Assembly: GCF_900113655.1 (NCBI RefSeq)
Contig: NZ_FOQF01000003.1
Span: 1-64,000, forward strand
Length of the DNA stretch: 64,000 bases
Source of the DNA: Pseudobutyrivibrio sp. OR37
Lineage (GTDB): Bacteria > Bacillota > Clostridia > Lachnospirales > Lachnospiraceae
Direction: 5' to 3'
The position numbers and the translations under genes were made by a program. The notes under the pieces were generated by a model. It searched no databases and was not told the DNA's origin. It saw only the letters and a list, made by a program, of their open reading frames with translations. This document shows, one piece after another, positions 1 to 64,000 of the stretch (position 1 is its first letter; each line of letters opens with the position of its first letter).

Positions 1-1
1 C

Positions 2-151
2 ATGTGCAAAAAGTTTTACCGCGGTATTACATCTCCACCTGATTTAGAAACCATCATATCAAGAAATCTTGTACCCATTAGACCAGACCGACATCGTGAA
101 AGATACCAGTCAGCAAGAATCTTTAGAGGTTTCTTATATAGAGTAGCATAA
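2..151 (+). CDS. Possible transposase C-terminal fragment (partial)
   Basis: An open frame of 49 codons runs from an ATG at the window edge to TAA at 149-151, and it may continue upstream outside the window. It is basic and rich in Arg and aromatic residues (for example PIRPDRHRER and FRGFLYRVA). The VPIRPxR...FLYRVA style ending reminds me of the C-terminus of IS4-like transposases, but I cannot confirm this and no catalytic DDE residue is visible. A hairpin with a T-rich tail at 178-203 follows, which fits a real gene end. Treat it as a protein tail of uncertain identity. Confidence 0.3.
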   Translation: MCKKFYRGITSPPDLETIISRNLVPIRPDRHRERYQSARIFRGFLYRVA

Positions 152-177
152 AAATGAAAAGTTAAAAATGTTATTTA

Positions 178-203
178 GGCAGATATACAATCTGTCTTCT
201 TTT
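178..203 (+). terminator. Rho-independent terminator candidate
   Basis: A 7-bp stem (178-184 with 190-196, one G-U pair) with a 5-nt loop is followed by a T-rich run on the plus strand. It lies 27 nt after the frame that ends at 151. Confidence 0.5.
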
Positions 204-220
204 AATGTCTAAAAAAGGAA

Positions 221-257
221 AAAACGAGATTGAAGCATATCACTTCAATCTCGTTTT
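221..257. terminator. Perfect 15-bp inverted repeat, bidirectional terminator
   Basis: Positions 221-235 are the exact reverse complement of 243-257, with a 7-nt loop. The arms begin with AAAA and end with TTTT, so either strand would give a stem followed by U residues. It sits between the fragment at the left edge and the Nudix region, and it could also be the end of a mobile element. Confidence 0.65.
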
Positions 258-539
258 CTTCATCGTAGCCTCCACCGCAATGTTAACTTAATGACATTGT
301 GCAAATGGCTGGGTAAGTTCTTCTATTGGTATTATCCGACACACCTGGCCGCAATAGGATTAATATATAGATTATTCTTTCTTAGGGGGTGATTATTTCT
401 TCATCAGCATCAAGTGATTCTATAATTTAATAGTGGGGAGCTAATTTATTAGCTACCCATGGATAAGAATGAAAAAAAGATAATATAGATTATGCTGTTT
501 ATGGATTGTACAAACGCGAATGTACAGCACTAAAAGAAT
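258..539. other. Non-coding stretch before the Nudix locus
   Basis: I see no credible gene here. Two small inverted repeats are present: 278-283 with 294-299, and 439-444 with 449-454 (flanked by GGG/CCC at 435-437 and 456-458). There are only very short open frames, such as one of nine codons from 461. The stretch looks like decayed or accessory DNA. The last 17 bases begin the duplicated segment described separately. Confidence 0.5.
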
Positions 540-580
540 ATGAAAAGATTAATTGAAATAGATTTAAACGACTATAAAAA
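523..580 (+). repeat. Direct repeat copy A (58 bp)
   Basis: These 58 bases match 1484-1541 with four differences. The repeat covers 17 bases upstream of a start codon plus about 13-14 codons of the Nudix-GNAT gene that begins at 1501. The copy here is a displaced gene start. Confidence 0.9.
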
Positions 581-602
581 GTTTGAGGAGACAGATATAT
601 GA
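540..602 (+). pseudogene. Truncated duplicate of the Nudix-GNAT gene start
   Basis: This 20-codon frame begins MKRLIEIDLNDYKK, nearly the same as the first residues of the fusion protein at 1501 (MKRLFEIDLKDYKK). It then diverges and stops with TGA at 600-602. That stop overlaps the ATG of the next Nudix gene as ATGA, so translation of the remnant could feed the downstream gene. It is best explained as the remains of a duplication or recombination between two neighbouring Nudix genes. I cannot exclude that it is kept as a coupling leader peptide. Confidence 0.6.
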
Positions 603-1051
603 TATTTGAAAAATCTTGTGGGGCAATAGTATATACAGTAGACAACGGCGTCATAAAGTATCTGCTAGTTGAAGAAAATAGTGGATGTCACAGTTTTCCA
701 AAAGGACGTATGGAAAACGAAGAGACGGAAGAACAGACAGCAATTCGTGAGATTAAAGAAGAGACAAATCTTGAAGTTGAACTCATTACTGATTTTAAGG
801 TATGTGAACAATACAATCCTGCGGAAAAGCCGGATTTTACAAAACAAGTTGTATATTTTTTAGCTCATTATTCAGATGCAAAACCCAGAGTGACAAGACC
901 TAATGAGGTCAAGTCGTTAAAAAGCTTGAGTCTTGAAGATTCGCTCATAACTATAGAGCATGAAAATAAAAAAGAATTGCTTAAGCAAGCAGATGAGTAT
1001 ATAAAACATAAAATGGTATCTATGGAGAGTCAATTAAATTCCAATTTATAA
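599..1051 (+). CDS. Nudix hydrolase, Ap4A-hydrolase-like
   Basis: This 150-residue protein has a Nudix box at about residues 36-58: G, five residues, E, seven residues, then REIKEET. The usual Gly near the end of the box is Asn (ETNLEV). The acidic REIKEE core that binds metal is intact, so activity is likely. The single-domain layout with FPKGRMENEE resembles asymmetric bis(5'-nucleosyl)-tetraphosphatases, which cleave dinucleoside polyphosphates or similar nucleotides in the cytosol; the exact substrate is inference. A GAGGAG Shine-Dalgarno sequence at 585-590 supports the ATG at 599. The start overlaps the stop of a truncated 20-codon frame. Confidence 0.8.
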   Translation: MIFEKSCGAIVYTVDNGVIKYLLVEENSGCHSFPKGRMENEETEEQTAIREIKEETNLEVELITDFKVCEQYNPAEKPDFTKQVVYFLAHYSDAKPRVTRPNEVKSLKSLSLEDSLITIEHENKKELLKQADEYIKHKMVSMESQLNSNL

Positions 1052-1181
1052 AGGAAGAATAGAATGAATGTTTAGTTGCCATCATAAAACCTCCCCAAGC
1101 TTAATAAGTGGTTAACAGTTACTATTTACTTATGAATAAATATATGCAAATTCAACAGATTCGCGACTTTAATATACATTG

Positions 1182-1211
1182 TTGCAATTATATGGCATAT
1201 ATCTTTATAAT
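1182..1211 (+). promoter_or_regulatory. Sigma-A type promoter for the 71-residue protein
   Basis: The -35 is TTGCAA at 1182-1187 and the -10 is TATAAT at 1206-1211, with an 18-nt spacer. It lies about 50 bases before the start codon at 1261. Confidence 0.6.
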
Positions 1212-1260
1212 ATATAAATATGGAACAGTATTGGTTTTCAAAGAGAAGGGGGATTTTTCT

Positions 1261-1476
1261 ATGGCTGATATTAAAGACATTATCAAACAATTAGGCGGTA
1301 ACAAAGATTTAATGAAGCAGATTTCTAAAGCAGATTTAAGTCAGGCAAAGGAGTTATTAGACAAAGCTGGTGTAAAGGTTGATGAAGCTGACGTAAAAAA
1401 AGTAAAAGATGCTCTAGCAGATGGAAAGATTGATATCAAAGAAATCAAGGATATCGCTGGAGGAATATTTAAGTAA
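1261..1476 (+). CDS. Small helical protein of unknown function (71 aa)
   Basis: The frame begins ATG GCT GAT and encodes MADIKDIIKQLGGNK and so on, ending DIAGGIFK. It is highly charged (Lys, Asp, Glu), has no Cys, no membrane segment and no signal peptide, and reads as several short amphipathic helices. A strong AGAAGGGGG ribosome-binding site lies 5-12 nt upstream, and a promoter lies at 1182-1211, so the shorter start at 1261 is preferred over an in-frame GTG at 1108. It is followed after 24 nt by the Nudix-GNAT gene. I do not recognise the family. Confidence 0.75.
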   Translation: MADIKDIIKQLGGNKDLMKQISKADLSQAKELLDKAGVKVDEADVKKVKDALADGKIDIKEIKDIAGGIFK

Positions 1477-1483
1477 TAGGATA

Positions 1484-1541
1484 TACAGCACTAAAAGAGT
1501 ATGAAAAGACTATTTGAAATAGATTTAAAAGACTATAAAAA
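1484..1541 (+). repeat. Direct repeat copy B (58 bp)
   Basis: This is the intact partner of 523-580 (54 of 58 bases identical). It spans the upstream region and first codons of the Nudix-GNAT gene. Confidence 0.9.
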
Positions 1542-2442
1542 AACGGATTCTGTTTTTCGAAGGCCATCAGCCAGAGCTATCATTATCAAGGGTGACAAGA
1601 TGGCTCTTGTATATAGCAAACGAGAAAAATACTATAAATTTCCCGGAGGCGGAATACATGATGATGAAGATAAAAAAGAAGCTTTGATTCGTGAAGTCAG
1701 AGAGGAAGTCGGAATGGTTGTGATTCCGGAAAGCATCCGGGAATTTGGAAGTGTACTTCGCAGGCAAAAGAGCGACAAGGCTGAGAATACTGTTTTCGAG
1801 CAGGAGAACTATTATTACTTTTGCGATGTAGAGGATGAACTGGTAGATCAGGAATTGGACGCTTATGAACAGGATGCGGAATTTGTTCTCAAGATTGTTG
1901 ATATTGAAGCGGCTATAGAGGCTAATGATATTTATAAAAGTGATGTTTTTTTTGATGAAGTAATGATAAAAAGGGAACTTCGTGTACTTAGACTGCTAAA
2001 GATGTCAGAAAGATATGTGGATAATGAGATAAGGCTAGTCCCTTACTACAGAAATGATGAGGTATCACTTGCCTGGTATCAGGATTTGGATGTATGTAAG
2101 CAAGTTGATAATAGGGACGAGCCATATGACCTGGAGCTTTTGCATAGTATGTATGACTACCTTTGTATCCATGGAGATTGTTACTATATTGAATATAATG
2201 GAGTATTAGTTGGAGACGTTTCACTTAGAGATAATGGTGAAATTGCCATTGTTATATGTAAAGAGTATCAGAATAGGCATATAGGAAGACGCTGTGTTAA
2301 CGATATGATTATATTAGCAAAGAAGAAAGGAATGACTAGCGTTCGGGCCAATATATATTCATTCAATAAACAAAGTCAAAAAATGTTCAAATCAATTGGG
2401 TTCAAGAGTTCTGGTGATGAGTGGTTTGAATTGTGGTTCTGA
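1501..2442 (+). CDS. Nudix hydrolase-GNAT acetyltransferase fusion
   Basis: This 313-residue protein joins two catalytic domains. Residues about 20-165 form a Nudix fold with a full box: GGIHDDE, then REVREEVGM. Residues about 175-313 look like a GNAT N-acetyltransferase. The QNRHIGRR segment matches the Q/RxxGxG/A loop that binds acetyl-CoA phosphates, and the ending NKQSQKMFKSIGFKSSG is typical of GNAT motif B. The pairing suggests a nucleotide-linked or small-metabolite detoxification role, but the substrate is unknown. No strong Shine-Dalgarno is seen; the start is chosen because residues 1-17 match the duplicated copy at 540. It may be co-transcribed with the 71-residue gene 24 nt upstream. 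Confidence 0.82.
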   Translation: MKRLFEIDLKDYKKTDSVFRRPSARAIIIKGDKMALVYSKREKYYKFPGGGIHDDEDKKEALIREVREEVGMVVIPESIREFGSVLRRQKSDKAENTVFEQENYYYFCDVEDELVDQELDAYEQDAEFVLKIVDIEAAIEANDIYKSDVFFDEVMIKRELRVLRLLKMSERYVDNEIRLVPYYRNDEVSLAWYQDLDVCKQVDNRDEPYDLELLHSMYDYLCIHGDCYYIEYNGVLVGDVSLRDNGEIAIVICKEYQNRHIGRRCVNDMIILAKKKGMTSVRANIYSFNKQSQKMFKSIGFKSSGDEWFELWF

Positions 2443-2451
2443 CGGCAAATC

Positions 2452-2524
2452 GTTGTTGCCCGAGCTCTTTAGAGCGAGGGATGCTTCTTGAACGCTAGTT
2501 CAAGAAGATGGGCATGTCGACAAC
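2452..2524 (+). ncRNA. Predicted three-way-junction structured RNA
   Basis: Three helices can be drawn from exact complementarity. P1 pairs 2452-2458 with 2518-2524 (one G-U). P2 pairs 2459-2461 with 2478-2480 and 2464-2467 with 2472-2475, with a tandem G-A/A-G mismatch between them and a TTTA loop. P3 is a perfect 10-bp stem, 2484-2493 with 2498-2507, closed by GCTA. No T-run follows, so it is not a plain terminator. It fills most of the 107-nt gap between the Nudix-GNAT gene and the membrane-protein gene and ends 11 nt before the latter's Shine-Dalgarno. It could be a 5'-UTR control element, a processed 3' end or a small RNA. The direction is assumed from its neighbours. Confidence 0.45.
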
Positions 2525-2549
2525 TTCAAGTTTACAGAGGTGACTAATT

Positions 2550-2972
2550 TTGAAAAAAGGAATAAAGATTCTGTATTATATTTCAGTTGTAATAAGTGCT
2601 TTAGTGGGAGTGTGGCATTTCTTTGTCCCATGGATGTTTCAGTGGTATGACTATCTTCCAATGCAATATGAAAATCTTATAGTGGGGATTGATTATACGA
2701 ACTATTGCTTTTCGTTACTGCTGTTTGGTTTAAGCACGATGCTAATTGTGTTAGGAAAAAGAGCATTGGCAATAAATCGAGAAATTATTTATTTTTATTT
2801 CTTTCTTACAGTGGTTTGGATATTTAGGGCATGTCTTGCCAGTTTTATTGAGCCATGGCCATTACAACCAATTCCGGCGGCTGCGATTGGACAGTTGGTT
2901 GCTTCGGATGCATTGGCGATAATGATGGTAGTGGTTAGTGTATGCTTTATTAAAGAACTTCGACGTAAATAA
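2550..2972 (+). CDS. Small four-helix membrane protein, unknown function
   Basis: This 140-residue protein has four likely membrane helices at about residues 8-30, 52-70, 82-98 and 108-132. A Lys/Arg-rich C-terminal tail (KELRRK) is consistent with a cytosolic end. Several Trp and Pro residues sit in the first loop (HFFVPWMFQWYDYLP). The start is TTG at 2550, supported by AGAGGTG at 2536-2542 with 7-nt spacing. I do not recognise the family; it is the kind of protein annotated as a hypothetical integral membrane protein. A predicted structured RNA precedes it, which may regulate it. Confidence 0.65.
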   Translation: MKKGIKILYYISVVISALVGVWHFFVPWMFQWYDYLPMQYENLIVGIDYTNYCFSLLLFGLSTMLIVLGKRALAINREIIYFYFFLTVVWIFRACLASFIEPWPLQPIPAAAIGQLVASDALAIMMVVVSVCFIKELRRK

Positions 2973-3034
2973 TCAAATTTAAGTTTGTCTAAATAAATAA
3001 ACATATTATAAGGAGCTGGTTTAGCTAAAAGTTA

Positions 3035-3063
3035 TTGACAAAGAGAGTAGTATTTTGATAAAT
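3035..3063 (+). promoter_or_regulatory. Promoter of the recombinase gene
   Basis: TTGACA at 3035-3040 is a consensus -35. A TG-containing -10 region, GATAAA at 3057-3062, follows with a 16-nt spacer. Transcription would begin at about 3069, inside the dyad at 3064-3101. Confidence 0.55.
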
Positions 3064-3101
3064 CTATCTATCGGATAAATATCTGTTTTACCGATAGATA
3101 G
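3064..3101 (+). promoter_or_regulatory. 11-bp perfect dyad, operator or recombinase site candidate
   Basis: CTATCTATCGG at 3064-3074 is exactly inverted at 3091-3101, with a 16-nt AT-rich centre. It directly abuts the -10 of the recombinase promoter, so a protein bound here would block initiation; it could also form a hairpin in the 5' leader. The arm length suits a tyrosine recombinase core site, but the spacer is much longer than the usual 6-8 nt. Confidence 0.5.
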
Positions 3102-3165
3102 TATATGAAAATGCCCAAAAGTGTGGTATCCTATTATTGTAAAGCCATTTAAGGGAGGTTTATTT

Positions 3166-4227
3166 ATGGGAAAAGATTCAGATTTCTATAAAGATAAATC
3201 AAAAAATCAAAAAGTAAAATTACGTGAGCTTCAGGCTCTACTTCCTAAGCCAGCTCTTGATTATATTTATTCTAAGGAACAAACCACTCAGACCAGCACT
3301 TTAATTGCATACTGTTATGACCTGCTTACCTTCTTTCGATTTTTAGCAGGTCCAGATGTGGAATTACAGGTCGACGATGTCAAAAAAATTGATTACGGGC
3401 TTCTTAATAAAGTTACTGCTGATGATATTGAAAAATATAAAAGATATCTTGAGCTTAACACCGTTGGTGAGCAACATGAAAACAATAAACGCGCCATTGC
3501 ACGTAAACTGTCGCCACTTAGAAGCATGTATAAATACTTAACTGTTCGCGAATATGTTACGAAAGATCCAATGCAGCTTGTAGATTTACCTAAGCTTAAG
3601 AAGGACAAAAACATCGTTCGTATGAACAATTATGAGGTTCAGGCCATTTTAAATGCAATTGATTCAGGCAGCGCCTATACATCTGAACGCCAACGAAAAT
3701 ACAATCAAAAAACACGTGGCCGCGACCTGGCAATCCTTACATTAATGCTTAATACAGGAATTCGTGTCAGCGAATGTAATGGTCTGGATTTAACTGACGT
3801 TGATTTTCATGTTAATTCTTTAACAATCGTTCGAAAGGGTGGCGGACAGGATATTATTTATTTCAATGACGAGGTTGCAGAAGTCCTAAAAGACTATATT
3901 AACGGTGAAAGGGAATATATTATCCCTGTTGAAGGCCATGAAACTGCTCTCTTCTATTCTTTGCAGGGAAAACGAATTAGTGTAGATGCGATTGAGAATT
4001 TAGTAAAGAAATACGCTAAAATGGTAGTTCCAAACAAGAAAATCACACCACATAAGCTAAGAAGTACCTATGGTACTGCCCTTTATCGTGAAACTGGGGA
4101 TATCCGCCTGGTAGCCGATGTATTAGGTCATGAAAACATTAACACTACTATCGACTACTATGCTGCCATTGAAGACGAACACAAGCTTCAGGCACGTAAT
4201 GCAGTGGATTTTCATCGTAAGGATTAA
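3166..4227 (+). CDS. Tyrosine recombinase, XerS-like
   Basis: The protein is 353 residues from the ATG at 3166, which has AAGGGAGG at 3151-3158. The N-terminal part (about 1-150) is a SAM-like core-binding domain; the C-terminal part is the catalytic domain. The active-site set is visible: Arg in NTGIRVSE (about 197), Lys in RKGGGQ (about 223), HKLR (about 296-299), His in LGHENI (about 321) and Tyr in TTIDYY (about 330). Length and layout match single-recombinase XerS proteins, which resolve chromosome dimers, better than XerC/XerD (about 300 residues). A phage or element integrase is less likely because no other mobile genes adjoin. It converges on rluD, the two stops overlapping at 4224-4227. 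Confidence 0.8.
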   Translation: MGKDSDFYKDKSKNQKVKLRELQALLPKPALDYIYSKEQTTQTSTLIAYCYDLLTFFRFLAGPDVELQVDDVKKIDYGLLNKVTADDIEKYKRYLELNTVGEQHENNKRAIARKLSPLRSMYKYLTVREYVTKDPMQLVDLPKLKKDKNIVRMNNYEVQAILNAIDSGSAYTSERQRKYNQKTRGRDLAILTLMLNTGIRVSECNGLDLTDVDFHVNSLTIVRKGGGQDIIYFNDEVAEVLKDYINGEREYIIPVEGHETALFYSLQGKRISVDAIENLVKKYAKMVVPNKKITPHKLRSTYGTALYRETGDIRLVADVLGHENINTTIDYYAAIEDEHKLQARNAVDFHRKD

Positions 4228-5138
4228 ATAGTTTTACGATATTTTGTAAGCAAATCTTCAAAATATGCAGGTAGAGGTGCATTTACCTCTACATACTCCC
4301 CAGATGTTGGCTGAATAAAGCCTAATGTCTGGGCATGAAGAGTTTGTCCTTGTAAATTCTTAACAGGCTTGCCGTATACCTCATCTCCAAGCAATGGATG
4401 GCCAATATGAGCCATGTGAACGCGGATTTGATGTGTACGACCAGTTTCAAGTTTAAACTGTACTAAAGATGCGCCTTTATACTGCTCTAAAACCTTAAAA
4501 TGAGTGATTGCTTCTCTGCCATCACTTACTACAGCCATCTTTTTTCTATCTTTGGGATTTCGGCCAATACGGGCGTTTACAGTGCCTTCTTCTTCTTTGA
4601 AATTTCCAACAACGATTCCCTTATAAATTCTATTTACAGAATGAACCTTAATCTGGGCAGCAATATCATTATGAGCTTTATCGTTCTTACAAACCAAAAG
4701 AGAGCCAGTGGTATTCATATCTATACGATGAACAATACCCGGACGAATTTCCCCATTGATGCCTGATAAGGAATCCTTGCAATGATACATAAGTGCATTA
4801 ACAAGTGTGCCGCTATAATGGCCAGGAGCAGGATGAACCACCATGCCCTTTGGCTTATTTACAACAATAACATCATCATCCTCGTATAAAATTTCAATAG
4901 GTATATCTTCTGGTTCAATATCTATTTCCTTTACAGGCTCGATGCTCACAACAATATCATCACCAAGCTTTGTTTGATATTTAGATTTGACCTGTTTTCC
5001 ATTAACTAAAACAAAGCCACTATCAATGGCTTTTTGATAGTAGCTTCGTGATTTTTCTGGTAATGCTGATGCAAGATATTTATCTATGCGAATACCTTCA
5101 TCAGACGAATCTTCAATTGAAAGATTAAATTCATCCAT
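4224..5138 (-). CDS. rluD: RluD-family pseudouridine synthase
   Basis: This 304-residue enzyme isomerises uridine to pseudouridine in ribosomal RNA. An S4 RNA-binding domain occupies about residues 12-75 (RIDKYLASALPEKSRS, then GFVLVNGK). The catalytic domain carries the HRIDMNTTGSLL motif, whose Asp is the nucleophile. RTHQIRVHMAHIGHPLLGD near residue 235 is a family signature. The gene overlaps the end of lspA by 8 bases, the usual lspA-rluD pairing of Firmicutes. The exact uridines modified cannot be read from sequence, so the symbol means the RluD/YlyB group. Confidence 0.88.
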   Translation of the reverse strand: MDEFNLSIEDSSDEGIRIDKYLASALPEKSRSYYQKAIDSGFVLVNGKQVKSKYQTKLGDDIVVSIEPVKEIDIEPEDIPIEILYEDDDVIVVNKPKGMVVHPAPGHYSGTLVNALMYHCKDSLSGINGEIRPGIVHRIDMNTTGSLLVCKNDKAHNDIAAQIKVHSVNRIYKGIVVGNFKEEEGTVNARIGRNPKDRKKMAVVSDGREAITHFKVLEQYKGASLVQFKLETGRTHQIRVHMAHIGHPLLGDEVYGKPVKNLQGQTLHAQTLGFIQPTSGEYVEVNAPLPAYFEDLLTKYRKTI

Positions 5139-5661
5139 TCTTCTTAAACCTTAGATTATCTTTTATTTCTTCGAAATCCTCATCCTTATAATAGAATAAT
5201 ACCAGGATAAATAAAACTATAACGCTAACTGTAACGTAGCAATCTGCAACATTAAATACTGGAAAATCAATCAAAGAGAAATATATAAAATCTACAACGT
5301 AATGATTGATAATTCTATCAATATAGTTACCAAAAGCACCCGCAATTAAAAATAAGAAAACGTAATTAAGTGCTGTAAATTTCTTGACACGAGGCATTAT
5401 TACCATTAAATAAATAATAAATAAAATAAGTATTGGAGTAATAATCGCAAATAAAGTCTGCTGTCCCTCTAATAATGAAAATGCTGCGCCTGTATTTTCT
5501 AAATAGTGAAATTGTAATACACCAGGTATTAATATAACATCATCCTTATTCATTAAATAAGCTACGGCTAAATCCTTTGTAAACTGATCAAAAAGAATTA
5601 AAACTAAAATAACAACTAGCGCAAAAATAAATGAAGTAATTTTCTTTTTTCTGTAAAACAT
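5131..5661 (-). CDS. lspA: Lipoprotein signal peptidase II
   Basis: This 176-residue membrane aspartyl protease removes signal peptides from diacylated prolipoproteins. Four membrane helices are apparent, and the family motifs are all present: NTGAAFSLL, GAFGNYIDRI and FNVADCYVTVSV. The Asp residues in the last two motifs form the catalytic pair. Its start overlaps the aroB stop as TAATG, so it is translated as part of the same message. The window encodes likely substrates, including the D-Ala-D-Ala carboxypeptidase-like lipoprotein at 10024 and the DUF3048 lipoprotein at 29771. Confidence 0.93.
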   Translation of the reverse strand: MFYRKKKITSFIFALVVILVLILFDQFTKDLAVAYLMNKDDVILIPGVLQFHYLENTGAAFSLLEGQQTLFAIITPILILFIIYLMVIMPRVKKFTALNYVFLFLIAGAFGNYIDRIINHYVVDFIYFSLIDFPVFNVADCYVTVSVIVLFILVLFYYKDEDFEEIKDNLRFKKNG

Positions 5662-6749
5662 TATTCTAACACCTTATCAATGGCAAAAAGCAAATCTTCG
5701 TCTGAGAAATCAATATATGAATCTGCCTCGCCAATATTTTTTAATATAATAAACTTTATTTTTGAATCTGTCATCTTTTTATCTGATTTTGATGCAGCTA
5801 AAATCTCCCCTGCATCTAATCCGGAAACAGAAACAGGTAAATTATACTCCTTTAATAGGTTAATTGCATCTAAAATTTCTGAATCAGTTATGTAGTTAAG
5901 CTTTCCTGATAAATAAAGAGCGCAAACCATACCAATAGAGACACATTGACCATGACCAAGACTAAAGTTACATAGCTTTTCAACTGCATGACCAAGAGTA
6001 TGACCAAAATTAAGATAGGCACGAATACCCTTTTCTTTTGGATCAATTTCTACAACATGGCCTTTGATTTCACAGCATTTGGAAACAGTATGAGCTAAAG
6101 CTTCATAATCCTTTGCCAATACAAGATCCTTGTTTAATTTAATCCATTCATAGAAATCCTTGTCTGCTATTAAAGCGCTTTTGATGACCTCGCCCATTCC
6201 ACAGGCAAAATTATCATCATCAAGGGTATTGAGGGTGCCAAGGTTCATATAGACAAGCTTCGGCATGTAGAACGCTCCAACCATATTCTTGTAGCCTTTA
6301 AAATCCACACCTGTTTTGCCACCAACAGAACTATCTACCTGGGATAATAAAGTGGTTGGGATTTGAATAAAATCGATTCCCCTAAGAAATGTAGCCGCAG
6401 CAAAGCCAGTTAAATCTCCGACAACGCCACCGCCAAGAGCTACCAATAAAGAATTACGAGTAAAATGCTTTAGTATCAAATGTTCATAAAGCATATTTAC
6501 CGTTTCAAGATTCTTTGAAGCCTCGCCAGCTTCAAAGCTAAAAGAACAGACTTTACTATCAGTCTGCTTAAATATATCCAAAACTTCAGCTAAATATATT
6601 TGTGCAACATTGGAATCCGATACAATACAAATATTATCGTATTTACGGTTTACCTCCAAATTAAAGCAATCTAGCAAATCATTAAAATCTGGCCTAAAAC
6701 AAATCTTATAACATGGCATTCCTTCGTAATTAATATTCAAGTCTCTCAT
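5661..6749 (-). CDS. aroB: 3-dehydroquinate synthase
   Basis: AroB converts DAHP to 3-dehydroquinate, the second step of the shikimate pathway, using NAD and a divalent metal. The signature GGGVVGDLTGFAAATFLRG (NAD loop) and TTLLSQVDSSVGGKTG are intact. Metal ligands are seen as a Glu in MGEVIKSALI and two His in NFGHTLGHAVE and SLGHGQ. I choose the ATG at 6749 (362 residues) over upstream in-frame codons because GGGAG lies 7 nt before it and the length fits the family. The gene lies alone among envelope genes, just after the sepF terminator, and has its own -10 element. Confidence 0.92.
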   Translation of the reverse strand: MRDLNINYEGMPCYKICFRPDFNDLLDCFNLEVNRKYDNICIVSDSNVAQIYLAEVLDIFKQTDSKVCSFSFEAGEASKNLETVNMLYEHLILKHFTRNSLLVALGGGVVGDLTGFAAATFLRGIDFIQIPTTLLSQVDSSVGGKTGVDFKGYKNMVGAFYMPKLVYMNLGTLNTLDDDNFACGMGEVIKSALIADKDFYEWIKLNKDLVLAKDYEALAHTVSKCCEIKGHVVEIDPKEKGIRAYLNFGHTLGHAVEKLCNFSLGHGQCVSIGMVCALYLSGKLNYITDSEILDAINLLKEYNLPVSVSGLDAGEILAASKSDKKMTDSKIKFIILKNIGEADSYIDFSDEDLLFAIDKVLE

Positions 6750-6788
6750 ACATTTCTCCCATAACATTAAGCAATAAACCTGTAGTAG

Positions 6789-6797
6789 ATTGTAACA
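6789..6797 (-). promoter_or_regulatory. Extended -10 promoter element for aroB
   Basis: On the minus strand TGT precedes TACAAT (6789-6794), an extended -10, but the -35 is poor. It would give a leader of about 34 nt for aroB-lspA-rluD, just downstream of the sepF terminator. Confidence 0.4.
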
Positions 6798-6803
6798 TAT
6801 ATA

Positions 6804-6836
6804 TAAATAAAAAGCACCAGACATAAGGCCTGGTGC
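6804..6836 (-). terminator. Terminator after sepF
   Basis: A 7-bp GC-rich stem (6830-6836 with 6814-6820) and a 9-nt loop are followed on the minus strand by TTTTTATTT. It lies 6 bases after the sepF stop. Confidence 0.85.
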
Positions 6837-6842
6837 CTAAAT

Positions 6843-7355
6843 TTAAAAGCCTGTTTGAATTCCTGTGAAGTCAAAGGCATCTACGATTCCTGCCAAATCA
6901 CCAGATAACTCAACTCCTGCAGGGGTGATAATGAAGATGTAATCTTCGATTCTCTGGAGATTACCATCGATTGCGTAGCATGTACCACAAGTGAAATCAA
7001 TGATACGCTGGGCAACTCCTAAGTCCAATCCCTTCATATTAAGTAAAACAGTTCTTTCTGCTAATAATGTCTCAGAAATCTCTCTAGCATCTTCAAATGA
7101 AGATGGTTTAATTACACAAACCTCCATAACAGTTCCTTTCGATTTATTTCTCATAGGTGTAATCTTAGGAGCTGGCTTTACAGCTCTAGTCTCTCTTTCA
7201 GCTGGTTTGTTTAAAGCTGGACGCTTTTCATCCTCATTATTTTTAGAAAACTTGTTAAAGAAGGATTTTTCTTCCTCTTCATCATATAAATCGTCATCAT
7301 CGTAATCGTCGTAATCATCACTTAGATGCATTGCGTCTAACATTCTTTCAAACAT
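6843..7355 (-). CDS. sepF: Cell division protein SepF
   Basis: SepF binds FtsZ and the membrane and bundles FtsZ filaments at the division site. The 170-residue protein begins with a short amphipathic membrane-targeting helix (MFERMLDAMHL). An acidic, disordered linker follows (residues about 12-70), then a compact C-terminal SepF domain with CGTCYAIDGNLQRI and IFIITPAGVELSGD. AGAGGAG lies upstream of the ATG. It is the last gene of a HlyD-like/yggS/sepF run and is followed by a strong terminator. In this window MinC lacks its usual partners, so SepF is the clearest FtsZ regulator present. Confidence 0.93.
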   Translation of the reverse strand: MFERMLDAMHLSDDYDDYDDDDLYDEEEEKSFFNKFSKNNEDEKRPALNKPAERETRAVKPAPKITPMRNKSKGTVMEVCVIKPSSFEDAREISETLLAERTVLLNMKGLDLGVAQRIIDFTCGTCYAIDGNLQRIEDYIFIITPAGVELSGDLAGIVDAFDFTGIQTGF

Positions 7356-7370
7356 TGTATTGCTCCTCTT

Positions 7371-8075
7371 TTATATGCTATAGTTTCTCTCTCCAAAAAT
7401 AGCGGTGCCAACTCTAATATGAGTAGCTCCTTCCTCTATGGCAACCTCAAAATCATTAGTCATTCCCATAGATATAATATTCATACTTACATTATCAATG
7501 TTTTCATTAGCTATGTCAACAGATAAATCCTTTATTTTGTGAAAATTTGCTCTATTTTCTTCTGGAACCACAACATTTGGTGCTATTGTCATAAGACCTT
7601 CAATGCGGACAGCATCAAGATGAGAAATCTCCTGGCAAAGTTGCTTTGCCTCTTCGTATTTAACGCCAAACTTAGAAGCTTCATTTGCAACATTTACCTC
7701 AATAAGAATAGGAACAACAACACCGTGCTTTTTAGCCTGAATATTGATTTCTTCAGCCAATCTATAGCTATCAACAGAATGAATAAGCTTAACCTTATCA
7801 ACGATATATTTAACTTTATTTCTCTGTAGATGCCCAATAAGATGCCAATTAATATCCGCTGGCATTTCAGGGATTTTGCCTGTTAGCTCCTGAACCTTAT
7901 TCTCACCAAATTCACGAATTCCTTCGTCATAGATAACCTGTAAATCCTCTACAGGCTTTGTTTTGCTAACAGCTATAAGAGTAACCTCACTTCTATCTCT
8001 ACCTGCTCTCTTGCAAGCCTCTGCTACTCTTCTTTCTACATCCTTAAGGTTATTCTTTAATTCTTCCTGTCGCAT
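7371..8075 (-). CDS. PLP homeostasis protein, YggS/YlmE family
   Basis: This 234-residue protein is a non-catalytic pyridoxal-5'-phosphate carrier with an alanine-racemase-type barrel. The PLP lysine is in LIAVSKTKP (about residue 37). Other family landmarks are FGENKVQEL, WHLIGHLQRNK, VNVANEASKFG and MGMTNDFEVAIEEGATHIRVGTAIFG. AAAGGAG lies 6-7 nt before the ATG. The position directly upstream of sepF is conserved in many Firmicutes (ylmE-ylmF). Confidence 0.93.
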   Translation of the reverse strand: MRQEELKNNLKDVERRVAEACKRAGRDRSEVTLIAVSKTKPVEDLQVIYDEGIREFGENKVQELTGKIPEMPADINWHLIGHLQRNKVKYIVDKVKLIHSVDSYRLAEEINIQAKKHGVVVPILIEVNVANEASKFGVKYEEAKQLCQEISHLDAVRIEGLMTIAPNVVVPEENRANFHKIKDLSVDIANENIDNVSMNIISMGMTNDFEVAIEEGATHIRVGTAIFGERNYSI

Positions 8076-8085
8076 AATGTCTCCT

Positions 8086-9483
8086 TTAATTGATAATCGT
8101 GTTTTCTTCTACCTCATCACCCTGAAGAACTATATGGTCATACATCGATATACCATAACTAGTTCCAGTTTTGATGATGGAATAATCATCATTTTGATAC
8201 AGTATTTCTATCTGCTTAAATACAGCATACCCCTTATTTACATTAAATACACCCTTTAATTTACCTGTATCGGCGCCTATAACATACTCTTCGTTAGAAT
8301 TAGGCTTTATAAACCTATCACCTCGGCTAACCAATTCGTTATCTATATAGTAAAAATCATCGTTTTCATAATAAACGGTAGGATTAATGACAACATTTCC
8401 TGCCTCCGATTTAAGAAGAAAACCGGCATTATCATCATTATTGCCCATTACCATATAATCCTTAGGTATAGTATAAAATTCCTTTTCAACAATAGATGAA
8501 TTAGGAATCTTTAAACCTGAAATATTGTTATTAATAATCTGTATATGAACGAATCTGGAATCAGCATATCTATCCATTGAGTCGTCAAGCGATAGTATAA
8601 GATAATACTTTCCAGCCTTTTCCGTAAAATCAAGATTAGTCCATGTTTCAGTTTCATCCTCTAAGAATTTAATTTTAAGATAGGTCTCGCCTTGCAGGGA
8701 TTCATATAAATCCTTATCTACCTCAAGCACCAAATTCCAATGATCTGAGGTGATAACCTTATATACCGCCTGACCGGCAATAACAGATTCCTGCGCCTTA
8801 AGATTTACAGCTGAATAATTTGATATATCAAGGGATTCAGATACAAAATTGTCAACTGTAATATCCTCTAAACCGTCAATAGAATAAACCACAAGCCCTG
8901 GAACCGGACTGCTATAAATGTTAAAAGATCCTGCAGAAATGGCATTTGATAAGGATTCTCCCATAGACTCCATGGCGGAAACTGTATATAGCTGGGCAAC
9001 CTGAGAATCTAATTCATTCTTAAAGGTATAAGTCTTATTAAAATCTATAGGATCATAGGTCAACATGTAATTAGCTACAATTGACTGAAGCTTGGAATAA
9101 TCCTCATCATCCAACTGAATCTCTGATTTCGAGGTGGATTCTTCGATAGATGAAAGGATTTCTCCTGTTGTATCCAATGCGTAAACCTGGGTTTTGGCAC
9201 CAACCTTACCAAAATTTTCAGCAAGATAAAGAATATCACCATTATTTTCAGCAGTAACCACCTGCTCCTGCCTGATAGCCAAGGCATTATATTCAAGATT
9301 AGATGATATGGAACCTTGCGAAACCTCATAAACAGTAATATTATCAGCGGTAATGTAGGTAAATAAATGATAAAGCATATAAATAAACATTACGCCGATA
9401 ATAATAAATCCAATAGAAAAATGATACTGCTTCGGATATTTAATTATTTTGTCATTCTTTTTTACTTTCTTCTTTTTTGCCAT
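8086..9483 (-). CDS. HlyD-like membrane-anchored protein next to sepF
   Basis: The product is 465 residues from the ATG at 9483. It has a basic N-terminus (MAKKKKVKKNDK), one membrane helix at about residues 21-43, and a long extracytoplasmic region of beta-rich character. A segment resembling HlyD/RND adaptor domains begins at about residue 50 (the barrel-sandwich start SISSNLEYNALAIRQEQVV). No efflux ATPase or inner-membrane pump adjoins, so an export role is not shown. Genes of this type are commonly found upstream of yggS-sepF in Lachnospiraceae, which suggests a link to cell envelope or division. An in-frame GTG at 9504 is rejected because it lies inside a hairpin and lacks a ribosome-binding site. 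Confidence 0.6.
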   Translation of the reverse strand: MAKKKKVKKNDKIIKYPKQYHFSIGFIIIGVMFIYMLYHLFTYITADNITVYEVSQGSISSNLEYNALAIRQEQVVTAENNGDILYLAENFGKVGAKTQVYALDTTGEILSSIEESTSKSEIQLDDEDYSKLQSIVANYMLTYDPIDFNKTYTFKNELDSQVAQLYTVSAMESMGESLSNAISAGSFNIYSSPVPGLVVYSIDGLEDITVDNFVSESLDISNYSAVNLKAQESVIAGQAVYKVITSDHWNLVLEVDKDLYESLQGETYLKIKFLEDETETWTNLDFTEKAGKYYLILSLDDSMDRYADSRFVHIQIINNNISGLKIPNSSIVEKEFYTIPKDYMVMGNNDDNAGFLLKSEAGNVVINPTVYYENDDFYYIDNELVSRGDRFIKPNSNEEYVIGADTGKLKGVFNVNKGYAVFKQIEILYQNDDYSIIKTGTSYGISMYDHIVLQGDEVEENTIIN

Positions 9484-9498
9484 ATATACATAATTATA

Positions 9499-9516
9499 GG
9501 GCACGTTATCGTGCCC
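9499..9516. terminator. Hairpin between the P-loop gene and the HlyD-like gene
   Basis: GGGCACG (9499-9505) pairs perfectly with 9510-9516 around a 4-nt loop. The T-rich tail is on the plus strand, while the genes are on the minus strand, so as a terminator for the P-loop gene it is weak. It may partly separate the two genes or protect a 3' end. Confidence 0.4.
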
Positions 9517-9529
9517 TAAGATTTATTTA

Positions 9530-9952
9530 TTATAAAGATACGATAATCTTTTCCTTCGCATTTTCTGGTAAATCTTTTTCATTCTTACTAACCGAAAGCA
9601 CGAATTTAACACTAAACATGCTGCAAATTTCATCAAGCTTATCAATGGCTTCAGCTAAAGCTGAGTTATCATTGATATTAGAAACAGTTAAAAAGCTATC
9701 AAGGAAGACTTCTTGAATATCCGCATTCTGTGATAAAACGCCACTAAGGAAGCCTAAAAACTCATTCGAAGTCTCGATTGGATAATCCCCCATGTTAATC
9801 AAACGAATCTTCGAATCTAACTCATACATGTGCTTTGTATTTTTGTCGATATATACAACTGCACCGTCCACATTCTTGATATCAGAATTAACCTTATCAA
9901 GAAGATACTTTGTTTTGCCTTTGCCCTTTTCGCCTGAAATAATTTCCACCAT
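9530..9952 (-). CDS. Small P-loop NTPase-like protein
   Basis: This 140-residue protein starts MVEIISGEKGKGKTKYLL, a Walker A type GxxGxGKT loop at about residues 7-14. A Walker B-like strand is seen as EVFLDSFL at about residue 82. There is no membrane segment. It is too short for a complete multi-domain ATPase and lacks DNA-binding or sensor domains. GGGAGG lies 9 nt before the ATG at 9952, which is preferred over a TTG two codons earlier. Relatives are often labelled twitching-motility or hypothetical ATPase without evidence. It sits between a carboxypeptidase and the sepF cluster; the role is unknown. Confidence 0.6.
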   Translation of the reverse strand: MVEIISGEKGKGKTKYLLDKVNSDIKNVDGAVVYIDKNTKHMYELDSKIRLINMGDYPIETSNEFLGFLSGVLSQNADIQEVFLDSFLTVSNINDNSALAEAIDKLDEICSMFSVKFVLSVSKNEKDLPENAKEKIIVSL

Positions 9953-9987
9953 GTCCAAATACCTCCCTTAAGTTATTATTTATAATT

Positions 9988-9996
9988 ATCATAGCA
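9988..9996 (-). promoter_or_regulatory. Extended -10 element for the P-loop gene
   Basis: TGC precedes TATGAT on the minus strand about 36 bases before the start at 9952. The -35 (TTTAGG at 10011-10016) is poor. Confidence 0.35.
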
Positions 9997-10023
9997 TAAC
10001 ACTATAAAAACCTAAATAGTTAT

Positions 10024-11004
10024 TTATAAACAATAATTACTCAAAATTTCGTTCATTAGTAGATATAGGTTTGAACGGCAATCCGCATTAAAAACTATCG
10101 ATATTATCTTGTCATGGTCCTCATTTTCTGAAAGAAGAACTAAGCAATATCCCGCTGCTCCAGTAGTTCCTGTTTTACCACCGATTATTGTAAAACCGCT
10201 AGGAGTGGTAATTTTACCTGTAGTATATTGATTTGTTGTGTTCCACTCTACTGTCTTTGGAGAACCGCCGCTTGTGTAATTGGCAGTGTAGTTACTTGCG
10301 GTAAATATATTGTAGAAGGTCTCATTTTTCATAGCTGCATTTAAAATGAGATACATGTCGTACACTGAAGTGTAATGATTTTCATCATGAAGACCATTAG
10401 GTGTTACAAAGTTAGTATTTGTAGCACCTAGTGATTTGGCAGTTTCATTCATTTTAGCAACGAAAGTCTCTACATCACCACTAATTCCTTCTGCTATTGT
10501 AACAGCTGCATCGTTACCGGAACGAAGCATCAACCCGTAAAGCAAATCTCTTAAGGAAATTACATCTCCCTCTTTAAGATTAATAACAGACGAATCACTG
10601 TCCTGTTTAACTGCATTAGCACTTACAGTATAGAACTCATCTAAATCGCCATATAAACAAGCTATGTAGGCAGTCATGATTTTTGTAGTAGATGCAGGAT
10701 ACATTTTTTCGTGAATTTTCTGGGCATATACCACTGTTTGTTCTGTAGTATTAAATGCACCAGCTGCCCCAGCCACCTGAGAATCCACGGCTGAAGTTCC
10801 TAAATCCTCTGTACCTGTTACACATAAATCCTTTGCAAATAGCTCTATATCCGAAGATGAACCATTATGAGTAATCCCATATACAGTGGAAGTGTCGTAC
10901 ATATCGTAGGTGGCAACGGAAGTATCATCACTCTTGCAACCTACTAACGACAACATGAGACATAGTATTAATATAATAGAAAAAATCTTATTTATACATT
11001 TCAC
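10024..11004 (-). CDS. D-alanyl-D-alanine carboxypeptidase-like lipoprotein (peptidase S11)
   Basis: This enzyme trims the terminal D-Ala from peptidoglycan stem peptides outside the membrane. A hydrophobic N-terminus ends in a lipobox (LSLVGC), so LspA should process it to a lipoprotein. The penicillin-binding motifs are SxxK in PASTTKIMTAY, SxN in LRSGNDAAVTIAE, and KTG in IGGKTGTTGAAGY. The GTG at 11004 is the likely start because the lipoprotein signal begins there; AGAGGAG is about 12 nt upstream, and a TTG three codons earlier is an alternative. It overlaps the end of mgsA. At about 327 residues it has the catalytic domain but little of the C-terminal domain of DacA/DacF. Confidence 0.85.
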   Translation of the reverse strand: MKCINKIFSIILILCLMLSLVGCKSDDTSVATYDMYDTSTVYGITHNGSSSDIELFAKDLCVTGTEDLGTSAVDSQVAGAAGAFNTTEQTVVYAQKIHEKMYPASTTKIMTAYIACLYGDLDEFYTVSANAVKQDSDSSVINLKEGDVISLRDLLYGLMLRSGNDAAVTIAEGISGDVETFVAKMNETAKSLGATNTNFVTPNGLHDENHYTSVYDMYLILNAAMKNETFYNIFTASNYTANYTSGGSPKTVEWNTTNQYTTGKITTPSGFTIIGGKTGTTGAAGYCLVLLSENEDHDKIISIVFNADCRSNLYLLMNEILSNYCL

Positions 11005-11383
11005 GCCACTCAAGATCTCCTCTATCAAGTGATTTAATAAGCAATTCAGCAGTTGCTAAATTTGTGGCAAGAGGAATATTATTTGCATCACAAATTCTTA
11101 CAATGCTATTAACATCTGGTTCGTGAGATTTAACTGTAAGAGGATCTCTTAAAAATATTACCAAGTCAATTTCATTCTGCTCAATCTGAGCGCCAAGCTG
11201 CTGAGTACCACCTAAATGGCCAGCCAGATATTTATGCACGTTAAGATTAGTTACCTCTTCCACTAAACGGCCAGTAGTTCCTGTTGCAAAAATTTCGTTT
11301 TTGCACAAAATACCTCTGTATGCAATACAAAAATTTTGCATAAGCTTTTTCTTAGAATCATGTGCCACTAATCCAATATTCAT
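10988..11383 (-). CDS. mgsA: Methylglyoxal synthase-like protein with altered active site
   Basis: MgsA turns dihydroxyacetone phosphate into methylglyoxal and phosphate, a bypass of lower glycolysis. The 131-residue protein keeps AHD (His8), ATGTTG phosphate-binding loop (33-38), the DP of LRDPL, and the His of SHEPDV. The usual GGDQQ loop reads GGTQQ here, with Thr60 where family members carry the proposed catalytic-base Asp. The codon is ACT, two base changes from an Asp codon, so a single read error would not explain it. It may be slow, inactive or a binding protein. It lies next to rodA, as in many clostridial shape clusters. Confidence 0.85.
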   Translation of the reverse strand: MNIGLVAHDSKKKLMQNFCIAYRGILCKNEIFATGTTGRLVEEVTNLNVHKYLAGHLGGTQQLGAQIEQNEIDLVIFLRDPLTVKSHEPDVNSIVRICDANNIPLATNLATAELLIKSLDRGDLEWREMYK

Positions 11384-12499
11384 TTAAAATAGCCTCCCAT
11401 TATTATTTTTAGATTGAAGACCAACATTTAACACAATTCCGATACCAAAATAAACAGTAACAAGTGATGTCAAACCATAACTAACAAAAGGTAATGGTAA
11501 ACCTGTATTTGGCATAAGTCCTGTAACAACACAGATATTAACAAAACTTTGGAAGCCTATTAATGTAGCCATACCAACACAAATTAGTTTTCCAGATATA
11601 TCTTTAGCTCTTTTAGCCAAAAGCAATATCTCTATAGTGATAAAGAAAATTAAAGCAATAATTATAGCTGAACCAATAAATCCTAGTTCCTCGCCTGCAA
11701 CAGCGAAAATAAAATCAGTATGAGGTTCTGAAATATAATTACCATTCTTAACAGAATCAAAGGCTTCATTGCCAAGTCCCTTACCTAGTAGCTGTCCTGA
11801 ACCTATCGCCATAATAGAATTCTGTTGCTGGTAAGAGCTAGATGGATATTTCTCTGGCTTAAGCCATGCAAGGATACGCAAGCCCTGGTATTCATCAAGA
11901 ATTGTTTGTCCCTCTCTACTAATCAGAACAAGCAATATAATTATTGATGGAATCGAAACACCAAGTACCGCTCCAACTAGCTTATAACTAACTCCTGTTA
12001 CAAATATCATAACACAAATAATCATCATTGTGACTATTGTAGTTGATAAATCTGGCTCTTTTAGTATTAAAATTAAAGGTGCAGCCGATAAAACTATTGT
12101 CAAAGCTAGAATTTTAGGCTTGTTTATATCTTCCTCGAACATCATAAAAAACCAGGCGAAAAACAAAATAAGTAAAATCTTACCTAACTCTGATGGCTGA
12201 AATCTGATACCTACATCAATCCATCTGGTAGCACCACCGGTTTTATCACCGAATAACAATACAGCTACAAGAAGCAAAATTACAAATCCATAGAAAAACC
12301 AATGAAAATGCAATAAATAATCATAATCAATTAATGCCATAATGGTCATTATAAAAATGCCCAAAATCATACCTAGAATTTGCTTTTGCTGGTTTGACTC
12401 ATTGGCACTTCCAATTACGAAAATTCCGATTATGGTAAGAGCTATAACGGCAATTATTAATTTAATATCAAGATTTTTAAATTTATAATTATGAAACAT
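11384..12499 (-). CDS. rodA: SEDS glycan polymerase RodA
   Basis: RodA polymerises lipid II into glycan strands for cell elongation with its partner PBP2. The 371-residue protein has about ten membrane helices. Family landmarks are GATRWIDVGIRFQPSELGKI, LKEPDLSTT, NSIMAIGSGQLLGKG, PHTDFIFAVAGEELGF and the end motif TGLPLPFVSYGLTSL. The catalytic Asp of SEDS proteins corresponds to the Asp in PHTDFIF or nearby loop residues. It lies in the mre cluster beside PBP2, so RodA is more likely than FtsW or SpoVE. It begins directly after the minC stop with no spacer. Confidence 0.9.
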   Translation of the reverse strand: MFHNYKFKNLDIKLIIAVIALTIIGIFVIGSANESNQQKQILGMILGIFIMTIMALIDYDYLLHFHWFFYGFVILLLVAVLLFGDKTGGATRWIDVGIRFQPSELGKILLILFFAWFFMMFEEDINKPKILALTIVLSAAPLILILKEPDLSTTIVTMMIICVMIFVTGVSYKLVGAVLGVSIPSIIILLVLISREGQTILDEYQGLRILAWLKPEKYPSSSYQQQNSIMAIGSGQLLGKGLGNEAFDSVKNGNYISEPHTDFIFAVAGEELGFIGSAIIIALIFFITIEILLLAKRAKDISGKLICVGMATLIGFQSFVNICVVTGLMPNTGLPLPFVSYGLTSLVTVYFGIGIVLNVGLQSKNNNGRLF

Positions 12500-13180
12500 T
12501 TATTTTATTCCTTTTAAAAGTCCACTTGAAAGTGGTTCTGCAAGCAATTCTTTATTCCAAACAGTGATTCCCATAGGTTCCTTAGCCTTACGATGAACTC
12601 TTAATGACCATTTTTCCTGAACCTTAATATCACCAGTAATTGTACCTATTTGAATATTTTTAGAATTAAGCTCTCCAGCCACAATATAGCAACCAGTATT
12701 ATCAGGATAGCCTGCATAAGCTGAACCTTCCAAATCACCAAAGACAATAACATTTCCCTTAGCTTTAACACTGGCCTTAGATTTTACATCTCCAAGGATA
12801 ACAATACTTGAATCAGATTCTATAATATCATTCTTAGTTACGCTGCCGCGGATGATTTTAGCATTCTCAAAAATATCATCCTTATAGAAGCGGTCTATCT
12901 GACCAAGCATTCTAGTATCCTTAAGCTCATTGTTTTCATTTAATAGGATAACCTTGATTTTGGAATTAAGTTCGATTGCCTGAATGAGAATAAGTCCTTC
13001 TTCGTTAGTAAGCTCTCTTCCAATTGTTTCAAGAATCATTGAGGTTTCACCGAAGAAATCTGCCGAAGAAGCAAATTTCTCGCAAACCTTTCTAACTAAT
13101 TCTTCAAAAGGAATTGTTCCATCCAGTTGCAAGGTTAATCCATATTTATTACTTTTTAAAATAACAGCCTCATTACTCAT
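12500..13180 (-). CDS. minC: MinC-like septum-site protein without RSGQ
   Basis: MinC blocks FtsZ assembly away from midcell and is normally brought to the membrane by MinD. The 226-residue protein has an N-terminal domain (about 1-100), then the C-terminal beta-helix (SIVILGDVKSKASVKAKGNV, then VFGDLEGSAYAGYPDN). The motif RSGQ at the start of the C-terminal domain, which contacts MinD in known MinC proteins, reads TKND here (about residues 114-117, after IIRGSV). Neither minD nor minE lies in the cluster; rodA follows directly. The fold assignment is firm, but the classical MinCDE oscillator role is doubtful. Confidence 0.8.
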   Translation of the reverse strand: MSNEAVILKSNKYGLTLQLDGTIPFEELVRKVCEKFASSADFFGETSMILETIGRELTNEEGLILIQAIELNSKIKVILLNENNELKDTRMLGQIDRFYKDDIFENAKIIRGSVTKNDIIESDSSIVILGDVKSKASVKAKGNVIVFGDLEGSAYAGYPDNTGCYIVAGELNSKNIQIGTITGDIKVQEKWSLRVHRKAKEPMGITVWNKELLAEPLSSGLLKGIK

Positions 13181-13197
13181 TTTTATTCTCCAATATT

Positions 13198-16038
13198 TTA
13201 ATCAGTAAACTCATTTCCTGAATTAGAAACTATATTTGCTTCTCCATCTAACAGGTCTTCTGTTTCAGTAACACCAAAGTAGTATGCCAAAATATCCTTT
13301 GAAACCTCTGCCGCATTATGAGAGGTATAACCATAGGCGATACGAGTTGCAATTGATACTTCAGGATTGTTATATGGTGCAAAACCAATAAACAAAGCGT
13401 GGTTAGGACGGTTAGATACCTGCTGCGCAGTACCAGTCTTACCAGCCACCTCTACAGAAAATCCATTAAAGGATGATAAGGATTCACAAACCATCCTCAT
13501 ACCATAGTGAACAGCATCCCATTCAGCAGTATTTAATACATCTACCTGATTACGAATGCTAGGCTTATAATCCTCTATAACATTACCATCTGCATCTCTT
13601 ACACTATCCAACAAAGTAAGATTGTAAACATTACCTCTACTAGCAATTGCTGTGGCGTATCTGGCCAAGCCAACTGTTGTAAAGTTATTATCAGACTGAC
13701 CGATGGCTGCCATGACAGGGTATTCAGTAGCAATATGAGGACTATTCTCCTCTATTTCTACACCTGTAGTTTCATCCAAACCGTAAAGTGAAGCGTACTT
13801 GGTGATTTTATCAATACCTTTTACATCATCATAAGCACCATCACCACCTGCAAGTCTCCAGCCTACTTCGTAGAAGAAGTAGTTACAAGAATCTCTGATA
13901 GCTTCTGAAACATTGATATTACCGTGATTGCTTGGGTAAATCCAACATTTAGGGTTGTTTGAAACCTTTGTAAACTGACCTAAATCGTTTATTTGTGAAG
14001 TAGTTGTAATAACACCTTCAGCAAGACCAGCTGTGGAACTTACAATCTTGAAGGTAGAACCAGGAGCCGTTCTCTGCTGTGTAGCATAGTTATAAAGTGG
14101 ATTAGCTGCGCTATTTGTAAGATAAGCATAATAATCCGAATCAACTGAATTGGCCAATTTATTGTTATCATAGCCAGGATAAGTAACCATAGCTAGGATT
14201 TCACCAGTTTTTGTATCAAGCATTACTGTAGAACCTGAACAAGGGTCAAGAGCAATCTGACCAGGTGTAATTTCAAGTGATTTTATCTTCTTTTTCATGA
14301 AATCAAAGGCTGTAATGCCTCCACCTGAAAGGGCTGCATAGTCTTCATCATCCTTTGATAAGATTCCCTGCTCGTATAAAATCAAGCAAAGCTGATTACC
14401 TGATATTCCATCGTCTAAAAGTAAATACTTATATACAAGTTTTTCAAAATTAACATCAGTAGAAAGATAATCAATTACATAATCTATCAAATCATTGTAA
14501 AGCTCTTCTGTATCTGCATACTTTGCCTGAGATTCATATTTGGTAATATCAATCCAGTTTTGTTCAATTGCATAAATCAAATATTTATTTACTGCCATTT
14601 GCTCAGATGTCCAGCTGGTCTGAACCTCTGAAGATGTATCAATAGCGCTTGCGTCAAAAATACCTAAGCTCTTAAGCTTTGTAACAATATAGGTAGAGTA
14701 TGCCTGATATTCCTTAGGCAATTCACTATATATCGCTTCGTTATTGGTGCGAAGCTGAGCCTTAAGGGTAGACAATACTTCCTTTTCCTTAGTCTCGTAG
14801 GCAGCTAAAACTGCTTTTTCAATATCCGAAGCATTCGGATCATTGAAAGCATTTGTATCTATTAACCCATTTTTTATTAATGAATAATAAACATCATATA
14901 TAGGAACTACTACATCTGATGATGAATTAATATTAGATTCCTTAATGTTTTGTATCTTAGAATACAAAATACCGGCAATCTCCTGCTCAAGCAAAATATA
15001 AGCAGCCTTCTGTAAATCCATATCAATAGAAAGATAAACATCATTTCCAGATTCTGATGCCTTATGATCACCCTCTGCAATTGTGTTACCTACACTATCA
15101 ACGTAAAGTGTTTCGTAACCCTTTGTACCTGAAAGATAATCATTCATGTACTTTTCAATTCCAGATTTACCAACAACATCAGTGGCTTCAACATTCTCAT
15201 CATTTTTTGATAGTTCTTTATATTCTGAAGTAGAAATCTGACCAGTGTAGCCAATGATATGAGCGAAATACTCGCTGTCTACATAACGACGAAGGGATTT
15301 TTGCTCTACATCAACACCAGTTAATTCGTTAATATTCTCCTTTATAAAAGCAACTGATTCGTCTGAAACATCTGATGCGATTACAGTGGAAATATATTTT
15401 TGATAGGAATTTTGGCCCATGTTGTAACGAACAACCATTATTTCATATCTAAGCTTTTTAGAGTACTTATCAGAAATATTGTAGACCTTTTCCCCCTGGA
15501 GATAATCCATAATCTGATCAGGAGTAGCTGTAGCCTCGTCAAATCCAAGCTTTTCATTATATTCAAGGTCATCGGGGCTGCTCTTACCAAAGACATCAGC
15601 TCTAAAACGCTGTAAGGATGAGCCCGAATTTAAAAATTGATACTGCCCAGAGGAATCAATAAATATTCCAAAATTGTTATCGATTCTATCACCGTTGGCC
15701 TCAAGCTTTTTGATGATACGACCAATTTCGCTATTTAATGATTTACTACGTTCTGCCTTAGAGCTGTAGGTTCCGTTATCCTGAATTGTGACAGCGTAAA
15801 CAAGCTCATTGTAAGCCAGCAAATTACCGTTTCTATCATAAATATTGCCTCTTGTGGCTGGAATTGTTTCAGTTTTTTCAAGTTTGAGATTGTAATTATC
15901 CTGGTATTCACTACCATTGATAATCTGCAAATAAAAAAGACGTGATATAAGAACAGTAGCAAATAAAACCATTGCTACTGAAACTACACGAATACGCGAC
16001 GAAAATAGGTTTTGTAAAAAGTCCTTAATAATTTCCAA
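13198..16038 (-). CDS. mrdA: Penicillin-binding protein 2 with large insertion
   Basis: PBP2 cross-links peptidoglycan during elongation. The 946-residue protein has one membrane helix (about 16-36) and an N-terminal pedestal with the R1-type motif PATRGNIYDRNG. The transpeptidase motifs are STFK (about 662), SCN (about 717) and KTGTAQ (about 866). Typical PBP2 proteins are 600-720 residues. The excess is a helical, acidic stretch between DMDLQKAAYILLEQEI (about 344) and GSTVMLDTKTGEILAM (about 600), where other PBP2s have only a short linker. The gene lies between mreD and minC and overlaps mreD by 14 bases. Confidence 0.9.
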   Translation of the reverse strand: MEIIKDFLQNLFSSRIRVVSVAMVLFATVLISRLFYLQIINGSEYQDNYNLKLEKTETIPATRGNIYDRNGNLLAYNELVYAVTIQDNGTYSSKAERSKSLNSEIGRIIKKLEANGDRIDNNFGIFIDSSGQYQFLNSGSSLQRFRADVFGKSSPDDLEYNEKLGFDEATATPDQIMDYLQGEKVYNISDKYSKKLRYEIMVVRYNMGQNSYQKYISTVIASDVSDESVAFIKENINELTGVDVEQKSLRRYVDSEYFAHIIGYTGQISTSEYKELSKNDENVEATDVVGKSGIEKYMNDYLSGTKGYETLYVDSVGNTIAEGDHKASESGNDVYLSIDMDLQKAAYILLEQEIAGILYSKIQNIKESNINSSSDVVVPIYDVYYSLIKNGLIDTNAFNDPNASDIEKAVLAAYETKEKEVLSTLKAQLRTNNEAIYSELPKEYQAYSTYIVTKLKSLGIFDASAIDTSSEVQTSWTSEQMAVNKYLIYAIEQNWIDITKYESQAKYADTEELYNDLIDYVIDYLSTDVNFEKLVYKYLLLDDGISGNQLCLILYEQGILSKDDEDYAALSGGGITAFDFMKKKIKSLEITPGQIALDPCSGSTVMLDTKTGEILAMVTYPGYDNNKLANSVDSDYYAYLTNSAANPLYNYATQQRTAPGSTFKIVSSTAGLAEGVITTTSQINDLGQFTKVSNNPKCWIYPSNHGNINVSEAIRDSCNYFFYEVGWRLAGGDGAYDDVKGIDKITKYASLYGLDETTGVEIEENSPHIATEYPVMAAIGQSDNNFTTVGLARYATAIASRGNVYNLTLLDSVRDADGNVIEDYKPSIRNQVDVLNTAEWDAVHYGMRMVCESLSSFNGFSVEVAGKTGTAQQVSNRPNHALFIGFAPYNNPEVSIATRIAYGYTSHNAAEVSKDILAYYFGVTETEDLLDGEANIVSNSGNEFTD

Positions 16039-16570
16039 TTCTATCAGAACCTTTCTTTTCTAATTTTTCTACCCAATTGTTTAAATGAAGAATAATATAA
16101 TAAACAAAAATGGATACAACTAATGTGTAAACAACCTCAGGTAAAATGATATTCATTAAGTAAAAGTAAAAATCATGCTGAGATCTGATAGCAAATAAAA
16201 CTAAAAATGTAATTATTCCATATATGAGATCACTTGTGCCAATAAGAATCATTGGCAGTCTAAGATCATCACCGAAAAATTGCTTTCTAAATAAACCATT
16301 TAGAAAGCCAATATACATATAAATCATTGCATAGGTGCCAAAAATACCGCCTGAAAAAATATCTAGCAATAGGCCAGAGAAAAATCCTATTACGGTACCA
16401 TATCTTCTGCCCTTCATAAAACCATAGGATGCAACGATACACACTAATATATTAGGTGTAACTCCTGCAAGACGAAGACGTGAAAAAACACCTACCTGCA
16501 GAAGAAAGCTTACATATATAACAACTGCAATTATGAGTACTCTTCTAATATATAGCTTAATGTCACTCAT
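16025..16570 (-). CDS. mreD: Rod shape-determining protein MreD
   Basis: MreD is a small membrane part of the elongasome. The protein, 181 residues from the ATG at 16570, has five or six hydrophobic helices. It ends in a basic, Lys-rich tail. Its start overlaps the mreC stop by 8 bases and AAGGAG lies 10 nt upstream inside mreC, so this start is preferred over one 20 codons earlier. A glycine-rich segment (GFFSGLLLDIFSGGIFG) matches MreD membrane signatures. Confidence 0.88.
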   Translation of the reverse strand: MSDIKLYIRRVLIIAVVIYVSFLLQVGVFSRLRLAGVTPNILVCIVASYGFMKGRRYGTVIGFFSGLLLDIFSGGIFGTYAMIYMYIGFLNGLFRKQFFGDDLRLPMILIGTSDLIYGIITFLVLFAIRSQHDFYFYLMNIILPEVVYTLVVSIFVYYIILHLNNWVEKLEKKGSDRIGNY

Positions 16571-17426
16571 TCTTGTAAGACTCCTTCTGCTGTAAAATAA
16601 CAAGAACATCTGAAAGATGTTTAAAATCAACTACTGGTGTAACTGTTCCAGATTTTGTTAGCTCATTTTCATCTAAATTGACGCTTGATACATATCCAAT
16701 CATTAAACCAGGCAAATATTTATCAGAAATATTTGAAGTGACTATAACATCACCTATAGCAACCTTATCCTCGTCATCATCCAAATTCGAAAACAGAATA
16801 AGATTATCACTGGTCATGTTTTCTAATGATCCAGAAACAATACAATTATCCTCTGTAGATGAAATAGTAGCACTTACATTTGAAGTATCATCAATGATAG
16901 CTCTAACAACGGCATATCCATCTCCAACAGATGAAACGATGCCCACAAGGCCACCATCAGCAATAACATTCATATTCTTTTCTATTCCATCCTTAGAGCC
17001 CTTATCAATAATAAAGGTATTAAACCAATTTGAGGTACCTTTACCAATGATTCTTGCTCCTGTAGTCTCATAATCATAGTATGTCTGGTCAAGTTCATAT
17101 AATTCCTGAAGCTCAGATAATTCCTTTATCTTAAGCTCCATATTGCTGATTGTAGAATTTAAATCATCAACCTGTGCTCTTAATTCTTCGTTTTCCTCAA
17201 CAAGCTCTTCCTTTGTCTTAGTATCAGCGGATGAAACTGCAATACTACTGCCAATATAATCTATTCCCTTTTGCATAGGAATAAACATGTGGTTTGCAAT
17301 AGTTTCAAGAGGACCACCAGAAAATCCTGTTGAATAACTAAAGAATAAAAGCATTATGCAAACAATAGATAAAATCATGAGTAAGTATTTACTTGGAATA
17401 CCACCACTCGCTTTTCTTTGTCTCAT
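16563..17426 (-). CDS. mreC: Rod shape-determining protein MreC
   Basis: MreC links MreB filaments to PBP2 outside the membrane. The 287-residue protein has a membrane helix at about residues 13-32 and a coiled coil at about 68-115 (many Glu, Leu and Lys in heptads). A beta-rich domain follows from about 120, including GKGTSNWFNTFIIDKGSKDG and VIADGGLVGIVSSVG. It is followed by mreD and preceded by mreB with 12 bases between, all in the usual order. Confidence 0.92.
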   Translation of the reverse strand: MRQRKASGGIPSKYLLMILSIVCIMLLFFSYSTGFSGGPLETIANHMFIPMQKGIDYIGSSIAVSSADTKTKEELVEENEELRAQVDDLNSTISNMELKIKELSELQELYELDQTYYDYETTGARIIGKGTSNWFNTFIIDKGSKDGIEKNMNVIADGGLVGIVSSVGDGYAVVRAIIDDTSNVSATISSTEDNCIVSGSLENMTSDNLILFSNLDDDEDKVAIGDVIVTSNISDKYLPGLMIGYVSSVNLDENELTKSGTVTPVVDFKHLSDVLVILQQKESYKNE

Positions 17427-17438
17427 ATTACCTCTTAA

Positions 17439-18452
17439 TTATTTAAAAATTCTATGTTTCATACCATAACCATAAATCTTGAATTTAGGATCTGAAAGCA
17501 CCTGACCAAGACCTCTTACGCAAGATTCCTGTGGTTCTTCAAAAGCATTAACCTTGATATTTGTAACCTCAGAGAATAAATCAGGAAGCTGATATAACTG
17601 AGATGTACCACCTGTAAGATAGATACCTGAATGAACAATATCTTTTGCAAGCTCTGGTGGAACCTTTTCAAGAATAAGCTTAACGTTAGTGCAGAAGGTC
17701 TCAAGATCTGCGCTAATTGCATTGTAGATTGTGTCGCTTTCGATTTCCATTTCAATTGGAAGTCCGCTTACCACATCACGACCTACAACAGTAAGCTTTT
17801 CTCCTCTTCCCTCTAGAGCAGAACCGATTTCCTCTTTAAGCTGCTTTGCAGTCTTTTGACCGATAACAAGATTGAAGTTGCGCTTTAAGTAAGTAACGAT
17901 TGATTCATCAATTTGGTTACCACCAAATGGAAGAAGCTCTGATAAAACAAGTCCTCCTAAAGAAATAACTGAAATTTCTGTAGTATCAGCACCTAAGTCT
18001 ACAACCATAACACCTGTAGGCTCAGAAACATCAAGACCTAAACCGATTGCTGATGCAATAGGCTTTTCGCATATACGAATTGAATGTGGCTTATTCTTAG
18101 ATTTGCTAAATAAGTCAGCAAAAGCCTTCTTTTCAACCTCTGTAATATCTGTAGGAACTGCAACTACAATGTCGCTTCCTTTGATTTTACCCTTTAAATC
18201 GTTTTCCAAAACCTGGAATAATAAAGTCTGCATGTTATCAAAATCTGCAATTACTCCAGAAACAATTGGAAATGAAACAGCTATAGTTTCAGGTGCCTTT
18301 TCATACATAGAATAAGCGCTATCACCGTATGAGTACATCTGATTTTTGTTAACAATAGCGATTGTATTTTTAATATTTGTAATCTGATTGTTAGAACCAC
18401 TAAAAACCTTTAGGTTCTGTGTTCCTATATCAATACCAAATGAATTGGCCAT
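17439..18452 (-). CDS. mreB: Actin-like MreB, divergent
   Basis: MreB forms membrane filaments that guide cell-wall elongation. The product is 337 residues from the ATG at 18452 with GGAGG 6 nt before it. The nucleotide motifs are recognisable but altered: phosphate 1 DIGTQNLKVF (commonly DLGTANTLVY), phosphate 2 VVDLGADTTEISVISLGG (GADTT for GGGTT), and adenosine loop GIYLTGGTSQL (GGT for GGG). Membrane-binding hydrophobics may lie in the N-terminus. Position at the head of mreBCD makes it the shape MreB; a specialised Mbl/MreBH-type paralog is possible. Confidence 0.88.
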   Translation of the reverse strand: MANSFGIDIGTQNLKVFSGSNNQITNIKNTIAIVNKNQMYSYGDSAYSMYEKAPETIAVSFPIVSGVIADFDNMQTLLFQVLENDLKGKIKGSDIVVAVPTDITEVEKKAFADLFSKSKNKPHSIRICEKPIASAIGLGLDVSEPTGVMVVDLGADTTEISVISLGGLVLSELLPFGGNQIDESIVTYLKRNFNLVIGQKTAKQLKEEIGSALEGRGEKLTVVGRDVVSGLPIEMEIESDTIYNAISADLETFCTNVKLILEKVPPELAKDIVHSGIYLTGGTSQLYQLPDLFSEVTNIKVNAFEEPQESCVRGLGQVLSDPKFKIYGYGMKHRIFK

Positions 18453-18515
18453 GACATTCCTCCATCTTATATATAAAAGTTTCTGCAAACAAAAATGCTC
18501 ACAATCATACAAATT

Positions 18516-19802
18516 TTAACACAGTTGTGATAGGTTCACAAGGCAAGCATCCACTAGTTTTTGTAATGATTTAAGGATACCAAGCTTGGCGTGATTCCAA
18601 GTAAGACCGCCCTGGAAAAATGCTGTGTATGGTGGTCTAAGTGGGCCATCTGCAGATAATTCGATAGATGAACCCTGCACAAAGGCTCCAGCAGCCATAA
18701 TAACCTGACTATCGTAGCCTGGCATATCCCAAGGTTCTGGAGTAACGTAAGAATCAACTGGTGCAGCAGCCTGAATACCTTCACAGAAGGCAATCAATCC
18801 CTCTGGCTTGTTGAAGGAAACAGCCTGAATGATATCGTATCTTTCCTCTGTAGAATTTGGTACACAAAGGAAACCTAATTTTTCATATACATTTGCTGCA
18901 AAAATAGCACCCTTAAGTGCACCTGCAACAACTGTTGGTGCAAGGAAGAAGCCCTGATAGAAGGACTGCATGATACCAAGTGAAGCTCCAACTTCTTTTC
19001 CAAGGCCAGGTGATGTAAGACGATGTGCTGCATTTTCAACACAAGCCTTTGTTCCTACGATATAACCACCGATTGGAGCTAAACCGCCGCCTGGATTCTT
19101 AATAAGTGAACCAACGCACATATCAGCACCAACCTCAGTTGGCTCAATCTTCTCCACGAATTCGCCGTAGCAATTATCTACCATACAGATAATGTCTGGC
19201 TTAATATTCTTAATAAATGAAATAAGCTCACCGATTTTTTCAACTGACAAAGTAGGTCTGTTAGCATAGCCCTTTGAACGCTGAATAGTAACAAGCTTTG
19301 TTTTATCATTGATAGCAGCCTTGATACCATCATAATCAAAATCGCCATTTTCAAGTAAATCTACCTGAGCGTAGGTAATTCCATATTCTGCAAGCGAACC
19401 ATTAGAAGGTCTAATACCAATAACCTCCTCAAGAGTATCATATGGCTTGCCAACAGGTGAAAGGAGCTCGTCTCCTGGGCGAAGATTACTCATTAAAGCA
19501 AGTGCAAGTGCATGTGTTCCGCAGGTAATCTGAGGACGAACCAAAGCATCTTCTGCCTTAAACACTGATGCGTAAACCTTCTCAAGAGTATCACGTCCAA
19601 CATCATCATAGCCATAGCCTGTAGAAGTATTAAAGCATTCAGCAGCGACCTTATGCTCCTGCATTGCCTTTAAAACCTTGAGCTGATTATATTCTGCCAC
19701 ATCATCAATTTCTTTGAATCTAGGCTCAAGGCTTTTTATAATTTCATTTCCGTAATCGAATACTTCTTTTGAAATACCAAAATTCTTATAAATCTCAAAC
19801 AC
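18516..19802 (-). CDS. PLP enzyme, methionine gamma-lyase-like (aluminium-resistance family)
   Basis: This 428-residue protein belongs to the fold-type I PLP family often named aluminium resistance protein or methionine gamma-lyase-like. Motifs include TCGTHALALALMSNLRPGD, VDNCYGEFVE, and the likely PLP lysine in GSLIKNPGGGLAPIGGYIVG. It starts 8 bases inside the end of miaA. Members frequently neighbour miaA or glutamine-synthetase genes in Firmicutes. The true substrate is not shown by sequence. Confidence 0.85.
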   Translation of the reverse strand: MFEIYKNFGISKEVFDYGNEIIKSLEPRFKEIDDVAEYNQLKVLKAMQEHKVAAECFNTSTGYGYDDVGRDTLEKVYASVFKAEDALVRPQITCGTHALALALMSNLRPGDELLSPVGKPYDTLEEVIGIRPSNGSLAEYGITYAQVDLLENGDFDYDGIKAAINDKTKLVTIQRSKGYANRPTLSVEKIGELISFIKNIKPDIICMVDNCYGEFVEKIEPTEVGADMCVGSLIKNPGGGLAPIGGYIVGTKACVENAAHRLTSPGLGKEVGASLGIMQSFYQGFFLAPTVVAGALKGAIFAANVYEKLGFLCVPNSTEERYDIIQAVSFNKPEGLIAFCEGIQAAAPVDSYVTPEPWDMPGYDSQVIMAAGAFVQGSSIELSADGPLRPPYTAFFQGGLTWNHAKLGILKSLQKLVDACLVNLSQLC

Positions 19803-20742
19803 TTTCTATAATTCCTTTCTCATTAAGCTTAGCTAAAATTTCATCTAAAAGCTTAGCTTCTGTATCATATACAGTTTTATCAAGCCAAATAACATCTCTT
19901 TCACGTCTGAACCATGTAAGCTGTCTTTTGGCATAGTTTCTGGATTTTTTCTTGATTAATTCAATCGCATCCTCAAGTGTACCATTGCCGTTAAGATAAT
20001 CAAGCAATTCCTTGTAGCCGATGCCATCCATTGCTGTCATACCTGGCTTAACCCCTTGACGAAGTAATTCCTTAACCTCATCCACAAGTCCGTCTGCAAT
20101 CATCTTATCAACTCTTGCATCTATGCGATTATACAACAAAGTTCTATCATCATTCAGTACAAAATATGCAAAATTATAAGGACTATTTTTTTCTTTTTGA
20201 GTGGCATTATGCTTAGAAAACTTCTCCCCGGTCTGTTCGAAATATTCTATAGCACGAATAACACGTTTTACATTGGCCGCTGGAATTGATGCTGCAGATT
20301 CTGGATCAATAGCCTTTAATTTATCATGAAGTGCCTCTTCTCCATTTTCCTCAGCAAAAGCTTCAAGACTTTTTCTATATGTTTTATCTATTTCATTTTC
20401 TGTAAAATCAATATCATATAAAATAGCCTGAATATAAAAGCCTGTGCCTCCACATATAATAGGCACCTTGCCTTTTTTATAAATTTCTTCAATTGCAGCC
20501 TCTACCATGGCTTTAAATTTCACCACATGAAAGTCCTCTGTAGGCTCAATAACATCAATAAGATGATGTGGCACACCGTCCATCTCCTCAGTGGTGATTT
20601 TTGCGGTGCCAATGTCCATCCCTTTGTAAATCTGCATTGAGTCAGCAGAAATAATCTCGCCATTTATAGCCTTGGCGAGATTAATAGAAAGCGATGTTTT
20701 TCCTACAGCAGTTGGGCCTGTCAAAATAACTAAATTATTCAT
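19795..20742 (-). CDS. miaA: tRNA dimethylallyltransferase
   Basis: MiaA adds a dimethylallyl group to A37 of tRNAs that read U-starting codons. The 315-residue protein has a P-loop GPTAVGKTSLS, ISADSMQIYKGMDIGTAK, and VPHHLIDVIEP, all family signatures, plus the C-terminal RNYAKRQLTWFRRE. It starts at the mutL stop as TAATG, giving the conserved mutS-mutL-miaA order. Confidence 0.95.
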   Translation of the reverse strand: MNNLVILTGPTAVGKTSLSINLAKAINGEIISADSMQIYKGMDIGTAKITTEEMDGVPHHLIDVIEPTEDFHVVKFKAMVEAAIEEIYKKGKVPIICGGTGFYIQAILYDIDFTENEIDKTYRKSLEAFAEENGEEALHDKLKAIDPESAASIPAANVKRVIRAIEYFEQTGEKFSKHNATQKEKNSPYNFAYFVLNDDRTLLYNRIDARVDKMIADGLVDEVKELLRQGVKPGMTAMDGIGYKELLDYLNGNGTLEDAIELIKKKSRNYAKRQLTWFRRERDVIWLDKTVYDTEAKLLDEILAKLNEKGIIESV

Positions 20743-22655
20743 TAAACAATCCTTTTAAATTTCTTAGCTAGTTCATATTCTGAAAATGATATCATTGTTG
20801 GTCTGCCATGAGGACAATGATATGGATTTTCAAGCTTCATTAAATCATCAATAAGTGTCTTAACCTCTGGGAAGGATAAGCGATTGTTGCCCTTTACTGC
20901 TGCCTTGCAGGACATAGATGCAACTCGCTCCACAATCATATCAAATGAATCTGATGATTTGTATTTATCACATTCTGCTAATATTTCCATAAATAAAACC
21001 TTTGGATCAAGGTTTAGCATGTTTCCTGGAATACCGTTTATAGCAAGCTCGTTGCCACCAAAGGATTCTATACTAAAGCCGATTTTTTCAAAGGCCTCAT
21101 GATAATTTTCAAAAAGTAAAATATCCTGTGGGCTTAAAGAAATGATGACTGGTGGGCTAATCATCTGTGAGGTCATCTCATTATTTTTTAAACGAGCCAT
21201 AGTCTTTTCGAAAAGCACCTTTTCATGGGCAGCGTGCTGATCGATAATATACATTTTTTTATCGTACTCGATAATCCAATAGGTATCGAATACCTGACCG
21301 ATTATTTTATGCTCCTTGACTGCTTCTTCCTTTAAAAAGCTAATCTGCTCATACTTTTCTCCACCTCTATTTTTTTCGGCAAACTTCTTTTCATAAGGTG
21401 TATCACTTCTAATTTGAGCTGTAACCTGAGCCTTTATTTTTTCTAATCTATCTCTTTCAAATGGCTCTGGCATTTTTACCGGTGCAGGCTTAGGTGATTC
21501 CACCACCTTTTCTTCTTCAACCGGCTGAATAGGCGGAATAATTTCTTCTGTGTAGCTGCTTTTATTTTCAAAAGATGTGACAGGCGCAGCTTCTGTCATA
21601 GGTGTATAGGTAGATGTAGGAGTATGATTGTTTTTAGGCTCATCAATATGTGCCTCTAAAACATCTTCTCTTTTGCGAAGTCTGTTATTGATAGTCTTTG
21701 TGAGAATTTCAAGGATAATAGCCTCATCCTCAAACCTAACTTCCTGCTTCGTAGGATGCACATTTACATCAACAACATCATCATCAAAATCTATATTAAT
21801 TACGAAAAATGGATACTGATGTCCCATCAAAAAGCCGTAATAGCCCTCCTCACAGGCCTTGGAGAGATGTGGGCTTTTAATATATCTATTATTTACAAAG
21901 AAATGCTCAAAAGCACGATTTCCTCTAGCTATAACCGACTGTCCAATGAAGCCAGTAATCTTTACCTTTTCATCCTCGTAGTCAATATCAAGTACATTTG
22001 AAGCAATAGTTCTTCCGTAAATTTGATAAATGGTATCGGACAGACTACCGTTTCCAGATGTCATAAGCTTTTCCTTGCCATTTAGCAAAAATTTAAAGGA
22101 AATTTCAGGATGAGAAAGTGCCAGATGCTCTACCACATCAAACACATAACTACCTTCCGTACTCTCTGATTTAAGAAATTTCTTTCTTGCAGGTGTATTG
22201 AAAAACAGCTGTCTTACAATAAAGGTGGTTCCATCTGGTGCACCGATATCATTGAAAGAAATCTCCTTGGCGCCCTCAATAATATAACTGCTACCAAGCA
22301 ATGAATCCTTAGTCTTTGTAATAAGCTCCACCTTGGCAACTGCAGAAATACTTGAAAGAGCTTCACCTCTAAAACCTAGTGAGCGTACAGAAGCCAAATC
22401 CTCTGCTGATTGAATCTTACTGGTAGAATGTCGCAAGAAAGCAATTTGAATTTGATCCTTATCAATTCCGGAGCCATTATCCGTAATACGAAGATATTCC
22501 ACGCCGCCACCTTTAATTTCTACTGAGATGGCTGTTGCCCCAGCATCGATACTGTTTTCAATAAGCTCCTTTGCCACAGATGCTGGTCGTTCCACCACTT
22601 CACCTGCAGCAATTTTGTCGATTGTTTCCTGGCTTAGTAAATTAATTTTTCCCAT
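20742..22655 (-). CDS. mutL: DNA mismatch repair protein MutL
   Basis: MutL couples MutS mismatch recognition to strand nicking. The 637-residue protein has an N-terminal GHKL ATPase (ELIENSIDAGAT, DNGSGI, GFRGEALSSI), a Pro-rich linker at about 335-425, and a C-terminal dimerisation domain. The endonuclease metal motif DQHAAHEKVLFE is present, together with SCKAAVK and CPHGRP, so this is the nicking type of MutL found in bacteria without MutH. Its start overlaps the mutS stop by one base. Confidence 0.95.
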   Translation of the reverse strand: MGKINLLSQETIDKIAAGEVVERPASVAKELIENSIDAGATAISVEIKGGGVEYLRITDNGSGIDKDQIQIAFLRHSTSKIQSAEDLASVRSLGFRGEALSSISAVAKVELITKTKDSLLGSSYIIEGAKEISFNDIGAPDGTTFIVRQLFFNTPARKKFLKSESTEGSYVFDVVEHLALSHPEISFKFLLNGKEKLMTSGNGSLSDTIYQIYGRTIASNVLDIDYEDEKVKITGFIGQSVIARGNRAFEHFFVNNRYIKSPHLSKACEEGYYGFLMGHQYPFFVINIDFDDDVVDVNVHPTKQEVRFEDEAIILEILTKTINNRLRKREDVLEAHIDEPKNNHTPTSTYTPMTEAAPVTSFENKSSYTEEIIPPIQPVEEEKVVESPKPAPVKMPEPFERDRLEKIKAQVTAQIRSDTPYEKKFAEKNRGGEKYEQISFLKEEAVKEHKIIGQVFDTYWIIEYDKKMYIIDQHAAHEKVLFEKTMARLKNNEMTSQMISPPVIISLSPQDILLFENYHEAFEKIGFSIESFGGNELAINGIPGNMLNLDPKVLFMEILAECDKYKSSDSFDMIVERVASMSCKAAVKGNNRLSFPEVKTLIDDLMKLENPYHCPHGRPTMISFSEYELAKKFKRIV

Positions 22656-25264
22656 TATTCGTTAACCCTATTATGTAATTCATACAATATGTTCAGGCTT
22701 TCAAGAGGAGTGATTTTGGTAACATCTAAATCCTTCAATTCAGATATAACAGCGGCATCTGACTCTGAAATGGAAATTCCCTCCAAAGACTGAAGCCTTT
22801 CTTCCATCTTCTCCTGGAAAGCAATTTTATCTGAAACCGCAGCAATATCGTTTTCATTAAGAGAATTAACTATTGTGCGGGCTCTAGATAACACCTCCTC
22901 AGGCAGCCCTGCCAGTCTGGCAACCTGTATACCGTAGCTTTGATCCGCGCCGCCAGAAATAATTTTGCGAAGGAATATAATATCCTCCCCTAATTCCTGA
23001 ACTGCGATACAGTAATTATGTACTCCCTTTAACTGTCCCTCAAGCTCTGTAAGCTCGTGGTAATGTGTGGCAAATAAAGACTTTGCCCCAATATTATAAG
23101 CAATATGCTCAACAACTGCCCAGGCAATAGATAGACCATCATAGGTAGAGGTTCCTCTGCCGATTTCGTCAAGAATCAACAAGGATTTATTGGTAGCGTT
23201 GTTAAGAATATTTGCCACCTCGTTCATTTCAACCATGAAGGTAGATTGGCCCGTAGATAAATCGTCTGATGCACCAACACGGGTAAAGATTCTGTCTACT
23301 ACACCGATAGTAGCCTCCTTTGCAGGAACAAAGCTACCTATTTGCGCCATAAGCACAATAAGAGCAACCTGTCTCATGTATGTAGATTTACCAGCCATAT
23401 TTGGGCCAGTAATTATAGCAATCGTGTTAGAATCCAAATCTAAATAGCAATCATTAGAAATGAATTGGTCTGCATTAATCATTTGCTCAACAACAGGATG
23501 TCTACCATCTTTAATATCAATAACTCCTCTATTGTTAATAACAGGCTTAACGTAGTGATTTTTTTCAGATACCACAGCAAGCGATATGATAGCATCCAAA
23601 ACAGCAATAGCCTTTGCGCTGATCTGAATTCTATCTACCTCCCCTGCAATAGTGTCTCTAACAGATTTGAAAAATTCGTATTCGATTGTGTTTAATCTAT
23701 CTTCCGCTCCAAGAATACTATCCTCAAGCTCCTTTAGTTCTGGAGTGTAATATCTTTCAGCGTTTGCAAGAGTCTGTTTTCTAACATAATAATCTGGAAC
23801 TAAATCCTTGTAGGAATTTGTTACCTCAAGGTAAAATCCAAAGACCTTATTGAACTTAATCTTTAGATTCTTGATTCCAGTTTTTTCACGTTCCTTTGCC
23901 TCTAAATCAGCAAGCCATTTTTTGCCATCGATTTTAGCTGCGCGAAGCTTGTCCACCTCTTCGTTGTAGCCAGTTTTAATAATATCACCATCTCTGGCTG
24001 AAATAGGTGGTTCTTCATCAATAGCCTCATCGATTAAAACAAACAAATCCTTTAAATCATCTATATTGGCATTCAAATCATTAAGCAAATGACTATGAAA
24101 ACCATTTAATAAAGCTTTGATTGGAGAAAGCATTCCAATAGACTGCTTAAAGGCAATCAAATCTCTAGGATTAGCAGATTGATAGGTGATTTTTGTAATA
24201 AGACGCTCCAAATCGTAAACCGAAGAAAGGTACTCTCGAAGCTCCTCTCTATCAATTAAGGATTGGTTGATTTCCTCGATAGCATCCTGTCTTCTGATAA
24301 TTTCATCAACTGATATTAAAGGCTGCTCTATAAAGCTTTTTAGCTGACGTGCACCCATTGCAGTTTTTGTTTTGTCTAAAACCCATAATAGTGAACCACG
24401 CTTTTGCTTGTCACGCATAGTTTCTGTAAGCTCTAAGTTACGTCTTGTAGAGCTATCAATTAGCATGAATTTACCATCTGTATATGGTGTTACATGAGTA
24501 AGATGTGTAAGCTCTGATTTCTGAGTCTCCTTAAGGTAAATCAAAAGGGATCCTGCAGCCACCTTTCCTATTGGGAAATCAATAAGTCCCAAGCCCTCCA
24601 ATGAATGGGCCCTGAAATGATTTAAAAGCTCTCTAGTGCTTAACGTATCATCAAAATATGATTCATCCAGCTGCGATAAAGCGCACTCTAATCTTTCTGC
24701 CAAATCAGCAATATCAATTCCAGATTCATAAAGTGATTTATGATAAATGATTTCCGCTGGATTAAATCTGAAAAGCTCATCTGTTAAGGCTCTTGTGCTA
24801 TTGACCTGTGTAAGAAAGAAATCGGCAGTAGATACATCACAAGCAGCAATGCCAAAAATCCCTTTGCTATAAACAAGGGACATGATGAAATTATTGCTTC
24901 CTTCCTCTAAAGCCAGCTGGTCAATATTAGTTCCAGGAGTAACCACCCTGATAACCTCACGCTTAACCAAGCCCTTTGCTTCCTTTGGGTCCTCCACCTG
25001 CTCGCAAATAGCTACCTTGTAGCCTCTTGCAACCAATCTATTAATATAGGTGTCGGCAGCATGAAATGGGACTCCACACATAGGAGCCTTTTCTTCCGCG
25101 CCGCAAGCCTTTCCTGTAAGTGTAAGTTCAAGTTCTTTAGAGGCTGTTTTTGCATCCTCAAAAAACATCTCGTAAAAATCACCTAAACGGTAAAATAAGA
25201 TACAATCATTATATTCAGCTTTTGTCTTAAGATACTCCTGCATCATTGGAGTGTATTCTGCCAC
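22655..25264 (-). CDS. mutS: DNA mismatch repair protein MutS
   Basis: MutS binds base mismatches. From the GTG at 25264 it has 869 residues: mismatch-binding domain with FYEMF near residue 32, core and clamp domains, and ABC-type ATPase with ITGPNMAGKSTYM (about 621), STFMVEMNEVANIL, and DEIGRGTSTYDG. The GTG is chosen because GGTGGG lies 7 nt before it and VAEYTPMMQEYL is the family's usual beginning; a GTG four codons earlier has no such signal. Confidence 0.95.
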   Translation of the reverse strand: MAEYTPMMQEYLKTKAEYNDCILFYRLGDFYEMFFEDAKTASKELELTLTGKACGAEEKAPMCGVPFHAADTYINRLVARGYKVAICEQVEDPKEAKGLVKREVIRVVTPGTNIDQLALEEGSNNFIMSLVYSKGIFGIAACDVSTADFFLTQVNSTRALTDELFRFNPAEIIYHKSLYESGIDIADLAERLECALSQLDESYFDDTLSTRELLNHFRAHSLEGLGLIDFPIGKVAAGSLLIYLKETQKSELTHLTHVTPYTDGKFMLIDSSTRRNLELTETMRDKQKRGSLLWVLDKTKTAMGARQLKSFIEQPLISVDEIIRRQDAIEEINQSLIDREELREYLSSVYDLERLITKITYQSANPRDLIAFKQSIGMLSPIKALLNGFHSHLLNDLNANIDDLKDLFVLIDEAIDEEPPISARDGDIIKTGYNEEVDKLRAAKIDGKKWLADLEAKEREKTGIKNLKIKFNKVFGFYLEVTNSYKDLVPDYYVRKQTLANAERYYTPELKELEDSILGAEDRLNTIEYEFFKSVRDTIAGEVDRIQISAKAIAVLDAIISLAVVSEKNHYVKPVINNRGVIDIKDGRHPVVEQMINADQFISNDCYLDLDSNTIAIITGPNMAGKSTYMRQVALIVLMAQIGSFVPAKEATIGVVDRIFTRVGASDDLSTGQSTFMVEMNEVANILNNATNKSLLILDEIGRGTSTYDGLSIAWAVVEHIAYNIGAKSLFATHYHELTELEGQLKGVHNYCIAVQELGEDIIFLRKIISGGADQSYGIQVARLAGLPEEVLSRARTIVNSLNENDIAAVSDKIAFQEKMEERLQSLEGISISESDAAVISELKDLDVTKITPLESLNILYELHNRVNE

Positions 25265-25282
25265 TAGTATTCCCACCTTATT

Positions 25283-26866
25283 CTATAAATTTATGTTTGA
25301 AATAACTGCTTGTGCAACCTTGATTCCATCCATAGCTGCAGAGGTGATTCCCCCTGCATAGCCAGCTCCCTCACCACATGGATAAAGACCTGACACATTT
25401 GCTTGAAATAATTCATTACGATTAATTCTAACTGGTGATGAGGTTCTACTTTCAACACCACTTAGAATTGCATCTTCTCTATCGAACCCTTTTATTTTAG
25501 ACCCAAAGGTACCCATTGCGTCAATAAAAGAGTTGTAAATATCTTGAGAAAATATCTCAGAAAGCATACCAAAGGCTGTATTGCCCTTAGTTTCAGAAGT
25601 AAATGCACCATAGGAGGTGCTAAGCTTTTTGGCCTTGTAATCCCCGTATAACTGCTGAGGAATTTTGCCCATGCCTGCCTTAAATGCCATTTCTTCAATA
25701 TGACGCTGATACGCAATTCCTGAAAGTGGATTTGTTTTATCAAATTCCCTTTCACCAACAGAAACAACAATAGCACTGTTGGCATTTTTACTATCTCGTT
25801 TTGAATAGCTCATTCCATTAACTACAAGGCGATTTTCTTCTGAAGAAGAATTAACCACAAAGCCGCCTGGACACATACAGAAGGAATAAACACCTCTTCC
25901 ATTTTCAAGGTTTGTAGCAAGCTTATATGGAGCAGGTTCAAGCTTTGTAAAAGCTTTATCATACATGGACATAGAAATCATTTCCTGTGGGTGCTCAATT
26001 CGAAAGCCTACAGCAAAATCCTTGGCTTCCATGTGTATTCCTTTATTAAAAAGCTTTTCAAAGGTATCTCTGGCACTATGTCCAATAGCAAGAACTACAG
26101 TCTCACTTTCATAAGTCTTGTCCTGACATATAACGCCTTTAATTTTATTATCCTCGATTACAAAATCATCTACTCTAGTGTTGAATTTAAACTCGCCACC
26201 AAGGCTGATGATTTCCTTACGCATGTTTTCAATGACAATTTTTAATATATCTGTACCAATATGAGGCTTGTAATCGTAAAGAATATTTGCTGGAGCACCA
26301 AACTTAACAAAGGTTTCCAAAACAAATTTATTGCGCCCCTCTTTGTCATTAACAAGTGTGTTAAGCTTACCGTCAGAAAAGGTGCCTGCACCACCTTCGC
26401 CGAACTGCACATTTGAAGAAGTGTCAAGTACACCCGTCTCCCAAAACTTTAATATATCCTTTGTTCTGTCCTCTACCATTTTTCCTCGTTCTAATACCAA
26501 AGGATTCATATGGTTTAAGGCCATTATATAGGCTGCAAAAAGCCCCGCTGGTCCTGCACCTATGATGATAGGCCTAGAAGTAGCTTTTGTTAGAGTAGGT
26601 ATCGTATATACGATAGGCTTATAAGGATTGATATTATTATCCTTTTTTGCTTTTGAAAGGATTCGTTTTTCATCCTCTGCAGAAAGAGAAGCAATTATTG
26701 AATATACATAAAAGACATCTGGCTTCTTTCTAGCATCTACAGACTTTTTAAGAATGGAATATTCCTTAATCTGCGAAGCATTAACTCTAAGCTTTTTGGC
26801 AAGCATATCCTTAATTTTAGCATCATCATCATATACACTTAGTTTTATCTGATCTATTTTTAACAT
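25283..26866 (-). CDS. FAD-dependent dehydrogenase-like protein (COG2509 type)
   Basis: This 527-residue flavoprotein has a small N-terminal domain (about 1-95), then a dinucleotide-binding IIGAGPAGLFAAYIMA and LERG at the end of the second strand. LNTLVNDK, FGAPANILYDYKPHIGTD and the C-terminal PCGEGAGYAGGITSAAMDG match a widely conserved, uncharacterised bacterial oxidoreductase family. It overlaps the next flavoprotein gene by 7 bases, and the two are probably translated together. Substrate and pathway are unknown. Confidence 0.85.
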   Translation of the reverse strand: MLKIDQIKLSVYDDDAKIKDMLAKKLRVNASQIKEYSILKKSVDARKKPDVFYVYSIIASLSAEDEKRILSKAKKDNNINPYKPIVYTIPTLTKATSRPIIIGAGPAGLFAAYIMALNHMNPLVLERGKMVEDRTKDILKFWETGVLDTSSNVQFGEGGAGTFSDGKLNTLVNDKEGRNKFVLETFVKFGAPANILYDYKPHIGTDILKIVIENMRKEIISLGGEFKFNTRVDDFVIEDNKIKGVICQDKTYESETVVLAIGHSARDTFEKLFNKGIHMEAKDFAVGFRIEHPQEMISMSMYDKAFTKLEPAPYKLATNLENGRGVYSFCMCPGGFVVNSSSEENRLVVNGMSYSKRDSKNANSAIVVSVGEREFDKTNPLSGIAYQRHIEEMAFKAGMGKIPQQLYGDYKAKKLSTSYGAFTSETKGNTAFGMLSEIFSQDIYNSFIDAMGTFGSKIKGFDREDAILSGVESRTSSPVRINRNELFQANVSGLYPCGEGAGYAGGITSAAMDGIKVAQAVISNINL

Positions 26867-28077
26867 TTAATCACCTTAATCAAATCATTTGCAGCAAGAA
26901 TTGCAGAAGTATAAGCCCATGTAAGATTGTAGCCTCCACAGATTCCATCCACATCTAAAACCTCACCAATAAAATATAACCCAGACTTTGTAAGAGACTC
27001 CATGGTATCCAAATTGATATCTGCTAAATCAACGCCACCTGCAGTAACCTGGGAATTGTCAAAGCCTTTAGTACCATTTACTGATATAGAAAAGGCTTTA
27101 AAATTATATACAAGATTTTCTATATCTTCATCATCAAGCTTTTTAACTGCCGTATCTCCATAGATTCTTGAGTAGCTAACTACCTGTTCAACAGCCTTTT
27201 CATTACACAAGCCAAGCAGACTGCTAATAATAGTCTGGTCTTGATTTTTAGAAAATCTATTTTTTATTTCCTCGGTAAGCTCCTCATTTGTAAGATAAGG
27301 AACAAAATCAATTCGTATATCCGATAATCTCTTATCCAATTCATCTAAACCAATAAAACGACTGATGCACATTACTGGATATCCTGAAACACCATCCTTA
27401 TTAAACTGAATCTCGCCTTCGCAGGAATGATCTTTATAGGTAACTCTTCCAGAAGCTCTAACACCTGCAAGCTCCTTAAGGCAAATATCAGAAGATGTAA
27501 CACCTACTAAGGAAGGTGCCAGCTTGGTGGTGTGCATTCCAAATTTGTTTGCCATTTTATAGCCAAATTTTGAAGAACCTAAAGTTGCTGCTGATAATCC
27601 ACCACATGCAACACATACCTTTTTTGCCATTAATTTGGATTTATTTGTAACTACCGTATATACGTTATCAAAAGAAATATCCGTAGCTCTATTATCCAAA
27701 TATAAATCAACACCTAAAGCGTTAATCTCATTTTCCAAAGCTTCTCTAATTGTTTTCGCCTGATTAGTGTAGGGATAAAAATATCCATCTAAATCTTTAT
27801 CAAATACACCAAGCTCTCTAAGGAATTGTCTAAACTCCTGATGATTATCAGAAATGAAGGACAAATCAGAGTTGCTATAATAGTATTCTTTTCCAAGTCT
27901 GCTATTAGTAAAATTACAACGTCCGTTACCGGTTGATAAAATCTTTCTGCCAACCATTTTATTTAAATCGGTTAAACATACCAAAAGACCTGCCCTTGCA
28001 AGCTTAATTGCAAGAACAAGTCCAGAAAAACCAGCTCCAACTATACAAACGTCGTAAATCTTTTCATCTGTATTCAT
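26860..28077 (-). CDS. HI0933/BaiN-type flavoprotein
   Basis: The 405-residue protein has an N-terminal FAD motif VGAGFSGLVLAIKLA, the KILSTGNGRCNFTN segment that marks the HI0933 family, and the C-terminal TAGGVDLADI plus GEVLDVDGICGGYNLTWAY. Family members are called NAD(P)/FAD-dependent oxidoreductases; a bile-acid dehydroxylation role known for BaiN cannot be assumed here. It lies between a flippase gene and another flavoprotein gene. Confidence 0.88.
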   Translation of the reverse strand: MNTDEKIYDVCIVGAGFSGLVLAIKLARAGLLVCLTDLNKMVGRKILSTGNGRCNFTNSRLGKEYYYSNSDLSFISDNHQEFRQFLRELGVFDKDLDGYFYPYTNQAKTIREALENEINALGVDLYLDNRATDISFDNVYTVVTNKSKLMAKKVCVACGGLSAATLGSSKFGYKMANKFGMHTTKLAPSLVGVTSSDICLKELAGVRASGRVTYKDHSCEGEIQFNKDGVSGYPVMCISRFIGLDELDKRLSDIRIDFVPYLTNEELTEEIKNRFSKNQDQTIISSLLGLCNEKAVEQVVSYSRIYGDTAVKKLDDEDIENLVYNFKAFSISVNGTKGFDNSQVTAGGVDLADINLDTMESLTKSGLYFIGEVLDVDGICGGYNLTWAYTSAILAANDLIKVIKC

Positions 28078-28081
28078 AGAA

Positions 28082-29764
28082 CTACCTCAATAAATGTAAA
28101 CTATATGCTATATTACAAAGCTTATTGCCACCTGGGAACTTAAGCAGTGTTTCTTCATCTACACCTCTAAATAAAAGCAAGGCAACAAAATATACTACTA
28201 CTGCAATCAATATAGCAATAATACATGCAAAGAAATTTGCAATTCGAGCGGAGGTGCATAATACGAATAATGCATCAAACATATGATACATTAAAAATGC
28301 AACAACACCCATAAGTAAAGATGCTTCTAAAGGTGCAAGCACTACCTTTCTAATATCAATTGAGGCTCCAGAAAATCTAAGGACTGCCGATTGATTCAGG
28401 AAGCACATTAATAATGCATAAAAAGCATTTGCAATAATTACAGCATAAATATGTAGATGAAAGGCCTCTATCAAAATCACCAGTAATACCAAATGTGCAA
28501 CAAGTGCTATAAGTGCATTTTTAACAGGAATTGTCATCTTATCAATACCCTGCAAAATACCATTTGATAAGGTAGATAGAGAATAAAATACAACTGAACA
28601 CCCACCAATAACAAGCATCATAGCAGATGATTTTTCTGCATCATTAAACAAAAGCTGAAGTATAGGTGATGCTAAAACCATAATACCAACCGCACAAGGA
28701 AAGGCGATTATCATAACAAAACGATTTGCCATGTTAATCTGCTTTTTAACCAAGGCTTTGTCGTTGGAATTAAATGCAGCAGTAAGACTAGGTACTGTTG
28801 ATGCTGCCATAGCAGAGGCAATAGAAAGAGGTACGTTAATAAGTACTTTATACTTTCCAGTAAATACACCCCAGCTCTTACTTGTTTCAGCAACAGAATA
28901 TCCCTGAAGTAATGCCAGGTTTTTGAAAATACCCTGATCAATAATTGAGCTGATATTATAAACCGTTGTGCTAAGTAGCACAGGAATAATAGTCATTATC
29001 AAAATCGGAAGAACATCACTATAGGTTTCAAGCCTTGTAGTCTTGTCCTTGGCTTGCATTTTCTTAAATGACTTTGTAAAAGCAAAGAAAATAAACAAAA
29101 TAAAGATTAAAGCAAAACCTGCACCTGTAGAAGTACCTAAAGTTCCGCCTGCAGCACCAAATGCAGCTGCATAATTCTTTACATCTCCTAAAACACCGCC
29201 TACTCTTTTACCATAGCTGAATAATATATTGGCAGCTACCACTGAAATAATGGCATTTACAATCTGTTCTCCTATTTGAGAAATAGCACTTGGAATCATT
29301 GTGCCCAAGCCCTGGAAAAAACCTCTAAATACACCTAAAACTGCAACCACCAAAAGTGTTGGTGCTAAAACCTTTAATGCTATTGCAGACAAAGGTGTCT
29401 TTAAAAGTGTTCCTGTAAAAAATTCCGCTCCAAAGAAAACGATTAGTGAGGCTGCACCTCCACTAATAAACGCAAAAAGAAGGGCTCCGTGCAAAACTTT
29501 ATTTGCGTCCTTTACGTGCCCCTTCGCCATTCTGGCAGATACCAGCTTTGATACTGCAAGCGGAATGCTGTATGAAGATATAAGTAATATTATGTTGTAT
29601 ATTTCGTAAGCTGTACCGTAATAATCATTTCCCGTATCCCCAATAGTAGCCGTAAGTGGGATTCTATATATGAGTCCCACAATACGGCTAATAATTGAAG
29701 CTATAGCAAGGATACTTCCCTGCATTAAGAAACCGGCATCGCCTTTTCTGTTTCTTTTTGTCAT
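28082..29764 (-). CDS. MurJ/SpoVB-family lipid flippase
   Basis: This 560-residue membrane protein has about 14 helices of the MOP exporter type. It begins with the sequence FLMQGSILAIASIISRIVG, typical of SpoVB/MurJ-like Wzx proteins, and has GLIYRIPLTATIGDTGNDYY, which matches the Firmicute SpoVB/YtgP group. Such proteins flip lipid-linked cell-wall precursors. It is likely the MurJ equivalent of this cell, but other polysaccharide flippase roles are possible. Confidence 0.85.
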   Translation of the reverse strand: MTKRNRKGDAGFLMQGSILAIASIISRIVGLIYRIPLTATIGDTGNDYYGTAYEIYNIILLISSYSIPLAVSKLVSARMAKGHVKDANKVLHGALLFAFISGGAASLIVFFGAEFFTGTLLKTPLSAIALKVLAPTLLVVAVLGVFRGFFQGLGTMIPSAISQIGEQIVNAIISVVAANILFSYGKRVGGVLGDVKNYAAAFGAAGGTLGTSTGAGFALIFILFIFFAFTKSFKKMQAKDKTTRLETYSDVLPILIMTIIPVLLSTTVYNISSIIDQGIFKNLALLQGYSVAETSKSWGVFTGKYKVLINVPLSIASAMAASTVPSLTAAFNSNDKALVKKQINMANRFVMIIAFPCAVGIMVLASPILQLLFNDAEKSSAMMLVIGGCSVVFYSLSTLSNGILQGIDKMTIPVKNALIALVAHLVLLVILIEAFHLHIYAVIIANAFYALLMCFLNQSAVLRFSGASIDIRKVVLAPLEASLLMGVVAFLMYHMFDALFVLCTSARIANFFACIIAILIAVVVYFVALLLFRGVDEETLLKFPGGNKLCNIAYSLHLLR

Positions 29765-29770
29765 ATAAAA

Positions 29771-30898
29771 CTAATTTGCCTTACTAAATTCTGATTTGTT
29801 TGCATAGTACTGAGTCTCATCAGTGTATTCCTTCTGACAAGCCTGAATCCAAGTAGTTCCGACGTTAAGCTGGATTTCTTCTCCAGTGTTTAAGTCGTAG
29901 TAATGAGTTACATCAGTATCTCCGTCCTTAGACCATACAATATCTACCATCTTACCATTGGAAATATACTTACCAGTACCTGTGTTGTATGAAAGTACAT
30001 AACCAAGATACTGAGAGCCTTCATAAATCCACCAATCAACATTTTCAATAATGATATTCTTAGCTGTTAATTGCTGACCAGATAAAGCATCTACCTGCTT
30101 CTGATTAAACTCATATCTGTAATATAAGCCATCATCCTCATTGTAAATCCAATAAGGCTTGTTTGTGTAATAGTACAACTGAATTGCCTGGCAATCCTGT
30201 CCATTTTCAAGAGCGTTACCCTCTGGAGCAAACTTAAAGTGTGGCTCGTAGTTTGAAGGAAGTGAAGTATCGTATCCAAGCTTCTGAATACCGATATCAA
30301 TACCCTCTGAATTTGTGTAAAGAGTATGCTCAGTCTTACCTGTACGATATGAAGCTGATGAACCCTTCTTACCCTCAAGTGTTAAAGCATTAAGATTATC
30401 TACAAGATTTTTATCATCGATAAGCTCAAAAGCTGCTGGGTTGCCACCTGCATGCATATAAATTGCATCATACTCACTGGCAAAATAAACATAATAAGGA
30501 CGAGAGCTTCGAATATTACCAATCTGATCAAGATTAGAATAATCATCAAAAATAGCCATCATACGAGTGATGCCACCCTCAACAACGCACTCATAAATAA
30601 CACCTGCATTACCAATACCATACTGTGGTAAGCATGCCTTAGTATTTTCAATCATAACTGCTACTGGGCGCTTTCTTCCATAACTTGGGTCTACCCACTC
30701 ACCAGTTAAATAACTATGTACTCTTCCATCCTCTGATGTTTGATCCCAAAAAGCAACGGAATCATCGACAGCCTCTACCTGTTCCTCTGGCTCGATTGTG
30801 GTAGTTGAATCAGCCTCAGCTGCATCCTTTTTACCGCAGCCAATAAGAGATGCTGACATTGCCAGTACAAGCATTGCGGATACCAATTGTTTTTTCAT
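29771..30898 (-). CDS. DUF3048 lipoprotein (YerB-like)
   Basis: The 375-residue protein has a signal peptide ending in a lipobox (ASLIGCGKK), so Cys21 is probably lipidated. A low-complexity acidic linker follows, then a DUF3048 region: RPVAVMIENTKACLPQYGIG, YECVVEGGITRMMAIF, NIRSSRPYYVYFASEYDA. Such proteins sit on the outer face of the membrane with unknown function. It lies downstream of ybeY with a 20-base gap. Confidence 0.85.
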   Translation of the reverse strand: MKKQLVSAMLVLAMSASLIGCGKKDAAEADSTTTIEPEEQVEAVDDSVAFWDQTSEDGRVHSYLTGEWVDPSYGRKRPVAVMIENTKACLPQYGIGNAGVIYECVVEGGITRMMAIFDDYSNLDQIGNIRSSRPYYVYFASEYDAIYMHAGGNPAAFELIDDKNLVDNLNALTLEGKKGSSASYRTGKTEHTLYTNSEGIDIGIQKLGYDTSLPSNYEPHFKFAPEGNALENGQDCQAIQLYYYTNKPYWIYNEDDGLYYRYEFNQKQVDALSGQQLTAKNIIIENVDWWIYEGSQYLGYVLSYNTGTGKYISNGKMVDIVWSKDGDTDVTHYYDLNTGEEIQLNVGTTWIQACQKEYTDETQYYANKSEFSKAN

Positions 30899-30918
30899 AG
30901 ATTAATGTCTCCTTTTCG

Positions 30919-31416
30919 TTAATCTCGAGAAATATTAAGTATCTCTAATATCTCTCGTTGTTTTTGTTCCATGACTGAAGCTTCATCCTCTGTCATGTGA
31001 TCAAACCCAAATAAATGTAACATACTATGGGCTATAAGAAAAGCGTATTCCCTAAGAGTAGAATGTCCATATTCTTCCGCCTGTTTATAGATGCGAGGAA
31101 CGTTAAGGACAATATCTCCAAGAATTACCTCTCCTGATTCTGGATTAAATAAATCATCATTTTCTTCTATTTCAGAGAAATCACCAGCTGTTGTATATTC
31201 TATCATTGGGAATGAAAGAACATCTGTAGGTGAATCAATACCTCTGAATTCTTTATTTATAGTTTGGATTCCATCGTCATCAGTAAGTGTGACACTTAAT
31301 TCTGCTTCAAATGGGAATTTCATGTAGTCAATAGCTGTGTTGATAACATCCTTTGCTATCTTTTCATAATCAAATTCAAATCCTACTTCACATTCACTTT
31401 CAATAAAAACTGTCAT
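30919..31416 (-). CDS. ybeY: Endoribonuclease YbeY
   Basis: YbeY is a metal-dependent RNase that matures 16S rRNA and takes part in ribosome quality control. The 165-residue protein carries HSMLHLFGFDHMTED, the three-His metal motif, and SPTDVLSFPM, both family signatures. Its ATG overlaps the stop of the degenerate HD gene. The order phoH - HD membrane protein - ybeY is conserved in Firmicutes. Confidence 0.94.
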   Translation of the reverse strand: MTVFIESECEVGFEFDYEKIAKDVINTAIDYMKFPFEAELSVTLTDDDGIQTINKEFRGIDSPTDVLSFPMIEYTTAGDFSEIEENDDLFNPESGEVILGDIVLNVPRIYKQAEEYGHSTLREYAFLIAHSMLHLFGFDHMTEDEASVMEQKQREILEILNISRD

Positions 31417-32606
31417 GCTAAAATATCCTCATTTGCTAAAATATCTCGAATAATTAAAAACTGGTTCATGGTAAGTCCAGAATTATCATAAAAACCTTTT
31501 TGTGATAATTCGTTGATTGTCTGGTATATTACCATGTTCTGATTCCATGAGCTGCTCATAGAATCTGAATCAAATAATTCTACCTTGGTAACAACAGAAT
31601 CTACCATGTGAACAATCGCTGATTCCTTTGTACTAGGCAAAGATACTATGCCGCCATACTCTGACATTATTTTAATTACATCATTTGGAAAGCAATGATT
31701 GTTGGCTATTTTAATAGCATTGTCAATCATCGGTTCGCCCTCGATTTTGCCTAATCGATAATAAAAAGCTGCACAGGCTGCAAGCCCTTCGTTGGCATTT
31801 ATTGCCTTGGCACACTTTTTAGAAAGGGCTGATATTCTTTTGGCATGCTGATATTCAATAGTTGAAAACATTCGAATTTCATTTACTAAAGAATAATCAG
31901 GATCAATAAAGCCCTCGTAAGGAATAATCTGCGCCTTTTCAACAAAAAGCCCAAGTATAGGCAATAGCACTACAGTAACCAGGCAAGCCGCCACTCCAGC
32001 AAAAAGTCCGTATACAAGTACTGAAAGCTGAAGCTCAAGATAATTAAAATAATAAAAAATTACTGATAGTAACGTGGTAACAGCAAAAAGAATAATGAGG
32101 GAATAGAGCCTTTGTAGATTCTCACTATTTCTAAGCAGGTGAGCAAGCATATTGCCAAACAGCACCATGGTAATATAGCAGATTATCATATAAACGCTAT
32201 AATCAAAGCACAAGGCTGTAATAATTACTAAATACAAGCCAAAGGCGTTTGATAAACTGTCATCAAAAACAGCACTGGCAATAATCGGTAAAACAATAAA
32301 TGGCGCAAAAAAATCAGGGGCAAAAACACTAAATAGGATTGTTAAAGCCCAATCTAAGGCAACCACAAAAGCAATCTTACCATAAGATATGTAATTATAT
32401 TCAGGCAGCTTATTCTCTAGCCTTCTGCGAATTATTAAAAGTAAAAATAGGCAGAAAAAACAAATATTAATTGCAATCATGCAAATATATTTATCCACTA
32501 ATACTGATGCAATCGAGCACATTAGCGTATTAGCAGCTATAAAAATAAGCGAAATTAAAACAGCATAACCAACTCTCTTAGTAGAAAATCTATCTGTCTG
32601 TCTCAT
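31413..32606 (-). CDS. Degenerate PgpH-like 7TM-HD membrane protein
   Basis: Position between phoH and ybeY is that of PgpH/YqfF, the c-di-AMP phosphodiesterase. Here the protein is 397 residues from the ATG at 32606 (AAGGAA 7 nt upstream). It has about seven membrane helices at 10-225 and a cytosolic C-terminal HD-like domain. The long extracellular domain of about 250 residues seen in PgpH is absent. In the HD domain the first His is kept (IEYQHAKRIS, about 254), but the HD dyad of the usual YYHDIGK reads YYRLGK, giving Tyr-Arg (about 282-283), and later His motifs are not evident. It is unlikely to hydrolyse c-di-AMP; it could bind it or be a scaffold. Confidence 0.75.
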   Translation of the reverse strand: MRQTDRFSTKRVGYAVLISLIFIAANTLMCSIASVLVDKYICMIAINICFFCLFLLLIIRRRLENKLPEYNYISYGKIAFVVALDWALTILFSVFAPDFFAPFIVLPIIASAVFDDSLSNAFGLYLVIITALCFDYSVYMIICYITMVLFGNMLAHLLRNSENLQRLYSLIILFAVTTLLSVIFYYFNYLELQLSVLVYGLFAGVAACLVTVVLLPILGLFVEKAQIIPYEGFIDPDYSLVNEIRMFSTIEYQHAKRISALSKKCAKAINANEGLAACAAFYYRLGKIEGEPMIDNAIKIANNHCFPNDVIKIMSEYGGIVSLPSTKESAIVHMVDSVVTKVELFDSDSMSSSWNQNMVIYQTINELSQKGFYDNSGLTMNQFLIIRDILANEDILA

Positions 32607-33588
32607 TATTTTTCCTTTTTCTGCTTTCCAGTTTTTTATCATGCACTTCATAAGCATTAACAATTTTCTGAACAAGTGGATGTCTCACAACATCTTTTGC
32701 ATCCAAATTGCAAATCTTAATATCTTCAATATTCTTGAGGACGCTCATGGCATCATCAAGACCAGATTTAACACCAGTAGGCAAATCCTTTTGAGTCTTA
32801 TCGCCAGTGATAACTGCCTTTGAACCAAAGCCGATTCTTGTTAAAAACATTTTCATTTGGGCTGGTGTTGTATTTTGTGCTTCATCAAGAATAATAAAGG
32901 CATTGTCCAAGGTACGGCCTCTCATATATGCAAGAGGAGCAACCTCAATCAATCCTTTTTCCATATTACGTTGAAAAGCTTCAGCACCCATTATTTGATA
33001 AAGGGCATCATATAATGGTCTAAGGTATGGATCAACCTTGCTTTGCAAATCGCCAGGCAAGAAGCCAAGCTTTTCACCAGCTTCAATAGCAGGACGAGTA
33101 AGGATAATTCTTGAAACCTCCTCATTTTTAAAAGCTGTGATTGCCTTTGCCATAGCAAGATAAGTCTTACCTGTACCGGCAGGTCCAACACCAAAAACAA
33201 TCATATTATTTGTAATAGCATCAACGTATTTCTTTTGACCAAGTGTTTTGGGAGCAACAGGCTTACCTGTTGTTGTGTGACAGATAATCTCACCTCTTGC
33301 TTCAGAAACATCATGGTTTACAATCTTTTCCTGTTCAACTGACATAATGTAATTAACATCCTGTGTAGTAATTATATTTCCCTTTTTTGAAAGAGATAAA
33401 AGCTCATCCACCACGATAACACCGTGTTCCACATGCTCTTTATCTCCAACCACCTTAATAGAATCATCTCTGGTGATAAAGGAAATATCCATTCCCTTTT
33501 CGATAGCCTTAATATTTTTATCAAACTGACCAAAAATATTAGAGGCGTGATCAGCAGGGATACTAATGCTTAAAGAAAAATCACTCAT
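32590..33588 (-). CDS. phoH: PhoH-family ATPase
   Basis: This 332-residue cytosolic protein has an N-terminal KH-like region and a P-loop ATPase: GVGPAGTGKTYLAMA, RPAIEAGEKLGFLPGD, FIILDEAQNTTP (Walker B), and MFLTRIGFGSKAVITGD. PhoH proteins are thought to act in RNA metabolism together with YbeY, and the phoH - HD - ybeY overlap here agrees. Its stop overlaps the next start by 17 bases. Confidence 0.93.
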   Translation of the reverse strand: MSDFSLSISIPADHASNIFGQFDKNIKAIEKGMDISFITRDDSIKVVGDKEHVEHGVIVVDELLSLSKKGNIITTQDVNYIMSVEQEKIVNHDVSEARGEIICHTTTGKPVAPKTLGQKKYVDAITNNMIVFGVGPAGTGKTYLAMAKAITAFKNEEVSRIILTRPAIEAGEKLGFLPGDLQSKVDPYLRPLYDALYQIMGAEAFQRNMEKGLIEVAPLAYMRGRTLDNAFIILDEAQNTTPAQMKMFLTRIGFGSKAVITGDKTQKDLPTGVKSGLDDAMSVLKNIEDIKICNLDAKDVVRHPLVQKIVNAYEVHDKKLESRKRKNNETDR

Positions 33589-33589
33589 A

Positions 33590-34894
33590 TTATTCTACAA
33601 TATCTATAATCAATTTCATGTGGTCACATTTTTCAGGGCTAACAACTGTTGCACCCTTAATCATTTCAATAGCGTGCTTTGCCTTTGCTTCGTCATTTGC
33701 ATGAACGTAGCAAATAGGCTCACCCTTCTTAACTTCGTCCCCAACCTTTTTGTTAAGGATAATACCAACTGACATATCGATAACATCCTCGAAGGTCTCA
33801 CGGCCGCCGCCAAGTGACATGGAAGCAAGTCCAAAGGTTTCAGCCTTAAGTGCATGAACATAACCGTCACACTCAGCTTCTACAGGGATAACATATTTTG
33901 CAGGAGCAAACTTGTTAATATCCCTTGCGTAAGAAGCATCTCCACCCTGTGCTTCGATGAAGGACAGGAATTTTTCGAAGGCCTTACCATTTGCGACAGC
34001 CTCCTCCATAAGTGCTCTAGCCTTTGCTTTATCTGTTTCGATGCCTGAGAATACAATCATCTGAGAACCTAATTCGTAAACTACTTCCATTAAATCCTCT
34101 GGGCCGTTGCCATTTAAGGCATTGATTGCTTCTATAACCTCAAGATTGTTTCCTACAGCAAAGCCAAGAGGCTCATCCATGTTTGTAAGGACGGCTGCAA
34201 TCTTTTTATCTGCACGCTTACCAATATCAACCATAGATTTAGCAAGTTCAAGAGCAGACTCCTTGTTCTTCATAAATGCGCCATCACCAACTGTTACATC
34301 AAGAACGATAGCGTCTGTTCCAGCCGCAAGCTTCTTAGACATAATAGAACCTGTGATAAGTGAAATCTCATCAACAGTAGCTGTAACATCACGTAAAGCG
34401 TAAAGCTTTTTATCAGCTGGTGCTAAATTCTTAGACTGACCAGTAACGGCGATTTTGATATCGTTAACCTGCTTAATGAACTGCTCTTCAGATAAAGCTC
34501 CATTAAAACCTGGGAATGCTTCAAGCTTATCAATAGTTCCACCTGTGTGACCCAAGCCACGGCCACTCATTTTTGCAACAGGAACTCCAATAGATGCAAT
34601 AATAGGGCCAAGTACAAGTGTTACCTTATCGCCTACACCACCAGTAGAATGCTTGTCAATCTTAACTCCATCGATTGAAGAAAGATCAAGAATGTCTCCT
34701 GAATCGCGCATAGCCATTGTAAGATCATAACGTTCTCTAACATCCATGCCCTTAAAATATATTGCCATTAAAAGAGCAGACATCTGATAATCTGGAATTT
34801 CATCATGTGTATAGCCATTAACAATATGATAAATTTCCTCTGTTGTTAGAGCCTCCCCCATTTTCTTTTTTTCGATTAAATCATACATTCTCAT
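33590..34894 (-). CDS. pdp: Pyrimidine-nucleoside phosphorylase
   Basis: The enzyme splits uridine, thymidine or deoxyuridine with phosphate to give base plus (deoxy)ribose-1-phosphate. The 434-residue protein shows KHSTGGVGDKVTLVLGP (phosphate loop), SGRGLGHTGGTIDKLEAFPG, and the C-terminal SLGGGRETFEDVIDMSVGI lid domain. I choose ATG 34894 (MRMYDLIEKK) because it matches the family start and GGGG lies about 9-10 nt before it. The gene lies between rlmH and phoH with only a one-base gap to the latter. Confidence 0.92.
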   Translation of the reverse strand: MRMYDLIEKKKMGEALTTEEIYHIVNGYTHDEIPDYQMSALLMAIYFKGMDVRERYDLTMAMRDSGDILDLSSIDGVKIDKHSTGGVGDKVTLVLGPIIASIGVPVAKMSGRGLGHTGGTIDKLEAFPGFNGALSEEQFIKQVNDIKIAVTGQSKNLAPADKKLYALRDVTATVDEISLITGSIMSKKLAAGTDAIVLDVTVGDGAFMKNKESALELAKSMVDIGKRADKKIAAVLTNMDEPLGFAVGNNLEVIEAINALNGNGPEDLMEVVYELGSQMIVFSGIETDKAKARALMEEAVANGKAFEKFLSFIEAQGGDASYARDINKFAPAKYVIPVEAECDGYVHALKAETFGLASMSLGGGRETFEDVIDMSVGIILNKKVGDEVKKGEPICYVHANDEAKAKHAIEMIKGATVVSPEKCDHMKLIIDIVE

Positions 34895-34918
34895 GATTAA
34901 ATACACCCCTTTTTAAAA

Positions 34919-35398
34919 CTATTTGTGATATGGCTCATTATTCATAATACGCATAGCTCGGTAGATTTGTTCTAGAAGGATTACCCTCATAAGCTGATGC
35001 GGAAAAGTCATTTTGGAAAAAGAAATAGATGCATTGCAACGCTTCATAACAGCATCAGATAGCCCTAAAGAGCCACCTATAATGAAACATATAGAACTGT
35101 TACCTGTAACGCCAAGATTTTCAATATATTTTGAAAAAGCAACTGAATCCTGCTGCTTTCCTTGAATCGCAAGTGCAATAGCATAATCTCTATCTTTGAT
35201 ATGCTTTAAAATTCTTTCTCCCTCTTTATCCTTTATTATATTAATCTCAGTTTCTGTTGAATTTTCAGATGTCTTTTCATCGTTTACTTCAACTATTTCA
35301 AGATTACAATATTTGGACAAGCGTTTTGAATATTCGGAAATTGCGTCCCTATAAAACTTTTCTTTAATTTTGCCAACACATAGAATTCTTACATTCAT
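34919..35398 (-). CDS. rlmH: 23S rRNA (pseudouridine1915-N3)-methyltransferase RlmH
   Basis: RlmH methylates pseudouridine 1915 in helix 69 of 23S rRNA in the 70S ribosome. The 159-residue SPOUT-type protein has MNVRILCVGKIKEKF at the start, FIIGGSLGLSD in the SAM knot, and the C-terminal RVILLEQIYRAMRIMNNEPYHK. No clear Shine-Dalgarno is seen and a -10-like TAAAAT lies within 15 bases of the ATG, so a very short or absent leader is possible. Confidence 0.94.
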   Translation of the reverse strand: MNVRILCVGKIKEKFYRDAISEYSKRLSKYCNLEIVEVNDEKTSENSTETEINIIKDKEGERILKHIKDRDYAIALAIQGKQQDSVAFSKYIENLGVTGNSSICFIIGGSLGLSDAVMKRCNASISFSKMTFPHQLMRVILLEQIYRAMRIMNNEPYHK

Positions 35399-35465
35399 GT
35401 TTACTATTTTAGCCCATTTACCCTAATTAAACAATATATAGTCACCCCTTTAAATTCTAAAAAAT

Positions 35466-35503
35466 GCTTAAAATAAAAGACACGCCTGCGGTGACGTGTC
35501 TTT
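35466..35503 (-). terminator. Terminator of the zinc-ribbon/TPR gene transcript
   Basis: A perfect 9-bp stem pairs 35495-35503 with 35476-35484 around a 10-nt loop. On the minus strand it is followed by TTTTATTTTAAG. It ends transcription coming from the ftsK-fhs-TPR side. The rest of 35399-35609 holds only a 13-codon plus-strand frame (35522-35563). Confidence 0.8.
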
Positions 35504-35609
35504 CAAAGGGAGAATAATGTTATGAAAAATGTATCTCTTATTGAGATGCTTTTATATTACTAATTAATTATGTATAAATAGAGTAATAAATGTGAACAAA
35601 ATGTTAAAT

Positions 35610-36773
35610 TTAAGATTGATAAATGTAATTGCCATGGTAGGTAGGACTTACATTACCGTCCTCATCCACAATTACTACTGATAAAACACTTGTACCTTCA
35701 ATAATCGGGAATGGTTCCATATACTCTATACCATTTTGAACAGGATTGGTTCCATCCCAGGTGTAGTAGGCTTTACAGCCTTCAGGCACATCAATTGAAA
35801 TCATTACCTTTTCGGTGTAAACGCCATCTGTTGGTGAAACTACAGGCAATGATAGCTGCTTATGAGTTACCACATATTTAGCGCTTGCAACCTCTGAATA
35901 TTCTCCCACTTCATTCTGAGCAACAGCCTTTACCTCTGTTGTTCCTTCTGTGATTTGTATAGGTTTAGAATAAAGTTTTCCGGAGGTGGTAGGATTTTTG
36001 CCGTTTACAGTATAGAAGATTTGATAATCCCCTGTTGTAGTAAGCTGTAAAAGAAAATCCTTATCATACTCTCCTGCCTCATAGCTAAATGCCGGCGGAA
36101 GCAAAATGTATCCGCTAATCAAGGTCTTAATTTCCTCATCTGTAGCATTTTGAGCCAACTCATAAATACTATCAGTGTCTCCTAGAATACTAAGTGAATC
36201 CAGCAAATAGGTATAAATATTTTTGTTATTAGGATCACTTTCGAGGGCTTTCTCTAAATATAATACTGCGTTTTCATAATCCTTAACACGATAATACATT
36301 CTGCCTAAGCCATATATTACCTCAAAGGATGTGCTATTTATTTCGAAGGCCTCCTCATAGTATCCTAATGCCTTTGCATATTCTGTGTTATTTTCTGCAT
36401 CCACAGCTTTATTCATTATATTGTCATAGGAATGACTGCCAACATAAGGAATAATCATGAAAGCGCCAATAATAGCAATCAGAATAAAGGCGATAAATAT
36501 CAATGTTTTAATTTTCTTTGTAAAAACCTGCGATTCCTCTGATGGAATTGTCTTAGGAGCTATTGGCTTTTCTTTCACTTCAGGCTTTTCAGTGTATTTA
36601 TATACGCCTGTTGCGAATTTGTCATCCTTGCTTTTGTTTTTATCCTCTACAACCTTAGAAAGCAATTCTTCCTCTAAAACGTTGTAATCAGGGACAAGCT
36701 GAATAGACTCCCCACATTTTGGGCAGTACATTAAACCATTTTCAATTTCAGCTCCACATTTTTTACAATTCAT
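35610..36773 (-). CDS. Zinc-ribbon, TPR and chitobiase-C-like membrane protein
   Basis: This 387-residue protein has an unusual domain chain. Residues 1-25 are a zinc ribbon (CxxC ... CPKCGES). A membrane helix lies at about 92-112 (FIAFILIAIIGAFMIIPYV). TPR-like repeats follow at about 120-210 (ALGYYEEAFEINSTSFEVIY, AVLYLEKALESDPNNKNIY). Two beta repeats of the chitobiase/hexosaminidase C-terminal type end it: one with YTVNGKNPTTSGKLYSKPI, one with YTWDGTNPVQNGIEYMEPF. So the ribbon is cytosolic and the repeats are outside. Function is unknown; a surface scaffold or sensor is possible. Confidence 0.75.
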   Translation of the reverse strand: MNCKKCGAEIENGLMYCPKCGESIQLVPDYNVLEEELLSKVVEDKNKSKDDKFATGVYKYTEKPEVKEKPIAPKTIPSEESQVFTKKIKTLIFIAFILIAIIGAFMIIPYVGSHSYDNIMNKAVDAENNTEYAKALGYYEEAFEINSTSFEVIYGLGRMYYRVKDYENAVLYLEKALESDPNNKNIYTYLLDSLSILGDTDSIYELAQNATDEEIKTLISGYILLPPAFSYEAGEYDKDFLLQLTTTGDYQIFYTVNGKNPTTSGKLYSKPIQITEGTTEVKAVAQNEVGEYSEVASAKYVVTHKQLSLPVVSPTDGVYTEKVMISIDVPEGCKAYYTWDGTNPVQNGIEYMEPFPIIEGTSVLSVVIVDEDGNVSPTYHGNYIYQS

Positions 36774-36776
36774 ATT

Positions 36777-38447
36777 TTAGAATAATCCTGTTATAACACC
36801 GTCATCGGTCACATCAATATTATTAGCTGCTGGCTGCTTTGGCAAGCCTGGCATAGTCATTATATTACCTGTTACCGCAACCACAAAGCCTGCACCTGCA
36901 GATACATAAACCTCTCTAACATTAAGAGTAAAGCCTTCTGGTCTTCCAAGCTTTGTAGCATCATCAGAAAGAGAATATTGTGTCTTAGCCATACATACTG
37001 GGAAGTCCCCCATACCAAGCTCTGTAATTCTCTTTAATTCTCTTTCAGCAGCTGGTGAATAAGCAACATCCTTTGCACCATAAATCTCAGTTGCAACTGT
37101 GTTGATTTTATCTTTAAGAGAAAGCTCGTCCTTGTATAGTGGCTCAAACTCACTCTTCTTGTTTTCAAGAACATCTAATACCTTCTTGGCAAGCTCTACG
37201 CCACCTTGGCCACCCTTTTCCCATACTTCAGAAAGGGCAAATTCACATCCTCTAGACTCACAGAATTCCTTAACGAAATTTGTTTCAGCTTCAGAATCTG
37301 TAATAAATGAATTAAGGGTAACAACCACAGGTACCTTGTACTTTTGAAGGTTTTCAATATGCTTTTCTAGGTTTACGATACCCTTCTTTAAAGCCTCTAA
37401 ATTTTCTGCAGTAAGGTCTGTTTTTGGAACGCCACCATTGTATTTAAGTGCACGAATTGTTGCAACAAGCACAACTGCATCTGGCTTAAGGCCAGCCATA
37501 CGGCACTTAATATCAAAGAATTTCTCTGCACCAAGGTCTGCACCAAAGCCTGCTTCTGTAATAGTAATATCTGCAAGCTTCATAGCTGCCTTTGTGGCAC
37601 GAACAGAGTTACAACCATGTGCGATATTAGCAAATGGTCCACCATGTACAATAGCTGGTGTATGCTCTAATGTCTGAATAAGGTTTGGCTTAAGAGCATC
37701 CTTAAGAAGTGCTGCCATAGCACCTGTAGCCTGTAAATCTCCTGCAGTAACAGGCTTTCCGTCAAATGTATAAGCAACAATAATTCTGCTTAATCTATCC
37801 TTCAAATCATGCATATCGTCAGCAAGACAAAGAATCGCCATAATCTCAGAAGCTACTGTAATAACAAAATGATCCTCTCTAACCATTCCATCAGCCTTAG
37901 CTCCAAGTCCAACAACAATATTTCTAAGGACTCTATCGTTCATATCAAGACATCTTTTCCAAACAATCTGTCTTGGATCAATTCCAAGTAAATTGCCCTG
38001 CTGGATATGATTATCAAGCATAGCTGCCAGCAAATTGTTAGCAGATGTAATTGCATGAAAATCACCTGTAAAATGAAGATTCAAGTCCTCCATTGGAACT
38101 ACCTGTGCATATCCACCTCCAGCAGCTCCACCTTTAATACCAAAGCAAGGTCCTAAAGATGGCTCTCTAAGTGCAAGACAAGCTTTTTTACCAAGAACTC
38201 CCATTGCTTCGCCAAGACCAACTGATGTTGTTGTCTTACCCTCACCGGCAGGAGTTGGATTGATAGCTGTAACTAAAACAAGCTTACCATCCTTCTTGTC
38301 CTTAAGCTTTGCAAGCAATTCATCGGAAAATTTAGCTTTATACTTACCGTATAACTCTAAATCGTCCTCCTGAATATCAAGTAATGCCGCTACCTCCTTG
38401 ATATTTGCCATTTTTGCTTCCTGTGCGATTTGAATGTCTGTCTTCAT
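36777..38447 (-). CDS. fhs: Formate-tetrahydrofolate ligase
   Basis: Fhs makes 10-formyl-tetrahydrofolate from formate, THF and ATP, feeding purine synthesis and the methyl branch of acetogenesis. The 556-residue protein has the ATP loop [36 protein letters not shown], and [19 protein letters not shown]-like features ([18 protein letters not shown]). The ATG at 38447 is preferred since GGGAG lies 8 nt before it, while an ATG two codons earlier is too close. A full Wood-Ljungdahl pathway is not visible in the window. Confidence 0.95.
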
Positions 38448-38461
38448 GTGCATGACTCCCT

Positions 38462-41227
38462 TTACTGTGCTTTAATTAGTTCTTCAAACTCCGAAATAGA
38501 CATACGGATTTCTCTAGGCTTGGTACCCATTTCCGGCCCAACAACTCCTGCTTCCGCAAGTTGATCCATAATTCTTGCAGCTCTGTTAAAGCCAATTCTA
38601 AAGTTCCTTTGTAAATATCCAATGGAACCCTTTTGGTTTTCTATAACAAGGCGACCGGCTTCATTAAAAAGTTGGTCTCTAGAATTATCTGGCTCACCAG
38701 ATATAGATACCGAACCATTGCCTGCCTCAGAGTTTTGAATTTGATTCTCTATTTCACTATTATATTCTGCACCTTCGTTGTTGTTCTTTAAGAAATCAAC
38801 GACTGCACTAACTTCTTCATCACTAACAAAAGCGCCCTGTACACGAATTGGTTTTGAAAGATTCTGCGGTGCATAAAGCATATCACCATTTCCCAAAAGA
38901 TCTTCTGCACCATTCATATCAAGTATGACTCTTGAGTCATTACTAGATGAAACAGAAAATGCTATACGAGAAGGTACATTTGCCTTAATCAAACCTGTAA
39001 TAACATTAACAGTAGGCTTCTGTGTGGCAATAATCAAATGAATACCTGCCGCACGTGCCAATTGAGCAAGTCTAACGATGGAATCCTCTACGTCTGCAGC
39101 AGCTACCATCATAAGATCTGCAACCTCATCAAGTATAATAACAAGCTGTGGCATTCTGACTCTTTTTATTTCTGGAATAGAATCCGGAAGAGCATCGCTT
39201 TCAACCTTTTCATTAAAGCCTTGTAGGTTACGAACTCCTGCATCCTTAAACAACTCATATCTATCCATCATTTCCTTAACAGCCCAATGAAGAGCACCGG
39301 CTGCCTTTTTTGCATCTGTAATAACAGGAAGAAGTAAATGTGGAATGCCGTTGTATACAGAAAGCTCTACCATCTTAGGGTCAACCATTATCATTTTAAC
39401 CTCGTCTGGGCTGGCGTGATAAAGGATACTCATAATCATTGTATTAATACATACTGATTTACCAGAACCAGTTGCACCCGCAATAAGCAAGTGAGGCATC
39501 TTTTCAATATTTCCAACAATAACTGAACCAGAAATATCTTTACCAACGCAGAAGGATATCTTTGATTTAGCTGATTTGAACTCCTTCGACGCAACAAGCT
39601 CTTTAAAGCCTACCATTGACTTAACCTTGTTAGGAACCTCAATGCCGATTGCTGATTTACCAGGGATTGGTGCCTCGATTCTGACATCTGTAACAGCCAT
39701 ATTAAGCTTGATATCATCAGATAGATTTACGACCTTTGATACACGTGTACCCTCGGCTATTTCAAGCTCGTAACGGGTAACTGATGGTCCCAGTGTAACC
39801 TCTGTAACATTTGCCTGAACTCCAAAATTACCAAGAGTTCTCTGAAGCTTTCCTGCCATTTCCTGAAGATATTCCTTGGAATCCCCACCATTTTTCTTAG
39901 TATCATTAAGAAGTGTGAGTGGTGGATATTTATATGGCTTATTAGCTTTCTTTTTATCTGATTCCACCTGTGCTCTAAGGGACTCTGAAGTGCTTTCGAT
40001 TTCATCCTTTGTAGATGCAGATGGCTTTGGCCTTCTAGTAGTCTGCTGCTCCATAACTGGGGCTGGCTCTTCCTCTGGAATATCTGCTACCACTGATTTT
40101 TTAGGAGGCTCAGGGGTATTGATAATAGGAGGTGCTGTATTAATAACAGGGGAAGCCGGTGTCACCGGAATCTCTGGTGAAACTGCAGGCTGCGCCTGAG
40201 GTGTGACAACTGTAGCTATATCAGCTTCATCTGAAATATTCTTAAAGGAATGAATACTTCTGGATTTGTTTTCTCCTGAAAGCAATCTATGACGGCTTGT
40301 AGATGTAACCTCCACATCTGACTCACCATCAGCCATGTTAAATTTGATTTCATTAACATCCCCAGAAGCGGTAACCTCAGAATAATCAGGCATAAGTGTA
40401 GTATCACTAGTAATGCCAGAATGCTTTCTATCACGTCTGATTCCACCACGCTTGCTCTTTTGCTGCTGTTCCAGCTCTCTATCCTCGTTAATCTTATCTA
40501 TAATAGCTTGACGATTATCATTAAATCTAACCTGATTTGCTTCTCGTTCAAGTAATTGTCTTTCTCTTCTAGCTCGTCTTTTAGCTGCTGCCCTATCTGC
40601 ATGATATCTTGATGACTGCTGAACCTTATCAAAAGCAAAGCGCTCCATGATAATGATTACACATACAATCATAAAGATAACATCTATTAAATATGCTCCC
40701 AGCAATCCAAAGCTGTCAAAAATGCCAAACACAATGGTTCCACCAATAAGGCCGCCACCATAGTGATGCTCCTTGGCAAAGTCAAAGGCTTCAATAGGCG
40801 TAAGAATGTTTTGCCCATTAAAAATAAGCTCAACAAATACGCTAACGAATATCAGTAATACAGTACCTGCAACCACCTTAGCCACAGCTACCTTATTGCC
40901 ATAATTTGAAATAATAAAAAATGCTGAAAAAGCTACCATAAACGGTAGTACGAATTGGATGATTCCAAAAACACCAAACAGAAAATTAGATACAGCATTT
41001 CCTACCATACCACCAAATCCAAAATTACTAATGCATAGTAAAATGCACAGAACTATAGAGCCCCAAAGGATAATTTCCTTTGAAGAATCTTCGAAAAATG
41101 GATCCTCAAATTCTACCTCTGATGCCTTTGATCTAGTATTCTTTCTGTTAGTAGTCTTCTTAGTCGTGTTTTGGGATTTCTTGCTATTTGATTTTCTTTT
41201 AGAATTATTCGTCCCTTTTTGTGCCAA
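38462..41227 (-). CDS. ftsK: DNA translocase FtsK/SpoIIIE
   Basis: This 921-residue motor pumps chromosomal DNA through the septum. It has a Lys-rich N-terminus, four membrane helices at about 55-195, a long disordered linker (about 200-420, with Pro-rich [20 protein letters not shown]), the motor domain with Walker [11 protein letters not shown] (about 580) and Walker [14 protein letters not shown], and a C-terminal gamma winged-helix domain that reads KOPS/SRS sequences ([20 protein letters not shown]). The start is TTG at 41227 with GAGG about 9 nt upstream. With the XerS-like protein at 3166 it could form a dimer-resolution pair. Confidence 0.93.
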
Positions 41228-41246
41228 AATATAACCTCATACATTC

Positions 41247-41275
41247 AAAAGAGAATAGTCAAACTATTCTCTTTT
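41247..41275 (-). terminator. Terminator after glgA
   Basis: A perfect 13-bp inverted repeat (41247-41259 with 41263-41275) has a 3-nt loop. The ends are AAAA/TTTT so it could stop transcription both ways. It lies between glgA and ftsK. Confidence 0.8.
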
Positions 41276-41290
41276 GCATAATTTATATTT

Positions 41291-42739
41291 CTAACCAATT
41301 AAATAGTTATAAATATTTTCGTATTTTTCTTTTTGAACAGACCATGAATAGTTTTTACTCATGCCGCGCTCAATCATCTTATTCCACTGAGCCTTCTTCT
41401 CAAAGAATATATACTTACTGTAGTTAACAGTATTTAAAAGCTCGTCACCATTATAATTTGCAAATGAGAAGCCGTCACCTGTCTTCATATATTCATTGTA
41501 AGCTTCAACAGTATCAGATAAGCCACCTGTCTCTCTAACGATTGGAACAGTGCCATATCTAAAGGAAATGAGTTGTGTTAAACCACATGGCTCAAATCTA
41601 GATGGCATAAGGAAAGCATCCGCTGCAGCATAAAGCTTGTGAGCAAGATTATCATCGTAGCAAATATTTGCTGAAATCTTCTCTGGATACTTCCATGCAT
41701 AATGTCTAAACATATTTTCATATTTAGATTCGCCTGTACCAATTACAACAAGCTGAGTGAAATCATCAACGATTCCCTCGATACAATAATTAATTAAATC
41801 AAGCCCCTTTTGATCTGTAAGACGTGAAATTAAACCAATCATATATTTCTTAGAATCCACTTCTAAGCCAAGGTCTGCCTGAATTTTTGTCTTATTGATT
41901 TTTTTATTCTTACGGAAAGAATTAATATCAAAATTCTTGTAAATCTTAGTGTCGGTAGCTGGATTGTATACCTCGTTATCAATACCATTTACAATACCCT
42001 GCATATCATAATGACGAGCTCTAAGAAGTCCATCCAAGCCCTCGCCATAATATGGCATCTGAATCTCATCACAATACTTACCAGAAACGGTTGTAATGTA
42101 ATCAGCGTATACTAAACCACCCTTAAGCATATTTCCACATTTCTTGTACTCAAGCTTATCTGGAGTAAAGAGATTCATAGAAAGGCCAGAAATACCAGCT
42201 ACAGTCTTAGTATCCCACATACCCTGGAACTTAAGGTTGTGTATAGTCATAACAGATTTCATGCCCCAGAAGAACTGATCCCCCTGGAAATCATTTTTAA
42301 GATATACAGGAATAAATCCTGTCTGCCAATCATGACAATGAATGAGATTTGGTTGAAAACCAATGAGTGGAAGCATTGAAAGAACAGCCTTATCAAAAAA
42401 GATGAACTTTTCAAGATCCCATCTATCCTCTGAATATGGATAGAAACAATCAAAATAATCGTGGTTATCAATAAAGTAAAAGGTGACCCCATCAAGCTCG
42501 TACTCAAAAACACCAACGTACTTTGTTCCTACTAATGGTCCCATATTCATTTGGAAACTAGTTAAAAATTTAAAATCCTTTTTGTATTTCTCAGGTATAA
42601 AAGTATAATATGGCAAAACTACTCTAACATCGAAGTATTCCTTAGAAAACTCCTTAGGTAATGCGCCACAAACATCTGCCAAGCCGCCGGTCTTAACAAA
42701 TGGTACACATTCACTGGCCGCAAATAGTATCTTATTCAT
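41291..42739 (-). CDS. glgA: Glycogen synthase (ADP-glucose type)
   Basis: GlgA extends glycogen from ADP-glucose. The 482-residue GT5 protein has the KTGGLADVCGALPKE substrate loop near the N-terminus, HCHDWQTGFIPVYL, GIDNEVYNPATD, and the C-terminal MPSRFEPCGLTQLISFRYGT with the catalytic Glu. No other glg genes adjoin. GAGGGG lies 10 nt before the ATG, and a terminator follows. Confidence 0.95.
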   Translation of the reverse strand: MNKILFAASECVPFVKTGGLADVCGALPKEFSKEYFDVRVVLPYYTFIPEKYKKDFKFLTSFQMNMGPLVGTKYVGVFEYELDGVTFYFIDNHDYFDCFYPYSEDRWDLEKFIFFDKAVLSMLPLIGFQPNLIHCHDWQTGFIPVYLKNDFQGDQFFWGMKSVMTIHNLKFQGMWDTKTVAGISGLSMNLFTPDKLEYKKCGNMLKGGLVYADYITTVSGKYCDEIQMPYYGEGLDGLLRARHYDMQGIVNGIDNEVYNPATDTKIYKNFDINSFRKNKKINKTKIQADLGLEVDSKKYMIGLISRLTDQKGLDLINYCIEGIVDDFTQLVVIGTGESKYENMFRHYAWKYPEKISANICYDDNLAHKLYAAADAFLMPSRFEPCGLTQLISFRYGTVPIVRETGGLSDTVEAYNEYMKTGDGFSFANYNGDELLNTVNYSKYIFFEKKAQWNKMIERGMSKNYSWSVQKEKYENIYNYLIG

Positions 42740-42780
42740 TAGTTATCAACCCCTCTTATTTTAGTAATATATTTTAGTAA

Positions 42781-43509
42781 TTATTCAGACCAGTTGTGAT
42801 ATACGTTCTGTACATCATCATCCTCATCAAGTAAATCTAAAATCTTATTAATCTTATATAAATCCTGCTCATCTGTAAGCTCAACGTATGTCTGAGGAAT
42901 CATTGTAACCTCTGCGTCAGCCATAGGAATGTTTTCTGCTTCAAGAGCCTCTCTAACTGCTGAGAAATCATCTGGTGCTGTGTAGATTTCAAAGCAATCC
43001 TCCTCCTCTGAGAAGTCTTCAGCGCCTGCATCAAGTGCAATCATCATTAAATCATCTGCATCCATAGAGCAGTCTTCTTTAGAAATAATAATCTGACCCT
43101 TATTATCAAACATAAATGATACGCAACCAGGTGTACCAATGCTTCCGCCACCCTTTGTAAATGCGTTTCTTACATTAGCTGCTGTACGATTTCTGTTGTC
43201 TGTAAGGCAATCTACAATAATAGCTGTACCATTAGGGCCGTAGCCTTCGTAGCTAACGTTTTCATAGTTAACTGCATCAATGTTACCAGCTGCCTTCTTG
43301 ATACCATTTTCGATAGTAGCGTTTGGTACGTTGTTAGCTTTAGCCTTTGCGATAACATCACGAAGCTTTGAATTATTATTAGGGTCTGGACCGCCCTCTT
43401 TAACTGCGACAGCGATTTCACGACCAATTATTGTAAAAATCTTACCCTTTGCAGCATCATTCTTTTCCTTTTTGTGCTTAATATTAGCAAATTTTGAATG
43501 TCCTGACAT
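42781..43509 (-). CDS. YebC/PmpR family protein
   Basis: This 242-residue protein starts [19 protein letters not shown], the hallmark of the YebC/TACO1 family, and has [38 protein letters not shown]. Family members regulate transcription in some bacteria and help ribosomes translate proline-rich stretches in others. It has its own strong promoter at 43546-43574. Confidence 0.93.
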
Positions 43510-43545
43510 AAAATTAATACCTCTTTTCTATTCTGAATCTAAAAA

Positions 43546-43574
43546 ATTATATCAAATAACAGTTTTTTATTCAA
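43546..43574 (-). promoter_or_regulatory. Strong promoter for yebC
   Basis: On the minus strand the -35 is TTGAAT (43569-43574), the spacer is 17 nt, and the -10 is TATAAT (43546-43551) with an upstream TG (extended -10). The -35 overlaps the end of the upstream CBS gene. Confidence 0.75.
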
Positions 43575-44448
43575 CGTGCCTTTTCTTTCTGACGTAAACT
43601 CCATCAATTACTTTATCTGTCACGTTTTTAATATAAAAAACATAGTTATCATCTTCAAGTGTAAGGGATTTGCCATCCTCTGGAATCTTTCCATATAGGG
43701 AAATCAGATAACCATTTAAGGTTTCGTAGTCATCTGAAAACTTTGTTCCTAATATATCCTCTACCTCTTCAAGTGTGGTGGAACCATCCATCAGATAGGA
43801 GTCATCTGTCTTTATTTCAATTGATGCCTCATCCTCATCATGCTCATCTTCGATATTACCAACAATCTCCTCAAGTATATCTTCTAAGGATAACAAGCCT
43901 GATACCTGGCCATATTCATCCACCACTATAACCATATGCCTCTTTTTAGACTGCATTTTGGTAAATAAAGTGTTGATACCATGAGTCTCTGGAACAAATT
44001 CCGCAACCGAAAGGAATTCATGCAAATCCTTAACCTTTATATTATCAATATCTTTATCATAAAAATTAAGAATATCCTTAATATGAAGAATTCCAATGAT
44101 ATTGTCTAATTCTTCGATATAAACAGGGTATCGGCTCATATTATTATTATTAATAAAGCTGATGGCCTCTCGTAATGAACAATCACCATTAATAGCAACA
44201 ATACTCTTTCTATGAGTCATAATATCCTTTGCATCAGTGTCTGAAAATTCAAAGATATTTTGAATCATAGCCGCTTCGGAAGCCAAAATATTTCCATCTT
44301 CATGGCCTTCATTTACAAGAGAAATAACATCCTCTTCCGTAACATTTTCCTGTTTAGACCGCCTGTAGAGAATAACAATAAAAACAAGTTCCGTTATTGC
44401 AATAATAACAAGTAAAATTAACAAATAGGGATTCGACCCGTCTTCCAT
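43567..44448 (-). CDS. CorC/HlyC-like CBS-pair protein lacking the DUF21 domain
   Basis: The 293-residue protein has one membrane helix at about 8-27, then a linker with LASEAAMIQNIFEFSDTDAKDIMTHR, which marks the CNNM/CorC group. Two CBS repeats follow (about 75-195) including SRYPVYIEELDNIIGILHIKDI and VVDEYGQVSGLLSLEDILEEIVG. The C-terminal CorC_HlyC domain is at about 205-285. Full-length relatives carry a four-helix DUF21 transport domain, which is reduced to one helix here. A role in Mg2+/Co2+ handling is inference; the name hemolysin is historical. Confidence 0.85.
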   Translation of the reverse strand: MEDGSNPYLLILLVIIAITELVFIVILYRRSKQENVTEEDVISLVNEGHEDGNILASEAAMIQNIFEFSDTDAKDIMTHRKSIVAINGDCSLREAISFINNNNMSRYPVYIEELDNIIGILHIKDILNFYDKDIDNIKVKDLHEFLSVAEFVPETHGINTLFTKMQSKKRHMVIVVDEYGQVSGLLSLEDILEEIVGNIEDEHDEDEASIEIKTDDSYLMDGSTTLEEVEDILGTKFSDDYETLNGYLISLYGKIPEDGKSLTLEDDNYVFYIKNVTDKVIDGVYVRKKRHVE

Positions 44449-44500
44449 AAAAACTCCTTTCCTTATACAAAACTCTTACCTTACTATGATAACATACCTA

Positions 44501-44536
44501 ATTAAAAAAGACTAAACATATAAGTGTTTAGTCTTT
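44501..44536 (-). terminator. Terminator after the coiled-coil gene
   Basis: A perfect 12-bp stem pairs 44525-44536 with 44507-44518 around a 6-nt loop. On the minus strand a T-rich run (TTTTTTAAT) follows. Confidence 0.8.
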
Positions 44537-44558
44537 AAAAATTTCGTGAAAAGTTTCG

Positions 44559-45338
44559 CTAATCGGTTTCATTAGCTTGTCCTTCCTCTAATTCATCAGT
44601 CGCAGTTGCTTCATCCTCTTTTGTCTCCTTGGCCACTGCGTCCAAATCTATGTCCTCAAGGTCTACATTGGTAATTTCCTTATCGCCTGCTTCCTTGTCA
44701 TCAGACTGCTTATCAGACGTAGGATTTGCCTTGTCATCAAGGCTTCCAATGTAAAACTCCCCATTTTGCATATCGAAAAGATTAAGGACCTCCATTCCAA
44801 ACACATCATGCATATATGAATAGATTTCTTTATTATTAATCTCTCTATTATGCTTTCTAATAACATTTTTCTTAAGCTTAACTCTTACATCCTTAATCCA
44901 TTCAGTGATTTCCTCCGCCTCTTTTGAGTTTGTGCGAAGCTTATCATAACAAAAATCCATAGATGCAATCATAAGCTCTCTATTCACTTCATCTATTTGC
45001 TTTGGAATGTCTAAAAGCTCATCTTCATTTGCTTCGATGCGCTCTTTACATTCCTCAAGTAGTCTTTTATCATCATCTAACTTTTTGGAAACTAAATCAG
45101 AGGTTCCCTCCATATTAGACATAACAGAAGCCATAAGATTTTCCTTAACCTTCTTTAAATCCTTAAGTTCCTGCTTGATTTCAGCTTCTCGCTTTATAAG
45201 CTCGTTTTCCTTGGCCTCAAGCTCTTTAACTTCCTCTGGCTTACCACCTAGAGCAAACAGCCTGTGCCATTTTTGGTCTAATATAAGGATAGGTATCTTA
45301 ATATCTGCAAGTGCAGAAGAAAAATCTCTTTCAGCCAT
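44559..45338 (-). CDS. Coiled-coil cytosolic protein, unknown function
   Basis: This 259-residue protein has no membrane segment. A long heptad-rich coiled coil runs from about residue 33 to 120 (Glu, Lys and Leu dominate). A folded part with a possible helix-rich core lies at about 120-200 (YSYMHDVFGMEVLNLFDMQNG reduced to its core FGMEVLNLFD). The tail from about 205 is acidic and disordered. It begins 8 nt after rex and shares its transcript. I do not recognise a named domain. A structural or adaptor role is a guess. Confidence 0.7.
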   Translation of the reverse strand: MAERDFSSALADIKIPILILDQKWHRLFALGGKPEEVKELEAKENELIKREAEIKQELKDLKKVKENLMASVMSNMEGTSDLVSKKLDDDKRLLEECKERIEANEDELLDIPKQIDEVNRELMIASMDFCYDKLRTNSKEAEEITEWIKDVRVKLKKNVIRKHNREINNKEIYSYMHDVFGMEVLNLFDMQNGEFYIGSLDDKANPTSDKQSDDKEAGDKEITNVDLEDIDLDAVAKETKEDEATATDELEEGQANETD

Positions 45339-45346
45339 AAAATCAC

Positions 45347-45976
45347 CTACTTTTTATGCTGTGAAATGTTATAGGAAAGCTGCATTAAACTATCAGAAAG
45401 ATGTACGTTTTCAATAACTACATCTGGAATATCATCCAAATCCACATGGGCAAAATTCCAAATAGCATGTACTCCAAGAGAAACAAGCTTTAGAGCTGTA
45501 CTCTTAGCATTCTGCTTAGGTAATGTAAGGGCAGCTATTTCCACATTATTGTTCTTAATGAATTCTGGTAATTCATCTAACATTTGAACTGGTAAATCTC
45601 TTACCATTTTACCTTTAAGCTCAGGATTGACATCAAACAATCCAATAATTTTAAATCCAACTCGCTCAAACTTAACATAGCCTGCAATAGCCTGACCAAG
45701 ATTACCAGCACCAATAACAATAACGTTATGTGTATCATTAACGCCTAAAATATTGCCAATTTCATCATGAAGATAAGCAACATTATAGCCATATCCCTGC
45801 TGACCGAAGCCGCCAAAATTGTTAAGGTCCTGTCTAATCTGTGATGCAGTCACATGCATGCGTTTACTTAAATCGTTTGATGAAATTCTTTCAACACCGT
45901 CGTCTAAAAGCTCACCTAAGTATCTGTAATATCTTGGGAGTCTTCTTATAACCGCCTGTGATATCTGTTTATCCAA
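45347..45976 (-). CDS. rex: Redox-sensing repressor Rex
   Basis: Rex senses the NADH/NAD+ ratio and represses fermentation genes when NAD+ is high. The 209-residue protein has an N-terminal winged helix (about 1-80: RLPRYYRYLGELLDDG, RMHVTASQIRQDLNNFGGFG) and a Rossmann NADH domain with IGAGNLGQAIAGY and FDVNPELKGK. The C-terminal helix that swaps between subunits is present. The start is TTG at 45976, set by GGAGG 8 nt before. The promoter overlaps a Rex-like operator, so it probably regulates itself. Confidence 0.94.
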   Translation of the reverse strand: MDKQISQAVIRRLPRYYRYLGELLDDGVERISSNDLSKRMHVTASQIRQDLNNFGGFGQQGYGYNVAYLHDEIGNILGVNDTHNVIVIGAGNLGQAIAGYVKFERVGFKIIGLFDVNPELKGKMVRDLPVQMLDELPEFIKNNNVEIAALTLPKQNAKSTALKLVSLGVHAIWNFAHVDLDDIPDVVIENVHLSDSLMQLSYNISQHKK

Positions 45977-46007
45977 ATCTAACGCCTCCTCATTGCACTG
46001 TAATTTA

Positions 46008-46036
46008 ATTATAAAATTCAGATAAAACTATGTCAA
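46008..46036 (-). promoter_or_regulatory. Consensus promoter for rex
   Basis: On the minus strand it has TTGACA (46031-46036), a 17-nt spacer and TATAAT (46008-46013): a perfect match at both boxes. It sits about 32 nt before the TTG start. Confidence 0.85.
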
Positions 46037-46047
46037 GATTTTAACAA
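46030..46047. promoter_or_regulatory. Rex operator candidate over the -35
   Basis: The 18 bases match the clostridial Rex consensus TTGTTAA-N4-TTAACAA in 12 of 14 defined positions: one half-site is perfect and the other has 5 of 7. It overlaps the -35 of the rex promoter, as expected for self-repression. Confidence 0.6.
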
Positions 46048-46056
46048 ACATCATTT

Positions 46057-47973
46057 TTAGTCTGCATTCAATTCTTCCCATTTTTCGTAGAGTTCCTCTA
46101 GTTTATTATCCACCTCAGCCTGCTTTGCAGATAATTCATTAAGCTTTGCAGAGTTAGTCATATTTTCAGGCTTAACAAACTCTTCCTCAAGCTTTGCTTT
46201 TTCTGCTTCAAGCTTTTCAATTTCATCTTCGATTTTATTTATTTGGTTTTGAAGCTTACGCTTTTCTGCTTCAATTCTTTTTTGTTCTTTATAGTCAAGT
46301 TTGGCTGCAGTTTCCACTGCCTGGCTTTCTCCACCAATATTGGCATTACCATTAGCATTTCCGTATAATTGCTCTTTTTTAGCAATATAATCATCATAAT
46401 TACCAAGGTATTTTGTCAAACGACCATTTGATAGCTCTAATATAATATTAGCTGTTCTATTAACAAAATATCTGTCGTGGCTAACGTATAAAAGTGTACC
46501 ATCATATTCGTTAAGAGCATCTTCAAGCTTTTCCTTTGAATCCATATCCAAGTGGTTGGTAGGCTCATCAAGGATTAGGAAATTTGACTTTGAAAGCATC
46601 AGTTTAGCCAAAGACACTCTACCGCGCTCACCACCTGATAGTTCAATGATTCGCTTGAACACATCATCCTCAGTAAACATAAATGCAGCCAAGGTATTTC
46701 TAACCTTTGTTTCTGTAAGGAATGGGTAAGCATCATGTAATTCACTAAAGATTGTATTTGATTCTGTAAGCCCCTGCTGTTCCTGGTCATAATATCCAAC
46801 AGTAACATTTGCACCAAATTTGATTTCGCCGGTTTCAAAGGAAGTAAGTCCATTAATGCATTTTAGGATTGTTGTTTTTCCAGTACCATTATCACCTAAA
46901 ATGGCAATCTTATCCCCTTTGTGGACCTCAAAGGATAAATCGGTAAAGATATTTTTATCTTCATAAGATTTTGTAACATTACAAAAATCGAGAACATCCT
47001 TACCACTTTCCTTTTCAATCTCAAGTGTTAAACGCATTCCAGCAGATTCCTTATCAGGCGCATCCATCACTTCCATTTTATCAAGAAGCTTCTTACGGCT
47101 TTCTGCTCTCTTAATAGATTTTTCTCTATTGAAGGATTGAAGCTTATCAATAACTGCTTTTTGATGTTCTATTTCCTTTTGCTGCTTTTCATAGGCTCTT
47201 TCATAGGTAACCTGATAAACTGCCTTCTGCTCGACATAGGCAGAATAATTACCTGTATACACAGAGGTTCTGCCGTAGGACAAATCCACTACATGATCTA
47301 CAATCTTATCAAGGAAATATCTATCATGAGCTACAATTACAACAGAGCCCTTATAAGATGACAAATAGCCTTCAAGCCATACTATAGAATTCAAATCCAA
47401 GTGGTTAATAGGCTCATCCAAAAGCAAAAGATCAGGTGCTGATGCTAAAAGACGACCCAAGCTAACTCTGGTCTTTTGACCACCTGAAAGCTCATTCATG
47501 CTCTTTTGTAAATCATCGCCTTCAAAGCCCAAGCCCTTTAAAATGCCTATAGCTTCAGAGCGGAAGGTGTATCCACCTTCAATATCAAATTGATGCTGTA
47601 ATTTATGGTAATTATCCATAAAGGCTGCCATATCGGCTGTTGCCACCTGACTCATTTCAGCTTCCATAGCGGCTAAACGCTTTTCCATAGAAAGCAAATC
47701 TGCCCTAGCATTTAAAACTGTATCAAGGATATTTGTTCCGTAATGGTCCTCTTGGTACTGAGCCAAATATCCAAAGGTAGCATCCTTTTTAAGAGTCACT
47801 TCACCCTCATCAGCATTAAGCTCGCCAATGATGATTTTAAGAAGTGTAGACTTACCAGTACCATTATTTCCTACAATGGCTACCTTTGAACCTTCATCAA
47901 CAGTAAATGTGGCATCCTTTATGATATTGTCTTCGCCAAATGATTTATAAATATGTGAAACGTTAAGAAGCAT
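46057..47973 (-). CDS. ABC-F family ATPase
   Basis: This 638-residue soluble protein has two ABC cassettes: Walker A GNNGTGKSTLLK and GDNGTGKTTILK, signatures LSGGQKTRVSLGRLL and LSGGERGRVSLAKLM, and the linker between them. There are no membrane segments. A C-terminal charged coiled coil (about 565-638) puts it near Uup/YfmR. ABC-F proteins bind the ribosomal E-site and aid translation or give antibiotic resistance; a housekeeping translation role is most likely here. The domains are complete with Walker B DEPINHLD and DEPTNHLD. Confidence 0.9.
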   Translation of the reverse strand: MLLNVSHIYKSFGEDNIIKDATFTVDEGSKVAIVGNNGTGKSTLLKIIIGELNADEGEVTLKKDATFGYLAQYQEDHYGTNILDTVLNARADLLSMEKRLAAMEAEMSQVATADMAAFMDNYHKLQHQFDIEGGYTFRSEAIGILKGLGFEGDDLQKSMNELSGGQKTRVSLGRLLASAPDLLLLDEPINHLDLNSIVWLEGYLSSYKGSVVIVAHDRYFLDKIVDHVVDLSYGRTSVYTGNYSAYVEQKAVYQVTYERAYEKQQKEIEHQKAVIDKLQSFNREKSIKRAESRKKLLDKMEVMDAPDKESAGMRLTLEIEKESGKDVLDFCNVTKSYEDKNIFTDLSFEVHKGDKIAILGDNGTGKTTILKCINGLTSFETGEIKFGANVTVGYYDQEQQGLTESNTIFSELHDAYPFLTETKVRNTLAAFMFTEDDVFKRIIELSGGERGRVSLAKLMLSKSNFLILDEPTNHLDMDSKEKLEDALNEYDGTLLYVSHDRYFVNRTANIILELSNGRLTKYLGNYDDYIAKKEQLYGNANGNANIGGESQAVETAAKLDYKEQKRIEAEKRKLQNQINKIEDEIEKLEAEKAKLEEEFVKPENMTNSAKLNELSAKQAEVDNKLEELYEKWEELNAD

Positions 47974-47984
47974 ATATTTTACCT

Positions 47985-48014
47985 AAAAAATGCGCCTGAC
48001 TTTTGCCAGGCGCA
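47985..48014 (-). terminator. Terminator after pnp
   Basis: An 8-bp GC-rich stem pairs 48007-48014 with 47991-47998 around an 8-nt loop. On the minus strand a run of six T follows. Confidence 0.85.
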
Positions 48015-48030
48015 AAATGAACTCAAAATT

Positions 48031-50112
<2,082 letters not shown>

Positions 50113-50152
50113 GGCTTTCTCCTTTAAATATTTTATATATTTAAGCATCAAC

Positions 50153-50223
50153 CCGAAACTACTGAAAACGAAGCGAGAAAAAATAAAACTAACATATTTT
50201 CGCTCCTAATTCAGTGGCTTCGG
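50153..50223 (-). promoter_or_regulatory. Long imperfect hairpin in the pnp leader
   Basis: Three helical segments line up: 50153-50157 with 50219-50223, 50159-50166 with 50210-50217 (one G-U), and 50172-50179 with 50197-50204 (one G-U), with small internal loops and a 17-nt end loop. About 21 pairs form in 71 nt, ending 40 nt before the pnp start. In enteric bacteria a comparable stem is cut by RNase III and drives PNPase autoregulation. Same role here is inference. Confidence 0.6.
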
Positions 50224-50247
50224 ATTTTGCTTTTATACCTAATTCAT

Positions 50248-50279
50248 AAGAAAATGAGCGGAGTAATTGTACTCCGCTC
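50248..50279 (-). terminator. Terminator or attenuator after rpsO
   Basis: A perfect 10-bp GC-rich stem pairs 50270-50279 with 50256-50265 around a 4-nt loop. The tail on the minus strand is ATTTTCTTATG, so stopping may be partial, letting some transcripts reach pnp. Confidence 0.75.
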
Positions 50280-50286
50280 CTATAGA

Positions 50287-50553
50287 TTACTTTCTTAAAC
50301 CAAGACGCTCAATGATTGAACGATATCTTTCAATGTCTGTGTTCTTAAGGTAAGCAAGAAGGTTTCTTCTCTTACCAACCATCTTCATCATACCACGACG
50401 TGAGTGATGATCACCTGGGTTAGCCTTAAGGTGCTCTGTAAGCTCAGCGATACGTGCTGAAAGAACTGCGATCTGAACCTCTGGAGAACCTGTGTCACCA
50501 GCTGTTCTAGCGTACTCATTGATAATTGCCTGTTTCTTCTCTTTTGTAATCAT
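50287..50553 (-). CDS. rpsO: Ribosomal protein S15
   Basis: This 88-residue protein binds the 16S central domain early in small-subunit assembly. It shows the family's landmarks: [40 protein letters not shown] and the end [14 protein letters not shown] strong AGGAGGT lies upstream. It has a well-defined promoter and a hairpin leader. Confidence 0.97.
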
Positions 50554-50583
50554 TTGAATTACCTCCTATAAAATATGTATGCC

Positions 50584-50624
50584 GTAACTAAGGTAAAGGT
50601 CGGAGTGTCCAAAACCTGAGTTAC
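50584..50624 (-). promoter_or_regulatory. Structured rpsO leader hairpin (S15 autoregulation candidate)
   Basis: An 11-position stem (one mismatch) pairs 50584-50594 with 50614-50624. In the RNA a symmetric UUU/UUU internal loop and a GG/CC pair inside it follow. It lies in the roughly 85-nt leader between promoter and the start codon, 31 nt before the gene. S15 is known to repress its own mRNA through several unrelated leader structures in different phyla; this one does not match a form I can name. Confidence 0.5.
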
Positions 50625-50644
50625 AGTAAAATTAGTACCGATAT

Positions 50645-50673
50645 ATAATATCACAGCCCGCAAAAGATGTAAA
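50645..50673 (-). promoter_or_regulatory. Promoter of rpsO
   Basis: On the minus strand it has TTTACA (50668-50673), a 17-nt spacer and TATTAT (50645-50650) preceded by TGA, an extended -10. Start of RNA would be near 50638. Confidence 0.7.
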
Positions 50674-50696
50674 CTATAATAAAACTAATGTGTCAA

Positions 50697-51305
50697 TTAA
50701 TTTAACGCAATTAAGTCTTCTATGCCGTATTGGCTGACATTTTTCAGCTTGCCACTGTTGACGTAAATAACTGAAAAATCGTTATTTAGTGCAAAGTAAA
50801 CACTACCCGTATCAGCATCTGTGTCACCAATTGAAATGATTGTAGCGTACCCGGCTGCATCGTATACATAATACTGTGGCGAATCTTTAGTGATACCATA
50901 ATCTTCTGCGTTTTCACCAGCTATTACATCTGTAAAACGTATATCAGTAAAATAATTTAAAACCTTATCTATTCTATCCTCATTGATATCTAAGGATTCA
51001 TCGTCTGTATATACCCACTGGTCGTCCTTGCGCTCAAACTTTAAAAGAATACCGTTATTATCAGTAAAATAAAAGCTATATATCTCTTCCTGCGGAATGA
51101 GAAAAATAATCTCGCCCTCATCCTCTATAACACTTTCCTCATCTAAATCCTCTGGAGTAACAGCTTCAATTGATTTAGAGGAAGACCATTTTTTGTTTCC
51201 TATGTGCTTTTTGTTAAATGTAAATATGAAAAGCAGAGCAAGGAGCACAACCACTAAAATGAGTAATACTATTTTAATGTTTTTCGAATTAATAATATTT
51301 TTCAT
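50697..51305 (-). CDS. DUF4340-type membrane-anchored protein
   Basis: This protein of 202 residues from the ATG at 51305 has one N-terminal membrane helix (about 11-30) and an extracytoplasmic part. The sequence KFERKDDQWVYTDDESLDI, then RIDKVLNYFTDIRFTDVI and AEDYGITKDSPQYYVYD, matches the DUF4340 pattern. Related proteins are found with gliding or ABC export loci, but none is near here. It follows purA after 16 bases. The function is unknown. Confidence 0.7.
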   Translation of the reverse strand: MKNIINSKNIKIVLLILVVVLLALLFIFTFNKKHIGNKKWSSSKSIEAVTPEDLDEESVIEDEGEIIFLIPQEEIYSFYFTDNNGILLKFERKDDQWVYTDDESLDINEDRIDKVLNYFTDIRFTDVIAGENAEDYGITKDSPQYYVYDAAGYATIISIGDTDADTGSVYFALNNDFSVIYVNSGKLKNVSQYGIEDLIALN

Positions 51306-51321
51306 AACCCTCAATAATTAA

Positions 51322-52596
51322 TTATCTATAGATAATATCTTCTCTTCCAGGACCATTTGAAACCATTGTGATTGGGAATCCAATTTCCTTTTCAATGAAT
51401 TCAATATAGTTTCTACAATTTTCTGGTAAATCCTCGTACTTTTTAATTCCTCTGATATCGCATTTCCATCCAGGAAGTGTCTTAAGTACTGGCTTTGCCT
51501 TTTCAAGCTTTGAAGTAACAGGGAAGTCTGTTGTAACCTCTCCATCGATTTCGTAACCTACGCAAACTGGAATTTCATCAAGATATCCAAGTACATCAAC
51601 TACTGTAAATGCTACATCTGTTGTGCCCTGCATTCTACAACCGTACTTAGAAGCAACGCAGTCAAACCATCCCATACGACGTGGACGACCTGTTGTAGCA
51701 CCGAACTCACCACCGTCACCACCGCGACGTCTAAGTTCATCTGCTTCGTCACCGAAGATTTCAGAAACGAATGCACCTGCTCCAACTGCTGACGAGTATG
51801 CCTTACATACTGTAACAACCTGCTTAAGCTCCTGGGCTGGAATACCAGCTCCAATACATCCGTATGGTGCAAGTGTTGATGAAGATGTAACCATAGGATA
51901 AATTCCGTGGTCTGGATCCTTAAGAGTTCCAAGCTGACCTTCAAGAAGGATTGTCTTATTTTCTTTGATTGCATTCCAAAGGTATGCTGATGTATCACAT
52001 ACATAAGGAGCAATCATATCTCTATACTCGTGAAGTGTATTAAGAAGCTCTTCTTCTGTAAGAAGTGGCTTGTGATATAAATGTTCAAGAAGAACATTCT
52101 TCTGATCACAGGTACGAGCTACCTTTTCCTTAAGAAGCTCCTCATCAAAAAGCTCCTGAACCTGATAACCGATTTTAGCGTACTTATCAGAGTAAAATGG
52201 TGCAATACCACTCTTTGTCGAACCGAATGAAGCTTTACCTAATCTTTCTTCCTCGTATTGATCAAAAAGGATATGATATGGCATAACAATCTGAGCTCTA
52301 TCAGACACAAGTATGTGTGGAGCTGGAACCCCTTTCTCCTCTATAGATTTAATCTCTTTAATGAGAACAGGGATGTTAAGTGCAACACCGTTTCCAATAA
52401 TACTTGTTGTATGATTATAAAAAACTCCTGAAGGTAATGTGTGAAGTGCGAATTTACCATAGTTGTTTACGATAGTGTGTCCTGCATTAGCACCTCCTTG
52501 AAATCGTACTATGATGTCTGCGTCAGCTGCCATCATGTCAGTAATCTTTCCTTTGCCTTCGTCGCCCCAATTAGCGCCTACAACTGCTTTAACCAT
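51322..52596 (-). CDS. purA: Adenylosuccinate synthetase
   Basis: PurA joins IMP and aspartate with GTP, the first step from IMP to AMP. The 424-residue protein has GANWGDEGKGKITDMM (GTP loop), QGGANAGHTIV, KSGIAPFYSDKYAKIG and GEFGATTGRPRRMGWFD. Active-site Asp13- and His41-type residues are present. It is preceded by a DegV gene with 23 nt between. Confidence 0.96.
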   Translation of the reverse strand: MVKAVVGANWGDEGKGKITDMMAADADIIVRFQGGANAGHTIVNNYGKFALHTLPSGVFYNHTTSIIGNGVALNIPVLIKEIKSIEEKGVPAPHILVSDRAQIVMPYHILFDQYEEERLGKASFGSTKSGIAPFYSDKYAKIGYQVQELFDEELLKEKVARTCDQKNVLLEHLYHKPLLTEEELLNTLHEYRDMIAPYVCDTSAYLWNAIKENKTILLEGQLGTLKDPDHGIYPMVTSSSTLAPYGCIGAGIPAQELKQVVTVCKAYSSAVGAGAFVSEIFGDEADELRRRGGDGGEFGATTGRPRRMGWFDCVASKYGCRMQGTTDVAFTVVDVLGYLDEIPVCVGYEIDGEVTTDFPVTSKLEKAKPVLKTLPGWKCDIRGIKKYEDLPENCRNYIEFIEKEIGFPITMVSNGPGREDIIYR

Positions 52597-52619
52597 AACA
52601 ATCCTCCTAAAAACAATAT

Positions 52620-53492
52620 TTAATTTATATCAATCAATTTCTTAGTCACTGTACAAGCTAAAGCGCCTGGTCCAATATGACATGAAACTGAAAGTGATAA
52701 CGGATCAATCCAGATTTCTTTACCTGGGAATTCTGCTAAAAGTTCTTCTCTGAACTTTTCTGCTGCTTCCTGGTTCTGTGTATGTGCAATTGAGATAATC
52801 ACATCATCCGGATTATCTGTGTGAAGAACATTTTGCATATCCTTCTTCAAAGCATCTATCATAATAGATTTAGCCTGCTTCATTGTGCGGGCCATTGCAA
52901 ACTTATCTAGCTTTTCTCCGTAGATTGAAAGAACCGGCTTAATCTTAAGTAATGAGCCGATAGCTGCAACTGCAGGTGTAAGACGGCCGCCCTTCTTAAG
53001 ATATTCCAAAGTATCTACTGTGATATAAATAGTAGATGCTGCCTTGATTTCCATTAATGCATCGCATATCTCCTGAGCAGTTTTGCCCATATCTGCGAGC
53101 TTTTTAGCCTCTAAAGCTGAAAGCTTCTGTGTAACAGAAATACGCTGATTATCCACAACTACGACTCTTCCATCGTAATCCTCTGAAAGCATTTTAGCTG
53201 TATCGCAGGATGATGAAAGTCCTGAAGACATTGGAATGTAAACTAATTCATCGTAGTCTTCTAGAATCTTGTCCCAAGTATCCATAAGATTTCCTGTGAT
53301 AGGCATTGAAGTTGTGATTTCTCCACCTTCTGTAAGTTTCTTATAGAAATCGTCCTGGGATAAATCGATATCCTCGTAATATAATTCTCCATTAATATAA
53401 AATGGCATTGGCTCAACAAAGATTCCAAGCTCCTTTGACTGTGCCTGTGTAATGCCGCTATTACTATCTGTAAGTATTGCTACTTTCTTCAT
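52620..53492 (-). CDS. DegV family fatty-acid-binding protein
   Basis: This 290-residue protein has the DegV two-domain fold: VAILTDSNSGITQ at the N-terminus, YIPMSSGLSSSCDTA, VVVVDNQRISV and GGRLTPAVAAIGSLLKIKPVLSI. DegV/FakB proteins bind a fatty acid and present it to the FakA kinase in some Firmicutes. No fakA lies in the window, so the partner is unproven. Confidence 0.92.
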   Translation of the reverse strand: MKKVAILTDSNSGITQAQSKELGIFVEPMPFYINGELYYEDIDLSQDDFYKKLTEGGEITTSMPITGNLMDTWDKILEDYDELVYIPMSSGLSSSCDTAKMLSEDYDGRVVVVDNQRISVTQKLSALEAKKLADMGKTAQEICDALMEIKAASTIYITVDTLEYLKKGGRLTPAVAAIGSLLKIKPVLSIYGEKLDKFAMARTMKQAKSIMIDALKKDMQNVLHTDNPDDVIISIAHTQNQEAAEKFREELLAEFPGKEIWIDPLSLSVSCHIGPGALACTVTKKLIDIN

Positions 53493-53520
53493 AAATCACC
53501 TCTAAATTTTATGGCTTAAA

Positions 53521-53560
53521 TTAAAAAGCACCGCTGATTATTTTATCATAATCAGCGGTG
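53521..53560 (-). terminator. Terminator after groEL
   Basis: A perfect 12-bp stem pairs 53549-53560 with 53529-53540 around an 8-nt loop. The minus-strand tail is TTTTTAATTT. Confidence 0.9.
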
Positions 53561-53584
53561 AATTAAAACCTAAAAGCGAAAATT

Positions 53585-55240
<1,656 letters not shown>

Positions 55241-55267
55241 TTAGTTAAATCAAATGCTGTCAAAATA

Positions 55268-55552
55268 TTATTCTACAATTGCAAGAATATCATTCTGACG
55301 AACGATAATGTATTCTTCACCCTCAAGCTTAACATCTGTACCAGCATATTTAGAATAGATAACCTTCTGGCCTTCCTTTACCTGCATTGTGATTTCTTTA
55401 CCATCTACAACCCCGCCAGGACCAACTGCAATAACCATAGCTTCCTGTGGCTTTTCCTGAGCTGCTGTAGCTAAAATAATACCAGACTTTGTAGTCTCTT
55501 CAGCTTCGCACTGTTTTAATACAACTCTGTCAGTTAATGGAACCAATTTCAT
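55268..55552 (-). CDS. groES: Co-chaperonin GroES
   Basis: GroES caps the GroEL ring. The 94-residue protein begins MKLVPLTDRVVLKQCEAEET, has the mobile loop (TTKSGIILATAAQEKPQEA) and the end YIIVRQNDILAIVE. A strong AGGAGGT-type site lies upstream. It is the first gene of the groESL operon, with CIRCE 41 nt upstream. Confidence 0.97.
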   Translation of the reverse strand: MKLVPLTDRVVLKQCEAEETTKSGIILATAAQEKPQEAMVIAVGPGGVVDGKEITMQVKEGQKVIYSKYAGTDVKLEGEEYIIVRQNDILAIVE

Positions 55553-55592
55553 TTTATATTACCTCCTAAAATAAATTATCAATTATCATTTA

Positions 55593-55619
55593 TTAGCACT
55601 CATTATAATCGAGTGCTAA
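55593..55619 (-). promoter_or_regulatory. CIRCE operator (HrcA site)
   Basis: TTAGCACTC at 55593-55601 and GAGTGCTAA at 55611-55619, 9-nt spacer, match the CIRCE consensus exactly. It sits just downstream of the predicted start of RNA, so HrcA bound here would block groESL until heat stress. The hrcA gene is not in the window. Confidence 0.97.
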
Positions 55620-55630
55620 CTACAAAAAGT

Positions 55631-55659
55631 ATAATAGGATTCTATCAACATTGTTGCAA
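55631..55659 (-). promoter_or_regulatory. groESL promoter
   Basis: On the minus strand it has TTGCAA (55654-55659), a 17-nt spacer and TATTAT (55631-55636). The predicted start at about 55624 places CIRCE at +5 to +31. Confidence 0.75.
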
Positions 55660-55714
55660 GTAAAATTCTTGTAGCAAAATCAACAGAATCCTCTCATTTA
55701 CTCTCGTTTTCTCG

Positions 55715-56860
55715 TTATATCTCTTTTTTTCTCATTATTGGACTTTTCGGAATCTTAGAAAGCACTGTATTCTTAAGGCTATCGCCCCCTGCAGTTAGTA
55801 GCTTCATAAACACATCCATTATTAAAGCCTGCTTGTCTGGCTCTAAGGATTGGATTTCCTTTTTAATAGATGCTACAGATTTTACCTTGCTAGAGGTAAT
55901 CTGGGAAAGTCTCGTGGCGCCAGCGGATTGCAGGGATGAGAAAAATATATCTCCGAAGGCTGCCCTTGTATCATAATCCACTGAAAGAGCCCAATTTGTA
56001 ATAATTTCGTCAATCATATTTGAAGAAGCTGCCACACTATCCTTAAATTCAAAGCTATCCCTTGTTACCATCCAGGACATTGGATCATGCTGATTGATTC
56101 CTTTAGAATTACTAGCAACTATCTTGGTTTTTGACTTTGTATAAAGCATCAGCCCAATAATTGATTCCTCAGGAATAAATTTATGGACCTTTTTAGCAAC
56201 CTGCTTGTATTCCGTCTTTTTAAGAATTTCTGGGATAAACCCAGGACCATCAAAATTGTAAATATCTATAATACTATCCTTGATGTGAGGCTTGGAAAAA
56301 GCACTGCCATATACAGCAAAATTGCCACCTTTAGAATGTCCGCCAATTCTGATAGGCTTCATGGTTCTGGCAAGATTTGTATCAAGATATTGCACAGCCT
56401 TAAGCTGACCTCCCGTGCCCTCAGAAAAGCACATGTTAAAATCTTCCTTCCAACCTACCAAGGTATCATCTGTGCCCCTAAAAGCAACAAATATAGTGCC
56501 ATCTGAGAGATAAAAGGTACATACAGAGAATTGACTTTGATTATCTGCATCTACTTCATTGGTAAAGCCGCAAAGCTTCATCCCACCAAATCTTCTGGTA
56601 TGAACCATCTCCTTTAACATAAATGGAGCAAGCTTTGTAAGAGCTGTTCTATTCATAAGCTCCTTTTCAGAAAACTTTGTAAAGAACTTTTCTGTTAAAT
56701 CCTCAATGGAAATCTTCTCCTTAAGTCCTGGACCAGGCACTAAACCATCAAAAGGTGAATACACCAGCTCGCAAAGAACCAGTGCATCCACCTCGTTAAA
56801 TGGTGCTATATCAAAGGGGACATCCCCTCTCCATTTTAAGTAATCAACAATGTTAGCCAT
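55715..56860 (-). CDS. DUF2974 (Mbeg1-like) alpha/beta-hydrolase protein
   Basis: This 381-residue protein has a lipase-like core: VAFRGTDDTLVGWKEDFNM (oxyanion region), then the nucleophile elbow GHSKGGNFAVYGS (Ser about 175). The N-terminus MANIVDYLKWRGDVPFD and LVLCELVYSPF match the DUF2974 family of Firmicutes. There is no signal peptide, so it is cytosolic. The substrate is unknown. Confidence 0.85.
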   Translation of the reverse strand: MANIVDYLKWRGDVPFDIAPFNEVDALVLCELVYSPFDGLVPGPGLKEKISIEDLTEKFFTKFSEKELMNRTALTKLAPFMLKEMVHTRRFGGMKLCGFTNEVDADNQSQFSVCTFYLSDGTIFVAFRGTDDTLVGWKEDFNMCFSEGTGGQLKAVQYLDTNLARTMKPIRIGGHSKGGNFAVYGSAFSKPHIKDSIIDIYNFDGPGFIPEILKKTEYKQVAKKVHKFIPEESIIGLMLYTKSKTKIVASNSKGINQHDPMSWMVTRDSFEFKDSVAASSNMIDEIITNWALSVDYDTRAAFGDIFFSSLQSAGATRLSQITSSKVKSVASIKKEIQSLEPDKQALIMDVFMKLLTAGGDSLKNTVLSKIPKSPIMRKKEI

Positions 56861-56865
56861 AAAAT

Positions 56866-57603
56866 TTATTCCTCAAATAAATCGTCAGAGCCCTCAGCTG
56901 GTTTGTCATCCTTTTCTTCATGTGTTTCAAAGAAAGGCTCCTCCTCAAAGATAGAATCATCTGCCTTTTTGCCTGACATGAGAGGTGATTCCTCCATGTT
57001 TCGCTTGAAAAGCCTATCAGAATCCTTTTTATGATCGTTAAGACCAATAACCATAAGTAAAAGCGAGAATAAAGAAAAAGCTCCCACAACAATTAAATAA
57101 ATGTAAGAAATCATTGAACCTGCGAAAATCTTAATAGGAGTAAGCAAAATATAAATGCTTCCAGCGATTGTAGCAATTCCAAGAAGCAGGCTTAAGAACC
57201 ATGAGCCTCTTTGAATATGAAAAAGCGCAAAAGACTGCTGAAGCATAACTGCACCAAAAACTACGCCTATAAGGCAAACTAATGCATCAATAAATGAGGA
57301 TACAACATCTGCATTTATTATGAAAACAGCTCCAATAATTACTAAAATTACGCCCATTGTAAAACCGTAGCTGGTAATTCTAATGTACTCACGATTAAAG
57401 AAATACTTAATCATGTAATACATTCCAAAACATATAAACAGGATGCCAAGACCTAATATAGAAAATGAATATATCATCTTCGCAATAAGAGCAGCATCAA
57501 AAGCTATAAGGCAAATACCAACAGCAAGGAATGCTAACGCTCCAATTATATTAGCTACAAGGCCTGCCTTTGAATCTTTAATTTCTTCTTTGTTTGAAGC
57601 CAT
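56866..57603 (-). CDS. HdeD/DUF308-like membrane protein
   Basis: The 245-residue protein has about six membrane helices as three hairpins (about 14-185), with a pattern like HdeD/DUF308 repeats: VGICLIAFDAAL and LGILFICFGMYYMI. The C-terminal 55 residues are acidic and likely cytosolic. Function is unknown. It lies 20 nt after the CPBP gene and 5 nt before the DUF2974 gene, so these are likely one operon. Confidence 0.7.
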   Translation of the reverse strand: MASNKEEIKDSKAGLVANIIGALAFLAVGICLIAFDAALIAKMIYSFSILGLGILFICFGMYYMIKYFFNREYIRITSYGFTMGVILVIIGAVFIINADVVSSFIDALVCLIGVVFGAVMLQQSFALFHIQRGSWFLSLLLGIATIAGSIYILLTPIKIFAGSMISYIYLIVVGAFSLFSLLLMVIGLNDHKKDSDRLFKRNMEESPLMSGKKADDSIFEEEPFFETHEEKDDKPAEGSDDLFEE

Positions 57604-57623
57604 ATTCTCCTCCTTGATAAGTT

Positions 57624-58265
57624 CTAGCTAAAAATAATAACGATTAGATTAAGAAGACAATGAGCTGCTATACACAATGAAAGCCGCTTTGTCCTAACAT
57701 ACATAACCCCTAAACCAATGCCTACAACCAAAGCATATATAAATTGTACTATATTATTGTGCAGAATTCCAAAAAAAATCGAAGAAATAAGCACTGATGG
57801 AATAAGGCCATACCAAAGGTATAGCTGGCCTGTTACTATTCCTCTAAGTAACAGCTCTTCTAATATAGGTATCACAAGGCAGTTGCAAAGAACCTTGATA
57901 ATGAGATTCCCATCTGACAAGGTGTTTTCGGCATGCTTAAAGCCCTCAGATACCTGAGCTATGCCTGTCTGGGTAAGCAAAATATTAAGAACGATTCCAA
58001 GAGCTACTACACCAATCACCCATAAAATATAGTTTACAAGCTGTCTCTTATCAGTTAGCTTTTCAGGGATTAGCTTTGGTATGGATTGATAGATAATATA
58101 CATAGGTATAATGCAAACAATGCCTGCAATTAGCAGACATGTAAGCTTGCCATATTTATCGCCTATTATATCAATTAAAAGAGCAACCCCTAACTGATAT
58201 ACAATAAAATAAACTAACAGTGGATATATAATTTGTACAATGCGATTTGTTTTAATTTGCTTCAA
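57624..58265 (-). CDS. CPBP family intramembrane metalloprotease
   Basis: This 213-residue membrane protein has about six helices. The three CPBP (Abi) motifs are seen: EELLLRGIV (EExxxR), SSIFFGILHN (FxxxH), and a final IAAHCLLNL (HxxxN/L). These form a zinc site in the membrane similar to the Rce1 type. In bacteria some process bacteriocin- or stress-related peptides; the substrate is unknown. Its start overlaps the HAD gene by 14 bases. Confidence 0.85.
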   Translation of the reverse strand: MKQIKTNRIVQIIYPLLVYFIVYQLGVALLIDIIGDKYGKLTCLLIAGIVCIIPMYIIYQSIPKLIPEKLTDKRQLVNYILWVIGVVALGIVLNILLTQTGIAQVSEGFKHAENTLSDGNLIIKVLCNCLVIPILEELLLRGIVTGQLYLWYGLIPSVLISSIFFGILHNNIVQFIYALVVGIGLGVMYVRTKRLSLCIAAHCLLNLIVIIFS

Positions 58266-58905
58266 TGTAATCTAGTACCTCGCCTGGATAATCAAAAATA
58301 ACAGTTGCTCCTGCATCCTCCAAATCCCATCTTGAGCCAAAGCCCCAGGTAATTCCTATGCAGGAAATACCAGTTTGCTTTGCACCCTCAGCATCATATT
58401 TTGTATCGCCAATAAGAACTGTCTCTTCACGCTTGTGCCATGGAGCCCTTTCAAAGCAAAGCTCTATAACTTCTGCTTTAGTATCGATTTTAGCATCAAG
58501 TGTTGCTCCACAAATATCTGTAAAATAATGGTCTATGCCAAGCTCCTTAAGAAGCTTTCTTGCTGTAGGCTCAGGCTTGGAAGTGCAAACAAACAGGCAA
58601 TAGCCTCTTTTTACCAAATCCGAAAGGACCTCTTCAATACCTGCATATACCTTAGCATTAAACATTCCATTTTCGTCATCATAAAACTTTCTGTAGGTAG
58701 CAACAGCACCATGAAAGTCCTCCTCCCTAATATGTAAAATATTAGGGAAGGAATATGTAAATGGTGGTCCTACACACTTGCGAAGAGTGACATAATCTGG
58801 AATATCATATCCGTATTTTGTAAGTGCAACCTTTAAACCGTCGATGATTCCAGGAGCTGAATCAACCAGTGTACCGTCTAAATCAAAATAAACATTTTTT
58901 ATCAT
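58252..58905 (-). CDS. HAD-family phosphatase, Gph-like
   Basis: The 217-residue protein has YFDLDGTLVDSAPGI (nucleophile and acid Asp), CTSKPEPTARKLL, and IGDTKYDAEGAKQTGISCIG (motif IV). The cap is alpha-helical (residues about 18-85), typical of phosphoglycolate phosphatase and related enzymes. It overlaps the parC stop by 4 bases (ATGA style). Substrate is inference only. Confidence 0.88.
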   Translation of the reverse strand: MIKNVYFDLDGTLVDSAPGIIDGLKVALTKYGYDIPDYVTLRKCVGPPFTYSFPNILHIREEDFHGAVATYRKFYDDENGMFNAKVYAGIEEVLSDLVKRGYCLFVCTSKPEPTARKLLKELGIDHYFTDICGATLDAKIDTKAEVIELCFERAPWHKREETVLIGDTKYDAEGAKQTGISCIGITWGFGSRWDLEDAGATVIFDYPGEVLDYIEAN

Positions 58906-61142
58906 TTCTTAACGCCCTTTGTATCTCTTGATGCCACATGTAATCTGCCAATTGCTACGGTCTTGTCCTTAACCTTAACATCTATATTTTCGCCTTCTTC
59001 AAGAACATAGATATCAATAAGCTCGTCACCCTTGGCAAGCTTCATTCCACGAACCCCAACGGCTGTTTTCTTCTTTTCAGGAACAGTATCCCCTTCTATA
59101 CGAAGGAACATATCCTTTTTAGACTGCATAACTACACTATTTCCTGGATTAAGCACCTTGACACAGATTAACTCATCCTTATCAGCAAGCTTTGTAGCAG
59201 CAATTACTTTTCTGGAAACATCAAATTCTTTACCATCAACAAGCTTAATCATGGCTGTTTTAGTACCAAATAAAAGCTTCTTAGAAATAACATTTTCCAT
59301 TGAATCTGCAAAAATCAGATTTTCTTTGTTAAGATCAAGCTTTGAGCCCTTTTCGGCTGTATCAATAGGTTGACCCTTATCTCTAAATTTACCGAATGGA
59401 AGTGACAGAACCTTGATAGTATGCATATCACCGCTTCCTGTAAATAAACAAAGCTTATCGGTATTTTTACAAAGAATAATCTTTTTCGATTCAGTTTCAG
59501 CAGCCTCTCTATTACGCTCAAAGGTAGGCATATCAACTACTCTTGCATAAGCAAATCTATCAATAAGAACTGCTACATCAATAACCTCGATTGGCTTTTC
59601 TTCAATAACAGCCTCTTCAACGTTATCAATGACAGTATGTCTTTCAGTGGCATATTCCTTTTTGATTGCGTGAAGATCCTTAATGATAACCTTCGCCATT
59701 TCTGCGCGACTAGAAAGAATCTTAGAATAAGTAGCAATCTTGTCCAAGGTATCCTGATAGTCACCTCTTAAGGCTTCAATTTCTAAGCCAATAAGTCTAT
59801 GAAGACGCATATCAAGAATTGCCTGAGCCTGGCGCTCTGTAAAGTGAAGCTCTTCGGCAGCTCTTCTTGAAGCTTCTGATTTGAATTTAATACCAACACT
59901 TACACCATCAACAAGGCAAGCCTTGGCCTGCTTTACATCCTTAGAACCGCGAAGAATTTCAATGATTAAATCAATAACATCACAAGCCTTAATTAAGCCT
60001 TCCTGAATCTCCTTCTTATCCTGTTCCTTGCTAAGTAAATGTGTATACTTTCTAGTGCAAAGCTGATACTGGAAATTCACATGATGTCTGATGATTGGAA
60101 CGATACCAAGAGTCTCTGGCTTGCCATCAGCTACCGCAAGCATATTTACACCAAAGGTATCCTCCAAACGAGTCTTTTTGTAGAGAAGATTAAGAACATT
60201 GTTAGCATCAGCTCCCTTACGAAGCTCAATAACAATCTTCATCTGCTCGCCCTTAGACTGATTTGATATATCAGTGATATCGTTAGTCTTTTTAGTCTCA
60301 ACTAAAGAATAAACATCATTTAAGAACTTTCCGATATTGGCACCAATCATTGTGTAAGGAATTTCAGTAATAACAATCTGTTCCTTGCCGCCCTTAATCT
60401 TTTCAATTTCCGCCTTACCACGGATTTTGATTTTACCAACACCTGTAGAGTAGATCTCAAGCAAATCATCCTTGTTTGTGATGATTCCACCTGTAGGAAA
60501 ATCTGGACCAGGAATAACCTTTAGCATCTGTGCTGTGTTAATATCTGGATCCTTCATATAGGCAATAACGCCATCAATAACTTCACCAAGATTGTGCTGA
60601 GGGATTGATGTAACCATACCTACGGCAATACCATCAGAACCATTAATAAGGATGTTTGGCACCCTAACAGGAAGAACCTCTGGCTCCTTTTCTGTCTCGT
60701 CGTAGTTAGGAACAAAATCTACAACATCTTTATCAAGGTCCCCAAGATAAACCTCCTGGGCAACCTTTGCAAGACGAGCCTCGGTGTAACGCATGGCAGC
60801 GGCACCATCACCTTCGATAGAACCAAAGTTACCATGACCATCTACAAGTGGAAGGCTCTTTTTGAAGTCCTGACTCATAACAACAAGTGCTTCGTAAATG
60901 GAGCTGTCACCATGTGGATGATATTTACCCATGGTATCACCTACGATACGGGCACTCTTTTTATATGGCTTGTTGTAATCTACCTTTAACTCGTACATAT
61001 CGTAAAGTGTACGACGCTGAACAGGCTTAAGGCCGTCTCTAACATCAGGCACTGCACGAGCAAGAATAACCGACATAGAATAGTCTATGAAAGACTTCTG
61101 CATTATCTCAGAATATTCTGTTCTTATAATTTCACTAGGCAT
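58902..61142 (-). CDS. parC: DNA topoisomerase IV subunit A
   Basis: The 746-residue type IIA topoisomerase cleaves and rejoins DNA. It has DGLKPVQRRTLY, YHPHGDSSIYEALVVM (quinolone region, Ser kept), and the catalytic Tyr in AAMRYTEARL. The C-terminal beta-pinwheel has no QRRGGKG-type GyrA box, so decatenase (ParC) is preferred over gyrase. Its start overlaps parE by 8 bases. Confidence 0.88.
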   Translation of the reverse strand: MPSEIIRTEYSEIMQKSFIDYSMSVILARAVPDVRDGLKPVQRRTLYDMYELKVDYNKPYKKSARIVGDTMGKYHPHGDSSIYEALVVMSQDFKKSLPLVDGHGNFGSIEGDGAAAMRYTEARLAKVAQEVYLGDLDKDVVDFVPNYDETEKEPEVLPVRVPNILINGSDGIAVGMVTSIPQHNLGEVIDGVIAYMKDPDINTAQMLKVIPGPDFPTGGIITNKDDLLEIYSTGVGKIKIRGKAEIEKIKGGKEQIVITEIPYTMIGANIGKFLNDVYSLVETKKTNDITDISNQSKGEQMKIVIELRKGADANNVLNLLYKKTRLEDTFGVNMLAVADGKPETLGIVPIIRHHVNFQYQLCTRKYTHLLSKEQDKKEIQEGLIKACDVIDLIIEILRGSKDVKQAKACLVDGVSVGIKFKSEASRRAAEELHFTERQAQAILDMRLHRLIGLEIEALRGDYQDTLDKIATYSKILSSRAEMAKVIIKDLHAIKKEYATERHTVIDNVEEAVIEEKPIEVIDVAVLIDRFAYARVVDMPTFERNREAAETESKKIILCKNTDKLCLFTGSGDMHTIKVLSLPFGKFRDKGQPIDTAEKGSKLDLNKENLIFADSMENVISKKLLFGTKTAMIKLVDGKEFDVSRKVIAATKLADKDELICVKVLNPGNSVVMQSKKDMFLRIEGDTVPEKKKTAVGVRGMKLAKGDELIDIYVLEEGENIDVKVKDKTVAIGRLHVASRDTKGVKK

Positions 61143-63060
61143 CTATTTCAGCCTCCTTAGCATGTTTATAGATAAATTCTTTTCTTGGAGCAACATCACT
61201 ACCCATTAGAAGCTCTGTAACCTCTGATGCCATAAGAGCGTCTTCGATTTCTACAAGCTTAAGCTTTCTACGTTCTGGATCAAGGGTAGTCTCCCAAAGC
61301 TGTTCCGCATCCATTTCACCAAGACCTTTGTATCGCTGTAAGGTGAAGGATTTTCCAACCATTCTCTTACGATATTTTTCAAGAGCAACATCATCATAAA
61401 GATATTCCTCCTCACCCTTTGTAGGGATTGCCTTGTAAAGAGGTGGCATAGCAATATATACATGTCCCTCTCTAATAAGCTCTGGCATAAATCTATAAAA
61501 GAATGTAAGTAGAAGTGTGCTGATATGAGCACCATCCACGTCGGCATCGGCCATAATTACAATCTTGTCATAGCGAAGCTTTGAAATATCAAAATCATTA
61601 CCATAGCCTTCTGAGAAACCGCAGCCGAAGGCATTAATGAGTGTCTTGATTTCAGCATTTGCAAGAACCTTATCCATTGAAGCCTTTTCAACGTTAAGAA
61701 TCTTACCACGAATAGGCATGATTGCCTGATACATACGGTTACGAGCCTTTTTAGCAGAACCGCCAGCGGAATCTCCCTCTACGATGAAGATTTCACACTT
61801 GCTGGCATCTCTTGATTCGCAGTTGGCAAGCTTTCCATTCTGATCAAAACTGAACTTCTGCTTTGTAAGAAGATTTGTTTTTGCCTTTTCTTCAGACTTA
61901 CGAATCTTTGCAGATTTTTCTGCGCAGGAAATTATAGCCTTAAGTGTTTCAAGGTTTCTATCGAAGTAAAGAATAAACTCATCCTGACATACCTTTTGTG
62001 TAGCCTTTGATGCATCTGGGTTATCAAGCTTTGTCTTAGTCTGTCCTTCAAAACGAGGATCAGGATGCTTGATGCTGACAATAGCTGTAATACCGTTTCT
62101 TACATCGGCGCCTGTGAAGTTAGCGTCCTTATCCTTAAGAATGCCAAGCTCTCTGGCATAATTGTTAATGACTGTAGTTAAAACAGTCTTGAAACCAGTA
62201 ATATGTGTACCACCCTCAGAGTTGTAAATGTTATTACAAAAGCCAAGGATGTTTTCCTTGAATTCATTGCAATATTGGAATGCTACCTCTAGCTCGATTC
62301 CATCAGCGCTGCCCTTAAAATAAATAACATCATGAAGCGCTTCTGCAGTCTTGTTGATTTCCTTTACAAAGCCTTTGATACCATCTGGCTCATGGAAGGT
62401 CTCATAATCAGGCTCTTCCTGACGTAAATCTGCGTAAATTATAGTAAGGCCTGGATTAAGATATGCTGTCTCATGAAGACGGCTCTTAATATCGTCCTCC
62501 TTGAAATATGTCTTTTCAAAGATTTCTGGATCTGGTAAGAAATTGATCTTTGTACCATGCTTTGTTGTCTTTGAAATCTTTGGAAGAAGTCCATCTACCA
62601 GCTTCTCAACTGGAACACCTCTTTCGTATCTATCGTGATGAACATATCCCTCACGTGAAATATCAACTGTCATATATGTGCTAAGTGCGTTAACAACAGA
62701 TGAACCTACACCGTGAAGACCACCACTGGTTTTGTATACACTGTCGTCAAACTTACCACCAGCGTGAAGTGTAGAGAAAACAAGACGTGCAGCAGGAACT
62801 CCCTTTGCATGTAAACCAACAGGAATACCACGCCCATTATCTTCTACTGTACAGCTGCCATCCTTTTCTAGTGTGACATAAATTGTATCGCATTCGCCGG
62901 CTAAATGTTCATCCACAGAGTTATCTACAATTTCGTAAATAAGATGATTCAAACCCTTTCTAGATGTGGAACCAATATACATACCAGGACGTTTTCTAAC
63001 GGCCTCAAGTCCCTCTAAAACGGATATGCTACTTTCATCATAAGTAACCTTTTTTGCCAT
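61135..63060 (-). CDS. parE: DNA topoisomerase IV subunit B
   Basis: The 641-residue ATPase subunit has an N-terminal GHKL fold (IVDNSVDEHLAG, DNGRGIPV, GGLHGVGSSVVNALS), a transducer, and a TOPRIM domain (EGDSAGGSAKKARN, PIRGKILNVEKA, DADVDGAHIS). The start is taken at the ATG at 63060, which matches the family; a TTG six codons upstream is the alternative. Gyrase B cannot be wholly excluded, but its pairing with a box-less ParC supports topo IV. Confidence 0.88.
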   Translation of the reverse strand: MAKKVTYDESSISVLEGLEAVRKRPGMYIGSTSRKGLNHLIYEIVDNSVDEHLAGECDTIYVTLEKDGSCTVEDNGRGIPVGLHAKGVPAARLVFSTLHAGGKFDDSVYKTSGGLHGVGSSVVNALSTYMTVDISREGYVHHDRYERGVPVEKLVDGLLPKISKTTKHGTKINFLPDPEIFEKTYFKEDDIKSRLHETAYLNPGLTIIYADLRQEEPDYETFHEPDGIKGFVKEINKTAEALHDVIYFKGSADGIELEVAFQYCNEFKENILGFCNNIYNSEGGTHITGFKTVLTTVINNYARELGILKDKDANFTGADVRNGITAIVSIKHPDPRFEGQTKTKLDNPDASKATQKVCQDEFILYFDRNLETLKAIISCAEKSAKIRKSEEKAKTNLLTKQKFSFDQNGKLANCESRDASKCEIFIVEGDSAGGSAKKARNRMYQAIMPIRGKILNVEKASMDKVLANAEIKTLINAFGCGFSEGYGNDFDISKLRYDKIVIMADADVDGAHISTLLLTFFYRFMPELIREGHVYIAMPPLYKAIPTKGEEEYLYDDVALEKYRKRMVGKSFTLQRYKGLGEMDAEQLWETTLDPERRKLKLVEIEDALMASEVTELLMGSDVAPRKEFIYKHAKEAEIDA

Positions 63061-63089
63061 AAACTTACTCTCTTTCAAATTTTTTATAA

Positions 63090-63125
63090 AAAACAGCTAA
63101 AGGCGTCTGGAAAAACCAGGCGCCA
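63090..63125 (-). terminator. Terminator after dut
   Basis: A 9-position stem pairs 63117-63125 with 63103-63111 (one C-A mismatch on the minus strand) around a 5-nt loop, followed after a few bases by T-rich sequence (TGTTTTTT). It separates dut from parE. Confidence 0.7.
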
Positions 63126-63135
63126 ATTAAAAGCT

Positions 63136-63573
63136 TTAGTGTTTTCCTGTAGAACCAAATCCACCAGCTCCTCGGACTGTATCAGAAAGCTCTGATACCT
63201 CATTAAAGCTAACAGGTAAAAATGGAACTACCACAAGCTGAGCAATTTTCTCAGCAGGTGTCACAACTCTTTGAACCTCTCCATCATTGTGAAGAGCAAC
63301 CTTAATTTCTCCCCTGTAGTCTGCATCTACAACACCCACACAGTTGGCAGGTCTAAGTCCTTCCTTTGCTGAAAGACCGCTTCTTGCAAAAATGCCTCCG
63401 AAATATCCCTCTGGGATTTCCATTACAAGACCAGTTCCAATCATTTTGGTCTCGTGAGGCTCTATAGTAACATCCTCTGTAACATCTGCAAACAAATCAT
63501 ATCCTGCAGCAAATGCTGAACCTCTATCTGGAAGCTTAGCAGAGTCTGTTAAACGCTTAATATTAATATCCAT
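63136..63573 (-). CDS. dut: dUTP diphosphatase
   Basis: Dut hydrolyses dUTP to dUMP, keeping uracil out of DNA and supplying the thymidylate pathway. The 145-residue trimer-type protein has the five motifs: AAGYDLFAD (1), FARSGLSAKEGL (2), NCVGVVDADYRGEI (3), AEKIAQLVVVP (4), and RGAGGFGSTGK (5, the C-terminal lid). It lies 20 nt after nrdG. Confidence 0.96.
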   Translation of the reverse strand: MDINIKRLTDSAKLPDRGSAFAAGYDLFADVTEDVTIEPHETKMIGTGLVMEIPEGYFGGIFARSGLSAKEGLRPANCVGVVDADYRGEIKVALHNDGEVQRVVTPAEKIAQLVVVPFLPVSFNEVSELSDTVRGAGGFGSTGKH

Positions 63574-63593
63574 TATTTAATTCTCCCTATATT

Positions 63594-64000
63594 TTAATCA
63601 CATGCAAGCACAATCTGACCTAGCTTAAGTGTCTGAGGTACATCAATAACTCGCTGATTAATGCTTCCTCTCCATTTTGCCTGCAAATCTATCTTATCAA
63701 TTTCAAATTCTCCGTCAACTAATACGTCCAAATAATTCATAATTTCTAGCTCTTTTATTTCCTCAAATGAGAAACCTGTGTAGAGCCAGACGGTCTTCCC
63801 GGGAAACCTCTCCCTAATCTCCCGGGCAAGGGCCGTCACTTCCTGTCTATTGCCAGGAAATAGTGGGTCACCACCACTAAATGTTATGCCTGATATATAG
63901 TCGCGAGATAATGACTCGTACAACTCTTCCTTTGCTGCATCGTCGAATTTGATGCCACTGTCAGGATCCCAGGTCTGAGGATTCTGGCATTCCTTACAAT
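63594..64000 (-). CDS. nrdG: Anaerobic ribonucleotide reductase activase NrdG (partial)
   Basis: The frame stays open to the window's right edge, so the N-terminus with most of the CxxxCxxC cluster lies outside; the edge begins with CKEC, which contains the last Cys residues of that cluster. The visible 134 residues show NPQTWDPDSGIKFD, then ITFSGGDPLFPGNRQEV (SAM-binding GGDP of radical SAM activases), TVWLYTGFSFEEI and VDGEFEIDKIDL, all typical of NrdG. NrdG makes the glycyl radical on NrdD, so dNTP synthesis is anaerobic; nrdD is expected upstream. Confidence 0.93.
   Translation of the reverse strand, partial: CKECQNPQTWDPDSGIKFDDAAKEELYESLSRDYISGITFSGGDPLFPGNRQEVTALAREIRERFPGKTVWLYTGFSFEEIKELEIMNYLDVLVDGEFEIDKIDLQAKWRGSINQRVIDVPQTLKLGQIVLACD

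Follow-up and report, generated by a model that had tools for sequence, protein, structure and literature searches.

The closest described relative of the system treated here is MinCDE of Escherichia coli, in which MinC has two domains, with the FtsZ-facing residues K9 and F42 and a C-terminal beta-solenoid. In E. coli and in Bacillus subtilis, FtsZ binding or inhibition suffers when K9 is substituted, according to passages of PMC11938149, and the sections of PMC6803595 and PMC5548801 on the interface describe a contact between the RSGQ motif of MinC and residues S148, D154 and I159 of MinD. The activity of E. coli MinC is strongly raised by MinD, as stated in part of a review (PMC6803595). 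In B. subtilis the pair MinCD is placed by MinJ and DivIVA. Two further cases depart from this scheme: MinC of E. coli can be taken over, through its C-terminal domain, by the prophage protein DicB (PMC4967827, in part), and FlhG, a flagellar ATPase of the MinD family, influences division in Campylobacter jejuni, which passages of PMC3228812 describe as being without MinC and MinE.

The gene examined here lies in a window of 64,000 nucleotides, the whole stretch of DNA that was analysed, from Pseudobutyrivibrio sp. OR37. Pseudobutyrivibrio is a rumen bacterium. Its MinC resembles that of E. coli in the two-domain architecture, K9, F42 and the beta-solenoid, and the position of minC is that of the MinCDE clusters of its own family (pbp2-minC-minD-minE-rodA); unlike these systems, the genus is without MinD and MinE (MinE was searched in 2 of 29 genomes) and the site that faces MinD reads TKND and is variable. 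The absence of MinE is shared with B. subtilis, which retains MinD, whereas Pseudobutyrivibrio does not. DicB offers a precedent for a partner other than MinD, but is a prophage protein. As in C. jejuni, FlhG occurs in the absence of a MinD that could partner MinC; in contrast to that organism, MinC is present here and FlhG does not have the aspartate of the MinC contact. Among the papers listed by a search of the open-access literature there was no account of a MinC-bearing, MinD-less genome in this group, which does not prove that none exists.

The minC locus and its product

The features of the locus are collected in Table 1. The minC product exceeds the Pfam cut-offs for MinC_C (64.4 bits, residues 110-189), MinC_N (36.0 bits) and MinC_N_1 (38.9 bits), and it is a divergent member of the family, since it misses the cut-off of the NCBIfam MinC equivalog TIGR01222 (56.4 vs 95.25 bits). 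An AlphaFold2 model computed from a 47-sequence alignment had a mean pLDDT of 86; confidence is low in the stretch that joins the two domains. When this model was compared with the PDB by Foldseek, the nine best matches were all MinC structures (including 1hf2, 4v02, 6riq and 5xdm). The C-domain gave TM-scores by target of 0.78-0.82 against 4v02, 6riq and 5xdm, while 1hf2 aligned over both domains with a poor overall superposition (TM 0.47-0.49), which is expected because the hinge between MinC domains is flexible. The first-pass annotation had called the protein a clear MinC by its C-terminal beta-helix, a reading borne out by the Pfam domains, the model and the PDB matches: it is a true, intact MinC, and the single true one in its genome (3.56 Mb, 99.99% complete). 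Another MinC_C match, below the threshold (G000:C51:119751-119849), lies in a 533-aa frame that is probably FapA, and similar matches occur in most Pseudobutyrivibrio genomes.

Table 1. Features of the shape-gene locus around minC (window coordinates)
Feature	Position	Strand	Remarks
minC, 226 aa	12500..13180	-	ATG at 13180, TAA stop at 12500-12502
MinC_N, FtsZ-binding domain, residues 6-77	12950..13165	-	Pfam match and alignment to E. coli MinC
MinC_C beta-solenoid domain, residues 110-189	12614..12853	-	Pfam and predicted structure
TKND, residues 115-118, E. coli RSGQ site	12827..12838	-	alignments
ELLAEPLSSGLLKGIK, C-terminal tail of MinC, residues 211-226; strongly conserved across Pseudobutyrivibrio	12503..12550	-
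rodA, adjoins minC stop	11384..12499	-
pbp2 (mrdA), upstream neighbour of minC	13198..16038	-
mreD	16025-16630	-	shape cluster
mreC	16563-17426	-	shape cluster
mreB/mbl	17439-18512	-	shape cluster

The gene order is mreB-mreC-mreD-pbp2-minC-rodA-mgsA-dacA, in which mgsA and dacA were named by inspection of the sequence and the others by profile matches. As had been read from the sequence, rodA follows minC directly and minD and minE are missing there, with zero bases between the minC stop and the rodA ATG; in relatives with MinD, minD and minE sit between minC and rodA. The order pbp2-minC-rodA was found in all 26 loci of the genus set (25 named relatives of the window MinC plus the window), with MinC proteins of 225-227 aa, and minC adjoins or overlaps rodA in 23 of them. 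Of the named relatives, 23 are labelled Pseudobutyrivibrio, and the rest are a Cellulosilyticum MAG and Butyrivibrio fibrisolvens 16/4, which is nearest to Pseudobutyrivibrio ruminis by 16S according to part of PMC6249431. In the latter (L235 383-4544) RodA and PBP2 are read in shortened frames of 288 and 861 aa, away from the locus end, perhaps owing to draft errors.

MinD and MinE in the genome and the genus

The whole genome was searched for minD and minE, and neither is present in this 99.99% complete assembly: nothing exceeded the 212.9-bit cut-off of the MinD model TIGR01968 (best 102.9 bits), and no MinE was found by profile search (best 12.7 bits, E 0.42). The best MinD-like proteins, named by inspection, are Soj, encoded beside parB (102.9 bits), and FlhG (90.6 bits), whose gene is placed between flhF and a PilZ-like gene. 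Within NCBIfam, FlhG scores highest with an archaeal MinD model, below the cut-off of that model. Five other TIGR01968 matches were considered as an alternative MinD and rejected, being nearest to ParA/RepA partition proteins, polysaccharide tyrosine-kinase (eps) or Mrp; all except the kinase fall below the cut-offs of their own families, and three were scanned as pieces of 38, 39 and 140 aa.

Across the genus, MinC was detected in 29/29 genomes with no stops within the match and MinD above the cut-off in 0/29, 21 of these genomes having a completeness of 90% or more and a contamination of 5% or less. The matches below the MinD cut-off correspond, by length and score, to Soj (~256 aa), FlhG (~291 aa) and a few weaker proteins. 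MinE was not found in the two genomes searched for it (G000 and G130). The loss of MinD is genus-wide in Pseudobutyrivibrio, and the loss of the partner is real.

Distribution of Min proteins in the family

A sweep of 298 genomes of the family (MinD threshold E 1e-42) found MinC, MinD and MinE together in 175 and MinC without MinD and MinE in 26. Five genomes have MinC and MinD without MinE, 32 have MinD and MinE but no MinC (with minD-minE between pbp2 and rodA in L189 and L190, the two loci that were read), four have MinD alone, six a weak MinD alone and 41 no min genes. In the remaining nine a weak MinC_C match was the only sign of MinC (six with nothing else, two with MinD and MinE, one with a weak MinE); such weak matches sit in frames of at least 467 aa and are probably FapA-like. 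Genomes without MinD have the weaker MinC_C scores (median E 1.3e-18 vs 4.7e-29). The 26 MinD-less genomes include G075 (L046 2550-4046, minus strand), which encodes a 499-aa fusion of MinC with a MinD-like domain whose Walker A is broken (GVGRNVGNTS, compared with GKGGVGKTT in MinD); judged from this motif, the natural fusion probably lacks ATPase activity. It is counted in the sweep and in the comparisons of the site, of K9, F42 and tail charge and of FlhG, and left out of the tree and identity analyses (n=25).

In all 26 MinD-less genomes minC lies between pbp2 and rodA, MinC itself having been left unlabelled by the script in five. MinD-bearing loci are ordered pbp2-minC-minD-(minE)-rodA, with minC, minE or rodA sub-threshold or off the locus end in some. 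The interval was also read in 18 loci, those with a shape-type pbp2 among the matches listed; among these, 13 relatives have a pbp2-rodA gap of 3-134 bases with no min gene inside, three (L177, L184 and L185) have a lone divergent MinD-like gene without MinC or MinE, and two are L189 and L190 with their minD-minE pair. Across the family the interval thus holds CDE, CD, C, DE, D or nothing.

On a FastTree of MreB, MreC, PBP2 and RodA from 147 loci, built from genes of the same cluster, rooted at midpoint and weak at some nodes, the MinC-alone genomes form 14 maximal groups and the MinD-less tips 22, counts that assume irreversible loss. By parsimony, the MinC-alone state requires 12-13 changes, and MinD 20-22. 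One of the MinC-alone groups, a clade with support 1.0, comprises ten genomes of nine sampled genera, two of the genomes being Pseudobutyrivibrio. MinC without MinD and MinE recurs within the family, and Pseudobutyrivibrio is one instance of it.

The site facing MinD

TKND aligns with R133-S134-G135-Q136 of E. coli MinC and with the same site in the T. maritima and A. aeolicus proteins. The first-pass annotation was right that TKND stands in place of RSGQ, and its numbering (about 114-117) was one residue low. The site was compared among all 26 MinD-less MinCs, all five from genomes with MinD and without MinE, and 99 of the 175 from MinCDE genomes, of which 98 were aligned (G049 was dropped owing to masking); these 98 are the 30 best scorers and others of weak or middle score, not a random sample. 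Exact RSGQ was found in 29/98 MinD-bearing and 0/26 MinD-less proteins (Fisher p 0.0005), the pattern [RK]xx[QED] in 70/98 and 7/26 (p 6e-5), and Q, E or D at the fourth place in 94/98 and 15/26 (p 4e-6), kinship being ignored in all three tests. The corresponding numbers for the five MinE-less proteins were 0, 3 and 3. A further pattern, devised after viewing the alignment, was present in 94 MinD-bearing and 12 MinD-less proteins. In the alignment no MinD-bearing relative carries exact TKND (0/98), a first-place T occurs in two of them (TNGQ and TDGE), and some MinC-alone proteins retain an RSGQ-like site (KNGQ, KDGQ). Since 69 of the 98 MinD-bearing relatives are also without exact RSGQ, this motif does not generally identify those MinCs of the family that have a MinD, and loss of its letters is by itself no proof of independence from MinD. 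The earlier proposal that joint loss of motif and partner points to a MinC working without MinD therefore stands as to the lost partner and an eroded site, and is not supported as to the RSGQ letters.

The erosion is seen in the conservation of the site. In four hand-picked MinD-bearing groups from the family alignment (two clades and two collections of neighbouring tips, used because the comparison genus with MinD, that of G291, has 3 genomes, too few) the site had mean conservation percentiles between 41 and 90, and its fourth place was Q, E or D in nearly all proteins; the corresponding value for the MinC-alone clade of ten genomes was 18, all four places being low-ranked. Over the 26 genus loci, variability within the protein peaks at residue 115, where the modal frequency is 0.23 (A, I, K, L, M, S, T or Y); residue 117 (D, E, H, K, N, Q or T) comes next, tied with 153 at 0.27. 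Conversely, residue 116 is K in 25/26 (0.96) and residue 118 is D in 22/26 (0.85), and the four positions are preceded by an invariant RGS and followed by an invariant SDSS. In Pseudobutyrivibrio the site that contacts MinD is no longer constrained at two positions out of four; as the other two are kept, some contact may remain, and a function may persist in part of the loop.

Selection and the FtsZ-facing residues

Median dN/dS values in the genus were 0.10 for MinC, 0.078 for RodA and 0.097 for PBP2, and within MinC 0.077 for the N-domain and 0.173 for the C-domain. These ratios are approximate, with pairwise dS near saturation in the genus and pairs limited to dS 0.05-1.5 (25 of 325 for whole MinC, 32-91 for its parts, 189 for RodA and 215 for PBP2). 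Purifying selection on MinC is clear, and 100 of the 226 residues are invariant over the 26 genus loci. The decaying minC considered as an alternative in the first-pass annotation is contradicted by a dN/dS close to those of PBP2 and RodA and by the retention of MinC in every genome of the genus.

Residues K9 and F42 of the window MinC align to K9 and F42 of E. coli. The former is K in 26/26 MinD-less and 95/98 MinD-bearing proteins, and the latter F in 25/26 and 97/98, respectively. The mean difference between C-domain and N-domain identity to the MinD-bearing set was -0.011 for 25 MinC-alone proteins vs +0.091 for the 98 MinD-bearing ones (p 8e-11, kinship ignored). Relative to MinD-bearing MinCs, constraint has thus moved towards the N-domain at the expense of the C-domain. 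An exception is a MinD-bearing clade of 17, in which C-domain identity is also below that of the N-domain, so the pattern is no proof of MinD loss.

The C-terminal tail of the Pseudobutyrivibrio clade, EPLSxGLLKxIK, is basic and, as we take it, resembles a membrane-targeting helix. A membrane anchor of MinC's own was nevertheless rejected: no difference in tail charge was seen between the 26 MinD-less and 98 MinD-bearing proteins (Mann-Whitney p 0.20), and basic tails also occur in the MinD-bearing clade of 17. Just ahead of the rodA start, the minC codons AAAGGA (window 12509-12514) resemble a Shine-Dalgarno site of rodA, and such a ribosome site would account for the conservation of the tail.

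Possible roles of a MinC without MinD

The reading that we favour, with a probability of roughly 0.58, is that MinC of this genus still antagonises FtsZ without MinD, having outlived its partners. According to this model, minD and minE would have been lost from a pbp2-minC-minD-minE-rodA cluster in the ancestor of the ten-genome clade while minC stayed. The N-terminal domain would still oppose FtsZ, the C-terminal domain perhaps acts on the FtsZ tail, and the protein, made together with PBP2 and RodA, would work as a dimer with no MinD-driven membrane recruitment or oscillation. Its positioning may depend on a dose-controlled brake or on some recruiter. As E. coli MinC needs MinD for strong activity, a MinD-free MinC could be weak.

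A recruiter could be FlhG or another protein that replaced MinD, a proposal that we regard as unlikely. FlhG is present in the genome, it occurs in 21/26 MinD-less MinC genomes vs 3/13 without min genes (Fisher p 0.001; 0.0004 without G075; kinship ignored), and the cases of C. jejuni and DicB described above set precedents; however, it is equally common in hand-picked MinCDE genomes (8/11) and so may mark motile lineages that retain Min genes. Elsewhere FlhG was found in 2/5 genomes with MinD and without MinE, 0/3 with MinD alone and 0/2 with MinD and MinE. Moreover, the position of D154, the MinD aspartate in contact with RSGQ, is D in 101/101 MinDs (CDE and DE loci) and Y in 34/34 FlhGs (21 from MinC-alone genomes and 13 from others), which makes a MinD-like contact with MinC unlikely and leaves another kind of contact possible, and four true MinC-alone genomes (G051, G055, G158 and G190) are without FlhG. 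On these grounds FlhG was rejected as a general substitute for MinD.

The location of minC between pbp2 and rodA in all 26 MinD-less genomes, and its adjoining or overlapping rodA in 23/26 genus loci, would suit a MinC that no longer acts in division and works instead for the elongation machinery of its cluster (PBP2-RodA-MreB). We consider this improbable, as the FtsZ-facing K9 and F42 are kept and the same place is occupied by MinCDE in relatives; the position is ancestral and holds no information on a new role. Least probable is a decaying relic on its way to the clean loss seen in the 13 min-free relatives among the matches listed: the weaker MinC_C scores of MinD-less genomes are in its favour, but the gene is stop-free in 29/29 genus genomes, with 100/226 invariant residues and a dN/dS of about 0.10, and it persists throughout a clade from which nine genera were sampled.

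A wider proposition can be put forward tentatively, and we would rather doubt than assert it: MinC may have been freed from MinD repeatedly in the family, becoming a stand-alone FtsZ regulator newly placed by a recruiter or by a dose brake tied to the expression of PBP2-RodA. This would add a third type of MinC system to MinCDE and MinCD-MinJ-DivIVA. The presence of MinC alone in up to fourteen groups and its clean loss in others constitute a natural experiment on MinC by itself, which shows the residues that stay, on the FtsZ side, and those that drift, on part of the MinD side, and MinD-independent MinC activity becomes testable with natural proteins. Besides these cases, the sweep recorded two MinD and two MinE matches in each of two genomes (G002 and G174) and two MinC matches above the cut-off in another (G325).
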